A DNA stretch of 64,000 bases, from contig NZ_PIZV01000002.1 of the NCBI RefSeq assembly GCF_002835665.1, positions 62,001 through 126,000 of the forward strand. Reading direction: 5' to 3'. Within the stretch, counting starts at the first letter, position 1; every line of letters begins with the position of its first letter. Below the pieces are notes generated by a model. The model saw only the letters and a program-made list of their open reading frames with translations, was not told the origin of the DNA and ran no database searches. A program made the translations under genes and the position numbers. This stretch comes from Chryseobacterium sp. PMSZPI. GTDB taxonomy: Bacteria; Bacteroidota; Bacteroidia; Flavobacteriales; Weeksellaceae. Positions 1 to 64,000 of this stretch are shown here, in pieces.

Positions 1-680
1 TCATATACTTCCGGGAACTGTGCGATGGATGTGGTTTTGGTTTCGTAATTGATGAATTCATAGATTTCATCAGAGATAATCGTAATCTGAGGATATTTGG
101 CAATTACTCTCGCTAAAGATTTCAATTCATCATAAGTATAATATCCTCCGGATGGATTACATGGTGAACTGAAAAGAATCGCTTTGGTTTTATCTGTAAT
201 CGCTTCTTCAAGTTGCTCTGCGGTAACTTTAAAATCGGTTACATAAGAAGTGGGAAGCATTACAGAAACTCCGCCCATCATTTTTACCATTTCATCATAG
301 CTTACCCAATAAGGAGCAGGAAGAAGTACCTCGTCACCATCATTGATGATCGCTGCCAGGACATTTAAAATGGCTTGTTTTGCCCCATTGGAAACACAGA
401 TTTGAGTAGGTTTGTATTCCAGATTATTATCCCTTTTTAACTTATAAGCGATGGCTTCACGCAGTTCCAGAAACCCTGGAACAGGAGAGTAGTGGCTGTA
501 ATTTTGGTTAATGGCGTCGAAAGCTGCCTGTTTGATATTGTCAGGGACATCGAAGTCCGGTTCGCCAAGTGTTAAGCTGATGACATCAATCCCGCTAGCC
601 TTCATTTCTCTGGCTTTGTTTGACATTACAAAAGTTTGTGAATATCCTAATCTTTTTACTCTATCTGAAAGTCTGTCCAT
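1..680 (-). CDS. Aspartate-type aminotransferase (PLP fold type I), C-terminal part outside the window
   Basis: Reads leftward from ATG at 678-680 and runs off the window edge, so only about 226 N-terminal residues are visible. Seen: the substrate-binding stretch LGEPDFDVPDNI, the SNGAKQA turn that holds the PLP phosphate, PAPYWVSYDEM, the SSPCNPSGG segment (the family NPTG motif as NPSG) and SDEIYE, whose Asp and Tyr contact the PLP ring. These are hallmarks of class I/II aminotransferases of the aspartate aminotransferase Ib type, which swap amino groups between amino acids and 2-oxo acids in the cytosol. The PLP lysine lies beyond the edge, so catalytic integrity cannot be judged. It is transcribed divergently from rsmG. 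The exact amino-acid specificity is not readable. Confidence 0.9.
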   Translation of the reverse strand, partial: MDRLSDRVKRLGYSQTFVMSNKAREMKASGIDVISLTLGEPDFDVPDNIKQAAFDAINQNYSHYSPVPGFLELREAIAYKLKRDNNLEYKPTQICVSNGAKQAILNVLAAIINDGDEVLLPAPYWVSYDEMVKMMGGVSVMLPTSYVTDFKVTAEQLEEAITDKTKAILFSSPCNPSGGYYTYDELKSLARVIAKYPQITIISDEIYEFINYETKTTSIAQFPEVY

Positions 681-903
681 GTATTTTTTGATTTAAACAA
701 ATATATAATAAAAACACCTTGTGGTGGTAATAAAAATCATCCTACTTTAAAGATTTTTATCAGGTTTATCCTTAATAATTCTAATTGAAATGGATATTGT
801 TTTCTTAGGTAAGTTTTTGATAGAGAGTTCATACATCTTGAAGTTTTCCGGTATAATAAATAAAAGAAAATAGAAAATTGCTTTTTGATAACCTGTCTTA
901 AAG

Positions 904-934
904 TTTGAATAAAGCCAATAAAAAGCTATTTTTG
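904..934 (+). promoter_or_regulatory. Bacteroidota-type promoter of rsmG
   Basis: TTTG at 904-907, exactly 19 bases, then TATTTTTG at 927-934. This is a full match to the primary sigma factor consensus of Bacteroidota (TTTG-N19-TAnnTTTG). Transcription should begin about 5 bases downstream, which puts the start codon of rsmG at 953 and rules out the in-frame TTG at 905 that lies inside the promoter. Confidence 0.8.
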
Positions 935-952
935 CCAATTATAATAATTCAC

Positions 953-1588
953 ATGTCTACATCGTTACTATTAAAATACTTTCCGGACCTTACTGAAACA
1001 CAGTTGGAGCAGTTTTCAAAACTCGAAGCGCTGTATAATGAATGGAATGAAAAGATCAATGTGATTTCCAGAAAGGATATGGAATCGCTGTATGAAAAGC
1101 ATATTCTGCATTCTTTAGGAATTGCGAAGGTCATGGAGTTTGCACCAGGAACAAAAGTCTTGGACGTTGGGACAGGAGGTGGTTTTCCGGGGGTTCCTCT
1201 GGCTATTTTATTTCCTGAAGTGGAATTTACCCTGATTGACTCTATTGGGAAAAAAATCAGTGTAGTACAAGCAGTTTCTGAAGGAGTAGGTTTAAAAAAT
1301 GTAACAGCAATTCACGGAAGAGCAGAAAAGCTAAAAGAAAAATTCCACTTTGTAGTCAGTAGAGCGGTAACCCAAATGCCGGAATTTTTGAGATGGCTGA
1401 AAGGCAAGTTTGAAAAAGAACAGTTTAATCCTAAACATAATGGGGTTTTATATTTAAAAGGGGGAGATCTTGCAGAAGAATTGGCTGGACTTAAATGTGA
1501 AATTTTTAATCTTAAAAACTACTTTGATGGAGAGTTTTTTGATACTAAAAAAGTAGTTTACTTATCAAAAGGTAATTTTAATTCCTAA
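953..1588 (+). CDS. rsmG: 16S rRNA (guanine-N7)-methyltransferase RsmG
   Basis: A 211-residue cytosolic SAM-dependent methyltransferase of the GidB/RsmG family, which methylates G527 (E. coli numbering) of 16S rRNA; loss of this enzyme gives low-level streptomycin resistance in other bacteria. Seen: the substrate region YNEWNEKINVISRKD, the SAM-binding motif LDVGTGGGFPGVPLA, the acidic strand FTLIDSIGKK and VVSRAV, all in family order, and a length matching RsmG (about 205-215). The reading frame can be extended upstream to a TTG at 905, but a perfect promoter overlaps that codon, so the ATG at 953 (MSTSLLLKYF) is the start. It appears monocistronic. Confidence 0.96.
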   Translation: MSTSLLLKYFPDLTETQLEQFSKLEALYNEWNEKINVISRKDMESLYEKHILHSLGIAKVMEFAPGTKVLDVGTGGGFPGVPLAILFPEVEFTLIDSIGKKISVVQAVSEGVGLKNVTAIHGRAEKLKEKFHFVVSRAVTQMPEFLRWLKGKFEKEQFNPKHNGVLYLKGGDLAEELAGLKCEIFNLKNYFDGEFFDTKKVVYLSKGNFNS

Positions 1589-1650
1589 TTTTACATAAAA
1601 TAGGAATAATTTTTGCTAAATATTTATTAATAATCAGAAAATTGAAGGTT

Positions 1651-2055
1651 ATGAAAAAACTTTTAAATATTGGATTTTCAATAGGGTTGTTTGGCGTATT
1701 CCTGATTTCATGTAATGATGATGATTATCAGACAATAGAATCTATTGGTAAGATTAAGATAGATAGTGTAAAAACGATTCATGATACCATGGACGTTTTT
1801 ACAGTGCAAAGTATAAAAACGTATTCTACTTATCCTTCTCATTGCGAAGGTTTTTATGGGTATGACTATATCCATGATGCTAATCTTGAAAGAACAGTCA
1901 CTGCATATAAATACATTACAAACGGACCATGTGCGCAAGGAAGTTATGTGGGAGATAATCAAATCAATTTCAATCCACAGAGGAAAGGCACTTATACTTT
2001 TAAATTCTGGAATGGCGGCAACAATTGGATCACCAAAACCATTGTGGTAAAATAA
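1651..2055 (+). CDS. Small outer-surface lipoprotein of unknown function
   Basis: A 134-residue protein with a lipoprotein signal: basic start MKKLL, hydrophobic core, and LISC with the lipid-bearing Cys at residue 21. The Cys is followed by NDDD; acidic residues right after Cys act as a surface-export signal in flavobacteria, so the protein may face outward. The remainder has two cysteines (SHCEG and GPCAQG) that could pair, and ends in a beta-rich stretch, GTYTFKFWNGGNNW, resembling the last strands of an Ig/PKD-like fold. I do not recognise a named family. A TTG nine bases upstream is in frame, but the ATG gives the cleaner signal peptide. It stands alone between rsmG and the nuclease gene. 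Confidence 0.75.
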   Translation: MKKLLNIGFSIGLFGVFLISCNDDDYQTIESIGKIKIDSVKTIHDTMDVFTVQSIKTYSTYPSHCEGFYGYDYIHDANLERTVTAYKYITNGPCAQGSYVGDNQINFNPQRKGTYTFKFWNGGNNWITKTIVVK

Positions 2056-2224
2056 TAAAATTGATTGACATTTTCTGTTTTGTTGATTGCTCTGGTTAAA
2101 TCAAAAAATGGAAAAGCGGTGTTGATTTGGACTTATTTTAAAAATATCCGGATAAATAAAGAAAAGCAAGAAGAAAACTAAAATCCCTGAAAAATTATAC
2201 AATTTAAAAAAGTTATAAAGTCCC

Positions 2225-4912
2225 TTGAAATTTCTCAATAAGATTATTCACGAACTGCTAGCTCAAAACCCGGATCTTTCTGCGTTTAATATTATCTTAC
2301 CCGGCAAACGTCCGATTGTATTCATCAGACAGATTTTGGAGGAGAATAACTATTCGGGGTTTCTTCCTAATTTTTTTACGGTAGAAGAATTGATCAATAA
2401 GATTGCTGATAAGCAGCCGATACAAGGAATTCCTTTGTGGCTCTTTTCATATGAGGTCTATCGCAGTCTGAATTTTATCCCTTATGAAGATTTTGCTGAG
2501 TTTTTAAAGTGGTTCCCAACCTTACAAAAGGATTGGGATGATATTTTGAAGTTTTCAGATAGTGATCAGGCTGTATTGCAATACATGTTTGATGAGGAAA
2601 GGATTAAAGAATGGGCTCAAAACCTTGGGGACGATGATGATGTCCCTAGGAAAAAGTTTCTTAATTTTTGGAGGAATATGAATGTCTTCCTTCCTGAATT
2701 AAAGAAGAAACTCCACGAAAAGAATTGGGCAACTTCAGGAATGATTCATGAGACGGCTAAAGCTGAGATTGAAAATTTTGCGAAAAATACTTCTGAACAG
2801 TTTGTGTTTTGCGGTTTTAATGCTTTTACACCGGTTGAAGAGAAATTGGTAAGAAGTTTATTGCGATGGGATAAGGCGCAATGTTTTTTTCAGGCAGATC
2901 ATTATTATTTTGATGATGAAAGACAGGAGGCCGGTAAATTTCTTAGAAATCATAAAACCTGGAAAGAATTTGATGATAACAGAGCTTTCCAATGGATTGA
3001 AGATGATTTTAATGAGCCTAAAAAAATTAAAGTATACGAAGTCTCCGGAAATGTAACACAAACCAAAGTCTTACCGGAGATATTTAAAGAAATCAATAAT
3101 AAAACTTATTCCAATACAGCGGTTGTATTGCTTGACGAGAACCTTTTGCCTGCAAGTCTGGATGTAATGCACGGGATCGAAAGTCTGAATATTACAATGG
3201 GTTTTCCGTTGAAAAATCTTTCTTTCTCCAATGCCGTAAAAAGATTGTTCTATCTGCAAAAACAATTGGAGAAAAACAAATCATCTTACTATTACAGGGA
3301 TGTTTTTCCTATTTTGGAAGAGCTTCCGAAATCTGTTGAAGACGAGCTGATCATTAATGAATTTAAAGCAAAGATAGAAGAGCGGAATATTGTTTACATT
3401 TCCCGAAAACTTTTGCATGAGCTCTTGGCAGATTTGTCTTATTACGGATTGTTACAAAAGGCAACAGGAACGCATGGCTATCTGGATAAATTGATCGCGT
3501 TTTGCCAACAGGTAAAATGGCTGGAAATAGATGATATTCAATACGAGAATGTTTCTCATTTTGAAAATGCTTTCAGGATTATTAAAAACCAGCTAACTCC
3601 TTATGATATTGCTGTTAAAATGGAAACGCTGGAAATTCTAATCAATCAGCATATTAATTCGGAGAGTATAGATTTCCAGGGAGAACCTTTACGTGGGTTA
3701 CAGATCATGGGGTTATTGGAGACCCGTCTCCTGAATTTTGACAATGTCATTATGCTTTCTGTGAATGAAGGAAAATTACCATTAGGGAATTCGCAGAATA
3801 CTTATATCCCTTTTGATATCCGTAAGTTTTTTGATCTTCATACTTTTCTGGAAAATGACAGTATCTATGCTTATCACTTTTACAGGTTGATTCAGGACGC
3901 TAAGAATGTTCACTTGCTTTATAATGCTCTAAGTTCAGGGGTGAATACCGGGGAGAAAAGCCGCTTTATTACACAAATTGAGATGGAAAGTTCCCATCAG
4001 ATAGAACATTTGATTATTGAGAATTCTTCAGAGCCTATTGCCACTAAACCTATAGAAATTTCCAAAACACAAATTGTAAGAGAAAAGCTTAAGAAATGGA
4101 AAGAAAAAGTATCAGCTTCACACCTTACCAGTTACCTGTATAATCCTATTGATTTCTACTTATCCAAAATTTTGAATACCTCAGAAACGGATGAAATTGA
4201 AGAAGAATTATCTGTAAAGAACTATGGAAATCTAGTTCATTATTCCCTTCAAGAAGTGTATGAGGTAATTAAAGGTAAGGTTTTAAAAGAAAGTGATTTA
4301 CAGAATTCAATTGAAGCTATAGATAAGTATATAGATATTGCTATTGAAAAGCTTAAGCATCAACCGGAATTCTATGAAAAAGGGATGAACTACATCCATA
4401 AAGCTATTGCCAAAAAGGTGATTGAAAATATTCTCAATCATGATCTTGACCTTATAAAACAAGGAAACAAATTAGAGATTGTAGACATTGAAAGAAAATT
4501 TGAAAACGTAGAATTTTACCTTGAAGGAAATGATAAAATCTCGTTCTTCGGATTTATCGACAGGATTGATAAACTCAACGGAACCTTAAGGATTATTGAT
4601 TATAAAACAGCTAAAATCAAAAATCTTAATGTGAAAATTGACGAAGATAATGTATCGGAATACTTCCATAATAGCGATAGAAAACAGGCACTACAGCTAT
4701 GTATTTATCACTATGTTGTTCAACATCTTCCTGAATTCTGGGGATTTCCTATTGAAACTGGAATCTGGAGTTTTGCAGAAGCCCGAAAGGGAGTTGTGTC
4801 ATTGCAATTCGATAAAGGTGATATTGATGATGCAATGAAATCTGTCAAGAGTCTGATTCTGGAAATTTTGAATCCGGATATTAACTTTATAGAAAATGTA
4901 AAGTCCTATTAA
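2225..4912 (+). CDS. AddB-like PD-(D/E)XK nuclease family protein
   Basis: An 895-residue protein resembling AddB/RexB, the partner of AddA in double-strand-break resection. The N-terminal two thirds look like the inactivated helicase part (NIILPGKRPIVFIR corresponds to the degenerate Walker region; LQIMGLLETRLLNFDNVIML and NEGKLP match conserved helicase-like blocks). The C-terminal RecB-type nuclease is visible as FFGFIDRID and RIIDYKTAK, providing the Asp and the D-Y-K catalytic pair near residues 783-800. Odd points: the position where AddB proteins have the first iron-sulfur cysteine (CP.FY) reads YNPIDFY, and the C-terminal Cys cluster is absent. No AddA gene is adjacent. No ATG exists near the 5' end, so TTG at 2225 is the probable start. 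Confidence 0.82.
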   Translation: MKFLNKIIHELLAQNPDLSAFNIILPGKRPIVFIRQILEENNYSGFLPNFFTVEELINKIADKQPIQGIPLWLFSYEVYRSLNFIPYEDFAEFLKWFPTLQKDWDDILKFSDSDQAVLQYMFDEERIKEWAQNLGDDDDVPRKKFLNFWRNMNVFLPELKKKLHEKNWATSGMIHETAKAEIENFAKNTSEQFVFCGFNAFTPVEEKLVRSLLRWDKAQCFFQADHYYFDDERQEAGKFLRNHKTWKEFDDNRAFQWIEDDFNEPKKIKVYEVSGNVTQTKVLPEIFKEINNKTYSNTAVVLLDENLLPASLDVMHGIESLNITMGFPLKNLSFSNAVKRLFYLQKQLEKNKSSYYYRDVFPILEELPKSVEDELIINEFKAKIEERNIVYISRKLLHELLADLSYYGLLQKATGTHGYLDKLIAFCQQVKWLEIDDIQYENVSHFENAFRIIKNQLTPYDIAVKMETLEILINQHINSESIDFQGEPLRGLQIMGLLETRLLNFDNVIMLSVNEGKLPLGNSQNTYIPFDIRKFFDLHTFLENDSIYAYHFYRLIQDAKNVHLLYNALSSGVNTGEKSRFITQIEMESSHQIEHLIIENSSEPIATKPIEISKTQIVREKLKKWKEKVSASHLTSYLYNPIDFYLSKILNTSETDEIEEELSVKNYGNLVHYSLQEVYEVIKGKVLKESDLQNSIEAIDKYIDIAIEKLKHQPEFYEKGMNYIHKAIAKKVIENILNHDLDLIKQGNKLEIVDIERKFENVEFYLEGNDKISFFGFIDRIDKLNGTLRIIDYKTAKIKNLNVKIDEDNVSEYFHNSDRKQALQLCIYHYVVQHLPEFWGFPIETGIWSFAEARKGVVSLQFDKGDIDDAMKSVKSLILEILNPDINFIENVKSY

Positions 4913-5217
4913 AAACAGTCTGAAAAGATATTATTAGCCTAAACTTTGGACAAGAAATAATTAGTAAATGAAAGAAGAAACCTGATGTTTTCTGTCGCAT
5001 AAGAATATATTCTTTCAACTTTAGTGATTCTTTTGAGGGGTTGTTTAAAATTTTATCCAAAAAACAATTAACATAAAATACTTTTTTTGTTTTTTCTTAA
5101 AAGAAAGAATAGTTCATGTTTTTTTGTCGAATTTTAACCGGATCTTGCGGTATAATTGTATATTTACCGTAAACTTTCCCTTCTAAAGTTGAACTTGAAT
5201 AAACTCCCGATTGTCCT
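4913..5217. other. Intergenic stretch before the patatin gene
   Basis: 305 AT-rich bases between two rightward genes. I find no convincing hairpin terminator and no full-consensus promoter. A CTAAACTTTGG segment near 4940 is a near match to a -7 element. No coding potential is supported on either strand. Confidence 0.5.
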
Positions 5218-7584
5218 ATGAAAAAGCTTCTGATATTTTTAGCTATAGGTTTTTCTTTGACCCTTTGGTCCCAACAAAAAAATGATTCTCTGAATATTGC
5301 ATTACAAAATGTTACTAAAGATACTAAGTTTGGCTTAGCACTTAGTGGAGGCGGAGCCAAAGGATTTGCCCATATTGGTATTTTGAAAATGATTGATTCC
5401 TTGGGAATTAAAGTAGATTATATTACAGGAACCAGTATGGGAGGAATTCTTGGAGGTTTGTATGCGATGGGATATAATGCCGATCAACTAAAGAAAAAGA
5501 TCTACAAAGTGGATTGGTATAGGATTCTCAGTAATAAAATTCCTTATAATAAAGTCAATATCAGTGAAAAGGATGAGTATGATAAATACATATTGGAATT
5601 TCCCGTTGTAAAAGGAGTTCCAACACTTCCAAGTTCTTATATTGAGGGACAATATATGGGAGAAGTTCTTAATACACTTACCTTTAATGCAAAACATATC
5701 AACGACTTTAGCCAATTACGGATCCCCGTAGAGCTTACGTCTTCCGATATAGAAAATGGTGGTCTGGTGATGCAAAAAAAAGGTTCCTTACCATTGGCTA
5801 TTCGTTCTACTTTGGCTATCCCGGCAGCTTTTGCTCCTGTTTATATTGATGGAAAACTTTTGGTAGATGGTGGCTTAGATCGAAACTATCCTGCAAATGA
5901 AGTTCGTGAGATGGGTGCTGATTTTGTAATTGGAGGATATACCGGCTTCAGGCTCTTTACTAAAAAAGAGATTGAAAATCCGATGAAAATGATTTATCAG
6001 ACTCATGCTATCCGTTCTGTGGAAGATTTTAAACACCAGAAGGCTTTATCCAATATTTTAGTAGACTTTGTAAACCCTTTGGGAGATATCACAACAAAAG
6101 ACTTTGCACAATATCGAAAGATTATTAAAATTGGTGAAATAGAAGCTAGAAAACATCTGCCGGAATTTGTGGCACTGGCAGAAGCTCAACGAAAATTGGG
6201 CATTAAATATGAGCATGAAATGATTGAAGAAGTAAAGTTGCCTACTACAAAATTTACATTCAGTGAAGAAGATGGCACACCGCTTACAGATCCCGTGGAG
6301 GTAGAAACCATCAAGAGAGAGATGGGGTTGAAAGAAGGAAAGTACTATGATGTAAAAGAGGTAAATGAGGCCGTGGACAGGGTGTTTGGAATGCGTCAAT
6401 ATATAAAAGTATATTATACATATACAAAGGTAGATGATGGCCTCGTGATGAATGTTTTTGTTAAAAAGACAAAAAAAGGAGCCTTCAAACTGGCACTGCA
6501 TTATGACAATGAGCAATCAGTAGGGATTATTGTTAACTATACGTACAGAAATCTTTTTGCAAACAGATCTAGGTTCTTAGCAACGATAGATGTTTCAGAG
6601 CGTTTTAAAGCGAGATTAGCCTACCAACAGTTTTTAGGTACTGGTGATCGTTGGTGGTTTGATGCAGAAGCAAAAATAATTCATTTGAAAAGTAATGATT
6701 TAATCTTTAGAATGTTTGATTTCGACGAGGAAGGAGGTACTTCTAAATTCCCTAATCATATGTACAGAAATATTACAGGAAAGATTGCTTTTAATTATAA
6801 TGTAAGTTCTAATGCATTTTTTTCCTTAGGAACAGAGTTTAGTGCAGAGAGGTTGTATACTTTATTGGATAAAGTAGATCAGTCTAAGGTAGATAATTTT
6901 AGTAAAAAATTGTATAGCCATAGTAACTTTAATACCTTTTTTAAATTTGAGCAAAACAGCCTGAACAAAAGATATTTTTTTACAAGAGGAAATCATCTTC
7001 AGGTGAGCGCAAGATATTACTATGGAGATCAATATGATTTATATGATTTGAAGAATGTACAACCTCAATTATACCCTCTTTTAAATCCTAATGAAGAATA
7101 TTATTATATTCCTAAAAATCTTGTATCATTTTCTTTAAATGAGAATTTTGCATATCCGATTACAAGGAGATTAACAGCTAAAGCTAATGTTTTTTTAGGA
7201 ACTAACTTTGGTTCAATAAGAGAAGAAGCACTTCCTTATCTTTTCCTTAATCAAAAATACAATTTAGGAGGAAGTGAATATAATTATGATATTATGAACC
7301 CGGAATTTAATGGTCTTCGTCAAAAGGAATTGCCGTTAACCTCTGTTGCTAAAGTAGGAATAGCACTGCAATACAGAATTATGAAAAAATTATATCTTAC
7401 TCCTTCTGTTCATTATGGTAAGATCAGCCAAGAACTTTCCCCTTTTAATGATGAGCAAAATCTGTTTGGATATGGATTAAATCTGGGATATGAATCTCTT
7501 ATTGGACCTATTAATATTAATGTTTCCAGAAATGACCAGCTTGATTTTTCAAGAATATATTTCAGTATTGGATTCAAATTTTAA
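5218..7584 (+). CDS. Patatin-like phospholipase fused to an Omp85-type beta-barrel
   Basis: A 788-residue outer-membrane protein. Residues 1-18 form a Sec signal (ending LTLWSQQ). The patatin hydrolase follows: oxyanion-hole GGGAKG at 44-49, nucleophile Ser73 in GTSMGG and the dyad Asp217 in VDGG. A POTRA-like region (about 320-420) leads to a C-terminal 16-strand Omp85/D15-like barrel (about 425-788) closing with FSIGFKF. This architecture recalls type Vd secretion (PlpD, FplA), in which the barrel places a lipase on the cell surface or releases it; in Bacteroidota the two parts usually stay as one chain. All catalytic residues are intact, so lipid hydrolysis is likely. The substrate is not predictable. 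Monocistronic. Confidence 0.93.
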   Translation: MKKLLIFLAIGFSLTLWSQQKNDSLNIALQNVTKDTKFGLALSGGGAKGFAHIGILKMIDSLGIKVDYITGTSMGGILGGLYAMGYNADQLKKKIYKVDWYRILSNKIPYNKVNISEKDEYDKYILEFPVVKGVPTLPSSYIEGQYMGEVLNTLTFNAKHINDFSQLRIPVELTSSDIENGGLVMQKKGSLPLAIRSTLAIPAAFAPVYIDGKLLVDGGLDRNYPANEVREMGADFVIGGYTGFRLFTKKEIENPMKMIYQTHAIRSVEDFKHQKALSNILVDFVNPLGDITTKDFAQYRKIIKIGEIEARKHLPEFVALAEAQRKLGIKYEHEMIEEVKLPTTKFTFSEEDGTPLTDPVEVETIKREMGLKEGKYYDVKEVNEAVDRVFGMRQYIKVYYTYTKVDDGLVMNVFVKKTKKGAFKLALHYDNEQSVGIIVNYTYRNLFANRSRFLATIDVSERFKARLAYQQFLGTGDRWWFDAEAKIIHLKSNDLIFRMFDFDEEGGTSKFPNHMYRNITGKIAFNYNVSSNAFFSLGTEFSAERLYTLLDKVDQSKVDNFSKKLYSHSNFNTFFKFEQNSLNKRYFFTRGNHLQVSARYYYGDQYDLYDLKNVQPQLYPLLNPNEEYYYIPKNLVSFSLNENFAYPITRRLTAKANVFLGTNFGSIREEALPYLFLNQKYNLGGSEYNYDIMNPEFNGLRQKELPLTSVAKVGIALQYRIMKKLYLTPSVHYGKISQELSPFNDEQNLFGYGLNLGYESLIGPININVSRNDQLDFSRIYFSIGFKF

Positions 7585-7603
7585 ACGATTTATAACAATA
7601 AAA

Positions 7604-7631
7604 AACACCTCATTTGAATGAATGAGGTGTT
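7604..7631 (-). terminator. Intrinsic terminator of the T9SS hydrolase gene
   Basis: An 11-bp perfect stem (AACACCTCATT / AATGAGGTGTT) with a 6-base loop. On the minus strand it is followed by a run of T, as expected for a terminator of the leftward gene ending at 7677. It may also stop the converging patatin transcript, though there is no T-run on that side. Confidence 0.8.
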
Positions 7632-7676
7632 GTGTAAAAATTAACTTAAAATGATATATGAAGAGAAACTAAGGTG

Positions 7677-9635
7677 TTATAATTTTACTTTTTTATTGAT
7701 AACTTTTCCGTTAGCCAGAGTTATTTGTACCATATAAACTCCGGAGTCTAAACTTCTGGATTCAAATTGTGGTCTATTGATTTCCTGTTGAAGAATCAAA
7801 GCACCGGAAATGCTGTAGACACTAATATTTTTAATATCATTTTTGGCCTTTGCCTTGATCTGTTGATTTTGTGTAAATATATCCGCATTGTTTTCAGATA
7901 CAAGATTACCACCAATTGCTTTATTGAATTGCAGATTATAAAATGGAGTAACAATTTCAAAAGTATAGCTTTGATGATCCAAACCATTTAGATCAATTCC
8001 TCCGGCTTCGCGATATTGTTCTTTAGATATCGTTTTGATTAAAGTTTTATTTTCATCAAAAATATTTACGGAAGAAAGTTGATCCTGGTCTAATTTTAAT
8101 TTTAAAACAGTATTGATTTCGGATTGTACAATCTCATTTTCTGCAATTTCTGCAGGAGTATTTTTAATGTATGGGATAAGTTTGTTTTCATTGTTTTCTG
8201 ATACTTTCAATAAATACACTCCATCTTTTAATGAAGATAAATTATTATTGATCGCAGGCCTTTTAGCGGCTTTTTCTTTGTTAAAGTCGGCAACTTCAAT
8301 CAGCTGCATATTTCCAAGCTCGGGTTTGATTTGGGAAGAGGATAAAGGATAAATTTCCGAAGTCTTATTTGTTGACTGTTTCCCAAAGACAGAGCCTGCA
8401 ATAGCCCATTGATTTAAAAAACCTCCGCTTCTTAGTGTATTGAATTTAGCATTAGAGGCTAATACAAAAGGAACGATTCCTCCGACATGTCCGACGGGGC
8501 CCCAGTAGAAGGATTCCAGTTGGTATTTATTCAAATCCCACCAAGGATAATATCCTCTTTGTACATCTATTGTTTTTGAAGTGTTTTCAGGTGGAATCGC
8601 CAAATCTATGGTGGCATGACCTAATGTCATTGGAGTTTTATTATACCAGTTATATACATCTTTTTGTTGTAAACATTGTCTGAATATATGATTGGAATTA
8701 TTGGTGACATCATTGATGAAATTATTGGTGAAAAGCTTTCTCCAAATCACAGGTCCCCACAGCAGGCCTCCATTGTCCTGAACTACATAATAATTGTATT
8801 TATCCAGGTACTCGGCAGATATCACTTCTGAAATATTGTTAGTATAAGTTTTATATCCTGCGTTATTGCAACTGTTCAGAACATTGGCCAAGAATGCTGT
8901 AAATGGATAAATATCTTTTTCTAGAACCCCCTTCTTTAAGGTAGTTTCCGACATGTCGTAAGGACCGTCACCCATATAAGCATATTTAAACTTTATATTA
9001 TTAGGATTGGAAATGCTTAATCTTTTCAATGTTGACATAGCAGCATGACCTCCTTGAGAATATCCGGCTAAAAAGTATTCATCGTAGCGTTTTATTCCCA
9101 ATTGTGCCAAAACTTTATTAGCTGCAGTCATGAAATCTATAGTCGCTCCTGCCTCAGTAGCATAATCTACGTAAGGATGAACGCCGTCTCCTGTTCCCAT
9201 TCCTACATAATCAGGAGCCATCAGGATGTAGCCGTTAAGAACATAAGATAACTCTACAACAAAACCGGCTGTCATCGTCCCTTTAAAATTAGATGGAACA
9301 TTGTTTCTGCTGTCGGTTGTTCCATGATCAGATACAACAGTTGAAAGTTTGAAGTTTACATTGGGGAACATAAGCATCCCCGTCGCTTTTACAAGGTTAT
9401 TCTTTTCATTTTTAGTGTAATAAGTAATTTTATAGCCTTTTAAGCCTACATTGAAACCGTTGAGATAGCTTACAAAATCCGGAGCATTTTGTTCTCCCAG
9501 ATTATTAGCGATAAAATTGGCAACTCCTTGTGGGGTTAAATCGAGTTTTTTTTCAGCGCTTACCAGGTCTCCGGCCTGCTGGGCAAAATAAAATGGAGCT
9601 GTAAGCGCTAGTAAAAATGTTGTGGTTTTTTTCAT
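7677..9635 (-). CDS. Secreted alpha/beta hydrolase with type A T9SS sorting domain
   Basis: A 652-residue exported enzyme. Signal peptide is residues 1-18 (MKKTTTFLLALTAPFYFA). The catalytic region (about 50-410) belongs to the alpha/beta hydrolase fold of the secretory lipase/prolyl-oligopeptidase-like kind: VVSDHGTTDSRNNVPS, MAPDYVGMG, then the nucleophile elbow GYSQGG with Ser193, followed by the lid and a likely His near GPVGHVGG. The last 75 residues (SVYSISGALILQQ ... SGVYMVQITLANGKVI, ending KKVKL) are a typical type A T9SS C-terminal signal, so the mature enzyme should be exported across the outer membrane and anchored or released. Esterase, lipase or peptidase activity cannot be separated by eye. 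It sits alone, with its own terminator. Confidence 0.9.
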   Translation of the reverse strand: MKKTTTFLLALTAPFYFAQQAGDLVSAEKKLDLTPQGVANFIANNLGEQNAPDFVSYLNGFNVGLKGYKITYYTKNEKNNLVKATGMLMFPNVNFKLSTVVSDHGTTDSRNNVPSNFKGTMTAGFVVELSYVLNGYILMAPDYVGMGTGDGVHPYVDYATEAGATIDFMTAANKVLAQLGIKRYDEYFLAGYSQGGHAAMSTLKRLSISNPNNIKFKYAYMGDGPYDMSETTLKKGVLEKDIYPFTAFLANVLNSCNNAGYKTYTNNISEVISAEYLDKYNYYVVQDNGGLLWGPVIWRKLFTNNFINDVTNNSNHIFRQCLQQKDVYNWYNKTPMTLGHATIDLAIPPENTSKTIDVQRGYYPWWDLNKYQLESFYWGPVGHVGGIVPFVLASNAKFNTLRSGGFLNQWAIAGSVFGKQSTNKTSEIYPLSSSQIKPELGNMQLIEVADFNKEKAAKRPAINNNLSSLKDGVYLLKVSENNENKLIPYIKNTPAEIAENEIVQSEINTVLKLKLDQDQLSSVNIFDENKTLIKTISKEQYREAGGIDLNGLDHQSYTFEIVTPFYNLQFNKAIGGNLVSENNADIFTQNQQIKAKAKNDIKNISVYSISGALILQQEINRPQFESRSLDSGVYMVQITLANGKVINKKVKL

Positions 9636-9746
9636 ATTGACGTTTTTTTTATTCTATTAAGATATTATTTTTAATAAATCAATAATAACATTACAACATC
9701 AATAATTATTCATTGAATATAAAATCTCTGGAATGTGAGTAAAATA

Positions 9747-9776
9747 AAAGAGTCTGATCACGTGACCAGACTCTTT
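9747..9776 (-). terminator. Terminator hairpin of glutaryl-CoA dehydrogenase gene
   Basis: Arms AAAGAGTCTG (9747-9756) and CAGACTCTTT (9767-9776) pair fully, and the inner TCACGTGA is itself palindromic. A short T-rich tract follows on the minus strand. It lies just past the stop codon of the leftward gene at 9796. Confidence 0.75.
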
Positions 9777-9795
9777 CAATATGTTTTGTTTTGAT

Positions 9796-10974
9796 TTAGA
9801 ATGCGTTAATTCCTGTAATATCTAAACCGGTGATTAACAAATGAACATCGTGAGTTCCCTCATAAGTGATTACAGACTCTAAATTGGCTGCATGTCTCAT
9901 CATTGGGAATTCACCCATAATTCCCATTCCTCCAAGAATCTGTCTTGATTCTCTGGCAATATCAATAGCCATTCTCACGTTGTTACGCTTAGCCATCGAA
10001 ATTTGGGCAGGGGTTGCTTTATGGTCGTTTTTAAGATTTCCTAATTGAAGACATAATAATTGAGCTTTTGTAATTTCCGTTAAGAATTCAGCAAGCTTCT
10101 TCTGTTGAAGCTGATAAGAACCAATTGGCTTACCAAATTGCTTTCTTTCTTTGGAATATTGAACAGCAGTACAATAACAATCAATTGCAGCACCGATTAC
10201 TCCCCATGAAATACCATATCTTGCAGAATTCAAACATGATAAAGGTCCTTTCAATCCGGTTACTCCCGGAAGTAAGTTTTCTTTCGGAACTTTTACATTA
10301 TTAAATACCAATTCTCCTGTTTTTGAAGCTCTTAAACTCCATTTATTGTGAGTCTCCGGAGTAGTGAAACCTTCCATTCCTCTTTCAACAATTAATCCTT
10401 GTACTTTGCCTTCTTCATTTTTGGCCCAAACTACAGCAATATCACATAAAGGAGAATTGGTGATCCACATTTTGGCACCATTTAAAAGATAATGGTCTCC
10501 CATATCTTTAAAATAAGTCTCCATAGAACCCGGATCAGAACCGTGGTTAGGCTCTGTCAGCCCGAAAGATCCGATCATTTCGCCTGCAGCAAGTTTAGGA
10601 AGGTATTTCTTTTTCTGTTCTTCAGAACCGAATTCGTTAATAGGAAACATCACCAAAGAACTCTGTACGGACGCAGCAGAACGTACTGCTGAATCTCCTC
10701 TTTCCAACTCCTGCATAATCAGACCATAAGAAATCTGGTCTAGTCCGGAACCGCCATATTCAACCGGGATATAAGGACCCAACGCTCCAATTTTCCCTAA
10801 TTCTCTCATAAGGCCCGGAAGGTCTGTATGGTTTTGTGCGGCCTGATCAATCTGCGGCATTACAAAACTTTCAACCCAGTCTCTTACAGATTGGCGGATC
10901 AGTTTATGTTCTTCAGTAAGTAAAGCATCAATTCCGTAATAATCAGGGATGCTTGTAAGAGGATAATATGACAT
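9796..10974 (-). CDS. gcdH: Glutaryl-CoA dehydrogenase (acyl-CoA dehydrogenase family)
   Basis: A 392-residue FAD enzyme that oxidatively decarboxylates glutaryl-CoA to crotonyl-CoA in lysine/tryptophan breakdown. Domain order is complete: helical N domain (TEEHKLIRQSVRDW), the substrate stretch RSAASVQSSLVM with the Arg that holds the glutaryl carboxylate in this subgroup, FAD signatures FGLTEPNHGSDPGSM and KMWITNSP, and the C-terminal helical domain with RKQFGKPIGSYQ and ILGGMGI. The catalytic base is Glu372 in TYEGTHDVH, the spacing typical of glutaryl-CoA dehydrogenase rather than short-chain enzymes. Length matches the family. No pathway partners are adjacent; it is flanked by its own terminator and by a regulator gene pointing the same way. 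Confidence 0.93.
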   Translation of the reverse strand: MSYYPLTSIPDYYGIDALLTEEHKLIRQSVRDWVESFVMPQIDQAAQNHTDLPGLMRELGKIGALGPYIPVEYGGSGLDQISYGLIMQELERGDSAVRSAASVQSSLVMFPINEFGSEEQKKKYLPKLAAGEMIGSFGLTEPNHGSDPGSMETYFKDMGDHYLLNGAKMWITNSPLCDIAVVWAKNEEGKVQGLIVERGMEGFTTPETHNKWSLRASKTGELVFNNVKVPKENLLPGVTGLKGPLSCLNSARYGISWGVIGAAIDCYCTAVQYSKERKQFGKPIGSYQLQQKKLAEFLTEITKAQLLCLQLGNLKNDHKATPAQISMAKRNNVRMAIDIARESRQILGGMGIMGEFPMMRHAANLESVITYEGTHDVHLLITGLDITGINAF

Positions 10975-11103
10975 GATTTTTTGATTTTGTTAAAAATAAC
11001 ATTTTTCGTGGTGTTCTGAAAATTTTTTTGAAAACTTATGTTATTGTTGGTTTTCAATTATATACCGCCTTGTGAGGCATTTCCGGTATCAGGTTTGGCG
11101 CTT

Positions 11104-11892
11104 TTAAGCTTCCTCATCATTGGATATAGGATACTGATTGGTAGCATTATGGACCTTGCTTTTGAATTTATACAAGTAAGGAGCCTTATTGGCAGATCCG
11201 TCGTAAAGCTTTTCCAGTCGATCCAAAATGTTTAAACTTAATATTTTACGCTGGAAATTGTTTCTCCTGAATTTCTGTCCTAAAATGGTTTCGTAAAGCA
11301 ATTGAAGGTCCTTCATGGTAAATTTCTCAGGAAGCAAATTACTGGCAGCCACTTCGGTATTGATATTCATTCTTAAATATTCCAATCCGGTTTCTATGAT
11401 TCTGTCATGGTCAAAAGCCATTTGGGGTAATTTGTTGACCTCAAACCATTCACAACTTTCATTAAAGGCATCAGGAAATGTATTAGCCATTGAAAAATCA
11501 ATAAGACTACAATATCCAACCGTAATAAATCTCTGAAAGATCCAGTGATCTTCCGGAACCTCTATTCCTTTGTTTTTAAGAAGAATCTGATGAACATTGT
11601 TTTCAGTACGGTCTATTCTCCCAAATGTATGGAATTGTTTTAAAAATAAGTCTTTAAGATGGGTTCTTTCGTACAAAACCCTTTCTGCAGCTTCACGGAG
11701 ATCTTCATCATTGAAAACAAAACCACCGGGAAGTGACCATAGATCCAAATCATGATACTTTAAAAGCAAGACTTTCAAAATATTATTATGAAATCCGAAA
11801 ATGGTGCAATCCACTGATATATGGGCAACAAAATCTTTGGTGTCGATAAGTTCCCGAAGTGTTTCTTTGCTTTTTGTGTCTTTGATTTTCAT
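11104..11892 (-). CDS. Nudix-domain transcriptional regulator (NrtR/AraR-like)
   Basis: A 262-residue protein: an N-terminal Nudix-like domain (about 20-160) and a C-terminal winged helix (about 180-245, with LQLLYETILGQKFRRNNFQRKIL). The Nudix box region WSLPGGFVFNDEDLREAAERVLYERT keeps REAAERVL but lacks the full catalytic acid set, as in regulators that bind but do not hydrolyse a ligand. Such proteins control NAD metabolism (NrtR) or, in Bacteroidota, sugar use (AraR). It is 16 bases downstream of an MFS gene on the same strand and faces away from a susCD-GH30 operon, so I infer that it regulates this sugar locus in response to a sugar or sugar derivative. The ligand is unknown. Confidence 0.87.
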   Translation of the reverse strand: MKIKDTKSKETLRELIDTKDFVAHISVDCTIFGFHNNILKVLLLKYHDLDLWSLPGGFVFNDEDLREAAERVLYERTHLKDLFLKQFHTFGRIDRTENNVHQILLKNKGIEVPEDHWIFQRFITVGYCSLIDFSMANTFPDAFNESCEWFEVNKLPQMAFDHDRIIETGLEYLRMNINTEVAASNLLPEKFTMKDLQLLYETILGQKFRRNNFQRKILSLNILDRLEKLYDGSANKAPYLYKFKSKVHNATNQYPISNDEEA

Positions 11893-11908
11893 GGCAGTAA
11901 AAATAAAA

Positions 11909-13102
11909 CTATTTTCTATATTTTCTTTTTGAGATGTTAAAATATATCAAACTAATGATAAAAAGAACTGTTACAGAGGATAAAATATATAAAGGATAAA
12001 AATTGAGCAATTGTTTTCCAAACAGTACTGCCATAATAATGGAGCTGACGGAACTTCCCAGAGATGAAAAAATTACAATGAGTGAAGTGAAGAGATTCAC
12101 TTTATCTTTATCAATTTGTGCAATCATTTTTGAATTGATCACAGGATAGAGTGGTGATAAAAACAAACCTATCACCGGAAATAAAAAAAGTATCACCCCG
12201 GAATCTGCGGATTCGAAATATTGTATTCCTACGATGACACCCAATAAAACGATAATTAAAGCCATACATGACATATAATATCCGGATAATGGAAATCTTC
12301 GAATGATATTAGCTGTTATTGTCCTGCCCGCATACGAAAATACAGCCAAAAAAGAAGTGGCCTGAAGCGCAAAAAATGATCCTACCTTTAAATGATTTTT
12401 ATAAAAAGAAGGAAGCCAGGAGTTGAACCCTTGTTCTACAAAAACAATAAAAAATATAACCCCTAGAAATAATAGTACAGAAGGTGTTGAGAATCCTGAC
12501 AACTCAGAGATAATGCTCTTGTTTTCTGTTGGTTTTGCTTCCGATATTGTCATTCTCGCAAATAGAAAAATTGTTATTGCAGAAAGGAGCGTGATTAATA
12601 GAAAACCAAATTTCCAGAATTCTGAATATTGACTCGATATCAGCCATCCAAAACAAGTGTTTACAACAAAGATTCCAATCATAAAAGAAGCTTCAACGCT
12701 GTTCATGGTTTTAGCCAAAGACTTTTCATCGGAAATATTGTTTCTGATAATTCCAAAAACGCAAATTTTACCAATGGCAAAACAAGCTCCGATGATGGCA
12801 AACCATAATTTATAAAACCAAAAAACTTCTATAAAAGGTAGGAGAGAAGAGCAAATTCCAACAATAACCAAAGCCAATATTAATGCTTTTTTAGTACCAG
12901 TTTTATTGATAAAACTTACGGCAAAAAGGGAAATAAAAGCAATCGGAAGATCCTTGAATGATTCTAAAAGTCCTAATTCTCCATAGGTTATTTTTTCTTC
13001 GGATAACTGCAATATAATTAATCCCATGCAATTTAAAACCATTGAAAAAATCAGAAAAGTTAGTTTTAATGGAAGTGAAATATGAGAAAGTTTAGAGGTC
13101 AT
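11909..13102 (-). CDS. MFS transporter, probably for a sugar
   Basis: A 397-residue inner-membrane protein with about 12 hydrophobic segments and a short basic tail (NISKRKYRK). It has the two-bundle major facilitator layout with a central cytoplasmic loop near residues 190-205 and the stretch KTGTKKALILALVIVG after segment 2. NSWLPSFYKNHL and GRTITANIIRRF resemble conserved parts of FHS/FucP-like sugar carriers. It is the first gene of a leftward pair with the Nudix regulator and diverges from susC across 177 bases. I infer that it moves the monosaccharide or short oligosaccharide set free by the two GH30 enzymes across the inner membrane; glucose is the simplest guess. Confidence 0.85.
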   Translation of the reverse strand: MTSKLSHISLPLKLTFLIFSMVLNCMGLIILQLSEEKITYGELGLLESFKDLPIAFISLFAVSFINKTGTKKALILALVIVGICSSLLPFIEVFWFYKLWFAIIGACFAIGKICVFGIIRNNISDEKSLAKTMNSVEASFMIGIFVVNTCFGWLISSQYSEFWKFGFLLITLLSAITIFLFARMTISEAKPTENKSIISELSGFSTPSVLLFLGVIFFIVFVEQGFNSWLPSFYKNHLKVGSFFALQATSFLAVFSYAGRTITANIIRRFPLSGYYMSCMALIIVLLGVIVGIQYFESADSGVILFLFPVIGLFLSPLYPVINSKMIAQIDKDKVNLFTSLIVIFSSLGSSVSSIIMAVLFGKQLLNFYPLYILSSVTVLFIISLIYFNISKRKYRK

Positions 13103-13247
13103 TTTGGGGATCAGCTTTATTGTTTTTTTATAATTTTTTCCGGATTATGATATGAAAATTGTGGCTTTCAGCCCTCAAAAATAAAAGAAAAATTAAAATA
13201 TTTATGAATCTAATGTTAATTAATTGGAAAAAAATATATTTTTATTG

Positions 13248-13260
13248 TCTCAATTTGAGA
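13248..13260. promoter_or_regulatory. Palindrome over a promoter-like element in the divergent region
   Basis: TCTCAA-T-TTGAGA, a perfect 13-base inverted repeat 20 bases before susC. It contains TCAATTTG (13250-13257), one base off the TAnnTTTG -7 consensus. A palindrome at this point would let a dimeric regulator block susC transcription. No good -33 element is seen at 19 bases. The binding protein is inferred, not shown. Confidence 0.4.
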
Positions 13261-13279
13261 ATTAAAATAATAACTATAT

Positions 13280-16195
13280 ATGAATGTAAGAATATCAAGA
13301 AGCTTAGGAATGGTAGCCGCCCTCTATTTTACGGCTAACTTTAGTGCCCAGACTAAGGTGAAGGACAGTCTTTCCAAGGAAAACAAAATTGATGAGATCG
13401 TCATGATCGGTTATGGTACGCAGAAAAAAAGCAATGTAACCGGTGCGATATCCAGTGTGAGGGCAAAGGATATTGAAGACATTCCTGCCGGTAAGCCCGA
13501 ACAAGTGCTTCAGGGAAGAGCCGCAGGGGTTTCTGTAGTAACCAATTCAGGACAGCCGGGATCAGCCGCTACTGTAAGGGTCCGTGGGATTACCAGCTTT
13601 GGAGCGGGAAGCAATGATCCGTTATGGGTAGTAGATGGGATTGTTGTAGATAATATAGCATGGCTCAATCAATCTGATATTGAAAATATTGAAATTCTAA
13701 AAGATGGTGCTTCTTCTGCGATCTATGGTGTTTCTGCTGCTAAAGGAGTGATTTTGGTAACAACTAAAAAGGGTAGGAAAGGAAGAATGAATCTAACCTA
13801 TAATGGTTTTTACGGTGTTGGATCAGCTTCAAAAAAACTTGACCTCCTGAATGCCAGTCAATATGGAATGATTATCAACGAAGCATTAACTAATGCAGGA
13901 AAAACACCAAGATTTACCAATCCTCAATCTTTTGGAACCGGAACAGATTGGCAGGATGTCATATTCAATACTGCGGAAAGAACTTCTCATGAATTTAGCC
14001 TGAGTGGAGGAAATGATAAATCCACTTTTTATACTTCATTTGGTTATTACGAGCAGGATGGTATTGTATTAAGAGATATTTCCAATTACAAGAGAATGAA
14101 TGTAAGGTTGAACTCAACGCATAAAGTCTTTGACTTCCTTACAATCGGACAAACTTTGTCTTATACGCATCAAAAAACAAAAGGAATCAATGCTAATGAC
14201 GAATATGGAGGACCGTTAAGCTCAGCTATCAATCTTGATCCTATAACCCCGGTAGTAGCTACTGATCCGGCTTTATTGAATACCAGTCCATACAATAACG
14301 CATTGCTTTCTCCTTATTTGATGAGAGATGCCTTTGGGAATCCTTACGGAGTTTCCACTATTGTAGAAAATGAAATGACGAATCCCCTGGCTTTCCAAAA
14401 AACTCAACTTGGAAAATACAATTGGTCTGATGACTTTGTTGCCAATATATTTGCAGAATTAAAGTTTCTTGAGCATTTTACATTCAAATCTACATTGAAC
14501 GGAAAGCTTTCTTATTGGGGAAAAGAACAATTTACGCCTAAGTATTATCTGAATACCAACTCCAGAAATACTGTTTTTAATAGCTTTTTAAGAGAAAGCA
14601 ATAGAAAACTGGAATGGAATACCGAGAATACATTAACCTATCAGAATAAGTGGGGTGCTCATAATTTAAGTGTATTGATAGGACAAGGTGCTTATTTTTA
14701 TAATATAGGCTCCGGAAATAATACGACTTACACGAATCTTCCGGTAGATAATTGGGAAGATGCTTCTTTTAATTTTGATGTACCTCAGGAAAATCGTGCT
14801 ACAACAGCTTATGATGGAGTAGAAACCCATAAAGCTTCTTATTTTGCAAGAGTTATTTATGATTATAACGATAAATACCTTTTCACAGGAACAATCCGTA
14901 GAGACGGATCGTCCAAATTTGCAAAAAACAGACATTGGGGAAATTTCCCGGCATTCTCGTTAGGATGGAATGTTTCCAATGAAAATTTCTGGCCGGAAAA
15001 TAAAATTGTAAATAGTCTGAAATTAAGGGGAGGCTATGGAGTACTGGGAAATGATGCTATTGAAAACTTCAGATTTGCCAATTTCCTTAAATCAGGAAGC
15101 AATTATACGTTTGGAGATAATAATATTATCATCGGATATGCTCCTACAACCCTTGAAAATCCGGACTTACGTTGGGAAGAAACGTCTCAGCTGAACATAG
15201 CCGCTGATTTGAAATTAATTCAGAATGTTACTTTAACGGTAGATTGGTTTAAAAAGAAAACCACAGATATTCTTCGTCAGGTAGATATCCCGGGATATGT
15301 AGGTGCTCCCGACAGACCTTGGAGAAATGTAGGTGACATGAATAATACCGGAGTAGAGATTAGTTTAGGATATAAAAAGAACTGGTCCGATTTCGGAATC
15401 TCAGTCAATGGTAATTTCTCATATCTAAAGAATGAAGTAACCCGACTTGAGGATAACAAAATATACGAAAATGCAGCCTCGTTTATGTCTATGGGACCGG
15501 TTACCAGATTCCAGGTTGGCGCTCCATACGGTGCTTTCTACGGCTATAAAAATATGGGGATTTTCCAGACTCAGGAAGAGATTGATGCTTATAGAAACGC
15601 TAAAGGAGATTTAATTCAGCCCAATGCTAAGCCCGGTGATTTTAAAAGAATGGATGTAAATGGTGACGGCAAAATTAATCAGGATGATTATGAATATTTA
15701 GGAAGTTCCGTTCCCAAGTTTACTTACGGGCTGACAGTCAATCTTAATTATAAGAACTTTGACATGATGATCTTTGCGCAAGGGCAGGGAGGAAATAAGA
15801 TTTTTCAAGGTTTAAGAAGATTAGATCTTTTCTATGCCAATTATCAGACTGCTATTCTTGATCGCTGGACGGGACCGGGAACTTCAAATACTATTGCAAG
15901 ATTGGATGCGGACGATAAAAACGACAATTATACAAAAATGTCCGATTATTATCTTCAGAAAGGAGATTTTGTAAGGATTAAACTGATTCAACTAGGATAT
16001 ACATTACCGGCAGATGTTTCGAAACGTTTTGGTGCTAATAAAGTAAGATTTTATGTAACCGGGGAGAACCTTTTCACATTTACAAAATACACCGGCTATG
16101 ATCCTGAAATTGCTGCGAATGATTCATATGGTATAGACCGAGCTTACTATCCACAAGCCAGAACATTTTTATTTGGAGCCAATATTCAATTTTAA
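13280..16195 (+). CDS. SusC/RagA-type TonB-linked outer-membrane transporter
   Basis: A 971-residue outer-membrane channel that works with SusD to import glycans using TonB energy. Signal peptide is residues 1-23 (ending TANFSAQ). A TonB-box-like DEIVMIGYGTQKK (about 38-50) is followed by the plug (VTGAISSVRAKDIEDIPAG, VRVRGITSFGAG, LWVVDGIVVDN, IEILKDGASSAIYG, ILVTTKKG) and a long beta-barrel to residue 971, ending RTFLFGANIQF. The usual N-terminal carboxypeptidase-regulatory-like domain of about 80 residues is missing: the TonB box follows the signal almost at once. First gene of an operon with susD (11-base gap) and two GH30 genes. Confidence 0.97.
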   Translation: MNVRISRSLGMVAALYFTANFSAQTKVKDSLSKENKIDEIVMIGYGTQKKSNVTGAISSVRAKDIEDIPAGKPEQVLQGRAAGVSVVTNSGQPGSAATVRVRGITSFGAGSNDPLWVVDGIVVDNIAWLNQSDIENIEILKDGASSAIYGVSAAKGVILVTTKKGRKGRMNLTYNGFYGVGSASKKLDLLNASQYGMIINEALTNAGKTPRFTNPQSFGTGTDWQDVIFNTAERTSHEFSLSGGNDKSTFYTSFGYYEQDGIVLRDISNYKRMNVRLNSTHKVFDFLTIGQTLSYTHQKTKGINANDEYGGPLSSAINLDPITPVVATDPALLNTSPYNNALLSPYLMRDAFGNPYGVSTIVENEMTNPLAFQKTQLGKYNWSDDFVANIFAELKFLEHFTFKSTLNGKLSYWGKEQFTPKYYLNTNSRNTVFNSFLRESNRKLEWNTENTLTYQNKWGAHNLSVLIGQGAYFYNIGSGNNTTYTNLPVDNWEDASFNFDVPQENRATTAYDGVETHKASYFARVIYDYNDKYLFTGTIRRDGSSKFAKNRHWGNFPAFSLGWNVSNENFWPENKIVNSLKLRGGYGVLGNDAIENFRFANFLKSGSNYTFGDNNIIIGYAPTTLENPDLRWEETSQLNIAADLKLIQNVTLTVDWFKKKTTDILRQVDIPGYVGAPDRPWRNVGDMNNTGVEISLGYKKNWSDFGISVNGNFSYLKNEVTRLEDNKIYENAASFMSMGPVTRFQVGAPYGAFYGYKNMGIFQTQEEIDAYRNAKGDLIQPNAKPGDFKRMDVNGDGKINQDDYEYLGSSVPKFTYGLTVNLNYKNFDMMIFAQGQGGNKIFQGLRRLDLFYANYQTAILDRWTGPGTSNTIARLDADDKNDNYTKMSDYYLQKGDFVRIKLIQLGYTLPADVSKRFGANKVRFYVTGENLFTFTKYTGYDPEIAANDSYGIDRAYYPQARTFLFGANIQF

Positions 16196-16206
16196 AAAAC
16201 AACGAC

Positions 16207-17736
16207 ATGAAAAACAGATTCTATAAAACAATAGTATTGGCCGCTCTTACCTCCGGCGTTGCATTCAGTTCCGTATCTTGCGGTAATGAATTTATTGAGG
16301 ATGTAAAAAATAAAGGAGCTTTTGACTCGAATAACTATTTTCAAAATGAAGAACAGGCTTTCAGTGCGCTCGTGTCTGTATATGATTTGCTTAGAAAATA
16401 TTCAGGAGGATTTGAAAATACCGTAACCTTTTTCAACGCTGGATCTGATGATTTTTATTCAGGAGGAGGAAGTTCTACGGATGGTGCCGGTATACAGGGG
16501 TTTTCAAACTATTCAATTGATCAGATTACCGTTCCTAAGACTTATTGGAACGATTTTTATCAGGGAATTGCTAGAGCTAATCTTCTGCTGCAAAGGATTC
16601 CGAATACTAAAATGAACGACCAGACTAGGAACAGGTTTATAGCAGAAGCCAAGACCTTAAGAGCGCTGTACTATTTTGAGTTGTTGAAAATGTTTGGGAA
16701 TATCCCATTGATTTTACAGCCTATTTCTGCAACGGATAATTATTATGATGTTCCTCAGGTGGAGCCACAGAAAGTATATGATCAGATAGAGGCTGATATA
16801 TTGGCTTCTATTAAAGATTTACCATTATCTATTGCTCCTGCCAATAAAGCCGAAGTAGGGCGAATCAGCCAAGGAACGGCACGTGCTATTTTGGGGAAAA
16901 TTTATCTGTATAATAATAAAAAAGATCTTGCTGCTGCTCAGTTTGCTGAAGTGAACGGAACTCCCGGACAGGTAAGCCAATACGGATATAAATTAGTAGC
17001 CGATTATAATGATTTATGGAAAGCAGGAAGTAAGTTCACTACAGAATCCATTTTGGAAGTGATGCATACCAACAAAGGGAATTCCGATTGGCCATTCTGG
17101 GGACAAGGGAAGGATGAAGGAAACTCAATCTGTATTATGATAGGACCAAGAGGATATAACAGACTGAAACCTACTGCTCCGGATATTGTTTCCGGCTGGG
17201 CTTTTAATACGGGAACAGATGATCTTTTCAATTTTATGAAAGATGATCCAAGGCTGAAAGCTACTTTATTAAATGCAAAACAGCTGGTGGCAGACAGCAT
17301 GATTACTTATACACCGGCTCACAATGATACAGGGTATTTCCTTAATAAATATCTTCCGAACAGGGATGAGGTTTCTACGCTTCCGGGAGCTCCTGAACTT
17401 AATTACAGCAGAAATTACATTGTAATCAGATTGGCAGACACTTATCTTATGGAAGCAGAAGCACTCAATGGTTCCGGAGCAAGAGCTCAGGCATTATTGG
17501 ATGCTGTAAGAGCCAGGGTAGGGTTGTCTTCAATACCTGTTTCTATGCAGGCGATAAAAGATGAGCGAAGAAGAGAATTGGCGGGGGAAGGACATAGATG
17601 GTTTGATTTGGTAAGATGGGGAGATGCTCCTTCCAGATTGGCTTCGAGAGGGTTTAAGTCCGGTAAGAATGAGCTTTTGCCTATTCCTTACAATGAACTT
17701 ATCAATACAAAGATTAAGCAAAACCCGGGCTATTAA
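16207..17736 (+). CDS. SusD/RagB-type glycan-binding lipoprotein
   Basis: A 509-residue surface lipoprotein that caps the SusC barrel and captures glycan. The signal ends VSC, with lipid Cys at residue 25 followed by GNEFIED. Family features: N-terminal SusD-like repeats (QNEEQAFSALVSVYDLL, YWNDFYQGIARANLLLQRI), FIAEAKTLRALYYFELLKMFGNIPLI, VYDQIEADI, GRISQGTARAILGKIYLY, then a C-terminal RagB domain with NYIVIRLADTYLMEAEALN and ERRRELAGEGHRWFDLVRWG, ending in ELLPIPYNELINTKIKQNPGY. All blocks are in the normal order and length. The substrate cannot be read from sequence, but the two linked GH30 genes point to a glucan. Confidence 0.97.
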   Translation: MKNRFYKTIVLAALTSGVAFSSVSCGNEFIEDVKNKGAFDSNNYFQNEEQAFSALVSVYDLLRKYSGGFENTVTFFNAGSDDFYSGGGSSTDGAGIQGFSNYSIDQITVPKTYWNDFYQGIARANLLLQRIPNTKMNDQTRNRFIAEAKTLRALYYFELLKMFGNIPLILQPISATDNYYDVPQVEPQKVYDQIEADILASIKDLPLSIAPANKAEVGRISQGTARAILGKIYLYNNKKDLAAAQFAEVNGTPGQVSQYGYKLVADYNDLWKAGSKFTTESILEVMHTNKGNSDWPFWGQGKDEGNSICIMIGPRGYNRLKPTAPDIVSGWAFNTGTDDLFNFMKDDPRLKATLLNAKQLVADSMITYTPAHNDTGYFLNKYLPNRDEVSTLPGAPELNYSRNYIVIRLADTYLMEAEALNGSGARAQALLDAVRARVGLSSIPVSMQAIKDERRRELAGEGHRWFDLVRWGDAPSRLASRGFKSGKNELLPIPYNELINTKIKQNPGY

Positions 17737-17739
17737 AAT

Positions 17740-19158
17740 ATGAAGTTTTTCAACTTATATAGTTTCTTTAAAGGTGCCGCACTACTTAGTGGTGTGGTAC
17801 TTTTTCCTTTGTCTTGTACAGCACAAAACCATAAAAATAAAGTTCAATACTGGCTTACAAAAGGGGATGAAAGTGTAAAATTAGAGCTTCAGGCTCCTAT
17901 ACGATTTGTAAATAATTCCAATAGCCTTCAGAATATTGAAATTGATGAAACTCAAAAGTTTCAATATATTGATGGTTTTGGATATACATTGACAGGTGGA
18001 AGTGTTGAGGTTATTAACCGTTTGTCACCATCAAAAAGGAAGGCTTTACTGTATGAGCTTTTTGGAAATGATAAAAACTCAATATCCATAAGTTACCTAA
18101 GATTGAGTATTGGAGCTTCTGATTTGGATGGAGAAGTATTTTCTTATGATGATTTGCCGGAAGGGGACACTGATGTTTCACTTTCAAAATTCAGTTTAGC
18201 GAAAGATAAAGCTCTTATAGTGATGTTAAAAGAAATTTTAACCATTAACCCTAAAATTAAAATCATTGCTGCTCCTTGGTCTGCACCGGTTTGGATGAAA
18301 GATAACGAGAAGTCAAAAGGCGGAAGTTTAAAACCTGAATTCTATAGTGTTTATGCCCAATATTTAGCAAAATACATTCAGGAAATGAAGAAAGAAAGCA
18401 TTGTGATTGATGCCATCACTCCTCAAAATGAGCCTTTACATCCCGGAAATAATCCTAGTTTATATATGCCTTCCGAGCAGCGGGGAGATTTTATTAAAAA
18501 CCATTTGGGTCCTGTTTTTAAAAGGGAAGGTATTAAAACTAAAATTGTGATATATGATCATAATTGCAATAAACCGGAATATGCTATGGATATTTTAAAA
18601 GATCCTGATGCCTATCAATATATTGACGGATCTGCTTTCCATTTGTACGAAGGTGATATCTCTGCATTGAGCATTGTTCATAAAGCCTTTCCGAAGAAAA
18701 ATTTATACTTTACGGAGCAGTGGACAGGAGCGAAAGGAACTTTTAATGAAGACTTCAATTGGCACACGAAGAATGTGATTATCGGATCCATGAGAAACTG
18801 GAGTAAAACTGCTTTAGAGTGGAATTTGGCCAATGACTCGAAATATGGTCCGCATACTGTTGGTGGCTGTACGGAATGTAAAGGAGCGATTACGGTTTCT
18901 GATAGTGAAAATTTTACCAGAAACGTTTCATATTACATTATTGCCCATGCTTCCAAATTTGTCCCTACAGGCTCTCAACGGATTGCTTCGACACAAACGG
19001 AAAAGCTTTCAACCGTGGCATTTAAGACGCCTGAGGGAAAAACGGTCTTAATTGTACAGAATGGAAGTCCTTCAGATGAAAGATTTAGTATTAAATTTGC
19101 CGGAAAAACCGCTTCTGTAACAATCCCCGGAAGTTCAGCAGCAACATATATTTTTTAA
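17740..19158 (+). CDS. GH30 family glycoside hydrolase (lipoprotein), first of a tandem pair
   Basis: A 472-residue retaining glycosidase. Lipoprotein signal with Cys26 (FPLSC). The (beta/alpha)8 barrel shows GFGYTLTGGS, YLRLSIGASD, APWSAPVWMKDN, acid/base Glu231 in TPQNEPLHP and nucleophile Glu326 in YFTEQWTG, followed by the GH30 C-terminal beta domain (FVPTGSQRIAST). Family members include glucosylceramidase-like enzymes, beta-1,6-glucanases and xylanases; the NEPLHPGNNPSLYM pattern resembles the GH30 subfamilies acting on beta-glucan. As a lipoprotein beside SusC/SusD it probably cuts glycan at the cell surface or in the periplasm. It starts 3 bases after susD, so it is in the same operon. 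Confidence 0.93.
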   Translation: MKFFNLYSFFKGAALLSGVVLFPLSCTAQNHKNKVQYWLTKGDESVKLELQAPIRFVNNSNSLQNIEIDETQKFQYIDGFGYTLTGGSVEVINRLSPSKRKALLYELFGNDKNSISISYLRLSIGASDLDGEVFSYDDLPEGDTDVSLSKFSLAKDKALIVMLKEILTINPKIKIIAAPWSAPVWMKDNEKSKGGSLKPEFYSVYAQYLAKYIQEMKKESIVIDAITPQNEPLHPGNNPSLYMPSEQRGDFIKNHLGPVFKREGIKTKIVIYDHNCNKPEYAMDILKDPDAYQYIDGSAFHLYEGDISALSIVHKAFPKKNLYFTEQWTGAKGTFNEDFNWHTKNVIIGSMRNWSKTALEWNLANDSKYGPHTVGGCTECKGAITVSDSENFTRNVSYYIIAHASKFVPTGSQRIASTQTEKLSTVAFKTPEGKTVLIVQNGSPSDERFSIKFAGKTASVTIPGSSAATYIF

Positions 19159-19167
19159 ATTAAAATC

Positions 19168-20607
19168 ATGAGAAAACTAATTGTAAGCTGTTTTGTAATA
19201 GGTGTTGTTTTCAATGCCAATGCTCAAAACTATTGGAAAAAAAATGAAGGAAAAACAGCTAAAGTAATTCTTACCAATTCTAAGGTCAGCGAAAAAATGG
19301 TTGACAAAGGTGCTGTAAAATTCGAAAAATTCGGACAACCGAAAGAAACAGATGCCTGTATTTTTGTGGCACCAAGTTTTAAATATCAAAAATTAATAGG
19401 AATAGGAGGAGCCATCACTGATGCTTCCGCAGAAACTTTCTATAAAATGCCAAAGAATAAGCAGAAAGAAATTCTGGAAGCTTACTTTGGTAAAAACGGT
19501 CTGGGATATACAGTGGTACGTACCAATATGAACTCCTGTGACTTCTCAAGCGATTCCTATACCTATGTAGAAGATAACGATACTTCTCTGAAATCTTTCA
19601 ATATCTCACATGATGAAAAGTATAAAATTCCAATGATTCAGGAAGCCAAGAAAGCAATAGGAAATAATTTTACATTCTATTTCTCCCCATGGAGTCCACC
19701 GGCCTGGATGAAATCTAATAAAAGTTTGTACAAAGGAGGAAGACTTGAAAACCAGTTTTATCAAACCTGGGCAGATTATTATATCAAGTTCATTCAGGAA
19801 TACGAAAAAAGAGGAATTAATGTCTGGGGACTTACGGTTCAGAACGAGCCTATGGCAACACAAAGTTGGGAGTCCTGCATTTATACAGCGGAAGAAGAAG
19901 GTGATTTCCTGAAAAATAATCTGGGACCAACCCTTTGGAAAAATGGATATAAAGATAAAAAAGTAATGATCTGGGACCATAACAGAGATTTGATTTATCA
20001 AAGAGCCACCACCACTTTAAGTGATCCTGAAACTTCAAAATACGCTCACGGAATCGGCTATCACTGGTACGAAACCTGGAACAATAAAACACAGCTTTTT
20101 GATAATCTGGCAGAAACTCACAGAGCTTTTCCTGATAAATTTCTTGCATTTACCGAAGGTTGTAAAGAACAGTTCAAAATGGATAAAATCTATGATGTAA
20201 GCTTAGGAGAATTATATAGTAAAAATATGCTGAATGATTTCAATAAAGGTAACGCATTATGGACGGATTGGAATGTTTTATTGGATGAAACTGGCGGGCC
20301 TAACCATAAAGGGAACTTTTGTTTTGCCCCAATTATTGCAGATACTAAAACAGGAGAAGTATACTATACCTATGAGTATTATTATATAGGTCATGTTTCA
20401 AAATTCATCAGACCCAATGCTCAAAGAATCGGAAGTTCTTCTACCAGAGCAGCCTTGACTTCTACTGCTTTCATGAACGAAAATGGACAATTGGTAACAG
20501 TTATTATGAACGATTCTGATAATGATATCGATACCAATCTCTGGATTGAAGGAATGGCGGCTAAATTGACTGCTCCTGCACATTCTATACAGACCGTAGT
20601 TTTATAA
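19168..20607 (+). CDS. GH30 family glycoside hydrolase (exported), second of a tandem pair
   Basis: A 479-residue retaining glycosidase with a plain Sec signal (MRKLIVSCFVIGVVFNANAQ). Barrel motifs: GIGGAITDASAETF, VVRTNMNSCDFSSDSYTY, SPWSPPAWMKSN, acid/base Glu227 in TVQNEPMATQSWESC, the IWDHNRD strand, and nucleophile Glu330 in FTEGCKEQ, with the C-terminal beta domain at VSKFIRPNAQRIGSSS. These features fit the glucosylceramidase-like (GH30_1-type) branch more than the first enzyme does. It is clearly diverged from its neighbour, so the two are likely to act on different linkages or at different stages. Last gene of the susCD operon, 9 bases after the previous stop and before a strong hairpin. 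Confidence 0.93.
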   Translation: MRKLIVSCFVIGVVFNANAQNYWKKNEGKTAKVILTNSKVSEKMVDKGAVKFEKFGQPKETDACIFVAPSFKYQKLIGIGGAITDASAETFYKMPKNKQKEILEAYFGKNGLGYTVVRTNMNSCDFSSDSYTYVEDNDTSLKSFNISHDEKYKIPMIQEAKKAIGNNFTFYFSPWSPPAWMKSNKSLYKGGRLENQFYQTWADYYIKFIQEYEKRGINVWGLTVQNEPMATQSWESCIYTAEEEGDFLKNNLGPTLWKNGYKDKKVMIWDHNRDLIYQRATTTLSDPETSKYAHGIGYHWYETWNNKTQLFDNLAETHRAFPDKFLAFTEGCKEQFKMDKIYDVSLGELYSKNMLNDFNKGNALWTDWNVLLDETGGPNHKGNFCFAPIIADTKTGEVYYTYEYYYIGHVSKFIRPNAQRIGSSSTRAALTSTAFMNENGQLVTVIMNDSDNDIDTNLWIEGMAAKLTAPAHSIQTVVL

Positions 20608-20634
20608 TATCATATTAATATTATTTTGTAGAAG

Positions 20635-20663
20635 AATCGGCGGCCTCGAAGAGGCCGCCGATT
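20635..20663 (+). terminator. Strong hairpin ending the susCD-GH30 operon
   Basis: Perfect GC-rich 13-bp stem AATCGGCGGCCTC / GAGGCCGCCGATT with a GAA loop. Only a weak T tract follows at once, but its place 28 bases after the last gene and before a converging gene supports a terminator role. Confidence 0.75.
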
Positions 20664-20694
20664 TGATTCCAATCAATTTTTTGTAAAGATGCGA

Positions 20695-21285
20695 TCAGAA
20701 GAATATATAATAATCATCTAATTCAAGCAGTTTATTCTCTTTTCCAATTTCAGTTAAAAATTCTTTTAAGTCAGCATAAAATTTTCTTCCTTCTTTTCCA
20801 TACATAGGAAGGTCAAGAGGAGTAATTTTTAAATAATTTCCATTATTCATATAAAAGCCGACATAGCACACGATTGGGCCTTTAGGGGTTCGGGGTGGAA
20901 TTCTCATGCTTACTTTAACAATAGAGTTCCAAGTAAATTCTTTTATAGGTAACGATGAATTCCAAAGAGTTTTATCAATAATTTTAATTTCACCATTATA
21001 ATAAAATACTATTTTTCTTTCTCGTCTGACATAAAACATAGAATAAATGACACCCCCGGTTGATAGGAGAAACATAAAGAAGAGTAATGCTAAAAACTGA
21101 TTATAACTTCCATGAATTTCATCTTCAGATATAGAAACTACGATTATAATAATTAAAATATTAAACATAAAGAAAAATATAGTCATAGGTAAAACAAAGT
21201 AATTTCTACCTACAGTACATAAATTTCCATTATCTAATCTATTGGTTCGGAACCCAATCCAATGAGGAAACGTTGATTTCATCAA
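20695..21285 (-). CDS. Membrane protein of unknown function, two transmembrane helices
   Basis: A 196-residue protein. Two hydrophobic helices are clear: about 30-50 (FVLPMTIFFFMFNILIIII) and about 64-86 (FLALLFFMFLLSTGGVIYSMF). They are followed by a basic border (VRRERK) and a soluble beta-rich region (IVFYYNGEIKIIDKT ... KEFTWNSIVKVSMRIPP) that recalls PH-like domains of small bacterial membrane proteins. I do not recognise a named family. The start could be Met1 or Met2. It lies downstream of two T9SS cargo genes on the same strand, 36 bases after the nearer one, so cotranscription is possible. No function is assigned. Confidence 0.75.
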   Translation of the reverse strand: MMKSTFPHWIGFRTNRLDNGNLCTVGRNYFVLPMTIFFFMFNILIIIIVVSISEDEIHGSYNQFLALLFFMFLLSTGGVIYSMFYVRRERKIVFYYNGEIKIIDKTLWNSSLPIKEFTWNSIVKVSMRIPPRTPKGPIVCYVGFYMNNGNYLKITPLDLPMYGKEGRKFYADLKEFLTEIGKENKLLELDDYYIFF

Positions 21286-21321
21286 ATTCTTAAAAATCTT
21301 ATTATTTAATTAAACTAAATC

Positions 21322-23757
21322 TTATTCTTTAATAAACTTCTTTAAAATATTTGTTTCCCCATCCTGAATGTCAATTACGTAAACTCCTTCCAATAAAGAA
21401 CTTATGTTAATTTTGTTGTTGAGGATTATCCCATTTGATACTAACTCACCGGCCAAATTGTAGATTTTGTAATTAACTTTTTCACTAATGTTTTTAATGT
21501 GTAGTATAGATCTTACGGGATTGGGATAAATTAGAATATCACTTTGGTTAATCGGATTATTAATCGGAGCCTTAGAAATTTTTACAGTATAATCTTCTAC
21601 CTCCCCATCATTAAAATTCGTACAGTTTATAGGAATTCCATCTTTTTGTAAAGCCACCCTCATTACAACATATTTGTAATCTGTCATACTGATGAAAGCA
21701 TCTGTTGGTATATTGAATTTACCCTCTATGGTTGTACTACTGTTTGGAGAGGAGACCAAAATTCTTTCATTGATATCAAAAAAACCATCCCTGTTGAAAT
21801 CAATCCAAGCAGCAATACCTGCTTTATTGTTATTATTTAAATTTTTTTCAATAATTATTTCATTACCAGCTGAGCCCTGAATCAACTCAATAAATTTACT
21901 TGAGTCTCCTGTGTAGTTTGTATAAAGGGACGCTAATGATGTATTTTCCATTATTGGTTTTCCATTAGGTTTTACAGTAACTTTTGAAATATACCCGCCT
22001 GCTGAGGATTGTGCGGACATATCACAATATATTATTGTAGGGGTTGTAAAGAAGAATAAATCTGTATAATTACCCAAAGTACCATTACAGATATTGGCGA
22101 CCTGCATTTCATATTTTGTTAATTCTAAAAGTCCGGTTAATGTATATGTATTTGTTGGAACAGGAACAGTTGTCCAACTTGGAATACCTGTTTTCCTATA
22201 TCGTAATATATAAGTTGAGCCAGGGAAAGGATCCCAATTCACTACTGCTGTAGTTGTTGTTAAGTTGGTAATTGTTAATCCTGGAGGAGGGAGCTCGCAT
22301 GTCCTTTCAGTGGTAAATACTTTAGGGTTTGAATAAGGATTGGGTGCAACCTCTCCATCACAAATGCTTGCCACCTGTACTTCGTAGGCTGTATAAACAT
22401 CTAATCCTGTGATAGTATAGGTGTTTCCCGGTATCAGAGGAATATTGTTTACATCAATCCATGTTGAGCTTCCTACTTTTCTGTATCGTAATATGTAGGT
22501 TGAATTTGCAGAAAGAGGGGACCATGTTACTATTGCCGAATTAGTTGTTATATTATCGATTGAGACATTTGGAGGAGTGGGATCACATTTTGTTGAAAAT
22601 TCATTGTGTGAATAGGTTCCTTCTATTCCATCACACACAGCTGCGATCTCTATCTCATAAATAGTCCCAGGCAACAAGGTTCCAGTTAAATCTAATGTAT
22701 TTACAGTCAAAGGAGGAGTTGCTAAAGGTAAATTAGTTATAATCCAATTTAAAGAGCCAACAGGTCTGTATTTTACTATATAAGATGAATTGCCACTGTT
22801 TAAAGGCCAATTTATTGTTGCAGAATTATGGGTTATATTATTTATCGTTACCGTTGGTACTGAAGTGTTGCAAATAGTTGTACTAAAACTAGGAGCTGCG
22901 ATCCAAGGACTTCTGTCAGATGCGGAACATACAGAACGAAGCCACCAATAATAAGTTGTATTGGACGATAATGAATTTACATTTGCAGATAATAAAGTGG
23001 AGTTTCCGGTGGGGGGTGTTGAGTTATCCGGGGGAATATTTACTGTTGAAATATAATAATCATACCCACCATTAGGAGTAGACGGTGAAGCTAGCCAGTT
23101 TAATGTAGCAGTATTAGGTGTTATTCCGGATACTGACATTCCACCAGGTATGCGACAAGTTGTTAATAAAATATTATCTACCGAAGCAGGAGGTTGAAGG
23201 CCATTATTATTGTTATTCGTCCATTCAAATACAAGACGCATATTTAAGCCGGCAAAGCTACTCAAATTTAGATTATCATTAAGATACGTCTGCCATTCGG
23301 CTTTTTGATTAAAATCACTGCCAACCTGAATCCTGCCACTTCCTACAGTAATAGGGCTTCCCGGTATGGGAGTATAGGATGTCGGAACGAGCCATACTTT
23401 TAAATAATCTTGTTGATCTTCTCCTGCAGCGCGCCAGTCAAATGATAAGTTAGAAATAATTGTTCCAGGGGGAATAGCAACATCTTTGTAAGTATGGGTA
23501 ATACTGGTTTCATTGATATTATAAGAATTTGAAATTCCATTATTATTTGAAATATAAATTGAATTTACAGGATTTCCCGTTGCATTCCCATAAAACCAGT
23601 TGTTAGATTGTGCCGAATTCATAAAGACAAAACCTCCGTTATTGCTATTAAAATTTTCAACTATTGGAAGAGATGGTAAAGGATTGCAAGAATTAACTAC
23701 TAACCAAGCAATCATGGTAAAAAAAAATTTTGTCAAAAGAGAATAGTTTTTCTGCAT
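21322..23757 (-). CDS. Secreted protein with four fibronectin III domains, GEVED domain and T9SS tail
   Basis: An 811-residue exported protein. Order: N-terminal signal (1-24), a jelly-roll region of the choice-of-anchor J kind (about 30-200, with FDWRAAGEDQQDYLKVWLVP), four fibronectin III repeats (starting near 203, 297, 392 and 487, each with the pattern ..NSATINW.. and a YEIEVA.IC.G strand), a GEVED domain (about 580-730, WIDFNRDGFFD and NDGEVEDYTV) and a type A T9SS sorting domain (YPNPVRSILHIKN to the end). Similar architectures are found in flavobacterial adhesins and secreted proteases. No catalytic domain is visible, so binding or adhesion is more likely. Odd: VVNSC places a Cys at residue 24, like a lipobox, which is unusual for T9SS cargo. 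Confidence 0.9.
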   Translation of the reverse strand: MQKNYSLLTKFFFTMIAWLVVNSCNPLPSLPIVENFNSNNGGFVFMNSAQSNNWFYGNATGNPVNSIYISNNNGISNSYNINETSITHTYKDVAIPPGTIISNLSFDWRAAGEDQQDYLKVWLVPTSYTPIPGSPITVGSGRIQVGSDFNQKAEWQTYLNDNLNLSSFAGLNMRLVFEWTNNNNNGLQPPASVDNILLTTCRIPGGMSVSGITPNTATLNWLASPSTPNGGYDYYISTVNIPPDNSTPPTGNSTLLSANVNSLSSNTTYYWWLRSVCSASDRSPWIAAPSFSTTICNTSVPTVTINNITHNSATINWPLNSGNSSYIVKYRPVGSLNWIITNLPLATPPLTVNTLDLTGTLLPGTIYEIEIAAVCDGIEGTYSHNEFSTKCDPTPPNVSIDNITTNSAIVTWSPLSANSTYILRYRKVGSSTWIDVNNIPLIPGNTYTITGLDVYTAYEVQVASICDGEVAPNPYSNPKVFTTERTCELPPPGLTITNLTTTTAVVNWDPFPGSTYILRYRKTGIPSWTTVPVPTNTYTLTGLLELTKYEMQVANICNGTLGNYTDLFFFTTPTIIYCDMSAQSSAGGYISKVTVKPNGKPIMENTSLASLYTNYTGDSSKFIELIQGSAGNEIIIEKNLNNNNKAGIAAWIDFNRDGFFDINERILVSSPNSSTTIEGKFNIPTDAFISMTDYKYVVMRVALQKDGIPINCTNFNDGEVEDYTVKISKAPINNPINQSDILIYPNPVRSILHIKNISEKVNYKIYNLAGELVSNGIILNNKINISSLLEGVYVIDIQDGETNILKKFIKE

Positions 23758-24253
23758 AATTTATATTATTAAGTTTGTTTCTGATTTTTAATTTTTAATT
23801 AAGTGGTTGATTTTTAATTTATTAAAATATGTTGTGATCCTTAATTGTATGAGTTGTGACAAATAAAGATGCTTATTTTAAAAAATTTATTGTGAGAAAA
23901 TAATCAGTATTAATTATTCTATGCTGCTTGAAATAATCCCAAAGTTTCGCATTATATTATAAAGAAGAAATGGAAGTGTTCTATGGTATCTCATATTTAT
24001 TTCATCCTAATTACAAAACTAGGAATACTTTCTTATTAATCAATATGAATATATGAATTTAATATATTGTAAATCAACAACATATACAATGAAGTGTATT
24101 TGAAGTATAAGCGTTTTTTTTGTTGTAATACTTAGCTGTCTGCTTATCTGTGATTTACTTACTCTTGAGTGTATGATCGGGATAGGTGGTTTTAAAAAGT
24201 CTACCCACAAATATTATGATATAGTTGAACTATGATAAGCCTTGCATAGGAAT
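23758..24253. other. Long upstream region of the fibronectin III gene
   Basis: About 500 AT-rich bases with no convincing gene. It holds a degenerate repeat (24047-24108) also present near 28.5 kb and a 13-base palindrome ATAGTTGAACTAT at 24221-24233. No full-consensus promoter was found. Confidence 0.5.
24047..24108 (-). repeat. Copy 1 of an upstream element with tandem ACTTCA
   Basis: On the minus strand this copy begins ATACTTCAAATACACTTCAT, with two ACTTCA boxes 11 bases apart. The first 20 bases match the copy at 28479-28537 at 18 positions and weaker similarity continues for about 40 bases more. Both copies lie upstream of leftward genes of the T9SS cargo cluster. Confidence 0.55.
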
Positions 24254-24279
24254 AAAAAAAGCCTTCCCAAAAGGAAGGC
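24254..24279 (-). terminator. Intrinsic terminator of the Asp-box T9SS gene
   Basis: Stem GCCTTCC / GGAAGGC (24261-24267 with 24273-24279) and a 5-base loop, followed on the minus strand by seven T. It lies 20 bases past the stop of the leftward gene at 24300. Confidence 0.85.
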
Positions 24280-24299
24280 CGGTCATTAAACTTTAACTG

Positions 24300-26627
24300 C
24301 TATTTTTTGATGATCTTTTTTATAATGGTACTGGTTTTATCCTGATCAATTTTCAGAAAATATACTCCTTTTGATAATCTGGAAATATCAAGACTTGTTT
24401 TATTTTCTGTTTGTAAAAGCAGCTGACCTGCTGTATTGTAGATGCTTATATTAAACTTAGAAACGTTTTTACCTAATTTGATGTTAACGAAGTCCTGAAC
24501 AGGATTTGGATAGATGCTAATGTCATCTTTTGTGATACCAGGTTCAGAAGTTCCTAATGAAGAGAAGTTGATAACATCTTTTAAAATTCCTAATGAATAG
24601 GTTGTCAGATATACTTCGATAGTTGTTGAATTTACAAAACGTGCATCACCGTCTAATACATAAGTGTTGAAATAATTAGAAGAATTTTTTTCTTGCCAGG
24701 TAACACCGTAATCATTACTGTAAACCACCTTTGATGGAGAGGTTGGGGTTGTATTTGTAATTCCTATGATTTGTCCTTTTTGTGCAGTAGAATGTATTAC
24801 TTTAGTGACGCGGTCATTATACAATTGAGTCCAAGTATTTCCGGAATCCGTAGAGGTATAGATACCATTTGTTGTAGCTACAGTATATTGAGTTGTATCT
24901 AATGGATTTTGAGTAAAGTCAGTGATGTAATCAGGAAGGTTTAATCCGGGTATTGTGGTTTCATTCCAGGTAGTTCCGCCATCTGTTGTTTTGTAAATAC
25001 TGTTTCCAATCGTTACCATAGCTGTATTTGAGTTGGTAGGATTGATTTTAATTCCCGAAATAGAATAATCATAAGGATATTGCGGGAAATTCAGATCTGT
25101 AATAATAGGATTGGAAATGTTGGTAAAGTCAATTTTTGTAACTGGGGTACCACCATTATAAGTAGCTGCCCAGACAATATTAGGATTGGAAGGATCTGTT
25201 CCAGTTGCTGTAAGACGATTGTCATAGGTCTCTAAAATCTGGGTACTGGTGGCGCCATAGTCATTGCTGAGTTTAATGGCTCTGGGGAAAGAAACATTAT
25301 CAAAAATATAGCTTCTGCCCGGAATATTTTTATCAACGAAGAAAGGTGTGATAATTTGCCCAAGAGGGAACGATCCAAGCGGATATACTGTGGTTGGAGT
25401 TTCCTGATTAGTGTTGAGGTTTCGAACAGCATATCCGTATTGTACACCATAGATGAGGTTATCTTGTACAATATTGATGTTTCCCATATTAGTATAAAAA
25501 GGATTAGGGATAGTTGTAAGAGTGACTCCACTATTAGTTGAGCGTTTAGGAAAACGTTCATTAGCAATCATTACCTGATTCGTGTTGAATGGATTAAATG
25601 TAGCGCCAAAACCATAGAAATACGATGTTCCATCTACAAGTCCATCATGGAAAGTTGTTGTCCATGTATTGCCTGCATCGGTAGTAACTGCAATTTTGTG
25701 CGCCCCCAATGCCAAAACATGACTAGTATTATTGGGGTTAATCACCATTTTTATGTTTCTTAAAGTACCTAGCGGATCGTTTGAACTCCAGTCTATTCCT
25801 GTCTGTTCTGCCCACGTAGAGCCCCCATCGGTACTTTTATAAACGGCCTGGTGCATACTCGGCATTGCTGCGGCAACAAAGTGAGCAGTACTTGTATAGA
25901 GGATACCTTGATTTTTAGGATCTACATCTAATGATTCTAGAATGACACCGTTTAAGGTTTCTGTCCAAGTCGCTCCTGCATCTGTTGATTTGAAAAAACC
26001 TCCAATAGTACTGCCTGGACCTGTTCCGCGAGCAATATATATGGTTTGTGGGTTTTTGGGATCTAATTTGGCGTCAGATAAAATAAGTTGATCGGAGTCA
26101 TAAACATTTGACCAGGTAGTTCCCCCATTGATCGTGTAGAATAATTTTCTATTATAGGCAATAGGCCCACTGCTGCTATCCTTTACAATTAAAATAGCTG
26201 TATTCATCGTTCCATCATCATAAATGGAATACCCACCAATTGCATTTATTTCACCAGGAGGAAGATTAAACTGTTTAATGATATTTAATGAGTTTAAGCT
26301 AAGTACACTTACTTTACTTAAACCAGTTGCTCCAAAATCTTCAATGAAACTTAATGCCGTGCCATTATTAGTGAGTTGCATTTGCCTGATATTTGGAGCT
26401 TGTGTTGGATAAGGAAGGGTGTATAGTACATTCCATGTAATTCCATTGTCATTAGAAACCAAAATGTGTTTATCAACATTTGTGGTTGCATAAATCTTAT
26501 TGGCTATGGTATCGTCGTACACAAAGTTTTGCATACGTCCATATATAGGATTTCCAACAAAGTTTACTTGTGCAAATGAGAGTTGAAGCCCTAAAATACA
26601 CATCAAAATTAATAATACTTTCTTCAT
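24300..26627 (-). CDS. Secreted Asp-box (BNR/sialidase-like propeller) protein with T9SS tail
   Basis: A 775-residue exported protein. The signal is residues 1-20 (MKKVLLILMCILGLQLSFAQ). The body (about 25-690) is a beta-propeller marked by at least seven Asp-box repeats of the form S-x-D-x-G-x-T-W (SNDNGITW, STDAGATW, STDGGSTW, TTDAGNTW, TTDGGTTW, STDSGNTW, SNDYGVTW). Such propellers occur in sialidases, Vps10/sortilin-like proteins and xyloglucanases. I see no sialidase arginine triad or catalytic motif, so an enzyme label is not justified. The C-terminal about 75 residues (SIYPNPVQDFVNIKLG to IIKKIIKK) are a type A T9SS signal. It is in the same orientation as the other T9SS cargo gene and the LuxR-type regulator. 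Confidence 0.9.
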   Translation of the reverse strand: MKKVLLILMCILGLQLSFAQVNFVGNPIYGRMQNFVYDDTIANKIYATTNVDKHILVSNDNGITWNVLYTLPYPTQAPNIRQMQLTNNGTALSFIEDFGATGLSKVSVLSLNSLNIIKQFNLPPGEINAIGGYSIYDDGTMNTAILIVKDSSSGPIAYNRKLFYTINGGTTWSNVYDSDQLILSDAKLDPKNPQTIYIARGTGPGSTIGGFFKSTDAGATWTETLNGVILESLDVDPKNQGILYTSTAHFVAAAMPSMHQAVYKSTDGGSTWAEQTGIDWSSNDPLGTLRNIKMVINPNNTSHVLALGAHKIAVTTDAGNTWTTTFHDGLVDGTSYFYGFGATFNPFNTNQVMIANERFPKRSTNSGVTLTTIPNPFYTNMGNINIVQDNLIYGVQYGYAVRNLNTNQETPTTVYPLGSFPLGQIITPFFVDKNIPGRSYIFDNVSFPRAIKLSNDYGATSTQILETYDNRLTATGTDPSNPNIVWAATYNGGTPVTKIDFTNISNPIITDLNFPQYPYDYSISGIKINPTNSNTAMVTIGNSIYKTTDGGTTWNETTIPGLNLPDYITDFTQNPLDTTQYTVATTNGIYTSTDSGNTWTQLYNDRVTKVIHSTAQKGQIIGITNTTPTSPSKVVYSNDYGVTWQEKNSSNYFNTYVLDGDARFVNSTTIEVYLTTYSLGILKDVINFSSLGTSEPGITKDDISIYPNPVQDFVNIKLGKNVSKFNISIYNTAGQLLLQTENKTSLDISRLSKGVYFLKIDQDKTSTIIKKIIKK

Positions 26628-26736
26628 AATATTGTTTTTACAATTTATTAAACAAACTTATTTATTGAAGAAAGATTTAAAGAAAATACAGAAGGAAATA
26701 ACAGGACTCATTGGATAAAAAGTGTGACAATTTTAT

Positions 26737-28374
26737 CTAAATTACTGAAATGTAGTTATATAATTCGTTTGAGTTGGAGAGGTTCATTTTCTTCGAAATT
26801 CTTTCTTTTCTTTTTCTGCAGGCTTCAATTGTAATATTAAAAATAGAAGCAATTTCTTTGGTTGAAAGATTCATGTATAAATAGCAGATAAATCGAATGT
26901 CATTTAAACTAAGATCCGGGTGTTTCTCTTTAAGACCAGTTACAAATTTGCTGTTAGTCTTTTCAAAATGGATTAAAAAATTATCATGTATATCCTCTTT
27001 AATGAGTATAGATTTAAGCTGATCCAATTGGCTGGAAAGTAAATCGTTTCTTAGGATTTCCAGATTTCCTTTTAACTTTAGGATATATTCTTCAATTTTA
27101 TCATTTCTTTGAGCAACATGAATGGCGTTAGCTGCTAGTTTCCGATTTTTGTTTTCAAGTTCATTTTTTAATTTTTCTTTTTCCAAAAGAGTTTCAGTTT
27201 CTTTTTCTTTAATTTGCTTTTCAAGTAAAAGATTATCATTTTCTCTGTTTTTTAATTCCAGACTAATAATTTGTTCATTTCTTTCTGCTATAATTCTTTT
27301 TTGTTTATTTTTTAAATAAAGAATTCTAAATAGACAGCTTAGTAATCCAAGGATTAAAACGCAAAATCCAATAATATAAAATTTTAATTTCTTTTCACTT
27401 TTCAATTCTTTTTGGGTATCCTGAAATTTTAACTTTATTTCGCTATTCTGATACATTGCTTGATTTCTGATGGCATTCAGTGAATCTTTTACAATAATCA
27501 CCGAATCCTTATATTTCATTGCTTTATCATAATTTTTTGTGGTGAAGTAAAAGCTCGAATATTGGTTGTAAATATCTTTAAGATTATTATAATTCAGGTT
27601 TTCCTTTTGGGCTTGTTTTACATAAAGCAGGGAATGATCTTTTTGCTGCAGAGCCTGATATACTTTAGAGAGAACAAGAAGTGCCGCAATTTTATTATCA
27701 TTATTCTCAGGAACAGTTAATTTATCTATTAATGGAGAAACAATGAAAAGTGCTTTATTGTAATCTTTTCTTTGAAGATAATTTTGAGCTTCACTAATGC
27801 TAACCTCCATCAATGTCCTTTTGTCATTTTTCACTATTGCCATTGTTTTTGAAATAGCCACATATTCTAAAGCTTGGTTGAGGCGGTTAGTCTTATTGTA
27901 TAAATTGGCTAAATTATTAGCATAAATAGCAATTCCCAGAGTATCTTTACTAGCAATGGCCAGATCATAAGCTCTCTTTTGATGCTTTTCGGATTCATTA
28001 TATTTTCCCTGTTCATAATAGACAAGAGCTATATTATTCAAAATTGTTTTTTCCTTGTCCTTACCCAGATGTTTTAATGCGATAGAATAAGCAATAAGGT
28101 AATAATCCAATGCTTGACTATAATCAGTCATTTGATAATAATTAAGACCAATACAATTGATGGCTATATATTGTTGATTATACCATTTATTTTGTTCTGA
28201 AATACTTTTAACTTCTTCAAATATTTCCATTGAAAGCGTATGGTCTTTTTTATATAATGCATTTACTCCTTTTTCAATCAGGGTATTACAATATTCAATG
28301 GTATTTTCTTTTTGAGCAATAATATTACTTAAAGGAGTAATCAATAAGAATAAAGATATAAAGTGTCTCATCAT
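26737..28374 (-). CDS. TPR, transmembrane, coiled-coil and LuxR-HTH regulator
   Basis: A 545-residue membrane-bound regulator. From MMRHFISLFLLITPLSNIIAQ it has a signal sequence, then periplasmic tetratricopeptide repeats (about 25-290; YYQMTDYSQALDYYLIAYSIA, YYEQGKYNESEKHQKRAYDLA), one transmembrane helix (about 328-350, FYIIGFCVLILGLLSCLF), a cytosolic coiled coil and a C-terminal LuxR-type helix-turn-helix (about 490-540: LSTKEIASIFNITIEACRKRKERISKKM). This layout is common in Bacteroidota as a one-component sensor: TPRs sense a periplasmic partner and the HTH binds DNA. An in-frame start 72 bases upstream would add a tail without signal character, so 28374 is chosen. It heads the leftward T9SS cargo cluster. 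Confidence 0.88.
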   Translation of the reverse strand: MMRHFISLFLLITPLSNIIAQKENTIEYCNTLIEKGVNALYKKDHTLSMEIFEEVKSISEQNKWYNQQYIAINCIGLNYYQMTDYSQALDYYLIAYSIALKHLGKDKEKTILNNIALVYYEQGKYNESEKHQKRAYDLAIASKDTLGIAIYANNLANLYNKTNRLNQALEYVAISKTMAIVKNDKRTLMEVSISEAQNYLQRKDYNKALFIVSPLIDKLTVPENNDNKIAALLVLSKVYQALQQKDHSLLYVKQAQKENLNYNNLKDIYNQYSSFYFTTKNYDKAMKYKDSVIIVKDSLNAIRNQAMYQNSEIKLKFQDTQKELKSEKKLKFYIIGFCVLILGLLSCLFRILYLKNKQKRIIAERNEQIISLELKNRENDNLLLEKQIKEKETETLLEKEKLKNELENKNRKLAANAIHVAQRNDKIEEYILKLKGNLEILRNDLLSSQLDQLKSILIKEDIHDNFLIHFEKTNSKFVTGLKEKHPDLSLNDIRFICYLYMNLSTKEIASIFNITIEACRKRKERISKKMNLSNSNELYNYISVI

Positions 28375-28478
28375 GGAACATTTTTTTGTTTTGACTTTCA
28401 GATATTTAAAGAATTGATTACTTGCGAGAAAGACAAATAGGGACAAAAATTTATAAATAAAAGTAAAACTACATTTTT

Positions 28479-28537
28479 AATGAAATTATAATGGGTTGAA
28501 AATTAATAAAATATAGGATGAAGTACATTTGAAGTAT
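28479..28537 (-). repeat. Copy 2 of an upstream element with tandem ACTTCA
   Basis: Minus strand begins ATACTTCAAATGTACTTCAT, 18 of 20 bases as in the copy at 24047-24108. It lies about 105-165 bases upstream of the TPR-LuxR gene. The copies could be operators or remnants of a duplicated sequence. Confidence 0.55.
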
Positions 28538-28686
28538 CTGGTAATTTTATTTTTTTTCTTAATATTGGCTTGTATTTCACTTAAATAGGATTTTTCGCCT
28601 AATTGCATGCGTTCATCGCAATTGCTTGTTAAGTTTTTTAATGTTTGTAAAGACAAATTCATGATTCGAAATGTACAAATCAAAAA

Positions 28687-28807
28687 GGATCAGTCCCAAA
28701 AGTTGTGGACTAAGCAAAAAGTTTGATTAATCTAAAGAGGAAAAATGGGATCAGGTGCAAAACTTGAGGACTTAGGTAAAAAATTAGTTAATCTGAAGAA
28801 AAAAAAT
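28687..28807 (+). repeat. Two degenerate 60-base tandem repeats, possible IS-end fossil
   Basis: Units 28687-28746 and 28748-28807 both start GGATCAG and match at about 46 of 60 positions by hand alignment. The block CAGTCCCAAAAGTTGTGGACT resembles the terminal repeats of some IS3-like elements (CCCAAAAAGTT..GGAC). No transposase is nearby, so the IS link is an inference. Confidence 0.5.
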
Positions 28808-29210
28808 GAATTATCTTTTTACTCCTCTAAGCTTTATATTGAAATTTAATTTCAACGCAAAGATAAGATTCAATTCATTATTGATAAGAGAGCTAAGAAA
28901 GCGACAAAAGTTGCTGATGAAGCGATGTAGATATGCGTATGCTTAGAAAGAATCAATACAATTGATTCAGCCTTTGCTTCCTAAAATACAACCCCGGATA
29001 ATAGAAATCCTTTGCGTTACATTTTAAAATTAAACAGATCTAAATATTCTTAGCCTCACAACTTTTGCTCTTGTTCCATCAAAAAGAATTTTTACCTAAA
29101 CCATTAACTATTAAAATTGATGAAAAAAGCTTTGACAGTTTTAGAACAAGCAGAGGAAATGCAAACATTGCCGTACTAAAAAATGAAATATTTTGAATTT
29201 GAAAATAAAA

Positions 29211-29247
29211 AAACCGCAATACGTTTACAGATAGCGTATTGCGGTTT
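29211..29247 (-). terminator. Intrinsic terminator of fabI
   Basis: Perfect 13-bp stem AAACCGCAATACG / CGTATTGCGGTTT with an 11-base loop, followed by TTTTATTTTC on the minus strand. Confidence 0.87.
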
Positions 29248-29290
29248 CAAATGAAGACCTCTTAAAGGTTTTCGATTTTTTTATCTAAAA

Positions 29291-30103
29291 TTAGTTTTCA
29301 GAATCATATTTGCTGATCACTTTCTGAGTAACTCCTGAACTGCTGAAGCCTCCATCGTGGAAAAGGTTTTGCATGGTTACCTTTTTAGTAAGATCAGAGA
29401 ATAGAGTAACACAATAGTTGGCACAGTCAAGAGCTGTAGCATTTCCTAGAGGAGACATATCTTCAGCATATCCAAGGAACCCTCCGAAGCCTTTTACACC
29501 ACTACCTGCCGTAGTAGGTGTAGGTGATTGAGAAACGGTGTTAACACGCACTTTTCTTTCACCCCAATAGTTTCCGAAAGTTCTTGCGATACTTTCAAGA
29601 TAAGCTTTGTTATCAGACATATCGTTATAATCAGGGAAAGTTCTTTGTGCTGCAATGTATGTCAAAGCAAGGATGCTTCCCCATTCATTCATACAGTCTT
29701 TTTCCCAAGCCACACGCATTACTTTATGGAAAGATACAGCAGAAACGTCCCATCCTTTTTCCAACCAGTCGTAGTTCATATCTGTATAATGTTTTCCTTT
29801 TCTTACATTTACAGACATTCCTATAGAGTGAAGAATAAAATCTATTTTACCAAATTTGGCTACAGCGGCATCAAAAAGCTTTTCAAGATCTTCTATAGAT
29901 GTAGCATCAGCACCTATTACTTCAGAACCAGTTTTTTCAGCTAAAGCATTCAATTCTCCCATTCTCATTGCGATAGGAGCATTAGATAAGATAAACTCTG
30001 CACCTTCTTCATGACATCTTTCAGCAACTTTCCATGCGATAGATTGTTCATTAAGGGCTCCAAAAATAATTCCCTTTTTGCCTTTAAGTAAACCGTATGA
30101 CAT
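29291..30103 (-). CDS. fabI: Enoyl-[acyl-carrier-protein] reductase FabI
   Basis: A 270-residue cytosolic enzyme that reduces trans-2-enoyl-ACP with NADH in the last step of fatty-acid elongation. It is a divergent short-chain dehydrogenase: cofactor motif GIIFGALNEQSIAWKVA, SIGMSVN, and the catalytic set TYIAAQRTFPDYNDMSDNK, whose Tyr, Tyr and Lys match Tyr146, Tyr156 and Lys163 of E. coli FabI. The C-terminal FHDGGFSS is also typical. The length is as expected. A -7 promoter element lies 25 bases upstream and a clean terminator follows, so it is monocistronic. Triclosan targets this family. Confidence 0.97.
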   Translation of the reverse strand: MSYGLLKGKKGIIFGALNEQSIAWKVAERCHEEGAEFILSNAPIAMRMGELNALAEKTGSEVIGADATSIEDLEKLFDAAVAKFGKIDFILHSIGMSVNVRKGKHYTDMNYDWLEKGWDVSAVSFHKVMRVAWEKDCMNEWGSILALTYIAAQRTFPDYNDMSDNKAYLESIARTFGNYWGERKVRVNTVSQSPTPTTAGSGVKGFGGFLGYAEDMSPLGNATALDCANYCVTLFSDLTKKVTMQNLFHDGGFSSSGVTQKVISKYDSEN

Positions 30104-30127
30104 AATTTTTTAATGTTTATTGAAATA

Positions 30128-30135
30128 CAAATGTA
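30128..30135 (-). promoter_or_regulatory. -7 promoter element of fabI
   Basis: Minus strand TACATTTG, a perfect TAnnTTTG. Nineteen bases further up the -33 position reads TATG instead of TTTG, so the match is partial. Confidence 0.6.
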
Positions 30136-30160
30136 GCAATAATTGTGGTTATGACATAAT

Positions 30161-30195
30161 AAAAATGGAGCCTTATCAATTTAAGACTCCATTTT
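30161..30195 (-). terminator. Terminator of the small charged protein gene
   Basis: Arms AAAATGGAGCCTTA (30162-30175) and TAAGACTCCATTTT (30182-30195) pair with one wobble. On the minus strand the hairpin ends in TTTTT. Confidence 0.8.
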
Positions 30196-30222
30196 CTTGA
30201 AAATATTTATATGACTGAAATT

Positions 30223-30522
30223 TTAATTGGTTTTCTTGTTCCATTCCGCTTTTACATCTTCAGCGGCATCTTTAGTTTTTTCCCAGGCTTCATCAGCTTT
30301 ATCTTTGATATCATCCCAGGCATCGGACATATTAGCTTTTACCCTGCTGAGCCAGTCTTCCTGATTAGCTTCCTGATCATTACCTCTTTTTTCATTAATA
30401 TAATCTTTAGCTCTGTCGGCCAATTCATTGATTTTCCATTTTGCCTTATCCGCTGCATTCTGTAAAGAATTTTCTACATTGTTTACTGCATTTTCTGCTT
30501 TGTTGTACTCTGAATTGTTCAT
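30223..30522 (-). CDS. Small, highly charged helical protein of unknown function
   Basis: A 99-residue protein starting MNNSEYNKAEN. It is almost entirely helix-forming and charged (Lys, Glu, Asp, Asn, Ala), with tryptophans spaced along the chain (DWLSRVK, DAWDDIK, EAWEKTK, AEWNKKT). The pattern recalls YtxH/CsbD or late-embryogenesis-like stress proteins, but I cannot place it in a family. No signal or membrane segment. An in-frame upstream extension to 30567 reads MVIVYLLLHQPNF, unlike the rest, and is rejected. It lies leftward between fabI and tag with its own terminator. A role in stress or envelope protection would be a guess. Confidence 0.75.
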   Translation of the reverse strand: MNNSEYNKAENAVNNVENSLQNAADKAKWKINELADRAKDYINEKRGNDQEANQEDWLSRVKANMSDAWDDIKDKADEAWEKTKDAAEDVKAEWNKKTN

Positions 30523-30659
30523 ACTATTAAAATTTGGTTGATGTAGTAGTAAATAAACAATAACCATTCCTAAAATGAAGTGTTATTGTTAAACTTTTCA
30601 TAATATTTTGTTGTATTTTTCTAAATCAATATAACTTTATCCTAATAAATAATAATCAT

Positions 30660-31217
30660 ATGGAAAAAATTCGTTGTGGCTGGTGTGAAAAAGATGATCT
30701 CTATAGAAAATATCACGATGAAGAGTGGGGGAAACCTATATATGACGATGAGACTATTTTTGAATTTTTAATTCTTGAAAGTTTTCAGGCAGGACTAAGC
30801 TGGTATACTATTCTTGCCAAAAGGGAGAACTTCAGGAAAGCTTTTGATCATTTTGATTATAAAAAAATTGCAGGATATTCTGATCAGAAAATTGAGGAAC
30901 TTATCAATAATGCTGGGATCATCAGGAACAGGCTTAAAATTTTGGCTACTATTACTAATGCAAAGAAATTTGTTGAAATTCAGAAAGAATTCGGAAGCTT
31001 CTCCAACTATATCTGGGGCTTTATTAATGGTAAGCCAATAGACAATAAACCAAAAGCTTTATCAGATGTTCCGGCAACCACGGAAATTTCAGATCTTATT
31101 TCTAAAGATTTGAAAAAAAGAGGTTTCAAATTTATGGGTTCCACTGTTATTTATGCTCATATGCAGGCAACGGGAATGGTAAATGATCATCTTGAAAGTT
31201 GTTTCATCAGAAAGTGA
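30660..31217 (+). CDS. tag: DNA-3-methyladenine glycosylase I
   Basis: A 185-residue cytosolic base-excision repair enzyme that removes 3-methyladenine from alkylated DNA. The zinc-binding ligands of the Tag family are all present: Cys6 in RCGWC, His19 in YRKYHDEEWG, and His177 and Cys181 in NDHLESCF, with the family spacing. The catalytic region ESFQAGLSWYTILAKREN and the helix-hairpin-helix part (IIRNRLKILATITNA) are intact, as is GFKFMGSTVIYAHMQATGMVNDH. Length matches (E. coli Tag has 187 residues). A TATTTTTC element (30614-30621) is one base off the -7 consensus and could be its promoter. It appears monocistronic. Confidence 0.96.
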   Translation: MEKIRCGWCEKDDLYRKYHDEEWGKPIYDDETIFEFLILESFQAGLSWYTILAKRENFRKAFDHFDYKKIAGYSDQKIEELINNAGIIRNRLKILATITNAKKFVEIQKEFGSFSNYIWGFINGKPIDNKPKALSDVPATTEISDLISKDLKKRGFKFMGSTVIYAHMQATGMVNDHLESCFIRK

Positions 31218-31421
31218 TGTATTGGTTTTTATTCAATTTTTAGTGATGTTTTTTGATAATAATGTAAGTGGTTTTTATGCTTGTTGAATTCTGGATGTTG
31301 GTCATTGCTGATGATTACTTTGTTTGCTAATGTTTTGGTTTTTAGTTGTTTTTCATTTGTTGGTGAATAGGTTTTGTTTTAATCACTGAAGAGTGTTTTT
31401 ATTTATGAAATTTATAATAAA

Positions 31422-31452
31422 ATTGCTTATTTATTAAAAATTTGTATATTTG
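31422..31452 (+). promoter_or_regulatory. Full-consensus promoter of the YadA-head-like gene
   Basis: ATTG (31422-31425), exactly 19 bases, then TATATTTG (31445-31452), a perfect -7 element. The leader that follows has a 6-bp inverted repeat (CACCTC 31453-31458 with GAGGTG 31468-31473) abutting the ATG at 31474, near the expected start of transcription. Confidence 0.78.
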
Positions 31453-31473
31453 CACCTCCAAAAAACAGAGGTG

Positions 31474-32754
31474 ATGCAAACAAAATATAAATTTCAATTC
31501 AGTCTTTTATTTTTAGTCTTTACTATTCTCTTGTACGGACAAGTAGGGATTGGTGTTTCTAGTCCGGATCGCTCAGCGATGTTGCATATTGAGGCAAAAG
31601 ATAAAGGAGTACTTCTTCCAAGTGTGGCTTTAAAATCATTAACAGATAATGTAACCGTATTATCTCCGGCAGATGGACTTATCGTATGGAATAATGGAAA
31701 CGGAAGTTTAACAGAAACAGGATTATATTATTGGTATAGTGCTAAATGGAACAGGCTTTCTACCGGTGCAGGAGGTAGCATTAACAAGGATACTGATGGA
31801 ACAGGATGGAATACAACAGGAACTAATAGCGGAAACTATGGAGGAGCGAATACAAACCTGTCATTAGGGACAAAGACCAGAGATGATTTAATTTTTAAAG
31901 TAAATTCTGCCACCGCAGGAAGACTTGGTGTTGATAACTCGGTGAGTTTTGGGCTTGGAGCCGATGCAGGACAAAATGGAATTGCTATTGGAAGTTCTAG
32001 TTCTGCCTTTCAGGGAATATCGATCGGGAGTGCCGCTTCTGTTTCAGCTAATGATGGACTGGCAATCGGTAATAAATCTACTGCCGGCGCATTTAAATCA
32101 ACAGCCATCGGATATAATGCACAAACGACAAAAAACGAATCTACAGCGATTGGAAATAATGCTTCTGCAGGAGGATTTCAGTCTATAGCAGTAGGATATA
32201 ATGCTAAAACAAACACAAACAGTGAAACAGCTTTAGGATATAATACCGTTACCAATAGAGAAAATTCTACTGCCTTAGGGGCAGGAGCTAATGCTTTGGG
32301 ACAATATTCTACAGCAATAGGATATGGAGCAACAACCTCACAAGCCAATGCCATTGTGCTGGGGAACAATAATGCGAATGTCGGCATTGGTACGGGGGCT
32401 CCAAATACTTCTGCAAAATTAGATGTTAGCGGACAATTTAAAATGGGTGAAAAGGGGAGTGTACAGAAAAATCAAATCAGTTTTGAAGTATGGCCTGGGG
32501 TGTCTATCGGTAATTTACCTCCTGGAAAATCTGTAACATTGGATATTGCTATCCCGTCATCTTCACAGCCAGGTTCTACAAGAGCCGTTGTTGTGGTTTC
32601 TCCGGCAGGAGATTTTGCAGGCAATTCTTCATTTTCCATTTCCAATCCAAGAATGACGTCTACCTCAAGTATTACGATTAATCTTACGAATATTTCAGGG
32701 AGCACAAATAGCTTGAATTCCGGACATTTTTATGTAATGATTAATGAATTTTAA
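31474..32754 (+). CDS. Exported protein with YadA-like head repeats
   Basis: A 426-residue exported protein. Signal is residues 1-23 (KFQFSLLFLVFTILLYGQ). After it comes VGIGVSSPDRSAMLHIEAKDKGVLLPS, a start common to flavobacterial surface proteins. Residues about 155-305 contain about ten 14-residue repeats of the form x-A-I-G-x-x-A-x-(T/S)-x-x-x-x-S (STAIGYNAQTTKNE, STAIGNNASAGGFQ, STALGAGANALGQY), the left-handed beta-roll of YadA heads. There is no YadA membrane anchor, no coiled-coil stalk and no recognisable T9SS tail. The last 100 residues form a separate beta-rich domain ending GHFYVMINEF that I cannot name. The frame extends upstream to a TTG at 31450 that overlaps the promoter, so ATG 31474 is the start. 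Confidence 0.87.
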   Translation: MQTKYKFQFSLLFLVFTILLYGQVGIGVSSPDRSAMLHIEAKDKGVLLPSVALKSLTDNVTVLSPADGLIVWNNGNGSLTETGLYYWYSAKWNRLSTGAGGSINKDTDGTGWNTTGTNSGNYGGANTNLSLGTKTRDDLIFKVNSATAGRLGVDNSVSFGLGADAGQNGIAIGSSSSAFQGISIGSAASVSANDGLAIGNKSTAGAFKSTAIGYNAQTTKNESTAIGNNASAGGFQSIAVGYNAKTNTNSETALGYNTVTNRENSTALGAGANALGQYSTAIGYGATTSQANAIVLGNNNANVGIGTGAPNTSAKLDVSGQFKMGEKGSVQKNQISFEVWPGVSIGNLPPGKSVTLDIAIPSSSQPGSTRAVVVVSPAGDFAGNSSFSISNPRMTSTSSITINLTNISGSTNSLNSGHFYVMINEF

Positions 32755-32791
32755 ATAGGATAATAAGTTTTATTATAGTTGATATGGTGTT

Positions 32792-32826
32792 AAGGGCTTC
32801 CAATTTGGAAGTCCTTTTGTTTTTCC
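32792..32826 (+). terminator. Intrinsic terminator of the YadA-head-like gene
   Basis: An 11-bp stem AAGGGCTTCCA / TGGAAGTCCTT (one G-T wobble) with an ATT loop and a T-rich tail TTTTGTTTTT. Confidence 0.88.
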
Positions 32827-33169
32827 TGGTTACACAAAAACTTAATGAATTAACGAGTTTTAATCGTAAAAGTTGTTTAAACTTTATAAACCACAGAGGC
32901 TTTTATTTTAAAACACTTTAGTTCACTTAAGTAAGTTTGTTTAAAACGATTTCGTAGAAAAGTTCACATCACATGAAAATCAAAGATTTTCACAAAGCTT
33001 AAGTGGCCTTATTATGCATAGGATTTGGCTCTAAAAAACTTAAGTGGTGAAGCCTTTGTTGTTAAAAATAATCAATATAAAAGTTTAAATAGCTTCGTAT
33101 TTTAAAAATATTTTAAACAAAAATATTGTGCACAAAATAATTTGAGTATTTTTAACATTCAAAAAATTG
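32827..33169. repeat. Intergenic repeat block with AAGCTTAAGTG and AACTTAAGTG boxes
   Basis: Holds AAAGCTTAAGTGGCCTT (32994-33010) and, 22 bases on, AAAAAACTTAAGTGGTGAAG with CCTTTGTTGT (33033-33062). The same ordered pair occurs at 37463-37542 and, more decayed, at about 43640-43700. No gene seen. Confidence 0.6.
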
Positions 33170-33598
33170 ATGATGGATCTATCAGAACACTTATGTTTTA
33201 AAATGTATGCCTTTTCAAGATATATGACAGCGTTATATAAACCTTATTTGGATGAAATTTCATTAACTTATCCTCAATATCTGGTGATGGTTGTTTTATG
33301 GGAAAACGATGCAGTAAGTATTGGGAAAATTGGAGAACAGCTCCATCTGGACAACGGAACCCTTACTCCTTTGTTGAAAAGGATGGAAAAAAACGGACTT
33401 CTCAGCAGAACCAGAAGTAATAAGGATGAAAGAATAGTATTGATTACCTTAACTGAAAAAGGGAAATCTCTTAAAAGTAAAACTCAACATATACCGGAAG
33501 AAGTGCAGAAATGTATTCATATCAATAGGGATACGAAAGCCCAACTTATGAAAATTTTTGATGAAATGGTATTAAATCAACCCCAAATTCAAAGATGA
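33170..33598 (+). CDS. MarR family regulator, OhrR-like peroxide sensor
   Basis: A 142-residue DNA-binding protein. The winged helix is clear: LTYPQYLVMVVLWENDAVSIGKIGEQLHLDNGTLTPLLKRMEKNGLLSRTRSNKDERIVLITLTEKG. Cys9 lies in LCFKMYAFSR, the position of the peroxide-reactive cysteine in OhrR proteins (LCFALYAASR in others), so it is likely to sense organic hydroperoxides by cysteine oxidation. No ohr gene is next to it; its stop overlaps the start of a nucleotide-sugar-epimerase-like gene by 4 bases, so the two are translated together. Met1 could be either of two neighbouring ATGs (33170, 33173); a TTG just before is rejected. Confidence 0.9.
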   Translation: MMDLSEHLCFKMYAFSRYMTALYKPYLDEISLTYPQYLVMVVLWENDAVSIGKIGEQLHLDNGTLTPLLKRMEKNGLLSRTRSNKDERIVLITLTEKGKSLKSKTQHIPEEVQKCIHINRDTKAQLMKIFDEMVLNQPQIQR

Positions 33599-34359
33599 AA
33601 AAGATCGGAATAATAGGATATGGATGGCTGGGAGCCAGGATTGAGGCTTCATTGCACAATACATATACTTTTAGTGTTACTACAACTACCCAGGATAAAG
33701 CGGATGAATTGAAGAACCGGGGAATTAACCCAAGAGTTGCAAGCTTTATGGATTATCAATTGGCTAGTCCATTATTGCCGTGGGATGAAATTAAAACACT
33801 TGATGTGATCATTATTACTATTCCTGTTTCAGAAAAAAGCTGTTGTGTAAGCTCTTTGTACAATAGAATCCAAAACTTATCGTCATTTATCGGAGACTTT
33901 GAGGGCCAAATATTTTTAATGAGTTCCACAGGGGTTTATCCAAATACTGAAAAAGAGTTTATAGAAGAAGATATCGCTGTTAATAGTATCTCTGGGGAAA
34001 GAATGATCAGAAACAAATACCCGCAGGTTAATATTTTGCGATTAGGAGGATTAATGGGGGATAACAGGCTTCTAAAAAATTATAATATAAGTAATTTGGA
34101 TCATGCGGTTAACCATGTTCATTATGCAGATATCGCTGGTATTATCTCAAAAATGATTGAAAGGAAATTGGAATCGAAAACATACAATGTGACAGCACCT
34201 GCTCATCCAACAAAAAGTCAGGTGATTAATGCTCAGAAAAATATAAATGATACAGGAGAGGTAATGGAAGTAAAAGGTAAGAAAGTTTTGTCTTCGAAAC
34301 TCATTTCAGAGTTGGAATATGTTTTTCAATATCCTGATCCACGTTTTTTTCACTTGTAA
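33595..34359 (+). CDS. NAD(P)-binding epimerase/dehydratase-like protein (YeeZ type)
   Basis: A 254-residue cytosolic Rossmann protein. GIIGYGWLGARI at the N terminus is the dinucleotide-binding glycine motif; DVIIITIPVSEK and FLMSSTGVYPNTE follow as in extended short-chain dehydrogenases of the YeeZ group, with ILRLGGLMGDNR and HVHYADIAGIISKMIE later. The Tyr-x-x-x-Lys pair of active epimerases is not seen in its usual place (SGERMIRNKYP instead), so catalytic activity is doubtful. It overlaps the upstream OhrR-like regulator by ATGA, so translation is probably coupled. A link to peroxide response is only contextual. Confidence 0.8.
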   Translation: MKKIGIIGYGWLGARIEASLHNTYTFSVTTTTQDKADELKNRGINPRVASFMDYQLASPLLPWDEIKTLDVIIITIPVSEKSCCVSSLYNRIQNLSSFIGDFEGQIFLMSSTGVYPNTEKEFIEEDIAVNSISGERMIRNKYPQVNILRLGGLMGDNRLLKNYNISNLDHAVNHVHYADIAGIISKMIERKLESKTYNVTAPAHPTKSQVINAQKNINDTGEVMEVKGKKVLSSKLISELEYVFQYPDPRFFHL

Positions 34360-34816
34360 TTTAGTCTCTCGCGGATAAAGCTGATTTTTGCAGATTTATA
34401 TTTATGTTTTTTTAAGTTAAGCTTAGAAATAACAAAAGTGCTCTAAGAAATAGTTTGTGAGATAAGTTGTAATAAATATTATTTAGATTCTTTCAGAATG
34501 ACAAAAAGCAATTGGTTTCACTAAATAACATGATACATACGAGTATTGTCATTCCGCAGGAATCCAAATATTTTATTTTGTTTATATTCACCTGTTTATG
34601 TGGTGTTTTGTTAGAGTACCAAAATAGTGGTAAACAAACCAAATGAAATGCCCCTGCAAAAGAGATTATTCAAATTTAATTACAATATAAGATACCGAGT
34701 AATAAAAACTGCTTAATCAGCAAAATCAGCGAGCAAAATATTCAATAGAAATAGGCTTTAACCCATTCAACAAAGATGAAATTTCCAATGACTTTTAGCT
34801 AAAACCTGAAAATAAT
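34360..34816. repeat. Intergenic region made largely of dispersed repeats
   Basis: Contains an inverted pair TAGATTCTTTCAGAATGACA (34484-34503) and TTGTCATTCCGCAGGAATCC (34546-34565), and a 70-base element (34740-34810, ATTCAATAGAAATAGGCTTT ... TTTTAGCTAAAACCT). Related copies lie at 53486-53595 and 53688-53756. No gene is seen. Confidence 0.65.
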
Positions 34817-34843
34817 AAAGCCATTCTCACTGAGAATGGCTTT
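34817..34843 (-). terminator. Terminator of the nucleoside phosphorylase gene
   Basis: Nearly perfect palindrome AAAGCCATTCTCA-C-TGAGAATGGCTTT; the minus strand continues with TATTATTTT. Confidence 0.78.
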
Positions 34844-34867
34844 ACGTATATTAAATGGTAGTGGATT

Positions 34868-35722
34868 TTATTTAATAATTCTTTCCAATACCCATTCGAT
34901 CAATTTTTTCTCAGAATTATGATGGTCTGAAGTGAACTCACCACGTCTTCTGTTGGCAATTACATTATTTACGGTAATAGCTTTGTGACCTAGCAATTTA
35001 GAAAGAGCATAGATGGCAGAAGTTTCCATTTCGAAATTGGTAATCCCAAGATCATTTAATGTTTCAAGGAATTTATCATCTACAGCTTTTAAACGTAGTT
35101 GTCTTCCTTGTGGGGCATAGAACCCAGGGAATGTTGCTGTATTTCCGTGGTATTTAGCGTCTTTATAGTAAGTTCCCATTTCTTCAGCCCAATCTGAGAA
35201 ATAAAGCATTGGCTTGATTCTTTCGTAAGGGAATTTTTCTATGAAATTTTTAGAAAATTCATTTTCAAAATTATAATCCTGATAGAAATGCATAAGACCG
35301 TCTAACCCAACTACATTTTGAGTAACTAGCATATTATCTACCTGAACATCCGGGTTTACAGTGCCACAAGTTCCCATACGGAATAACTCAAGAGCTTTAT
35401 GTTCGGTTTTAAATTCCTTATTTTTAAGGTCAATATTTACCAAGGCATCCAGCTCGTTCATTACGATATCGATGTTTTCAGTTCCGATACCAGTAGACAT
35501 TACTGTAATTCTTTCCCCACGAAGCGTTCCTGTATGCGTATAAAATTCTCTTTTATTTTTCTTAATTTCTACGGTGTCAAAATATTTAGAAACCTTAGAT
35601 ACTCTGTCCGGGTCACCTACAAGGATGATTTTGTCTGCGATATCTTCAGGTAAAAGGTTTAAGTGGTATACACTTCCGTCTTCATTCAGAATAAGTTCTG
35701 AGTCAGCAAGCTTATTTAGCAT
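34868..35722 (-). CDS. Nucleoside phosphorylase (uridine/purine phosphorylase family)
   Basis: A 284-residue cytosolic enzyme of the PNP/UDP phosphorylase family, which splits nucleosides with phosphate into base and (deoxy)ribose-1-phosphate. Seen: the phosphate-binding ILVGDPDRVSKVSKYF, STGIGTENIDIVMNEL, RMGTCGTVNPDVQVDNMLV (active-site glycine loop) and the ribose-binding FEMETSAIYALSKLLGH. It is longer than E. coli uridine phosphorylase (253), as is usual for the Bacteroidota branch. Whether it prefers uridine or purine nucleosides is not clear from sequence. Monocistronic, with a terminator 25 bases past its stop. Confidence 0.93.
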   Translation of the reverse strand: MLNKLADSELILNEDGSVYHLNLLPEDIADKIILVGDPDRVSKVSKYFDTVEIKKNKREFYTHTGTLRGERITVMSTGIGTENIDIVMNELDALVNIDLKNKEFKTEHKALELFRMGTCGTVNPDVQVDNMLVTQNVVGLDGLMHFYQDYNFENEFSKNFIEKFPYERIKPMLYFSDWAEEMGTYYKDAKYHGNTATFPGFYAPQGRQLRLKAVDDKFLETLNDLGITNFEMETSAIYALSKLLGHKAITVNNVIANRRRGEFTSDHHNSEKKLIEWVLERIIK

Positions 35723-35843
35723 AATTTATATTTTTTTGTTTTAATCAATGGAAATAGCCTTTTTAGGATTCTATAGGTAGAATCATTTTTTTAGCCTAGA
35801 GTATTAGAATACATTTTCAAGGCTTACAAGTAAGGCTTATATT

Positions 35844-36167
35844 TTATCCGCCAACGCGTTTGGTTTTATATCCCATTTCCTTAAGGATATTCATTATTTT
35901 ATCACGGTTGTCTCCCTGAATGATGATTGTTCCATCTTTCTCAGAGCCGCCTATGCCTAAAGTGGTTTTTATTTTCTTTGAGATTTTTTTCAGGTCTTCT
36001 TCACTGCCTTCCCAGCCTTCAACGATAGTTACCGGTTTTCCGTTCCTGCCTTTTTTCTCAAATTTGCATACTAAAGGCTCTTTCTGCTTGAATTTTTCTT
36101 CAGGCATCTCAAAATCCTGCTCTTCATGGTCAGGAAAAAGATTCTTCAATTGATCACGTAAGTCCAT
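35844..36167 (-). CDS. yciH: Translation initiation factor SUI1/YciH-like
   Basis: A 107-residue protein of the eIF1/SUI1 family. The core KGRNGKPVTIVEGWEG, LKKISKKIKTTLGIGGSEKDGTIIIQGDNRDKI and the closing LKEMGYKTKRVGG match bacterial YciH, with the basic and glycine-rich loops that contact the ribosomal P site. Members help check start-codon selection in eukaryotes; the bacterial role is less clear and may be inhibition of translation under stress. The first 40 residues are acidic and variable. It stands alone between leftward and rightward genes. Confidence 0.93.
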   Translation of the reverse strand: MDLRDQLKNLFPDHEEQDFEMPEEKFKQKEPLVCKFEKKGRNGKPVTIVEGWEGSEEDLKKISKKIKTTLGIGGSEKDGTIIIQGDNRDKIMNILKEMGYKTKRVGG

Positions 36168-36308
36168 AAAGCAAAATTAAAAAGAATTGTGGATTAATAG
36201 ATGCAAATATTGATGAAATTTATAATCCGGATTTTAAAATAAAAGTATAATTTTTAAAATAAAAGTCAGAACGATTATATCATCAGATTAGGAAAGGTAA
36301 AGTTTTTA

Positions 36309-36316
36309 TATTTTTG
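36309..36316 (+). promoter_or_regulatory. -7 promoter element of the DUF2268-like gene
   Basis: TATTTTTG, a perfect TAnnTTTG, 29 bases before the ATG at 36346. The -33 position is poor (ATTA). Confidence 0.55.
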
Positions 36317-36345
36317 AATCATTCAATAAACTATAAACATCAGCC

Positions 36346-37290
36346 ATGAAAATAAAAATAGAAATAAACTTTTTGCTAGCTTCTGTATTTTTAACTTGTG
36401 GCCTTACAAAAGCTCAGAAGACAGAGTTTTCAACAGATCCTTTAAACGCTGTATTTGAAACGAAAGACACCGATCGTTTCTGGAAAGCGTTTGATAAAAT
36501 GGAAACTTCCAAAGAAAACCCGTTTGCAGACTATGTAAAAAATGGTTCGCCGGGAGTGAAAGGCTTTACAGAATTCAGGATTATCAATGCTGATTCATTA
36601 TACTCAAAGGTAAAAAAGAGGCGGGAAGATTATTTGAAAAGCCGCAATGTGCTGGCCGGAATAGGGCAAAAAGAAAAAAGAACAAGAGCAATCTACAGTG
36701 CTTTAAAATACTGGTATCCGGAAGCAAAATTCCCACCTGTGTATTTTGTATACGGAAGGTTTAATTCCGGAGGGACCTCTTCTAATGATGGAATTATCCT
36801 CGGAACCGAAATGCTTAAAAACCTTGACGGAGTTACAGGGCTTATTGCTCACGAATTGATTCATTTTGAACAGAATGTTGAAGGAAAAGATACTTTACTG
36901 AAACAGTCTCTGGTTGAAGGAGGTGCTGACTTTATTGGAGAATTTATTTCCGGAGAACATATCAATCCTGTTCCGTTTCAATATGGTGAGGCCAATTCTG
37001 ACAGGTTGTTTAAAGAATTTGTATCTATCCTAAAACAGGAGGAAAAGCAAGATTGGTTATACGGGGTGAGCAAAAAAGATGATCGTCCCAATGACCTGGG
37101 ATATTGGATAGGATATAAAATTACTGAAGCTTATTTCAATAAACAAACCGATAAACATAAGGCCATCCATGATATTCTGAATATTAAAAATCCTTTGCTA
37201 TTCCTGAAAGAAAGTGGTTTTCTGGATAGCTATATCAATGAATATACAAAGAAGAATAAAATGAAGTTTGACGACTTTTTTAAAGATTAA
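36346..37290 (+). CDS. Exported putative zinc protease (DUF2268/GldB-like)
   Basis: A 314-residue exported protein with a signal peptide of about 23 residues (NFLLASVFLTCGLTKAQ). The metallopeptidase motif HELIH occupies residues 169-173, and EGGADFIGE about 18 residues later can supply the third zinc ligand. This arrangement fits the DUF2268 group of predicted zinc proteases, which is related to the gliding lipoprotein GldB but here with an intact HExxH. There is no lipobox, so it should be periplasmic or secreted. Substrate unknown. It has a -7 promoter element upstream and appears monocistronic. Confidence 0.83.
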   Translation: MKIKIEINFLLASVFLTCGLTKAQKTEFSTDPLNAVFETKDTDRFWKAFDKMETSKENPFADYVKNGSPGVKGFTEFRIINADSLYSKVKKRREDYLKSRNVLAGIGQKEKRTRAIYSALKYWYPEAKFPPVYFVYGRFNSGGTSSNDGIILGTEMLKNLDGVTGLIAHELIHFEQNVEGKDTLLKQSLVEGGADFIGEFISGEHINPVPFQYGEANSDRLFKEFVSILKQEEKQDWLYGVSKKDDRPNDLGYWIGYKITEAYFNKQTDKHKAIHDILNIKNPLLFLKESGFLDSYINEYTKKNKMKFDDFFKD

Positions 37291-37724
37291 TTCATTTTAA
37301 GGTTTAAGAGCCTTTGTAGAAAGCATAGATTATCTTAGTCTGTGAAATCAGCAAAATTTGTGAGGTTATTATTTTTTTTAAAAAACACAAAGAACACTAA
37401 TCGTTTCACAAATATCACAAATTTTTACACATAATTTGAAGCTCACAGATTGTGCAGATTTTTAAAGCTTAAGTGCTCTTCTCAATGTAATATTTTAACT
37501 TAAAAAAACTTAAGTGTTTAAAATCTTTTGTGTCTTTTGTGGTTTGATTTGCCCACAGGTAACCAAACGTAATTATTGCGCCGACGGATATGCGGAACCC
37601 GCGAGAGATTATTTTGGCACAGCATCGTATTTATAATAAAATTGGCAAACTGACTTGATAAAGCGCAAATTTTTCTTTCAATAAAATTCGGAATTTAAAA
37701 TTCTTCTATTCATAGGAAAATAGG
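37291..37724. repeat. Intergenic region with AACTTAAGTG repeat pair
   Basis: TAAAGCTTAAGTGCTCTT (37463-37480) and AAAAAAACTTAAGTGTTTAA (from 37502) followed by TCTTTTGTGTCTTTTGTGG (to 37542) form the same ordered pair as at 32994-33062. Around them are TGTGAAATCAGC and CACAGATTGTGCAGATTTTT strings also met in other gaps. A more GC-rich patch (37575-37610) has no feature I can name. No gene. Confidence 0.55.
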
Positions 37725-37732
37725 TAAATTTG
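37725..37732 (+). promoter_or_regulatory. -7 promoter element of gpmI
   Basis: TAAATTTG, a perfect match to TAnnTTTG, overlapping an in-frame TTG at 37730 and so favouring the ATG at 37754. No good -33 box at 19 bases. Confidence 0.6.
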
Positions 37733-37753
37733 TATAACAAAAAGTTTTACAAA

Positions 37754-39295
37754 ATGTCAAAAAAAGCAATACTAGCAATCCTTGACGGATGGGGATTGGG
37801 AACAAACCCTGATGTTTCTGCCATAGATAAAGCCAATACACCATTCATAGACAGCTGTTACAAAAAATATCCTCATACCACACTTGAAGCAAGCGGTTTG
37901 GCTGTTGGTCTGCCTGCAGGACAAATGGGTAATTCTGAAGTAGGACACATGAATCTTGGAGCAGGAAGAGTCGTTTACCAAAATTTGGTTAAACTGAATA
38001 TGGCTGTTGAAAATGGAACGTTGGGTCAGGAAAAAGTCATTCAGGATGCTTTTGAATACGCTAAAAAAGAAAATAAAAAAGTACACTTCATAGGATTGGT
38101 ATCTAATGGAGGAGTGCATTCACACATCAATCACTTAAAGGGGTTATTAACGGCTGCTAAAGAATTTGGATTGAATGAAAATGTTTTTGTTCATGCATTT
38201 ACAGATGGTAGAGATTGTGACCCGCATTCAGGATTAGGATTCATTGATGAACTTCAGCAACATATGGAAGCTACTACAGGGAAATTAGCTACCGTTGTGG
38301 GAAGATATTACGCGATGGATAGAGATAAGAGATGGGAACGTGTAAAATTGGCTTATGATGCCCTTGTTGAAGGAATCGGGTTTGAAACTACTGATGCATT
38401 GGGCGCTATCAAGGCTTCCTATGAAAATAATGTGACTGATGAATTCCTGAAACCTATCATTTTAATGAACACTACTGCTACAGGAAATGTTGTTCCCGTA
38501 GCAAAGATTATCGATAATGATGTCGTAATCTGTTTCAATTTCCGAACAGACAGAGGAAGAGAAATTACAGAAGTACTTTCGCAAAAGGATTTCCCGGAGT
38601 TCTCTATGCATAAACTAAACCTTTATTATATTACATTAACCAACTACGATAAAACATTCCAGAATGTTCAGGTCGTTTTTGACGAAAATGTTCTCACAGA
38701 AACAATGGGTGAAGTGCTTGAAAAGAATGGAAAAACCCAGATCAGAATCGCTGAAACAGAAAAATACCCACACGTTACCTTTTTCTTTTCAGGAGGAAGA
38801 GAGCAGGAATTTAACGGTGAGAAAAGATTACTGTGTCCGAGCCCAAAAGATGTTCCTACTTATGATCTGAAGCCGGAAATGTCAGCATATGATATTACCA
38901 ATGCGATTGTTCCGGAACTGGAGCAGGGAACAGCTGATTTTGTATGCTTAAATTTCGCTAATACCGACATGGTTGGACATACAGGTGTTTTTGAAGCAGC
39001 TGTAAAAGCCGCTGAAACAGTAGATCAGTGTATTGAAAAAGTTGCGACTGCTGCATATGAAAATGGATATGCTGTTTTCATTCTTGCCGATCACGGAAAC
39101 TCTGATGTAATGATCAATGCAGACGGAACACCTAATACTCAGCACTCAACAAACCTGGTGCCTTTCATCGTAATGGATAAAGACCATAATTGGAATTTAA
39201 AACCCGGAAAATTAGGCGATGTAGCGCCTACCATCCTGAAAGTAATGGGTGTGAAAATACCAGATGCTATGACGGGTGATGTTTTGGTTGATTAA
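37754..39295 (+). CDS. gpmI: 2,3-bisphosphoglycerate-independent phosphoglycerate mutase
   Basis: A 513-residue cytosolic glycolytic enzyme interconverting 3- and 2-phosphoglycerate with two manganese ions. The N-terminal metal motif AILDGWGLG and the phosphorylated Ser61 in QMGNSEVGHMNLGAGR are intact. The phosphotransferase insert has HAFTDGRDCDPHSG and VGRYYAMDRDKRWERV; the C-terminal metal ligands are in NFANTDMVGHTG, ILADHGNSDVM and STNLVPFIVMD. Full length for the family (about 510). The start at ATG 37754 (MSKKAILAIL) gives the normal N terminus; an upstream TTG lies inside the promoter. A terminator follows directly. Confidence 0.97.
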   Translation: MSKKAILAILDGWGLGTNPDVSAIDKANTPFIDSCYKKYPHTTLEASGLAVGLPAGQMGNSEVGHMNLGAGRVVYQNLVKLNMAVENGTLGQEKVIQDAFEYAKKENKKVHFIGLVSNGGVHSHINHLKGLLTAAKEFGLNENVFVHAFTDGRDCDPHSGLGFIDELQQHMEATTGKLATVVGRYYAMDRDKRWERVKLAYDALVEGIGFETTDALGAIKASYENNVTDEFLKPIILMNTTATGNVVPVAKIIDNDVVICFNFRTDRGREITEVLSQKDFPEFSMHKLNLYYITLTNYDKTFQNVQVVFDENVLTETMGEVLEKNGKTQIRIAETEKYPHVTFFFSGGREQEFNGEKRLLCPSPKDVPTYDLKPEMSAYDITNAIVPELEQGTADFVCLNFANTDMVGHTGVFEAAVKAAETVDQCIEKVATAAYENGYAVFILADHGNSDVMINADGTPNTQHSTNLVPFIVMDKDHNWNLKPGKLGDVAPTILKVMGVKIPDAMTGDVLVD

Positions 39296-39312
39296 AATTC
39301 AATAATAATCAT

Positions 39313-39350
39313 AAAAAAATGCCGTTATATTTGTATATCGGCATTTTTTT
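39313..39350 (+). terminator. Intrinsic terminator of gpmI
   Basis: Stem AAAAATGCCG / CGGCATTTTT with TATA extensions around a TTTG loop, ending in seven T. Confidence 0.87.
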
Positions 39351-39414
39351 ATGATTTATGTCAGATAAGGTATGAGTTGCATACTTTATTATGCGCTAAA
39401 TAATAAATAAATCA

Positions 39415-39422
39415 TATCTTTG
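39415..39422 (+). promoter_or_regulatory. -7 promoter element of the acyl-ACP desaturase gene
   Basis: TATCTTTG, a perfect TAnnTTTG, 23 bases upstream of the ATG at 39446; the -33 box is not evident. Confidence 0.6.
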
Positions 39423-39445
39423 CTAATTAAAAACTGAATAGTAAA

Positions 39446-40423
39446 ATGTATCAAAAGCTTGTTAGAAAAGAAGTAATGGGAATATTGGAAAAGGAAGTAG
39501 GTTCTTTTCTTGAGAAATTTTTAACGCCAATTGAAAAAATTTGGCAGCCTTCTGACATGCTTCCTGATCCTTCAAGCGATGAATTTAAACATGATTTAGA
39601 AGAAATTCAGACTTTTGCCCGTGAGATGCCTTACGATCTTTTCGTAACCCTGATCGGAGACTGTATCACAGAAGAAGCTCTTCCTTCCTATGAGTCTTGG
39701 CTCATGGGAGTAGATGGGATCAATCAGGAAGAAAAAGTAGGATGGGCTAACTGGGTAAGAGCTTGGACGGCAGAAGAAAACAGACACGGAGATTTATTAA
39801 ACAAATACCTTTACCTGTGTGGTAGAGTCAACATGAGAGAAGTTGAAATTACTACTCAGTACCTGATCAATGATGGTTTCGATCTTGGAACAAGCATGGA
39901 TCCTTACAGAAATTTCATTTATACAAGTTTCCAGGAAACAGCTACCAATATTTCTCACAGAAGAGTAGGTACTCTGGCAAAACAATCCGGAAACGGGAAA
40001 TTGGCTAAAATGTGTGGGGTAATCGCAGCAGATGAAGCCAGACATGCCAAAGCTTACAAACATTTCGTAGCTAAAATCCTTGAAATCGATCCTTCAGAAA
40101 TGATTCTTGCCTTTGAAGATATGATGCGTAAGAAAATTGTAATGCCTGCTCACCTAATGAGACAGTCAGGACAGAAAGCAGGAGAGCTTTGGGGACATTT
40201 CTCAGATGCTGCACAAAGATGCATGGTATATACCGGACAGGATTATATCAACATTATGAAAGACTTGTTGGACGAATGGAAAATCGAACACGTAAAAGGT
40301 CTTACAGAAAAAGCGGAAAAAGCTCAGGAATATTTAATGAAACTTCCTGCAAGGTTACAGAAAATTACAGACAGAGTTTCTACTCCGGATCTTCAGTTCC
40401 AGTTTAACTGGGTTAAAAGCTAA
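39446..40423 (+). CDS. Acyl-ACP desaturase (soluble di-iron)
   Basis: A 325-residue soluble enzyme of the plant stearoyl-ACP delta-9 desaturase type, which inserts a double bond into acyl chains while bound to ACP, using a di-iron centre, O2 and reduced ferredoxin. Iron ligands are visible as EEALPSYESWL, EENRHGDLL (E-x-x-H) and DEARHAKAY (second E-x-x-H), with TNISHRRVG between them. The family is known in flavobacteria and actinobacteria. It probably sets membrane fluidity together with FabI-dependent synthesis elsewhere in the window. Own promoter and terminator, so single-gene transcription. Confidence 0.94.
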   Translation: MYQKLVRKEVMGILEKEVGSFLEKFLTPIEKIWQPSDMLPDPSSDEFKHDLEEIQTFAREMPYDLFVTLIGDCITEEALPSYESWLMGVDGINQEEKVGWANWVRAWTAEENRHGDLLNKYLYLCGRVNMREVEITTQYLINDGFDLGTSMDPYRNFIYTSFQETATNISHRRVGTLAKQSGNGKLAKMCGVIAADEARHAKAYKHFVAKILEIDPSEMILAFEDMMRKKIVMPAHLMRQSGQKAGELWGHFSDAAQRCMVYTGQDYINIMKDLLDEWKIEHVKGLTEKAEKAQEYLMKLPARLQKITDRVSTPDLQFQFNWVKS

Positions 40424-40457
40424 GAACCCATATTATTATTTAAATTATAAAAGTATT

Positions 40458-40486
40458 GAGTGCCTTTCTTTTTTGGCACTCTTTTT
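40458..40486 (+). terminator. Intrinsic terminator of the desaturase gene
   Basis: Stem GAGTGCC (40458-40464) / GGCACTC (40475-40481), 10-base loop, then TTTTT. The next gene's -7 element starts only 7 bases later. Confidence 0.85.
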
Positions 40487-40492
40487 ATTTCT

Positions 40493-40500
40493 TATCTTTG
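40493..40500 (+). promoter_or_regulatory. -7 promoter element of the small HAD gene
   Basis: TATCTTTG, a perfect TAnnTTTG. A TTTG at 40472-40475 lies 17 bases upstream, inside the terminator loop of the preceding gene. It supports the ATG at 40521 as start. Confidence 0.6.
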
Positions 40501-40520
40501 CAAAGCTAAAAAAAAACAAA

Positions 40521-40952
40521 ATGTTAAATAATAAAAAAATTGCTGTTGATTTTGACGGAACCATTGTAGATGATGCTTACCCGGGAATTGGAAAAGCTAA
40601 GATCTTTGCTTTCGAAACTTTAAAAAGACTTCAATCTGAAGGCTATAGATTGATACTTTGGACTTACAGACACGGAAAAACGTTAGACGAAGCCGTAGAA
40701 TTCTGTAGAGAAAACGGAATAGAATTCTATGCCGTGAACTCAAGTTTTGAAGGTGAAGTGTTCGATTCTGCAAACCAATCCAGAAAGTTGGATGTTGATT
40801 GGTTCATTGACGACAGAAATTTAGGTGGATTCCCTGGATGGGGTGAAATCTACAATATTATTCAGGAAAGAATAGAATTCCGAGTAGAAGGCGGAGAAGT
40901 TCTGGCCTATTCAAAATTAAAAAAAGAAAAGAAAAAAGGACTTTTCTGGTAA
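40521..40952 (+). CDS. Small HAD-superfamily phosphatase-like protein (BT0820 type)
   Basis: A 143-residue cytosolic protein. DFDGTIVDD supplies the nucleophile and acid Asp of HAD phosphatases (DxDGT), followed by LILWTYRHGKTLDEAVEFC (motif II Thr) and DVDWFIDDRNLGG (motif IV Asp pair). Without a large cap domain it belongs to the minimal BT0820-like group, whose substrates are mostly unknown. The C terminus is strongly basic (KLKKEKKKGLFW). An upstream TTG extension reads as a hydrophobic stretch that overlaps the promoter and is rejected. Monocistronic or just before map. Confidence 0.88.
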   Translation: MLNNKKIAVDFDGTIVDDAYPGIGKAKIFAFETLKRLQSEGYRLILWTYRHGKTLDEAVEFCRENGIEFYAVNSSFEGEVFDSANQSRKLDVDWFIDDRNLGGFPGWGEIYNIIQERIEFRVEGGEVLAYSKLKKEKKKGLFW

Positions 40953-40954
40953 GA

Positions 40955-41108
40955 TATAGAAGTTAGAAGCCAGATATTAGAAACCAGTTTTTTGATATCA
41001 GGGGCTTTTGATCTTTTATAGTTTATAATAGAAAGTTCAGAAGATGATTGGAAGTAATAAGCATAATGCTGTAATCTGACTTCTAACATCTAATATCTAA
41101 CATCTATA
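40955..41108. repeat. Short inverted TCTAATATCT-type repeats before map
   Basis: GAAGTTAGAAGCCAGATATT near 40961-40980 is roughly mirrored by GACTTCTAACATCTAATATC at 41076-41095. Units of 7-8 bases (CTAACATCTA) recur. This could fold into an imperfect hairpin in the map leader; role unknown. Confidence 0.45.
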
Positions 41109-41113
41109 CAACA

Positions 41114-41923
41114 ATGATTCAATTAAAAACGATAGACGAATTACGTCTGATGAAGGAGAGTGCCCGATTAGTTTCTAAAACATTGGGAATGTTGGCTAAA
41201 GAAATTAAACCAGGGATTACCACTTTATATTTGGACAAACTGGCTCATGATTTTATCAAAGATCACGGAGCTGAACCTGCATTCTTAGGATATGGAGGTT
41301 TCCCGAATTCTTTATGTATTTCTCCAAATGAACAAGTAGTTCATGGGTTTCCAAATAATGAAGTCGTAAAAGAAGGGGATGTTCTTTCTGTAGACTGTGG
41401 AGTTATTCTGAACGGTTTTGTAGGAGATCACGCTTACACTTTTGAAATTGGCGAGGTAAAACCTGAAGTTAAGAAATTACTACAAGTTACTAAAGAATCT
41501 CTTTATAAAGGGATTGAGCAATGTATCAGAGGAAAAAGAATCGGAGATATTTCCCATGCGATCCAGGCACATTGTGAAAAAGAAGGATATGGTGTAGTGA
41601 GAGAACTCGTAGGACATGGGTTGGGAAGACAAATGCACGAAGATCCACAAGTTCCTAACTATGGAAGACAAGGAAGTGGTAAAGTGATTAAAGACGGTTT
41701 AGCCATTGCTATTGAACCAATGATCAACCTTGGAACTGAAAAAGTAAAATTCCATAATGACGGATGGACGGTTACGACTCAGGATAACATGCCATCTGCT
41801 CACTTTGAGCACGATGTAGCGGTTATCAATGGTAAACCGGTATTGCTTTCAACGTTTGAGTACGTTTATGAGGCTTTAGGTATTGTAAGTGATGAAGAAA
41901 AGCCGTTCCAACTGGATTTTTAA
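41114..41923 (+). CDS. map: Type I methionine aminopeptidase
   Basis: A 269-residue cytosolic enzyme that removes the N-terminal methionine from new proteins. The pita-bread fold motifs are intact: LGYGGFPNSLCISPNEQVVHGFP with the substrate His, DVLSVDCGVILNGFVGDHAYTF (two metal Asp), GHGLGRQMHEDPQVPNYG (metal His and second His), AIAIEPMINLG (metal Glu) and SAHFEHDVAV (last Glu). No N-terminal extension, so type Ia. The next gene begins on its last stop base (TAATG), so the two are translationally coupled. Confidence 0.97.
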   Translation: MIQLKTIDELRLMKESARLVSKTLGMLAKEIKPGITTLYLDKLAHDFIKDHGAEPAFLGYGGFPNSLCISPNEQVVHGFPNNEVVKEGDVLSVDCGVILNGFVGDHAYTFEIGEVKPEVKKLLQVTKESLYKGIEQCIRGKRIGDISHAIQAHCEKEGYGVVRELVGHGLGRQMHEDPQVPNYGRQGSGKVIKDGLAIAIEPMINLGTEKVKFHNDGWTVTTQDNMPSAHFEHDVAVINGKPVLLSTFEYVYEALGIVSDEEKPFQLDF

Positions 41924-42690
41924 TGAAAAAGTTAACTAAACTTTTACTCAATAAAATTCCGCGTCCGATGCTTATTAAGATGAGCATCTGGGCAAGACCG
42001 CTTATCTATCAGTTTTTTAAAGGAGAAGCATTTTACGATCCTATTGATGGAAGGTCTTATCGTAAATTTCTACCTTATGGATATGGTAAACAGAGAGAAA
42101 ATGCTCTTTCTCCGGGAACTCTAAGTTTGGAAAGACACCGCCAGATGTGGTTGTATCTTCAAAACGAAACTGACTTTTTTATTAAAAATTACAAAGTTTT
42201 ACATATTGCTCCGGAGCAGGAATTTTTAAGAAAGTTCAAAAGAATGAGCAATCTGAATTACATTTCTGCGGATTTATATTCTCCGATTGTAGATGTAAAA
42301 GCTGATATTCTTAATTTACCTTTTGAAGATGAAAGCTTTGATATTATTTTCTGTAATCATGTTTTGGAACATATTGAAGATGATGCAAAAGCAATCAGTG
42401 AATTATACAGGGTAATGAAACCCGGAGGCTGGGGAATTCTTCAGGTTCCAATGAAAAATTCACTGGAGAAAACATATGAAGATTTTACAATTAAAGATCC
42501 TAAAGAGCGTCAAAAACATTTTGGACAATATGACCACGTTCGTTGGTATGGGATGGATTATTTCGACCGATTAAGAAAAGCCGGTTTTGAGACAGAACCG
42601 AATTTTTATTCAAAGAAGTTTTCTGAAGAAGAAATCAAAAAGTATGGGTTGAGAGAGAATGAAATCTTGCCAATAGTTTATAAAAAATAA
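41923..42690 (+). CDS. Class I SAM-dependent methyltransferase
   Basis: A 255-residue protein with a Methyltransf_11-like core: VLHIAPEQEFLRKF (motif I in the place of the usual glycine-rich loop), ISADLYSPIVDVKADILNLPF (acidic strand and motif II), DIIFCNHVLEHIEDDAKAISELYRVMKPGGWGILQVPM (motifs III and post III). The loss of the GxGxG pattern in motif I is notable but known in this branch. The N-terminal 90 residues (RPLIYQFFKGEAFYDPIDGRSYRKFLPYG) are typical of bacteroidetal proteins annotated only as methyltransferases. It overlaps map by one base. Substrate unknown. Confidence 0.85.
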   Translation: MKKLTKLLLNKIPRPMLIKMSIWARPLIYQFFKGEAFYDPIDGRSYRKFLPYGYGKQRENALSPGTLSLERHRQMWLYLQNETDFFIKNYKVLHIAPEQEFLRKFKRMSNLNYISADLYSPIVDVKADILNLPFEDESFDIIFCNHVLEHIEDDAKAISELYRVMKPGGWGILQVPMKNSLEKTYEDFTIKDPKERQKHFGQYDHVRWYGMDYFDRLRKAGFETEPNFYSKKFSEEEIKKYGLRENEILPIVYKK

Positions 42691-42730
42691 AAAGGTGAAA
42701 GCTTATAAAGCTACAAAAGCCAAAAAAATA

Positions 42731-42765
42731 AACCGTCTTCATTATGAGGGCGGTTTTATTTTTAG
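42731..42765. terminator. Bidirectional terminator between methyltransferase and exporter genes
   Basis: Stem AACCGTCTTC (42731-42740) / GAGGGCGGTT (42746-42755) with wobbles and an ATTAT loop; T-rich on both sides (TTTTATTTTT on plus, TTTATTTTTTTG on minus). Confidence 0.82.
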
Positions 42766-42783
42766 ATAAAAGTTTGTTTTAAT

Positions 42784-43113
42784 TTAGTGAGAAGAAACAG
42801 CTTTTAATCCGATCACGGAACCAATCAAAGTGATAATGAAGAATACCCTCCAAAAGCTTACAGGATCTTTAAAAAAGAAAATTCCCATTAAAGCCGTTCC
42901 TACAGCCCCGATTCCGGTCCAAACGGCATAAGCAGTACCGATTGGTAATGTTTGGGTAGCCTTAATCAAAAGTAGCATACTGATGGTCATAGTAACCAGA
43001 AACCCGGCAAACCAATAATAAGATTCTGTTCCGGATGTTTCTTTCGCTTTTCCTAAGCATGATGCAAAGGCTACTTCAAATAATCCGGCAATAATTAAGA
43101 TGATCCAATTCAT
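42784..43113 (-). CDS. sugE: Small multidrug resistance family exporter, guanidinium exporter type
   Basis: A 109-residue inner-membrane protein with four transmembrane helices. MNWIILIIAGLFEVAFASCLGKAKE carries the essential Glu13 of SMR transporters, and TLPIGTAYAVWTGIGAVGTALMGIFFF is close to the Gdx/SugE signature (LPVGTAYAVWTGIGAVG), which sets this group apart from the EmrE drug exporters. Gdx proteins swap guanidinium for protons. No guanidine riboswitch was recognised upstream. SMR proteins work as dimers; no second SMR gene is adjacent, so it is a self-pairing type. Confidence 0.87.
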   Translation of the reverse strand: MNWIILIIAGLFEVAFASCLGKAKETSGTESYYWFAGFLVTMTISMLLLIKATQTLPIGTAYAVWTGIGAVGTALMGIFFFKDPVSFWRVFFIITLIGSVIGLKAVSSH

Positions 43114-43345
43114 TTTTTAAATTTTTCTTCTGCAAATTTCAGAAATTAAGAGGGAAAAATATTTTACAATTGTTAAAAAATGATATTTTAGACAAGGAAC
43201 GGGAAGAGGGAAGTTACGATAGTCTGTGTGTGAGATAGCCTATAATTTTACCAACGAAAAAATTATTCAGGAAAGAAGTACCTGCTTTTTCTTTTAGTAC
43301 GTTATCATCAATATTAATTTTACATCCACGACCTTATCAATAGGA

Positions 43346-43522
43346 GAGGCTGTTTCAAAAGTGTCATTCTGAACATAAACTGAAAGTTTACGAACGTAGT
43401 TCAGAAATGCAGTGAAGAATCTCATATAATTGGTTGTCAAAGAGATTCTTCCTTCGTCAGAAATCGAAGATTCGACGTAGTCAATGACAAAAGCCAAATT
43501 ATTTGACTTTTGAGACAGCCTC
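43346..43522. repeat. MITE-like element of 177 bases with 16-base terminal inverted repeats
   Basis: Left end GAGGCTGTTTCAAAAG (43346-43361) and right end CTTTTGAGACAGCCTC (43507-43522) match at 15 of 16 positions when inverted. Inside are TGTCATTCTGAAC (43362-43374) and its partial inverse GTTCAGAAATG, and AGAATCTC/GAGATTCT pairs. A leftward 82-codon frame across it is a by-product. No target duplication could be settled. Confidence 0.62.
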
Positions 43523-43741
43523 CCTTCAAAATAAATATCCATTCCATTGGCTTTAGCCCAAACTTAAAATATCACTTATTCTACATTAAGTTGTTGAGAT
43601 TAATTAAGAAAAAAATCAAAGATTTTTATAAGCAAAACGTCTTAAAGCGGAGCTTAAACTTAATATTCTAAAAATCTTAAGAGCCTTAATGGTGAAACTT
43701 ATTCGTAATAAAAAAAGTAAATTAATCCATAAAATCACTAC
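43523..43741. other. Remainder of the gap before the Crp/Fnr gene
   Basis: AT-rich. At about 43640-43700 AAAGCGGAGCTTAAACTTAA and AAAATCTTAAGAGCC with TTAATGGTGAAAC form a decayed version of the AACTTAAGTG repeat pair seen at 33.0 and 37.5 kb. No gene or promoter is supported. Confidence 0.45.
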
Positions 43742-44305
43742 TTATTTTATTTCTGCACGAATCCTGCTCAAACTCACCTGTGTAATCCCAAGATAGGATG
43801 CAATATAACCAAGCTGGACTCTTTTAAGAAGGTCGGGTTGGTACTGTATAATATCTTTATATCGTTCCAAAGAAGTTTTAAATTGCCTTGAGATAATCAG
43901 TTCTTCAGATTTTATCATTTCATTTTCAGCAAGCTTTCGTCCCCAGTTGGCAATATGGATGTCCTCATTGAACAGTTTTTTAAGGTGTTCCGTTTCCAGC
44001 ATATAAAGATCACAATCTTCGAGTAATTCAATACTTTCATAACCGGGTTTGTCTTCTACATAGCTTTTCATAGAAAGTATACATTGACCTTCACTTCCAA
44101 ACCAAAAGGTGATATCATTATCAGAAGTAGAAGAGTAGGCACGGGCAATTCCTTTTCTTATAAAATAAAGGTAGGGCACTACTTTCTCAGCTTCCATCAG
44201 ACAATAGCCTTTGGGGTGGGAAACTTCAGTAATATACTGTTTTAGGTTGTTTTTGGATGTTTCCGGGAGTATATAAATTTGGTCGAGAATCTGATCTATA
44301 TTCAT
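43742..44305 (-). CDS. Crp/Fnr family transcriptional regulator
   Basis: A 187-residue regulator. Residues about 10-115 form the cyclic-nucleotide-binding-like beta roll (HPKGYCLMEAEKVVPYLYFIRKGIARAYSS, ITFWFGSEGQCILSMKSYVEDKPGYESIELLEDCDLYMLE) and residues 145-187 a short helix-turn-helix region (RVQLGYIASYLGITQVSLSRIRAEIK). The cAMP-binding residues of Crp are absent, and no iron-sulfur cysteines of Fnr are seen, so the signal is unknown. Many Bacteroidota carry several of these. It is monocistronic and faces away from era. Confidence 0.9.
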   Translation of the reverse strand: MNIDQILDQIYILPETSKNNLKQYITEVSHPKGYCLMEAEKVVPYLYFIRKGIARAYSSTSDNDITFWFGSEGQCILSMKSYVEDKPGYESIELLEDCDLYMLETEHLKKLFNEDIHIANWGRKLAENEMIKSEELIISRQFKTSLERYKDIIQYQPDLLKRVQLGYIASYLGITQVSLSRIRAEIK

Positions 44306-44501
44306 GAAAATGAATTCTAATATTCAAAAATATCAGTTTTAGGTAATGCAATACAAAATTATCTTGGTGTTTTTTTATTTTTTCTAAATTCAATTACAAT
44401 ATATCTCAGACAATTTCCCTTTATAACATAGTATATCATTATATAAGTCTCTTTTTTCTTTTAAATATTGAGATTAGTTCTGAAGACCAATTTTGTTTTA
44501 C

Positions 44502-44509
44502 TAACTTTG
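44502..44509 (+). promoter_or_regulatory. -7 promoter element of era
   Basis: TAACTTTG, a perfect TAnnTTTG, 21 bases before ATG 44531. It lies inside the alternative longer reading frame from 44468 and so favours the shorter protein. Confidence 0.62.
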
Positions 44510-44530
44510 CATTTCGTAATTATTATTTTT

Positions 44531-45406
44531 ATGCACAAAGCAGGATTTGTAAATATAGTTGGAAAGCCTAATGCCGGAAAATCAACTTTACTCAACCAGT
44601 TGATGGGAGAGAAGTTGGCAATTGTAACGCAGAAAGCTCAGACAACCCGCCACAGAATTTTTGGGATTTATAATGAAGATGATCTTCAGATTGTATTTTC
44701 TGATACTCCCGGAGTATTAGATCCAAAATATGGACTTCAGGAGAAAATGATGGATTTTGTAAAAGATTCATTACAAGATGCTGATGTTTTCTTATTTATT
44801 GTAGATGTTACTGATAAAGCAGAACCATCAGAGTTTTTAATTGATAAACTGAATAAAATCCCGGTACCTGTACTTTTATTATTAAACAAAGTGGATCAAA
44901 CTGATCAGGCAGGTCTTGAAAAGTTGGTGGAAGATTGGCACAACAGAATTCCTAAAGCGGAAATACTACCTATCTCTGCCCTTAATGCTTTTAACACAGA
45001 AATCATTTTACCTAAAATAAAATCTCTATTACCTGAAAATCCACCTTATTATGATAAGGATCAGTTTACGGACAAACCTGAAAGATTTTTTGTGAATGAG
45101 GCTATTCGTGAGAAAATTCTTTTGAACTATGAGAAAGAAATTCCGTATTCGGTGGAAGTGGTTACAGAGCAGTTTAAAGAAAAAGAAGGAATTATCTTTA
45201 TCGACTCCATCATTTATGTAGAAAGAGATACACAAAAAGGGATCATCATCGGACATAAAGGAGAGGCCATTAAAAAGGTAGGAACTGATGCAAGGTTAGA
45301 TCTGGAGAAATTCTTTTCTAAAAAAATTCACTTAAATTTATTCGTAAAAGTGAAAAAAGACTGGAGAAAGAATGATAGAGACTTGAAAAATTTCGGTTAC
45401 AGATAA
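44531..45406 (+). CDS. era: GTPase Era
   Basis: A 291-residue GTPase needed for 16S rRNA maturation and 30S assembly. G1 is GKPNAGKST (11-19), G2 TTRHR, G3 DTPGV, G4 NKVD and G5 SALNA. The C-terminal KH domain is present (IIGHKGEAIKKVGTDARLDLEKFFSKKIHLNLFVKVKKDWRKN in part), ending LKNFGYR. The frame can be read from 44468 but the extra 21 residues (VLLTLHFVIIIF) lie across the promoter and are absent from the family, so ATG 44531 (MHKAGFVNIV) is chosen. The gene is followed by doxX with a 67-base gap. Confidence 0.97.
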   Translation: MHKAGFVNIVGKPNAGKSTLLNQLMGEKLAIVTQKAQTTRHRIFGIYNEDDLQIVFSDTPGVLDPKYGLQEKMMDFVKDSLQDADVFLFIVDVTDKAEPSEFLIDKLNKIPVPVLLLLNKVDQTDQAGLEKLVEDWHNRIPKAEILPISALNAFNTEIILPKIKSLLPENPPYYDKDQFTDKPERFFVNEAIREKILLNYEKEIPYSVEVVTEQFKEKEGIIFIDSIIYVERDTQKGIIIGHKGEAIKKVGTDARLDLEKFFSKKIHLNLFVKVKKDWRKNDRDLKNFGYR

Positions 45407-45473
45407 ACTAAAAATGCCGTAATCCCGTTGTATTACAAAGATTTTTATTACCTTAGTCTAAATTTTTTAGTAC

Positions 45474-45902
45474 ATGAACTATAACAATTCAAATTCCGGC
45501 TCAATACTTAAAGATATTATTTTATTAGTAGTGAGAGTATTTGTTGGTTTTGCAATGCTTTCACACGGATTCCCTAAACTACAGATGTTGTTGGCCGGTG
45601 GTAAAATCGAATTTTTTGATTTTATGGGTATGGGCCCTGTGGTTTCATTGGTCCTTACTGTTTTTGCGGAATTTGTATGTTCTATCTTATTGATACTGGG
45701 ACTTTTTACAAGAGTTTCTTTGGGATTCCTGGTATTTACAATGGCTATTGCTGCTTTCTTTGTTCATGGAGCAGATCCTTTTGAGAAAAGAGAAATGAGC
45801 CTTATTTATCTTTCTGTCTATCTTTTATTGATGGTATGTGGGGCAGGAAAATTTTCAGTAGACTATATGATAGAAAAAAGGAAAAGAGCTTCCGATTGGT
45901 AG
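45474..45902 (+). CDS. DoxX family membrane protein
   Basis: A 142-residue inner-membrane protein with four hydrophobic segments. The stretch RVFVGFAMLSHGFPKLQMLLAG is typical of DoxX, as is MGPVVSLVLTVFAEFVCSILLILGLFTR. Members are linked to terminal quinol oxidase, sulfur or redox metabolism in some organisms, but the function here is unknown. The C terminus is basic (EKRKRASDW). It follows era on the same strand but has an AT-rich gap that could hold a promoter. A strong hairpin terminator lies 30 bases past the stop. Confidence 0.92.
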   Translation: MNYNNSNSGSILKDIILLVVRVFVGFAMLSHGFPKLQMLLAGGKIEFFDFMGMGPVVSLVLTVFAEFVCSILLILGLFTRVSLGFLVFTMAIAAFFVHGADPFEKREMSLIYLSVYLLLMVCGAGKFSVDYMIEKRKRASDW

Positions 45903-45931
45903 ATCATTATCTTCTTCTATAAAATATAATA

Positions 45932-45967
45932 AAGGCTATTTCGCAATGTGTGAAATAGCCTTCTTTA
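45932..45967 (+). terminator. Intrinsic terminator of doxX
   Basis: Perfect 11-bp stem AAGGCTATTTC / GAAATAGCCTT with a 9-base loop, followed by CTTTAT. Confidence 0.83.
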
Positions 45968-46010
45968 TGAGATTTTAAATGATTTTAGGATAAATGTAAA
46001 TTCTATTTTT

Positions 46011-46018
46011 TATATTTG
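46011..46018 (+). promoter_or_regulatory. -7 promoter element before a short open frame and the MBOAT gene
   Basis: TATATTTG, a perfect TAnnTTTG, without a good -33 box. It could drive the 36-codon frame at 46036 or the MBOAT operon, whose ATG is 182 bases away. Confidence 0.45.
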
Positions 46019-46035
46019 AGAATTGAAATATAAAT

Positions 46036-46146
46036 ATGAAAAACTTCCTTTCCCATGTTGCAATCACGCAAAATATATCATTTTGTTCCCATAGCGCTCA
46101 ATTACATTTGGGTAAAAACTATTTTTCGTACAATTATATCATTTGA
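46036..46146 (+). CDS. Possible small protein (36 codons)
   Basis: ATG at 46036 opens a 36-codon frame (MKNFLSHVAITQ ... FSYNYII) ending at TGA 46144-46146, 17 bases after a perfect -7 element. It has a basic start and mixed composition, with no family I recognise. It is too short to separate from chance; the only support is its place behind a promoter element and before the MBOAT gene. It could be a leader peptide or nothing. Confidence 0.2.
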   Translation: MKNFLSHVAITQNISFCSHSAQLHLGKNYFSYNYII

Positions 46147-46200
46147 AATACGAGTTCGTTGAGTTCATAAATTATTGTATAAGATAGTTTAAAGAAAATT

Positions 46201-47634
46201 ATGCTATTTAATTCCCTTGCTTTTTTAATCTTTCTTCCTATAGTTTTTATTTTGTACTGGCTTGTATGTAATAAGAATTATAAATTTCAGAATTTTCTTT
46301 TGCTGGCAGCCAGTTTTTACTTCTATGGTTGTTGGGATTTTCGTTTTCTCTTTCTATTAATGTTTTCCATTGCTTTGGATTTCTTTTCCGGAATTCAGAT
46401 TGAAAACAGTAAAACAAAGAGAGGTGCCACTATCTGGCTAACCATAAGTATTGCCATCAATCTTGGATTCCTGGGCTTTTTTAAATACTATAATTTTTTC
46501 ATTGATAATTTTGCAGAATTATTAAGAGCATTGGGATTTGGAGTGAATATGTGGACTCTGAAGGTTATTTTGCCGGTGGGTATCTCCTTCTATACTTTCC
46601 ATGGATTATCATATGTCATAGATGTTTACAAAAAAAGGATTCCTGCAGAGAAAAATTACGTAGATTACGCTGTATTCGTAAGTTATTTTCCTTTATTGGT
46701 TGCCGGGCCTATTGAAAGGGCTACTCATTTGCTTCCTCAGATTCAGAGAAAAAGATCTTTTAGCTATGAAAATGCAAAAGATGGAATGGCCCAGATTCTT
46801 TGGGGCTTTTTCAAAAAAATGGTGATTGCAGACAATTGTGCACCGATCGTTAATGAAATATTTAACAATGCCCCAACAGAAAGTGCCAGCAACTTGGTTT
46901 TAGGAGCCGTACTTTTTGCATTTCAAATTTATGGTGACTTTTCGGGGTATTCTGATATTGCATTAGGAACATCAAGATTATTTGGAATTGAACTATTAAA
47001 AAACTTCTCCTATCCGTATTTCTCCAGAGATATTGCAGAGTTTTGGAGAAGATGGCATATTTCGCTTTCGTCCTGGTTCAGAGACTATCTTTATATTCCG
47101 CTGGGAGGAAGTAAAGGCGGATTATGGATGAAAATCAGAAATACTTTTATTATCTTCCTGGTAAGTGGTTTCTGGCATGGTGCCAACTGGACCTTTATTA
47201 TTTGGGGAGGATTGAATGCCGTATTTTTTCTTCCATTGTTATTGGCGCGAAAAAATAGAGAGAATTTAGAAGTTGTAGCAGCTGGTAAATTAATACCTTC
47301 ATTCAGAGAGGTCTTTAGCATTTTAGTTACTTTTACATTAACTTGTTTTGCCTGGATTTTCTTTAGAGCAGAAAGTGTTTCTTCAGCAATTCAGTATATA
47401 AAGGGTATTTTCAGTAATAGTTTGTTTGTTTTCCCTACAGAATTCAGACCTGTTTTATTAGGACTTGTTATGGTTATGCTTGGAATGGAATGGCTCAACA
47501 GAACACAAGACTATGGACTGAAAATTCATAGAAAGAAACCAATGGTACAAGCTGTTATTTATATTGTAGTGGCTTATTTGATCCTGAATTTTGCCAATTT
47601 CGGTAGTAATGAATTTATCTATTTCCAGTTTTAA
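46201..47634 (+). CDS. MBOAT family O-acyltransferase (AlgI/PatA-like)
   Basis: A 477-residue inner-membrane protein with about ten transmembrane segments. Family marks: FYFYGCWDFRF, YVDYAVFVSYFPLLVAGPIERATHLLPQI, FQIYGDFSGYSDIALGTSRLFG, FWRRWHISLSSWFRDYLYIPLGG and the invariant His326 in FLVSGFWHGANWTF. MBOAT proteins of this AlgI/PatA branch carry acetyl groups across the membrane for O-acetylation of exopolysaccharide or peptidoglycan. The next gene encodes an SGNH-type protein with no gap between stop and ATG, the usual partner that transfers the acetyl group. The acceptor glycan is not known. Confidence 0.95.
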   Translation: MLFNSLAFLIFLPIVFILYWLVCNKNYKFQNFLLLAASFYFYGCWDFRFLFLLMFSIALDFFSGIQIENSKTKRGATIWLTISIAINLGFLGFFKYYNFFIDNFAELLRALGFGVNMWTLKVILPVGISFYTFHGLSYVIDVYKKRIPAEKNYVDYAVFVSYFPLLVAGPIERATHLLPQIQRKRSFSYENAKDGMAQILWGFFKKMVIADNCAPIVNEIFNNAPTESASNLVLGAVLFAFQIYGDFSGYSDIALGTSRLFGIELLKNFSYPYFSRDIAEFWRRWHISLSSWFRDYLYIPLGGSKGGLWMKIRNTFIIFLVSGFWHGANWTFIIWGGLNAVFFLPLLLARKNRENLEVVAAGKLIPSFREVFSILVTFTLTCFAWIFFRAESVSSAIQYIKGIFSNSLFVFPTEFRPVLLGLVMVMLGMEWLNRTQDYGLKIHRKKPMVQAVIYIVVAYLILNFANFGSNEFIYFQF

Positions 47635-48594
47635 ATGAAAAGATTTGTATCGCTAGTCTCATTATTTATTTTTATCATGTTCATTATTGGATTGATAAAG
47701 ATAGCTCTTTACCCTAATAGAAATTATTCATATCCTTTTCTTGACGCAAAACTAGAGTATCTTAAAAAACATCCTGAATATAATGTATACTTTGTAGGAA
47801 GTTCAAGGGTTAATAATCAGATTGATTGTAAATTAATTGATAGTAAAATAAATGGGATTAAGTCCTATAACCTGGGAGCCAGTGCAAGTTTTGATCTTGA
47901 AAGTTTCCAAACGATGGAATATATTTTGGAGAATCCTTCATTTAAGCCTAAGTATATCGTTATGGAACTTCAGGATAGGGTTAAAATTACAAAGCTTAAT
48001 TTGAAAACCGAAAGAAGTTTTGGCGTTTTCAATTATGATAATACCCTTTTTGCGGTAGAATCTCAACAGGAAGCAAAGAACTATAAACAAATTGCTTTAT
48101 CGCTTGTTTCTTTTGTTTTTAATGTTTTTCATTTTAATAAAAAACCGGATGAAAGAGAAGTTCAGAAGGCTCATAATTATTCTATAGATCAGAATCAGGG
48201 TTTTTCTCCTTTAGATTCCAGTGGTATTCCCAGAACGAAAGAAGCGGAGTTGAATAAAGTTATTAAGAGGAGACTGAATAACTATTATGCAGATCATGAA
48301 ATTTATAAACCTAACAGTGTTGTGGTTAAAAAGATTAATGAACTTGCGGAAAAATGCAGAAAGAGAAATATTCAGCTCATCATGTTTATTCCGGGACCTG
48401 CCGAGCCAAACGGGAAAAAACTTCAGGCTTATATCAAGGTATTAAACACTCCTGTTATTAATTTTATGAATCCGGCTGAATACCCTGAATTATATTGGTA
48501 TGAAAACAGATGGGATTATGGACATTTAAATGAAAAAGGTGCTAAAATTCTCTCCTCGAAAATGGCTCCTTTGTTAGAAACAATCGTAAAATAA
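47635..48594 (+). CDS. SGNH-fold acetyltransferase-like partner of the MBOAT protein
   Basis: A 319-residue protein with one N-terminal membrane anchor (about 5-25, VSLVSLFIFIMFIIGLIKIAL) and a periplasmic SGNH-like domain. The nucleophile region is VYFVGSSRVNNQIDCK and the Asp/His pair is in WDYGHLNEKGAK (D-x-x-H), as in AlgX, PatB and DltD-like proteins. The middle contains YIVMELQDRVKI and LIMFIPGPAEPN in the places of the family oxyanion blocks. It starts on the base after the MBOAT stop codon and is surely cotranscribed. I infer that it moves acetyl from the MBOAT protein to a cell-envelope glycan. Confidence 0.85.
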   Translation: MKRFVSLVSLFIFIMFIIGLIKIALYPNRNYSYPFLDAKLEYLKKHPEYNVYFVGSSRVNNQIDCKLIDSKINGIKSYNLGASASFDLESFQTMEYILENPSFKPKYIVMELQDRVKITKLNLKTERSFGVFNYDNTLFAVESQQEAKNYKQIALSLVSFVFNVFHFNKKPDEREVQKAHNYSIDQNQGFSPLDSSGIPRTKEAELNKVIKRRLNNYYADHEIYKPNSVVVKKINELAEKCRKRNIQLIMFIPGPAEPNGKKLQAYIKVLNTPVINFMNPAEYPELYWYENRWDYGHLNEKGAKILSSKMAPLLETIVK

Positions 48595-48621
48595 TTGTAA
48601 CTTTCGTGGAAAATGAATTAA

Positions 48622-51024
48622 ATGAAGATAAAACTGACTATCTGCCTTCTGGCGTTTCTCAATTTTTACGATGCACAGGAAAATATAACTTATCAAAAGC
48701 CTTCTGCTGAAATTTTAAAACTAGCAGATTATGAAAGACCTCCTGGTGTGCTGATGAACAGCAAAAAAGATTGGGTTGTTTTTACATATCGTCCTACATA
48801 TAAGACTTTAACAGATCTTAGCCAGCAAGAAATGAAATTGGGAGGTTTGAGAATCAATCCTGTTACCAATATTGCAAGTACGGTAACGTATTTGAATAAC
48901 CTGAAGATCAGAAAAATCAATGATAAAAATGAAATTCAGGTAAAAAACCTACCGTCAGGTGCTAAGATTACCTATACTTCTTTTTCTCCGGACGAGAAAA
49001 AATTAGCTTTTACCAATACAACTAGTAAAGGAGTAGAGCTTTGGGTGGTAGATATGGAAACCGCTACTGCCAAAAAAATTACATCGGACAACCTGAATGC
49101 CAATTTGGGAATGCCTTATGTATGGTACAATGATTCACAAAGTCTACTGATCAGATCTTTACCTCAGAATAGACCGGCCCTTATTGATTCCAGTAAGGAC
49201 CTTCCAACAGGACCAATCGTTTCAACAGCCGATGGAAAAGTTTCACAAAACAGAACGTATCAGGATCTTTTGAAGAATCCTCAGGACGAAAAAAACTTCG
49301 AAGTTCTTACAGCTTCTGAAATTTATAATGTTGATCTGAACGGAAATCTTAAAAAAGTAAAGGACCAGGATATGTACGCAGGTTTAAGCTTCTCTCCTGA
49401 TGGAAACTATTTAATGACATCTGTAATTAAAAAACCTTTCTCTTATATTGTTCCTTTAAGCAGATTCCCGATAACAACTACAGTTTACGATATGAAAGGT
49501 AATACCGTAAAAGTAGTAAATGAGGTTCCATTGAATGAAATTATGCCTAAAGGTTTTTCGTCAGTAAGAACAGGGAAAAGAGATATGATGTGGAGAAGTG
49601 ATGCTCCGGCAACATTGGTTTTCGCCGAAGCATTAGACGGTGGAGATCAATCTAAAACAGCTGAGTACAGGGATGAAATCTTTATGTGGGAAGCTCCATT
49701 TACGGCTGTTCCGAAGTCTTTCTTTAAAACAAAACAAAGATATGACGGTATAGACTGGACCAATGATCATTATGCTGTAGTTTCAGAAGAATGGTATGAT
49801 ACAAGAAATACAAAATCTTTCCTGGTAGACCTTAATAATAATGAATCCAAAGTCATTGATGACAGAAATTCTCAGGATGTTTACAGTGATCCGGGGCATT
49901 TCAATACAATGAAGAACCAATATGGAAGAACGGTTATTGATATGAAAGATGGAAAAACCTATCTGATAGGAGAAGGATTTACAAAAGATGGACAACATCC
50001 GTTTATTGATGAAATGGATATCAGATCTTTGAAGAAAAAGAGAGTGTATACTTCCAATCTGAAAAATGCTAAAGAAGGAATTATTGATATTCTTAATCCT
50101 GCAAAAGGAGAAATCCTAACTACCCAGCAGTCTTCAAGTCAATATCCGAATTATTTTAAAAAGAATATCAAATCAAATAAAGCTGAAGCGGTAACGAATT
50201 TTGCCAACCCTTTTGAAAGCATCAAAGACGTTTACAAAGAAGTGATTACTTATAAAAGAAACGATGGTGTTACTTTAACGGGAACTCTTTATTTGCCGGC
50301 TAACTATGATAGAAAAACTAAAAAAGAAAAGCTCCCTTTATTAATTTGGGCGTATCCGACGGAATATAAAGATAAAAATACGGCAGGGCAGAATACTCAA
50401 AACCCAAATGATTTTACTTTCCCGTCTTATGGATCTTTTATCTACTGGACAACCAAAGGATATGCTGTATTGGATGATGCAGCTTTCCCTATCATTGGAG
50501 AAGGAAAAACAGAGCCGAATGATACTTTTATTCCTCAACTGGTAGCTAATGCTGCAGCAGCAATTGATGCGGTAGATCAGTTAGGATATATTGATAGAAA
50601 GAAAGTGGCTGTAGGAGGGCATTCTTATGGAGCTTTTATGACCGCAAACCTTTTGACTCATTCTAATCTTTTTGCTTGCGGTATTGCGAGAAGTGGGGCG
50701 TACAATAGAACATTGACTCCATTTGGGTTCCAGAGTGAGCAAAGAAATTATTGGGATGTTCCGGAAATTTATACTACAATGTCTCCATTTATGCATGCTG
50801 ATAAAATGAAAACACCCCTTCTTTTGATTCATGGTGATGCAGATAATAACCCGGGAACGTTCACTTTGCAGACAGAAAGATATTTCCAGGCTTTGAAGAA
50901 CCTGGGTGCTCCGGTTAAAATGGTTCTTCTTCCGAAAGAAGCCCACGGATACCAGGCAAAAGAAAATATTCTACATCTTTTATGGGAACAAGATCAGTTC
51001 CTTGAAAAGTGTTTGAAAAAATAA
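48622..51024 (+). CDS. Exported S9 family (prolyl oligopeptidase-like) serine peptidase
   Basis: An 800-residue exported protein. Signal peptide residues 1-19 (MKIKLTICLLAFLNFYDAQ). The N-terminal two thirds form a beta-propeller (SFSPDEKKLAFTNTTSKGVELWVVD, YNDSQSLLIRSLP). The alpha/beta hydrolase at about 560-800 has nucleophile Ser668 in GGHSYGAFMTANLL, an HGDADNNPGTF segment near 737-747 that supplies the Asp, and His775 in KEAHGYQAKEN. It matches the glutamyl/prolyl oligopeptidase branch common in flavobacteria. It lies 27 bases after the SGNH gene, so it may be the third gene of that operon, though a functional link is not clear. Confidence 0.93.
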   Translation: MKIKLTICLLAFLNFYDAQENITYQKPSAEILKLADYERPPGVLMNSKKDWVVFTYRPTYKTLTDLSQQEMKLGGLRINPVTNIASTVTYLNNLKIRKINDKNEIQVKNLPSGAKITYTSFSPDEKKLAFTNTTSKGVELWVVDMETATAKKITSDNLNANLGMPYVWYNDSQSLLIRSLPQNRPALIDSSKDLPTGPIVSTADGKVSQNRTYQDLLKNPQDEKNFEVLTASEIYNVDLNGNLKKVKDQDMYAGLSFSPDGNYLMTSVIKKPFSYIVPLSRFPITTTVYDMKGNTVKVVNEVPLNEIMPKGFSSVRTGKRDMMWRSDAPATLVFAEALDGGDQSKTAEYRDEIFMWEAPFTAVPKSFFKTKQRYDGIDWTNDHYAVVSEEWYDTRNTKSFLVDLNNNESKVIDDRNSQDVYSDPGHFNTMKNQYGRTVIDMKDGKTYLIGEGFTKDGQHPFIDEMDIRSLKKKRVYTSNLKNAKEGIIDILNPAKGEILTTQQSSSQYPNYFKKNIKSNKAEAVTNFANPFESIKDVYKEVITYKRNDGVTLTGTLYLPANYDRKTKKEKLPLLIWAYPTEYKDKNTAGQNTQNPNDFTFPSYGSFIYWTTKGYAVLDDAAFPIIGEGKTEPNDTFIPQLVANAAAAIDAVDQLGYIDRKKVAVGGHSYGAFMTANLLTHSNLFACGIARSGAYNRTLTPFGFQSEQRNYWDVPEIYTTMSPFMHADKMKTPLLLIHGDADNNPGTFTLQTERYFQALKNLGAPVKMVLLPKEAHGYQAKENILHLLWEQDQFLEKCLKK

Positions 51025-51030
51025 AATACA

Positions 51031-51065
51031 AAAGAGATTGCTTATCGAAAGCAGTCTCTTTTTTT
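51031..51065 (+). terminator. Intrinsic terminator of the S9 peptidase gene
   Basis: Stem AAAGAGATTGCTT / AAGCAGTCTCTTT (one mismatch) and a short loop, followed by a run of T. Confidence 0.87.
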
Positions 51066-51115
51066 AATTAAAAAATAGATAAGAAATTTTAGGAGTTTAT
51101 TAATAAAGATGGTTT

Positions 51116-51805
51116 CTAAAGATGTTTCAGAATTTCATCAATACTCTTGAGTTCCATAAAATTAGAATGTTCCAGATGAACATCATGCTGCTCATGGCTC
51201 CATATCACATGATAAGGGATATGCGCGGCAGAACCTCCGATTTCCAATACCGGTAAAATATCCGATTTTATTGAATTTCCAAGCATTAGAAAATTTTCAG
51301 CTTTGCAGTCGAGATGTTTCAATAGCTTTTGATAATCTTTCTCTTTCTTATCGCTCATAATTTCAATATGATGGAAATATTCCTGTAATCCCGAGTTTTT
51401 AAGTTTACGTTCCTGATCCAGTAAATCCCCTTTTGTGGCAACAACCAGCCTGTATTTTCCCTTTAAGCTTTCAAGGGTTTCGGTAACACCATCCAGAAGT
51501 TCGATAGGTTTTTGAAGGAGCTCCTGTCCAAGTTGGATCGCTTTGTTTACCAATGCAAATGAAGCGGTGTTATTAGATACTCTGCCGATGGTTTCAATCA
51601 TACAAAGCATAAATCCTTTTACTCCGTACCCGTACAAATGAAGATTTTGCATTTCTGTTTTAAATAATTCCTGAGATACAGAATGTTGAGGCAGGTAGTC
51701 TTCAAGCAATATACAGAACTCCTTTTCGGCTTCCTGAAAATAAGGTTCATTGATCCATAGGGTATCATCAGCATCAAAGGCAATCGTTGTGATATGATTA
51801 TTCAT
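51116..51805 (-). CDS. HAD family hydrolase (YjjG-like)
   Basis: A 229-residue cytosolic phosphatase-like protein. IAFDADDTLWINE gives motif I (DxDDT, as in YjjG-type nucleotidases and haloacid dehalogenases), VVATKGDLLDQERKL motif II (Thr) and the Lys, and FLMLGNSIKSDILPVLEIGGSAAHIP motif IV with GNS-x-x-x-D. A C1-type helical cap (about 20-95) sits between motifs I and II. It diverges from a Crp/Fnr regulator, with a palindrome between them. The longer frame to 51865 adds residues that do not belong to the fold, so ATG at 51805 (MNNHITTIAFD) is the start. Substrate unknown. Confidence 0.88.
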   Translation of the reverse strand: MNNHITTIAFDADDTLWINEPYFQEAEKEFCILLEDYLPQHSVSQELFKTEMQNLHLYGYGVKGFMLCMIETIGRVSNNTASFALVNKAIQLGQELLQKPIELLDGVTETLESLKGKYRLVVATKGDLLDQERKLKNSGLQEYFHHIEIMSDKKEKDYQKLLKHLDCKAENFLMLGNSIKSDILPVLEIGGSAAHIPYHVIWSHEQHDVHLEHSNFMELKSIDEILKHL

Positions 51806-51859
51806 TTTTGTTTTGTAATTTTCTGCTTCGAATTTCAATATAAAAAATAAAACAAGAAA

Positions 51860-51871
51860 GGACAATTGTCC
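51860..51871. promoter_or_regulatory. Perfect 12-base palindrome upstream of a Crp/Fnr gene
   Basis: GGACAATTGTCC lies 9 bases before the regulator's ATG and 54 bases from the divergent HAD gene start. Its position suits an autoregulatory operator, but it is unlike Crp (TGTGA-N6-TCACA) or Fnr (TTGAT-N4-ATCAA) sites. Confidence 0.4.
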
Positions 51872-51880
51872 CGAACGAAT

Positions 51881-52441
51881 ATGCTACGTACCAATCAATC
51901 GTTTTTACATTATCTTGAAGGACTTTATCATCAACAAAAAGGAGGTGATATCTTACTCCGGTATTTTTCTAAAGGAGAAACGTTACTCACTCAGGATGCA
52001 CCGTTATCCAAAGTGATGTTGATTAAAGAAGGTATTGTCAAATGTTATTTCACAGAGGAGAACGGGAAAGAATATATAGTCGAATTTTTAGGAAGTGGTG
52101 AAATCTTAGGAGAAGTGGAATTGATTAAAAATATTTCCTGTTTATGCGGTATTGAAGCTTTAACGGATGTTACAGCGTATATCATCAATCTGGCCTATTT
52201 TAATAATTTGATTAAAAATGATATTGCTTTAAATCATTTACTACTGAATTCTTTTGCAGAACGTATCATTAATACTTCAAGCAGAGCTTCTTATCAGCAG
52301 CTTTATACGGTAGAGCATACATTGGCGCAGCTACTTATCATGCAATCGAAGCAGAATATTCAGATTTCAAAAGAAGATATGGCTGCTTACCTGGGAATTA
52401 CAGTAAGAAGCTTGAATAGGATTTTAAAGAATATAAAGTAA
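51881..52441 (+). CDS. Crp/Fnr family transcriptional regulator (second in window)
   Basis: A 186-residue regulator with a cyclic-nucleotide-binding-like beta roll (FSKGETLLTQDAPLSKVMLIKEGIVKCYFTEENGKEYIVEFLGSGEILGEVELIK in part) and a C-terminal helix-turn-helix (ISKEDMAAYLGITVRSLNRILKNIK). GSGEILGEVELI corresponds to the phosphate-binding cassette of cAMP receptors but lacks its Arg, so cAMP binding is doubtful. The family also includes YeiL-like regulators. The frame may be read from a TTG at 51866 that lies in a palindrome; ATG 51881 is preferred. It diverges from the HAD gene. Confidence 0.9.
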   Translation: MLRTNQSFLHYLEGLYHQQKGGDILLRYFSKGETLLTQDAPLSKVMLIKEGIVKCYFTEENGKEYIVEFLGSGEILGEVELIKNISCLCGIEALTDVTAYIINLAYFNNLIKNDIALNHLLLNSFAERIINTSSRASYQQLYTVEHTLAQLLIMQSKQNIQISKEDMAAYLGITVRSLNRILKNIK

Positions 52442-52691
52442 GCCATTTAAAAATGAGTTTCAATTTTTGCCATAAATACACTAATAAAATAAATTTGTGT
52501 ATTTATGGCAATTAAAAATTCTCTCGCAGATCTCACAGATTTCGCAGATTTTTATCAATATCAATGGAAATCTTAGATTTTAAAAATTTATTTATTAAAT
52601 AATCATTTCGTTTTTTACGGGGGTGTTGTTTAATTTAATATTAAAATTTAATAAACTGACTGATATTTTGTGGGGTGTTTTTATAATTTAT
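52442..52691. other. Gap with a CGCAGAT repeat string
   Basis: About 250 bases. CTCTCGCAGATCTCACAGAT with TTCGCAGATTTTT (about 52521-52553) resembles strings at 34.36, 37.4 and 53.27 kb (TCTCGCGGATAAAGCTGATT, CACAGATTGTGCAGATTTTT, CTCTCGCTGATTTAATAGAT). No gene seen. Confidence 0.45.
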
Positions 52692-52699
52692 TATTTTTG
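52692..52699 (+). promoter_or_regulatory. -7 promoter element of the GNAT gene
   Basis: TATTTTTG, a perfect TAnnTTTG; TTTG at 52667-52670 lies 21 bases upstream, near the expected -33 place. It supports the start at 52724. Confidence 0.62.
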
Positions 52700-52723
52700 T
52701 ATTTGAAAATTGAATGTAAATTA

Positions 52724-53227
52724 ATGGAAGAAATAAAATTCAGAAATGCCAACCAGACTGATTTGAACAAAATTGTAGAAATATACAATTCAACCATTGC
52801 TTCAAGAATGGTAACTGCTGACGTAGAAGAAGTTAGTGTTGAAAGCAAACAGAAATGGTTCGAAGAGCATAATCCTGAAACAAGACCGCTTTTGATGGTG
52901 GAAGACACTTACGGGCAGATCGTAGGATGGGTAAGTTTCAGTTCTTTCCATGAAAGACCGGCTTACAGTGGAACGGTGGAAGTCAGTATTTATCTGGATG
53001 AAAGCTGCAGAGGAAAAGGATATGGTAAAACAATTTTACAATATTGTATTGATAATGCCGGGAAGTTTGGAGTGAATAATCTGGTAGCGCTTATTTTTCT
53101 TCATAATGAGCCAAGTATTAAGTTATTCAGACACTTTGGGTTTGAAGATTGGGGAACGCTTCCGGATGTTGCGATCTTAGATGGAGTTGAAAGGAGTTTG
53201 AAAATTTTAGGGAAAAGAATCAAATAA
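52724..53227 (+). CDS. GNAT family N-acetyltransferase (phosphinothricin acetyltransferase-like)
   Basis: A 167-residue cytosolic acetyltransferase. IKFRNANQTDLNKIVEIYNSTIASRMVTADVEEVSVESKQKWF opens as in the PAT/MnaT group, which acetylates the amino group of phosphinothricin, methionine sulfone or sulfoximine. The acetyl-CoA site is EVSIYLDESCRGKGYGKTILQ (R-G-x-G-x-G), then FLHNEPSIKLFRHFGFEDWGTLPDVA. An in-frame TTG start at 52670 would add a hydrophobic tail across the promoter and is rejected. The natural substrate is unknown. The stop codon TAA lies in an AAAAT microsatellite. Confidence 0.9.
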   Translation: MEEIKFRNANQTDLNKIVEIYNSTIASRMVTADVEEVSVESKQKWFEEHNPETRPLLMVEDTYGQIVGWVSFSSFHERPAYSGTVEVSIYLDESCRGKGYGKTILQYCIDNAGKFGVNNLVALIFLHNEPSIKLFRHFGFEDWGTLPDVAILDGVERSLKILGKRIK

Positions 53228-53249
53228 AATAAAATAAAATAAAATAAAA
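53222..53249 (+). repeat. AAAAT pentanucleotide microsatellite over a stop codon
   Basis: Five AAAAT-type units run from the last codon of the GNAT gene. The TAA stop (53225-53227) is the first T of the series, so changes in repeat number would leave the protein end intact. Confidence 0.7.
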
Positions 53250-53815
53250 GATTACGAGATACCCTTTTCTCTTAAATATCTCTCGCTGATTTAATAGATT
53301 AGGCTAATATTAGGGCAAAACCTTTGAGGTCTTCGTACTTACTTTTTTAAGAATTATTTTGTAAAATCAGTGAGAAAGGGTTTCAATAGAAATGGATTTC
53401 AACTCGTTTTCATAAAACACCACCCCCATTGGGTTTTAGTCAAAATCAAAACTTAAAATTTCCGCGATAAACTTATCCTCACACTTTGTCATCCCGTAGG
53501 AATCCAGGTAGCATTATCGACACTTTGATCTTTCAAATTAAATATAAATTTTGTGTATATTGTTCTTTATCCATTTAGATCCTTTCAGGATGACAGCTAT
53601 CTGGCTATATCAATAAATACTCATGAAAATAATAAATGGAATCGGTTTTATAATTATAAACGGTAAATAATAATAGCTACATCAACATTCAATAGGAATG
53701 GACTTTAGTCCATTTATCAAAAGATTAAATTCAGATTGGCTTTAGCCAAAACCTAAAATAAAATTTATAGTAAAAACCGGACAATTTCCTTGAGTTATGA
53801 AATTAGAATATTAAA
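53250..53815. repeat. Long intergenic region made of dispersed repeats
   Basis: Contains TTGTCATCCCGTAGGAATCC (53486-53505) and TAGATCCTTTCAGGATGACA (53576-53595), inverse to each other, and a 69-base element (53688-53756: ATTCAATAGGAATGGACTTT ... TTTAGCCAAAACCT) homologous to 34740-34810. CTCTCGCTGATTTAATAGAT (53281) belongs to another short family. No gene is seen in 566 bases. Confidence 0.65.
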
Positions 53816-53844
53816 AAAGGTTGTTTCAATTTGAAACAACCTTT
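53816..53844 (-). terminator. Intrinsic terminator of the MATE gene
   Basis: Near-perfect palindrome AAAGGTTGTTTCAA-T-TTGAAACAACCTTT; the minus strand continues into TTTTTT. Confidence 0.87.
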
Positions 53845-53851
53845 CTCGTTT

Positions 53852-55213
53852 TTATGCATTCTGCTTAATTCGCTTAGCAGACATATTCAGAAATCGTTTG
53901 ACAAGGAAAACAGCAGATACTGTCAGTCCCAGCCCCAAGGCAATCCACATTCCAAACGCTCCCATTCCTAATGTTACACAGAAAAAATATCCTAAAGGAA
54001 TAGTAATTACCCAGTAGGCAATAAAAGTGTAAATAGACGGTATTTTAACGTCCTGTAGACCTCTCAACATTCCCAGAGCAGTTACCTGGATTCCATCAGA
54101 AAGCTGGAATAACGCTGCAATAATCATCAGTTTTGAGGCCAGAGTAATCACTTCTATTTCTTCTTTTTTTGTGAAGAAAGTTGGCAGTATATTTCTACCC
54201 AAAATAAATACCAGTCCACAAATACACATGAAGATAAATGCTATTTTTAAATTGTTGATTCCTACTTTTCTGAGTTCAACAAAGTTTTGCTCACCCAATT
54301 TTCTTCCGATCATTACAGTAGACGCTACACTGAACCCAACACACAAGTTGAAAGTAAATGAAGCCATACTTAATGCGATTTGGTGAGACGCAATATCGTG
54401 AGCAGAAATCAGTCCGCAGATAAATGCTGCCCCTGCAAAAGCCGTTACTTCAAAAAACATTTGTAAAGCGGTAGGTAGTCCCAATCTTACCATTTTATCG
54501 AACATTTTCTTTGAGAAAACCTGAATCTTCAATGAAAAGTCTTTGATATAACGTCTGGTTCTTTCTTCTTTAAGCAATACAAAATAAAGGAAAACTACCA
54601 TGAATATTCTGGAAATCAGGGTTGCTAAAGCAGATCCTTTTACTCCCATAGGAGGAATTCCCCAAAGTCCTTTAATAAATACATAGTTTAAGGCTATATT
54701 GATGATATTGGCAATAATCGTAGCCTTAGTTACTCCAATGGTGTAAGATAATCCTTCCGAAACCTCACGAAGTGTCTGAAAAGCCATAAACGGTATCATA
54801 CTGACTACCATGATGCTTAAAAAGCTTACCGTATCCGGAATAATCTTAGCCGGCTGCCCGGAATGATAGAGCAGAGGCATTCCCAAAAGTAAAATAACCA
54901 TAAGAAGAACTCCCACTGTCATATTGATGACAAAGCCATGACTGAAGACTGAGTTAATAGTCGCATGATCTTGTTTTGAGTGGGCTTCCGAAACCAAAGG
55001 AGGTATCGCAAATGAAAACCCCAATGCTAACACGAAGATTGAGAAAAACACGGCATTACCTAATGAAACGGATGCTAAAGCATCAGCACCCAGAAGTTTT
55101 CCGACAATAATATTATCGAATAAATTTACTGAAACTTGCCCCACCTGGGTTAACATCACAGGTAGAGCCAAAGTCAGGCATTCTTTTGTATACTGTTTGT
55201 TTAAAAAATTCAT
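53852..55213 (-). CDS. MATE family efflux transporter
   Basis: A 453-residue inner-membrane protein with 12 hydrophobic segments in two six-helix halves. Halves begin with LALPVMLTQVGQVSVNLFDNIIVGKLLGADALASVSLG and RLGLPTALQMFFEVTAFAGAAFICGLISAHDIASHQIALSM, the usual MATE starts, and QTLREVSEGLSYTIGVTK and GMLRGLQDVKIPSIYTF are matching conserved loops. It is the NorM-like branch, exporting cationic drugs or metabolites with Na+ or H+. No regulator is directly linked, though the sigma-54 regulator gene is just upstream with a terminator between. Substrate unknown. Confidence 0.93.
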   Translation of the reverse strand: MNFLNKQYTKECLTLALPVMLTQVGQVSVNLFDNIIVGKLLGADALASVSLGNAVFFSIFVLALGFSFAIPPLVSEAHSKQDHATINSVFSHGFVINMTVGVLLMVILLLGMPLLYHSGQPAKIIPDTVSFLSIMVVSMIPFMAFQTLREVSEGLSYTIGVTKATIIANIINIALNYVFIKGLWGIPPMGVKGSALATLISRIFMVVFLYFVLLKEERTRRYIKDFSLKIQVFSKKMFDKMVRLGLPTALQMFFEVTAFAGAAFICGLISAHDIASHQIALSMASFTFNLCVGFSVASTVMIGRKLGEQNFVELRKVGINNLKIAFIFMCICGLVFILGRNILPTFFTKKEEIEVITLASKLMIIAALFQLSDGIQVTALGMLRGLQDVKIPSIYTFIAYWVITIPLGYFFCVTLGMGAFGMWIALGLGLTVSAVFLVKRFLNMSAKRIKQNA

Positions 55214-55257
55214 AATATTTTAAGATTCATATAGTTTATAATTCAAAATAGATCAAA

Positions 55258-55289
55258 AAAAAATTTGCAGTGGGTACTGCAAATTTTTT
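55258..55289 (-). terminator. Intrinsic terminator of the sigma-54 response regulator gene
   Basis: Stem AAAAAATTTGCAGT / ACTGCAAATTTTTT with a GGGT loop (55258-55271 and 55276-55289); the T-rich arm serves as the U-tract. Confidence 0.85.
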
Positions 55290-55313
55290 ATAGTATTGTC
55301 AATAATAGCTTTA

Positions 55314-56498
55314 TTATTTCCTTACAAAACTTGCAACGTCACTTTCAGAAACAGAATTTCCACCAAGAATGATCAATCTTTCCACAACATTCCTTAATTC
55401 TCTGATATTTCCGGTCCATGAAAGTGCTTTTAAAGCATCAATAGCTTTATCGTCAAACTTTTTCACAGCGGTACCGTGTTCATCGGCAATCATTCCGGAA
55501 AAATGTTCAACTAACAACTTAATATCATCTTTTCTGTCATCCAATGGCGGAACATAGATTTCAATAACAGAAAGTCTGTGATAAAGGTCTTCTCTGAACT
55601 TTCCTTCTTCAATTTCTTTCTGCATATTTTTATTGGTTGCCGCAATAACTCTTACGTCAACTTTTATTTCTTTATCGCTTCCTACAGGAGAAACCTTGCT
55701 TTCCTGAAGTGCTCTTAGTACTTTAGCCTGAGCGATAAGGCTCATATCACCAATCTCATCCAGAAAGATCGTTCCTCCGTTAGCCTGTTCAAATTTTCCT
55801 TGCTTGTCCTTGATAGCTCCGGTAAAAGATCCTTTTACGTGCCCGAAAAGTTCAGATTCAATAAGTTCAGATGGAATAGCGGCACAGTTTACTTCTACCA
55901 TTGGGCCTCTTGCACGTTCACTTTGATTGTGAATGGCATGAGCTACCAATTCCTTTCCGGCACCATTAGGACCTGTAATCAAAACTCTTGCATCAGAAAC
56001 AGCTACCTTTTCGATCATATCCTGAATTTTCTGTAATGCAGGAGAAGTACCAATCATTTGGTATTTTTTATTGACCTTTTTCTTTAGGGTTTTGTTTTCA
56101 GTCTGAAGATTTTTGTTTTCTTTCTTTAATGTTTCTTTAGCCAAAGCATTTTTCACACTGGTGATCAGTCTGTTGATATCAATTGGCTTGGAAATAAAAT
56201 CATATGCACCCTCTTTCAAGCAGGAAACGGCAGAATCTATGTCTGCGTGACCGGAGATCATAATAAAAGTAGTTTCAGGTTTCAATGCAAGACTTTGCTT
56301 TAAAAGCTCAGTTCCTGAAAGTTTAGGCATTTTAATATCAGAAATCACCAATGCGAAATCTTCTTTTTCTACCTGTTTGTAACCTTCCAGGCCGTCTTCG
56401 GCGATTACAAATTCATAATCTGTGAGTTCATCAGAAAGAATACTGTGAAGTACTCCAGAGATTGCTTTTTCGTCTTCTACTATAAGGATTTTTTGCAT
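55314..56498 (-). CDS. Sigma-54-type response regulator without a DNA-binding domain
   Basis: A 394-residue regulator. Residues 1-120 are a receiver domain with phospho-acceptor Asp54 (LVISDIKMPKLSG). A coiled linker (KKENKNLQTENKTLKKKVNKK) leads to an AAA+ domain of the NtrC type: Walker A as GPNGAGKE, the sigma-54 loop as GSFTGA (GAFTGA in most), Walker B as GGTIFLDEIGDM, and WTGNIRELRNVVERLIIL. The chain ends 20 residues later at SDVASFVRK, where NtrC proteins go on to a Fis-type helix-turn-helix, so it has no DNA-binding domain. It must act from solution or be recruited. The partner kinase is not in view. Confidence 0.93.
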   Translation of the reverse strand: MQKILIVEDEKAISGVLHSILSDELTDYEFVIAEDGLEGYKQVEKEDFALVISDIKMPKLSGTELLKQSLALKPETTFIMISGHADIDSAVSCLKEGAYDFISKPIDINRLITSVKNALAKETLKKENKNLQTENKTLKKKVNKKYQMIGTSPALQKIQDMIEKVAVSDARVLITGPNGAGKELVAHAIHNQSERARGPMVEVNCAAIPSELIESELFGHVKGSFTGAIKDKQGKFEQANGGTIFLDEIGDMSLIAQAKVLRALQESKVSPVGSDKEIKVDVRVIAATNKNMQKEIEEGKFREDLYHRLSVIEIYVPPLDDRKDDIKLLVEHFSGMIADEHGTAVKKFDDKAIDALKALSWTGNIRELRNVVERLIILGGNSVSESDVASFVRK

Positions 56499-56503
56499 AG
56501 TTG

Positions 56504-56511
56504 CAAATTTA
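56504..56511 (-). promoter_or_regulatory. -7-like element directly before the response regulator
   Basis: Minus strand TAAATTTG, a perfect TAnnTTTG, ends only 5 bases before the ATG at 56498. If used, the mRNA would be almost leaderless. The gene may instead be read from the PLP-protein gene 56 bases upstream. Confidence 0.35.
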
Positions 56512-56554
56512 AATTTTTTGTTTCAATTATTAGCAAAAACCATACCTAAATATT

Positions 56555-57214
56555 CTATTTTGAGTAGTCTCTTCTCCCAAAAATTGCGGATCCAACTCTC
56601 ACGGAATTAGCGCCACACTCAATAGCTAATGGGAAATCATCACTCATTCCCATTGATAAGGTTTTTATCGTTTTAAGTTGATTTAATTCATCAAAAAGAC
56701 CTTTTAATGTTAAAAATTCTTTTTTGACTTGTTCTTCATCATCTGTAAAAGTGGCCATTCCCATTAAACCGGTGATTTCAACATTGGGAAACTTTCCTTC
56801 TCTATACTCCTGAAACAGATTTTTAGCTTCCGAAATTTCAAGACCAAACTTAGTATCTTCTGCTGCAATCTTTACTTGTAGCAAAACCTTAATTGTCCTG
56901 TTGTTTTTGCCTGCTTCCTTGTTGATGTCTGCCAATAATTTTTCGGAATCTACACTTTGGATCGTGTCTATAAAAGGAGCGATATATTTGACTTTGTTGG
57001 TTTGTAAATGCCCGATCAAATGCCATTGGATATCCTGAGGAAGGATAGGGGATTTCTCCATCAATTCCTGCACCTTATTTTCTCCAAATACTTTTTGTCC
57101 TAAATCATAGACTTCCTGTATTGCCGGAGCCGGATGTGTCTTTGAAACGGCTACGAGCTGTACTCCTTCAGGAAGTTGATTCTTTATAGATTGATAATTT
57201 TCTTGAATGCTCAT
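56555..57214 (-). CDS. yggS: YggS/PLPBP family pyridoxal phosphate homeostasis protein
   Basis: A 219-residue cytosolic PLP-binding protein. The PLP lysine is Lys25 in LVAVSKTHPAPAIQEVYDLGQKVFGENKVQEL; QWHLIGHLQTNKVKYIAPFIDTIQSVDS and KFGLEISEAKNLF follow as in all members, and LSMGMSDDFPLAIECGANSVRVGSAIFGRR holds the phosphate loop. It has no enzymatic reaction of its own known; it keeps free PLP and amino acid pools in balance. It lies just upstream of the response regulator gene on the same strand, which suggests a shared transcript but no functional tie. Confidence 0.95.
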   Translation of the reverse strand: MSIQENYQSIKNQLPEGVQLVAVSKTHPAPAIQEVYDLGQKVFGENKVQELMEKSPILPQDIQWHLIGHLQTNKVKYIAPFIDTIQSVDSEKLLADINKEAGKNNRTIKVLLQVKIAAEDTKFGLEISEAKNLFQEYREGKFPNVEITGLMGMATFTDDEEQVKKEFLTLKGLFDELNQLKTIKTLSMGMSDDFPLAIECGANSVRVGSAIFGRRDYSK

Positions 57215-57330
57215 AAATGCAAATTTCCGAAATTTAGTTTAAGGTTCAAAGTTTAAAATTTAAAGTTATTGAAATAGAAATTTTAATCTTTTACACCCAG
57301 TCCTTATTTTCTTTATCTTATATTCCTGAA

Positions 57331-58191
57331 TTAATTCAGCACCTCATTGATTTTCGGATATTGAGAAATCTTCTTAAAAACAAACTTATTGCTTTTCTGC
57401 AGTTTCTCTATAAACAAGTCCAATTCGTTGATAGAGTCTGCATCCCTAAGATATTGGTCGTGAGTAAGAAAGACAAGGTGTCTTGAAGTTTTCTCAAGAT
57501 CATTTAAAAAGATACTATCCACTTTTTTCAACATGAGTTCATGACTTCCTTTTAAAGTCATTTTGTGAGTAGGGCGCCATTCCAGATCCCAGCCGATCAC
57601 TTTATATCCTGCATTTTTAAGACCATTTGCTGCAGCTGTGGAACTCTTAATATCGGTTATGTTAATATTGTTAAGTCTCCAGATATTTCTGCCTGGAGTT
57701 CTGGCGATCTTATCAGTAAGTTTCAGGCTGTCTTTTGCAACATCAAAATCACGTACCACAGCATCTGCATTTTTATAAAAATCTGTGTATTTATTGTGAG
57801 CATGAGTGAAGCTATGATTGGCCAATTCAATTAAAGGATTTTGTTTCAGAAGCTCTAAGTCGTCTTTTTGTTTTTTACTTCCATAGGCATGCTTACCTAC
57901 TAAAAAAGCTGTTGCGCATACATTCCTTTTGTCTAAGATTTTTAAAAGATTTTCCGTACCCTGGTTAGGGCCATCATCAAAAGTAAGGTAGATCACTCTT
58001 TTATCCGTGTCTACGCTTTCATCGTCCATCTTGGGGACTCTTTCTGCGGCAGGATGTTCTTGTGAACTGAGTTTATCGTTCACTTCATTCTTGAAATTAC
58101 AGCTGTTCAATAAAACTGAGGTTGCACTCACCAATGCAAACATCCCGAGAAAAGTCTTATTTTGTGACTTTCCCGCAAAAATTTTTCTCAT
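57331..58191 (-). CDS. Polysaccharide deacetylase family lipoprotein (NodB homology)
   Basis: A 286-residue lipoprotein with a lipobox-type Cys at residue 31 (LLNSCNFKNEV). The NodB domain starts with VIYLTFDDGPNQGTENLLKIL, which holds the catalytic base and metal Asp (TFDDG), and the second metal motif is HSFTHAHN (H-S-F-T-H). GWDLEWRP and HLVFLTHDQYL correspond to motifs 3-5. It removes acetyl groups from an envelope or extracellular glycan such as peptidoglycan or chitin-like polymer; which one is not shown. It is transcribed leftward, alone. The region between signal and domain (KLSSQEHPAAERVPKMDDES) is a short linker. Confidence 0.92.
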   Translation of the reverse strand: MRKIFAGKSQNKTFLGMFALVSATSVLLNSCNFKNEVNDKLSSQEHPAAERVPKMDDESVDTDKRVIYLTFDDGPNQGTENLLKILDKRNVCATAFLVGKHAYGSKKQKDDLELLKQNPLIELANHSFTHAHNKYTDFYKNADAVVRDFDVAKDSLKLTDKIARTPGRNIWRLNNINITDIKSSTAAANGLKNAGYKVIGWDLEWRPTHKMTLKGSHELMLKKVDSIFLNDLEKTSRHLVFLTHDQYLRDADSINELDLFIEKLQKSNKFVFKKISQYPKINEVLN

Positions 58192-58504
58192 AAAGATAAG
58201 GGGAATTTAATTTGTTAAAAACCGTTAAAAATATCAATTGAATGTTAACAAATTACATGCCATGTTTTAATATGTTTTTTGTTTTTAAGATTATTTTAAG
58301 AAGTTTATTTTAAAGCTATTTTTTGTGTATGATTGGATTGTGGTGTTATGTTTTTGTTTTCTGTAATTTTTAACATTTATAAATGTGAAAACGATAGTTT
58401 TTCTCTATTCTCTTTGAGATTGGGATATTCTTCCTTTAATTGGGAATTATTTTATTTTTAACAAATTAAAAAAAATGCTGAACTTGAAATTGGAAATAGT
58501 GCTG
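58192..58504. other. AT-rich intergenic region
   Basis: 313 bases. The plus strand is strongly T- and G-rich (TTTTTTGTTTTTAAG, GTATGATTGGATTGTGGTG). No hairpin, gene or full promoter was recognised. Confidence 0.4.
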
Positions 58505-59233
58505 CTATTTTAATATTTTCTTTAAATACATTGCGTTTTTAATGGCAGCGATTCCCCAGGTATTATTAAAAAAGATAAAACTGGTCCTTTGGGCGCTCTT
58601 AATTTTTTCAGCAAGTTGATCTAAAAAGTCCGGATTGTATTCTGACTTGTAAAGAACAGGCTTACCATGTAGTCTGTAATAAAGTATTTGAGGATGATTG
58701 ATGATCATATCTTCCGGAAGGTCGCCGGGAAAGTTTACTCCTGAAAAAACAATATTTAAATCTTCCAATATTTTAAAAATTTCTTTTTGCCACCATGATT
58801 CGTGGCGGAATTCTATAACATTAAGAAAATTGAAATCTAAATTTTGGGTAATCAGTTTTAAGTTTTCCGGAGTGTTTTTAAAAGAAAGGGGAAGCTGGTA
58901 TAAAAAACCTGAAAGTTTATGTTGAAGATGATTTTGAATGTGCTGACAAAATAGGCTAATGTCTTCTTTAGAATCTGTAAGACGTTTTTGGTGGGTAATG
59001 GCTTTTGGTATTTTAATGAAAAACCTGAAAGAATCGGGAGTTTCATCATGCCATTTTGAAAGTGTTCTAGCGGTAGGAATTCTATAAAATGTAGAATTGA
59101 TTTCTACAGCATTGAAGGTATCAGCGTATAGAGAAAGAAAATCTTTACTTTGGGCATTCTCAGGATATAAAGACCCTTTCCAGTCATTATTGTAAAATCC
59201 CGAACATCCTATGTAAAGATTTTCTTTTTTCAT
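58505..59233 (-). CDS. DUF72 family protein (YecE-like)
   Basis: A 242-residue cytosolic TIM-barrel-like protein. IGCSGFYNNDWKGSLYPENAQSKDFLSLYADTFNAVEINSTFYRIP, RFFIKIPKAITH, FLYQLPLSFKNTPENL, VIEFRHESWW and YYRLHGKP are all hallmarks of DUF72. Members have no proven general function; some are linked to purine or redox metabolism and metal chemistry. It begins 7 bases after the stop of the copper ATPase gene, so it is cotranscribed with it, which suggests at most a supporting part in metal stress. No catalytic residues can be named with confidence. Confidence 0.9.
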   Translation of the reverse strand: MKKENLYIGCSGFYNNDWKGSLYPENAQSKDFLSLYADTFNAVEINSTFYRIPTARTLSKWHDETPDSFRFFIKIPKAITHQKRLTDSKEDISLFCQHIQNHLQHKLSGFLYQLPLSFKNTPENLKLITQNLDFNFLNVIEFRHESWWQKEIFKILEDLNIVFSGVNFPGDLPEDMIINHPQILYYRLHGKPVLYKSEYNPDFLDQLAEKIKSAQRTSFIFFNNTWGIAAIKNAMYLKKILK

Positions 59234-59240
59234 ATTGCTA

Positions 59241-62093
59241 TTATATATCCAGATCTACAGAGTTTAATCTTAATGAATTCAGAATGACCGATAATGAACT
59301 TACGCTCATAGCGGCGGCGGCAATCATTGGAGATAAGAGAATTCCAAAAAACGGATACAATAATCCTGCCGCAACCGGAATTCCCAATACATTATATATA
59401 AAAGCAAAGAATAGGTTTTCTTTAATGTTTCCAAGAAGTTTTTCACTTAATAGTTTGGCTTTTGCTACTCCTAAAATATCTCCTTTTAGCAGAGTGATTT
59501 CAGCACTTTCAATAGCGACATCCGTACCGGTTCCCATGGCAATTCCGATATCTGATTGAGCGAGAGCAGGAGAGTCGTTGATTCCATCTCCGGTCATTGC
59601 TACAATCTTACCTTGTTGTTGGAGTTTTTTTACCTCGTTCAATTTATCTTCAGGAAGACAATTGGCTTTAAAATGTTTGATTCCCAACTCATCGGCTACG
59701 GCTTTAGCGGTATGCTCGTTATCTCCGGTCATCATTACAATATCAATGCCTTCACTCATTAGTCGTTCCACTGCTTTTTTAGAACTTTCTTTAATTTTAT
59801 CTGTAAAACTGATGAAGCCAAGTACATTTTGATCCTCTGCAATATAGGAAATCGTATGAGCTTTTGATTGTACTTCTATGGCTTTCTGTTTCAACGTATC
59901 CGGAATTTGAATTTGATGAGAAGTCAATAAACTTTCATTGCCCAGATAAGCTGTTTTACCATTGATATTTCCTTTTACTCCTTTTCCTGAAATGTTCTCA
60001 AACTGATCTACTTTTTCGGCCGGAATATTCTCCTCTTTGGCTCTTTTGATAACAGCGTTGGATAGAGGGTGTTCAGAATTTTGATTCAATGAAAAAGCTA
60101 ATTTTAAAATCTGATTCTGATCTTGATTGTTTACTGTTTCTATATGTTCTACAGAGGGTTTCCCTTCTGTTAATGTCCCGGTTTTGTCTGTAATCAGAAC
60201 ATTGATTTTATTCATTTGTTCAAGAGCTTCTGCATTTTTAATCAAAATACCATTTTTGGCACCTTTACCAATTCCTACCATTAGAGACATAGGTGTTGCA
60301 AGTCCAAGTGCACAAGGGCAGGCAACAATCAAAACTGCTACAGCATTTACAAAGGCAAATAAACTTCTTTTCCCTTCAGGTCCAAAAAACTGCCATGCAA
60401 TAAAGGTAAGTACAGCAATAAGAATTACGACCGGAACAAATACTTTAGAGACTTTATCTGTTAGTTTTTGGATAGGAGCTTTGCTTCGGCTGGCCTCATT
60501 CACCATTTTAATAATTTGTGAAAGAAGAGTTTCATCACCTACCTTTTCAGCTTTCATGATGAATACCTGATTTCCATTAATGGTTCCTGAGGATACTTTG
60601 TCGTCAACATTTTTTTCAACCGGTACGGGTTCACCGGTAATCATGCTTTCATCAACAATAGAATTTCCTTCTGTAATTTTACCATCGACCGGAATTTTCT
60701 CACCGGGTTTTACTTTGAGTAAATCACCAATTTTTACCTGGGAAAGCAAAACTCGTTTTTCTTCACCATTTACAATAAGATTGGCTTCGTCAGGGGAAAG
60801 GTTCATCAACTCCTTGATGGCATTTCCTGTTTTTTTATGAGCGGCAGCTTCCATCAACTGACCTAAAATGACAAGCGTGAGAATCACACAGACCGCTTCG
60901 AAATATAATGGGATTTCGTGATTATGACCGCGAATTTCATGGGGAATAATATCCGGAAAGGCTAGCGCTACAATGCTAAAAATAAAAGCGGCGGCTACTC
61001 CTAATGCAATAAGACTGAACATATTGAGGTTCCATGTTTTGAAAGATATCCAGCCTCTTTTTAATAAAAACCAGCCGGAATAAAACATAACCGGAAGGGT
61101 TAAAGCAAGCTCTATGAATCCTTGAATCTGATGTGAAAAAGGAAAATCAATAAACATTCCTCCCATTGAAAGAATAAAAACAGGAATGGTAAATGCTAAA
61201 GAGATAAAAAACTTCCTTTTTAAAATAGTATAGGTTTCATCTTCCTCATCGTCACCACTGTCGGGCATTCTTACGAGATCCATTCCGCAAATTGGGCAAC
61301 TTCCCGGTTCATCACGAATGATTTCCGGATGCATCGGGCATGTGTATTTTGCCGTTTTCTTTTCAGGGTATTTTACAAGGTCCATTCCGCAGACCGGACA
61401 ACCAACATTAGAGTCATACGTTTTATCTCCTTCACAATACATTGGGCAATAATATTTGCCTGCCATTTCATCGGTTACTTTAGGAGCTTCATGATGATGG
61501 TGATTATGACTATGTGAGTGTGAATGATTATGATGATGAGAATGACTGTTTTTTACAAGGTCTTCGGTAATCTTTTCCAGATGCATATGGCAAACCGGGC
61601 AATCGCCTTTTTCGTTATAAACCTTGTCACCTTCACAAAACATGGGGCAATAGTATTTTCCGAGACTATTTTTAAAGCTTTCAGGAAGGTTGGTGGCTGA
61701 ATAGGCAGGTTTGTGGTTAGGATCTTTTGCCAGTTTCTCTTCAATTGGAACTAAGTACATATTGCATACAGGGCATCTTTCACCTTGTTTGAAATATACT
61801 TTATCGTCTTCGCACTCCATGGGGCAATAATATACGGAAGATGGAGATACCCGATCCTGAGGTTTTACAAAAGCTTTTTCAGGGCTATTGGGATCTTCGA
61901 GTTTATATTTTCCTATTTCTGCTAAGGCATCATTTAGAACAGAAAGTTGTACTTCATGATCAGAAGTAATCGTTGCTGTATTATTTTCCAGATTGACATC
62001 GGCCGTAACTCCGTGAACACTGTTTAGTTTTTCCGAAATTTTTTTCTGACAACCTGAACAAGTCATGCCAAGTATTTTATACTGTTGTTCCAT
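59241..62093 (-). CDS. copA: Copper-type P1B ATPase with four CPM metal ribbons
   Basis: A 950-residue inner-membrane metal pump. Residues 1-65 are an HMA domain (GMTCSGC, Cys12 and Cys15). Four heavy-metal-binding ribbons follow: CPM at 90, 149, 216 and 252, each paired with a CPxC-x-M hairpin at 107, 165, 232 and 266; the first three read YYCPM.CE.DK and the last YTCPMHPE. A His-rich linker (about 184-201) lies between ribbons two and three. The P-type core is complete: [14 protein letters not shown] at 592-594, phosphorylated Asp636 in DKTGT, SEHPLSN and [10 protein letters not shown]. It exports Cu+ (or Ag+) with ATP. An in-frame start 30 bases upstream is ignored. The DUF72 gene follows at 7 bases. 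Confidence 0.95.
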
Positions 62094-62117
62094 GATTCTT
62101 AAATTTATACTACAAAT

Positions 62118-62130
62118 TTCCAAAATGGAA
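62118..62130. promoter_or_regulatory. Palindrome upstream of the copper ATPase gene
   Basis: TTCCA-AAA-TGGAA, a 13-base inverted repeat 25 bases before the copA ATG. Its place between the AraC-type gene and copA suits an operator. No binding protein is shown. Confidence 0.35.
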
Positions 62131-62178
62131 TGCTAAGGTTGTTATAAATTTAAGGATAATAGTTATAGAATTTGGGTG

Positions 62179-62262
62179 GGAGGGTTTGAGAGTGTTAGAG
62201 TGGCGGGGTTATAAGATTTTGCTATACTATAAAAATCTTTCGCTCAAACACTCAAACTCTCC
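62179..62262 (-). terminator. Nested inverted repeats between the AraC-type gene and copA
   Basis: Outer arms GGAGGGTTTGAGAGTG... (62179-62200) and ...CACTCAAACTCTCC (62243-62262) pair over about 20 bases, with an inner hairpin (AAGATTTT 62213-62220 and AAAAATCTT 62231-62239). It starts 7 bases beyond the AraC-type stop codon. It may terminate that transcript or fold within a longer one; the T-run is weak. Confidence 0.5.
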
Positions 62263-62269
62263 AATTTAA

Positions 62270-62830
62270 CTATAGGCTGTCTAATGATTTTCTATTATGG
62301 TCTTTCAGTTTTTTAAACTCGGTAGGAGTGAATCCTGTAGTATTGCGGAATTGAGTAGATAGATGTTGAACACTTTTATAGCCCAGTTTTCCTGCGATTT
62401 CGGTAAGATTGAATTCGTTATACAAAAGAAGTTCTTTTACTTTTTCAATTTTTTGAAGAATGAAGAATTGTTCCAGAGTAATGTTCTCATTCTGGGAAAA
62501 CGTCTTTGAAAGTGAACTGTAATCTTTATGAAGTTTTGAACTTAAAAATTCAGAAACGAGAAAGTCTTCATCAATATCAAGTTCTCTGATTTTAACAATA
62601 ATCAGATTTTTTATTTTTTCAACAAGCTGATGGGTGGAGTCCATAATTCTTTCGAAGCCGGTATCCAATAATTGCTTTTCTATCGATCCCATTTTTTCGG
62701 GAGCTACTTCGGATTCTGTTTCAACTTCACCTAGTATAACAGACTTTATTTTGACATCAGCTCTGTTAAAAATATCTTCAACTGCAGCAATACATCTACT
62801 GCAGACCATATTTTTTATGAAAATTTTCAT
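62270..62830 (-). CDS. AraC-type regulator with an N-terminal HMA-like metal-binding domain
   Basis: A 186-residue regulator. Residues 1-65 look like an HMA domain, beginning KIFIKNMVCSRCIAAVEDIF, with Cys10 and Cys13 in the M-x-C-x-x-C metal site, and ending in KQLLDTGFERI. Residues about 85-180 are an AraC/XylS double helix-turn-helix (ENITLEQFFILQKIEKVKELLLYNEFNLTEIAGKLGYKSVQHLSTQFRNTTGFTPTEFKKL, in part). Fusing a metal-binding domain to AraC suggests direct sensing of Cu+ or a like metal, and the neighbouring copper ATPase is the obvious target. Its start overlaps the upstream thioesterase stop by 4 bases, so the two are translated together. Confidence 0.88.
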   Translation of the reverse strand: MKIFIKNMVCSRCIAAVEDIFNRADVKIKSVILGEVETESEVAPEKMGSIEKQLLDTGFERIMDSTHQLVEKIKNLIIVKIRELDIDEDFLVSEFLSSKLHKDYSSLSKTFSQNENITLEQFFILQKIEKVKELLLYNEFNLTEIAGKLGYKSVQHLSTQFRNTTGFTPTEFKKLKDHNRKSLDSL

Positions 62831-63222
62831 AGTTCGCTGTTTAGTCTGTCTTTTACAAATTCAATTTTGGTTTTTCCGTGTGGAGCAGGGTTTCCATCGG
62901 CATCCAGATTTACCATTACGATTCTTTCAACAGTAATAATAGTTTGGTGAGTCATTTTATTTCGCACATCACATCTTAACGTAATGGAAGAAGATCCAAA
63001 TTGAATGGCCTCAATTCCGATTTCTATAATATCTCCTTGTTTGGCTGAACTTACGAAATTGATTTCTGAAATAAATTTAGTTACCACTTTTGTGTTTTCC
63101 AATTGGATAATAGCATATAAAGCTGCTTCTTCATCAATCCACTGCAACAATCTTCCTCCAAAAAGTGAATGATTAGGATTCAAATCTTCGGGTTTTACCC
63201 ATTTTCTAGTATGATAGTTCAT
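62827..63222 (-). CDS. Acyl-CoA thioesterase (YciA/hotdog family)
   Basis: A 131-residue hotdog-fold enzyme that hydrolyses acyl-CoA thioesters in the cytosol. LNPNHSLFGGRLLQWIDEEAALYAI has the Asn-His and the catalytic acid on the long helix (WIDE) of the YciA/BACH group, followed by KFISEINFVSSAKQGDIIEIG and TIITVERIVMVNLDADGNPAPHGKTK. Length is typical. It is the first gene of a leftward pair with the HMA-AraC regulator (ATGA overlap), an unexpected pairing for a fatty acyl enzyme and a metal sensor. Active as a hexamer in the family. Confidence 0.9.
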   Translation of the reverse strand: MNYHTRKWVKPEDLNPNHSLFGGRLLQWIDEEAALYAIIQLENTKVVTKFISEINFVSSAKQGDIIEIGIEAIQFGSSSITLRCDVRNKMTHQTIITVERIVMVNLDADGNPAPHGKTKIEFVKDRLNSEL

Positions 63223-63317
63223 ATTTTAATAATTTGCAGTACAAATTTAATGTTAAATACTGGTGTAATCAAGAAAATCATATTCATTGATCCAAAAAGA
63301 AGTATTCATTTTCTCAA

Positions 63318-63731
63318 TCATTTTCTTTTGGAGCGCATTGCTTTTGTTTTATCAACCGAAGGATCATTTAAAAATTGTTGATATTCCTTACTTTCTATGG
63401 GAAATAAAGCAACCTTACCTTCCGAATTATGATGAAACCCGAATCCGTATCTTTTGGCTAATGGGGAAGAGCGAAGGCATGCTTGGCCTTTGGAAAAGAA
63501 CTTTTCTCTTTCTTCCTGTTTTTCATTTTCAGAAATATCATTTTTTATGGCATAACAATCAAAAATAATATCATCTGAAGAGTACTGATAAGGATTCTTA
63601 CTGATTTTTTCATACTGAAGTGTAGCTATTGTTTTTTCTTTCTTTTCAGGAGGTATTTGTGCCTGAGAAGCAGGGCAGTCCTCTGCGACTTCAATGAGTG
63701 TGTTGGTGTAATTGGTAGTATGTTGTTTCAT
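63318..63731 (-). CDS. DUF6157 family protein
   Basis: A 137-residue soluble protein. MKQHTTNYTNTLIEVAEDCPASQAQIPPEKKEKTIATLQYEKI and the C-terminal LRSSPLAKRYGFGFHHNSEGKVALFPIESKEYQQF match my memory of DUF6157, a short bacterial family of unknown function. It has no signal or membrane segment and ends in a basic tail (KAMRSKRK). Family assignment is by recognition only. It lies leftward, after the small XRE regulator, with a terminator between them. Confidence 0.75.
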   Translation of the reverse strand: MKQHTTNYTNTLIEVAEDCPASQAQIPPEKKEKTIATLQYEKISKNPYQYSSDDIIFDCYAIKNDISENEKQEEREKFFSKGQACLRSSPLAKRYGFGFHHNSEGKVALFPIESKEYQQFLNDPSVDKTKAMRSKRK

Positions 63732-63752
63732 ATTAATAGAGTTGGGTTATAA

Positions 63753-63783
63753 AAAAATCTGAATCACAAAGATCCAGATTTTT
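63753..63783 (-). terminator. Intrinsic terminator of the XRE regulator gene
   Basis: Stem AAAAATCTG / CAGATTTTT with a 13-base loop; the minus strand ends in seven T. Confidence 0.8.
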
Positions 63784-63793
63784 GAAGTAGGTT

Positions 63794-63997
63794 TTATTCT
63801 TTATATTCTAAAATTTCTCCCGGTTGACAATCCAGCGCTTTGCAGATGGCTTCAAGAGTACTGAAACGGATTGCTTTTGCTTTGCCTGTCTTTAATATGG
63901 AAAGATTGGAGAGCGTAAGGTCCACTTTTTCGGAGAGTTCATTCAATGACATTTTTCTTTTTGCCATAATCACATCTAAATTTACTATAATAGGCAT
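63794..63997 (-). CDS. Small XRE family transcriptional regulator (Cro/CI-type HTH)
   Basis: A 67-residue DNA-binding protein: MPIIVNLDVIMAKRKMSLNELSEKVDLTLSNLSILKTGKAKAIRFSTLEAICKALDCQPGEILEY (in part) is the short YozG-like HTH_26 group, one helix-turn-helix with no sensor domain. In other bacteria such genes usually lie after a DUF2975 membrane-protein gene; here that gene would be outside the window to the right. ATG at 63995-63997 gives the family start MPIIVNLD, so the gene appears complete although it is only three bases from the edge. Confidence 0.9.
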   Translation of the reverse strand: MPIIVNLDVIMAKRKMSLNELSEKVDLTLSNLSILKTGKAKAIRFSTLEAICKALDCQPGEILEYKE

Positions 63998-64000
63998 GGC

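Follow-up and report, generated by a model that had tools for sequence, protein, structure and literature searches.

A metallochaperone-like domain joined to an AraC-type regulator: a probable one-component copper sensor in Bacteroidota

How cytoplasmic copper is sensed in many Bacteroidota is a question that the usual families of regulators do not answer. In the genome of Chryseobacterium sp. PMSZPI (90% complete) no CsoR-family protein (PF02583) was found, and the best match to the CueR model stops at 27.9 bits, with nothing CueR-like above 28. The locus studied here raises the question of whether this work could be done by a single protein of another make, in which a metallochaperone-like domain is joined to an AraC-type DNA-binding domain. 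Our analysis suggests that it could: the regulator is real and functionally coherent, a one-component copper sensor of the AraC family whose mode of action is probably that of CueR, although it is no CueR itself.

Architecture of the regulator and its locus

The regulator is encoded on the minus strand of the window (by which we mean the whole 64-kb stretch of DNA that was analysed), at 62270-62830, stop codon included. Its open reading frame gives a protein of 186 aa whose N-terminus, MKIFIKNMVCSRC, contains M8, C10 and C13, and which is characterized by Pfam (HTH_18 and HTH_AraC) and by an AlphaFold2 model. The order of genes on this strand is a 4HBT acyl-CoA thioesterase (62827-63222, minus strand, Pfam 4HBT), the regulator, and, after a gap of 176 bp, copA (59241-62093, minus strand, starting at 62093), the predicted target. 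copA encodes a P1B Cu(I)-type ATPase of 950 aa with one HMA domain, four HMBD stretches and a CPC motif, recognized by Pfam and passing the copper-translocating NCBIfam model ATPase-IB1_Cu (588.5 bits for a cut-off of 397). Its four HMBD stretches (YYCPM..CPVC) are found, together with a His-rich stretch, between the HMA domain and the membrane core. The first-pass annotation had placed copA next downstream of the regulator and had pointed to an odd pairing with the thioesterase by an ATGA overlap; both observations hold, the 4-nt overlap being kept in 79 of the 84 loci that have a thioesterase next door. Thioesterase and regulator are probably cotranscribed. An adjoining thioesterase is seen in none of the 89 loci outside the window's genus whose regulator has the cysteine pair (hereafter CxxC members); the gene does adjoin the regulator in L152, a survey locus of the same family. 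The pairing looks lineage-specific, and steady expression of the regulator may perhaps be all that it provides.

The N-terminal domain (residues 1-63, 62642-62830, minus strand) had been described at first pass as an HMA-like module, with Cys10 and Cys13 (codons at 62801-62803 and 62792-62794, minus strand), joined directly to an AraC domain. Taken as a single sequence, the window protein does not match Pfam HMA (PF00403) at E<=1, let alone at its curated cut-off, so that profiles and structure are needed for an HMA assignment; in 12 of 46 relatives the same model matches weakly (best 0.0042). When a profile of the first 67 residues of 23 relatives was searched against PDB sequences, 16 were retrieved at E<=0.05, and all 16 are copper or heavy-metal HMA proteins. 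The best matches are ATP7B chains (3.5e-10 and 1e-6), with E-values that apply to the whole chain and sum several weak domains, and the one-domain CopZ is matched at 2.1e-4. Profile-profile comparison (hhalign) with 11 HMA sequences, ten of them CopZ-like and one a CopA domain, gave a probability of 97% (E 4e-11).

The AlphaFold2 model, built on 46 sequences, has a mean pLDDT of 89.6 and the order βαββαβ followed by the HTH helices. In VIA-align comparisons its N-terminal fold matches Atx1, GolB and CopZ at Z 7.4-8.0 (Atx1 2xmv: Z 8.0, 2.1 Å, 58 aligned residues; GolB 4y2i: Z 7.9). ACT-type domains tie with HMA in this score (Z 7.3-8.3), and fold comparison alone would therefore not decide; Foldseek gives HMA chains no E-value better than 0.08. 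At the level of sequence, the MxCxxC loop expected of HMA domains after strand 1 is present (M8, C10, C13), and no variation is seen in NMVCxRC (N7-M8-V9-C10, R12-C13) or G58-F59 across the 46 aligned CxxC relatives. Judged from profiles and a predicted structure, the domain is HMA-like in fold and in sequence, and the outcome that would have refuted the first-pass annotation, an N-terminal region that does not fold as HMA, did not occur. We call it HMA-like, a remote homologue and not a member of Pfam HMA, because the PF00403 cut-off is not met.

The rest of the protein (residues about 66-178, 62297-62635, minus strand) is an AraC-type double helix-turn-helix. HTH_18 matches residues 97-174 at 52.4 bits (cut-off 33.6) and HTH_AraC matches at 42.4 bits (cut-off 26.6), and VIA-align of the C-terminal domain gives Z 14.5 both to MarA and to the C-terminal domain of AraT. 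The AraC/XylS criterion of a tandem helix-turn-helix at the C-terminus is met, and the HTH models matching the window protein are all of AraC type, none being a MerR or CueR model. The fusion claimed at first pass is thus borne out by profiles, the AlphaFold2 fold and the Pfam HTH matches.

Copper neighbourhood, operator and promoter

The family, Cys-less members included, is found in 142 of 296 Bacteroidota genomes and in 80 of 139 genera (profile search, E<=1e-25). Neighbours were studied in 96 loci outside Chryseobacterium, 77 from the Bacteroidota survey (mostly one per genus) and 19 others, leaving out L207 (no regulator match in the gene calls) and L229 (same genus). A copper-type gene cluster lies within five genes of 74 of the 89 CxxC members, in 73 of these 74 downstream and on the same strand. 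A P-type ATPase lies within five genes in 50 of the 89, and 19 further loci have only an HMA-membrane protein or an ATPase fragment of the same cluster as the P-type ATPase. A survey of this kind had been set as a check on the first reading, and linkage to copper-type genes came through it; the refuting outcome, a lack of copA in most neighbourhoods of homologues, did not occur. These counts are not independent, as the loci are related; also, the copper clusters were chosen by the analyst from sequence clusters, and the RND cluster is not copper-specific, although the 74 of 89 are unchanged without it. No copper cluster lies near the remaining 15 members, which were listed and inspected; in one of them, L184, the copper clusters overlooked a HYCMG protein and an RND pump.

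Several loci (L172, L173, L188, L230 and L108-L118) encode proteins of about 240 aa in which an HMA-like N-terminus is combined with a membrane part, a conserved CACLG motif lying close to the end. Their gene often follows the regulator directly or with one other gene between, and they perhaps have a role in copper handling. The regulator is also matched in 66 plasmid records, 29 of them over at least 80% of the query; 36 of the 66 are from Rhizobium, and a match beyond the HTH is not established for these. Plasmid neighbours were inspected for three copies only: one lies near an 'SO_0444 family Cu/Zn efflux transporter' with DUF3347, another near a heavy-metal ATPase with a cupredoxin, and the third near a 'bilirubin oxidase' gene.

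More directly than adjacency, a predicted operator found before copA and before a second copper operon supports a regulator of copper genes. Together with the copper linkage, it speaks for the one-protein copper regulator proposed at first pass, with copper binding and activation still inferred. The upstream regions of copA in Chryseobacterium orthologues share a near-invariant block (AATTCTATAACTATTATCCTTAAATTTATAACA in the window), followed by a -7-like TTTG and the start codon. From this footprint and from genome scans we predict the copA operator TATAAC-N15-TATAAC, a direct repeat of 21-bp period (62141-62167, minus strand), which is the sole such repeat in the 64-kb window at <=1 mismatch. 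The -7-like element of the copA promoter, read from sequence as GAAATTTG (62113-62120, minus strand), carries its TTTG at 62113-62116, 24 nt after the second half-site.

Outside Chryseobacterium, TRTAAC-N15-TRTAAC occurs at <=1 mismatch in 30 of the 73 loci with a linked downstream copper gene, the search covering the 220 bp ahead of the target, or ahead of any gene between target and regulator. By contrast, each of the other 18 spacings (12 to 30), tried with the same half-site, occurs in 0-4 of the 73 loci; at <=2 mismatches the 21-bp repeat is present in 46 of 73 and the other spacings in 2-20. The repeat is absent at <=1 mismatch from 43 of the 73 linked loci. Also, the half-site was first read in Chryseobacterium, and its R degeneracy was adopted after TATAAC had been seen in other lineages, so the figure of 30 is not wholly blind. 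Among 43 sites from other lineages (those at <=2 mismatches with enough sequence downstream), 31 have a TTTG at an offset of 24 or 25 nt from the second half-site, any other offset being seen at most once. The promoter consensus of Bacteroidetes has TTTG at -33 and TAnnTTTG at -7, with about 19-21 bp between them. Set against it, the second half-site, some 20 bp ahead of the -7 box, would occupy the expected -33 position, in the layout of a class II activator.

We are fairly confident that the protein is a one-component copper sensor-activator, which would bind Cu(I) via Cys10 and Cys13 and then activate copA and a multicopper-oxidase operon from the 21-bp repeat. Its architecture, conserved Cys pair, linkage, operator and trans target are established from sequence, whereas binding of Cu(I), binding of DNA and activation are inferences, without biochemical or expression data. 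The same operator and targets could also serve a repressor released by copper, as CsoR and CopY are according to PMC9240420, an alternative that we consider unlikely. A repressor could act at the expected -33 position too, and the downstream half-site overlaps it. However, that half-site replaces the TTTG element at -33 instead of flanking one, and a layout of direct repeats is typical of AraC-family activators. The sensor-activator is probably not itself autoregulated, since at <=1 mismatch the operator lies upstream of none of the thioesterase-regulator pairs (83 measurable of 84 loci) and of none of the 89 CxxC regulators.

Predicted regulon and the Cys-less branch

The bare 27-bp repeat was tried as a genome-wide marker and rejected as not specific, with 5 matches against 10 in reversed controls in the window's own genome. 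Specificity arises only when TTTG is added (3 matches against 0). Of the three sites, one lies before copA and one before a Cys-less paralogue, while a different contig carries the third, in front of a HYCMG-DUF3347-multicopper-oxidase operon. The oxidase of this operon has 888 aa, with HMBD stretches and Cu-oxidase domains, and the predicted trans site before the operon is matched without mismatch in 29 of 30 congeneric loci. In 18 of these 30 a spacing of 24 is also met at <=1 mismatch, because a stretch TTTAAC lies just ahead of the TTTG. In the window's own genome, the operon with its HMBD stretches is found in L297 (5556-11651, contig C56), where a TonB-dependent-receptor-like gene, named by eye, lies just upstream on the same strand, with the predicted operator between both.

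Across 40 congeneric genomes, operator plus TTTG gave 102 matches against 8 in reversed controls, with at least one match in 36 genomes. Counted by eye from the sequences, the 102 comprise 26 copA sites, 32 of the oxidase operon, 23 of the paralogue, 15 of an alcohol dehydrogenase, 5 of a TonB receptor and 1 other, the dehydrogenase and receptor genes having been read in two loci each. For the dehydrogenase class these loci are L282 and L294, in which TATAAC-N15-TATAAC-TTTG lies between another AraC gene and an alcohol-dehydrogenase-like gene; the class, found in 15 congeners, is without AATT flanks, and its relation to copper is unclear. In L269 and L270 an operator-like match lies upstream of a TonB-dependent-receptor-like gene (a class seen in 5 congeners), which is possibly a metal-uptake receptor. 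At the scale of the phylum there were 60 matches against 25 in controls; genomes with a match are 36 of the 142 having the family and 3 of the 154 lacking it (Fisher 5e-10), against 14 of 142 and 10 of 154 for the reversed pattern (p 0.39). The former p-value is overstated, as the genomes are related and the genes behind the matches were not inspected.

The CxxC could be a thiol redox switch or the sensor of another soft metal (Ag, Au, Hg, Zn or Cd) and not of copper: HMA-fold proteins bind several metals, GolB, a gold protein, is among the nearest folds, and one plasmid copy adjoins a transporter annotated as Cu/Zn. We give this little credence, as the linked ATPase passes a copper-translocating model and the products of the trans operon include a multicopper oxidase along with a DUF3347 protein. 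Silver and gold could nonetheless act as gratuitous inducers.

A Cys-less branch of the family exists and keeps the N-terminal domain. Copper-type genes lie within five genes in only one of its seven members (versus 74 of 89 CxxC), and that single case, L219, rests solely on a generic RND pump. In a wider set of 116, left after 3 of 119 proteins had been dropped by length for the tree, copper linkage is seen in 83 of 99 CxxC members versus 1 of 17 Cys-less ones. In a quick tree a single branch (SH-aLRT 86) has all Cys-less members on one side, so one change accounts for them. Cys loss and copper unlinking make one independent pair, and were dropped as independent evidence. The retention of the domain in this branch implies uses besides metal binding and, with the similar fold scores of ACT-type domains, leaves room for a fold relic serving dimerisation or partner docking, copper being sensed elsewhere. 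We hold this to be improbable, in view of the invariance of NMVCxRC and G58-F59 in the CxxC relatives and of a copper linkage that goes with the Cys, albeit through one evolutionary event. As for an AraC regulator of unrelated function lying beside copA by chance, AraC proteins are indeed numerous in these genomes, but linkage across many genera, the operator and the trans site make this hardly credible.

Among the neighbours of some Cys-less members are response regulators and a hybrid kinase. The 21-bp site is present upstream of the Cys-less gene itself in 6 of 17 cases (three of them from a single orthologous group), versus 0-2 for other spacings; this branch may have retained the DNA code and may control its own expression. 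In L024 (6042-6635, minus strand), L039 and L040 the Cys-less paralogue is followed by a response-regulator-like gene, and an operator-like site lies 268-280 bp upstream of the paralogue's start.

Proposed mechanism and known systems

In the copper sensor-activator that we favor, the HMA-AraC protein would be made, probably, without feedback, and Cu(I) would be bound by Cys10 and Cys13 of the chaperone-like domain, a step that is inferred. The loaded regulator would then activate copA and, acting in trans, also the HYCMG-DUF3347-multicopper-oxidase operon. Both would be driven from TRTAAC-N15-TRTAAC, an operator that rests on comparative genomics, with binding and activation left as inferences. 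Class II activation offers the parallel: lying about 20 bp ahead of the -7 box, the downstream half-site would stand in for the -33 element. The predicted regulon would couple export of cytoplasmic Cu(I) with periplasmic copper oxidation, as that of CueR does, by means of an unrelated protein. We lean, if only slightly, toward a broader proposal, in which a metallochaperone-like domain plus an AraC activator make up a one-component copper sensor that is widespread in Bacteroidota, has no name so far and stands in for CueR or CsoR in many of the genomes, reading a 21-bp direct repeat and maybe taking its copper from CopZ or CopA, HMA to HMA; a single loss of the Cys pair would then have given rise to non-metal regulators, some beside phosphorelay genes, with the same DNA site kept. 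A chaperone fold as the sensor of a transcription activator is a simple design, in which copper could pass from one domain to another of the same kind. With the protein family defined and an operator and two target operons in hand, the question of copper sensing becomes directly testable, and a copper-inducible promoter for Bacteroidota could follow.

We found no description of the HMA-AraC architecture in the open-access literature searched; most subscription journals lay outside its scope, and absence from print is not shown. Nor is it described in the available parts of PMC9240420, PMC10710014 and PMC4938975, the second of which reports, by annotation, CusR and CusCBA in Chryseobacterium oranimense. 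No CueR above the curated cut-off of 147 bits was found in 99 Bacteroidota genomes, while 1 of 14 control genomes passes; in 13 of the 99, MerR proteins reach 107-135 bits, below the cut-off but not far from it, and some share a genome with the HMA-AraC family, so CueR-like sensors may coexist with it. The CsoR family is rarely found together with HMA-AraC (5 of 51 Bacteroidota genomes with the family versus 27 of 48 without), 21 of the 27 genomes belonging to one family; PF02583 includes non-copper sensors too.

Among known systems, CueR of Escherichia coli, a MerR-family protein, is a cytoplasmic one-component Cu(I) sensor that controls a P1B Cu(I) ATPase together with a multicopper oxidase. 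The predicted targets of HMA-AraC are of the same two kinds, yet the regulator has no MerR domain, its sensor domain being HMA-like and its DNA-binding domain of AraC type, and its operator is a 21-bp direct repeat upstream of the promoter and not, as for CueR, an inverted repeat inside it. CsoR performs one-component copper sensing in other bacteria, with an unrelated fold. The CopZ and Atx1 chaperones and the HMA domains of Cu-ATPases share the βαββαβ fold and the MxCxxC loop, with GMTCxxC where the regulator has NMVCxRC, and ATP7B also has a GF ahead of the last strand, as here; unlike CopZ and Atx1, the regulator's domain is fused to a DNA-binding domain and is unmatched by Pfam HMA. Finally, AraC/XylS regulators (AraC, MarA, ToxT and Rns) have the same C-terminal double HTH (Z 12-14.5), and the araI1-I2 sites of AraC form a direct repeat of 21-bp period next to the promoter, which the predicted operator resembles in period and place, without binding data; but where those regulators carry a cupin or ligand-binding barrel at the N-terminus, this one carries a metallochaperone-like domain.
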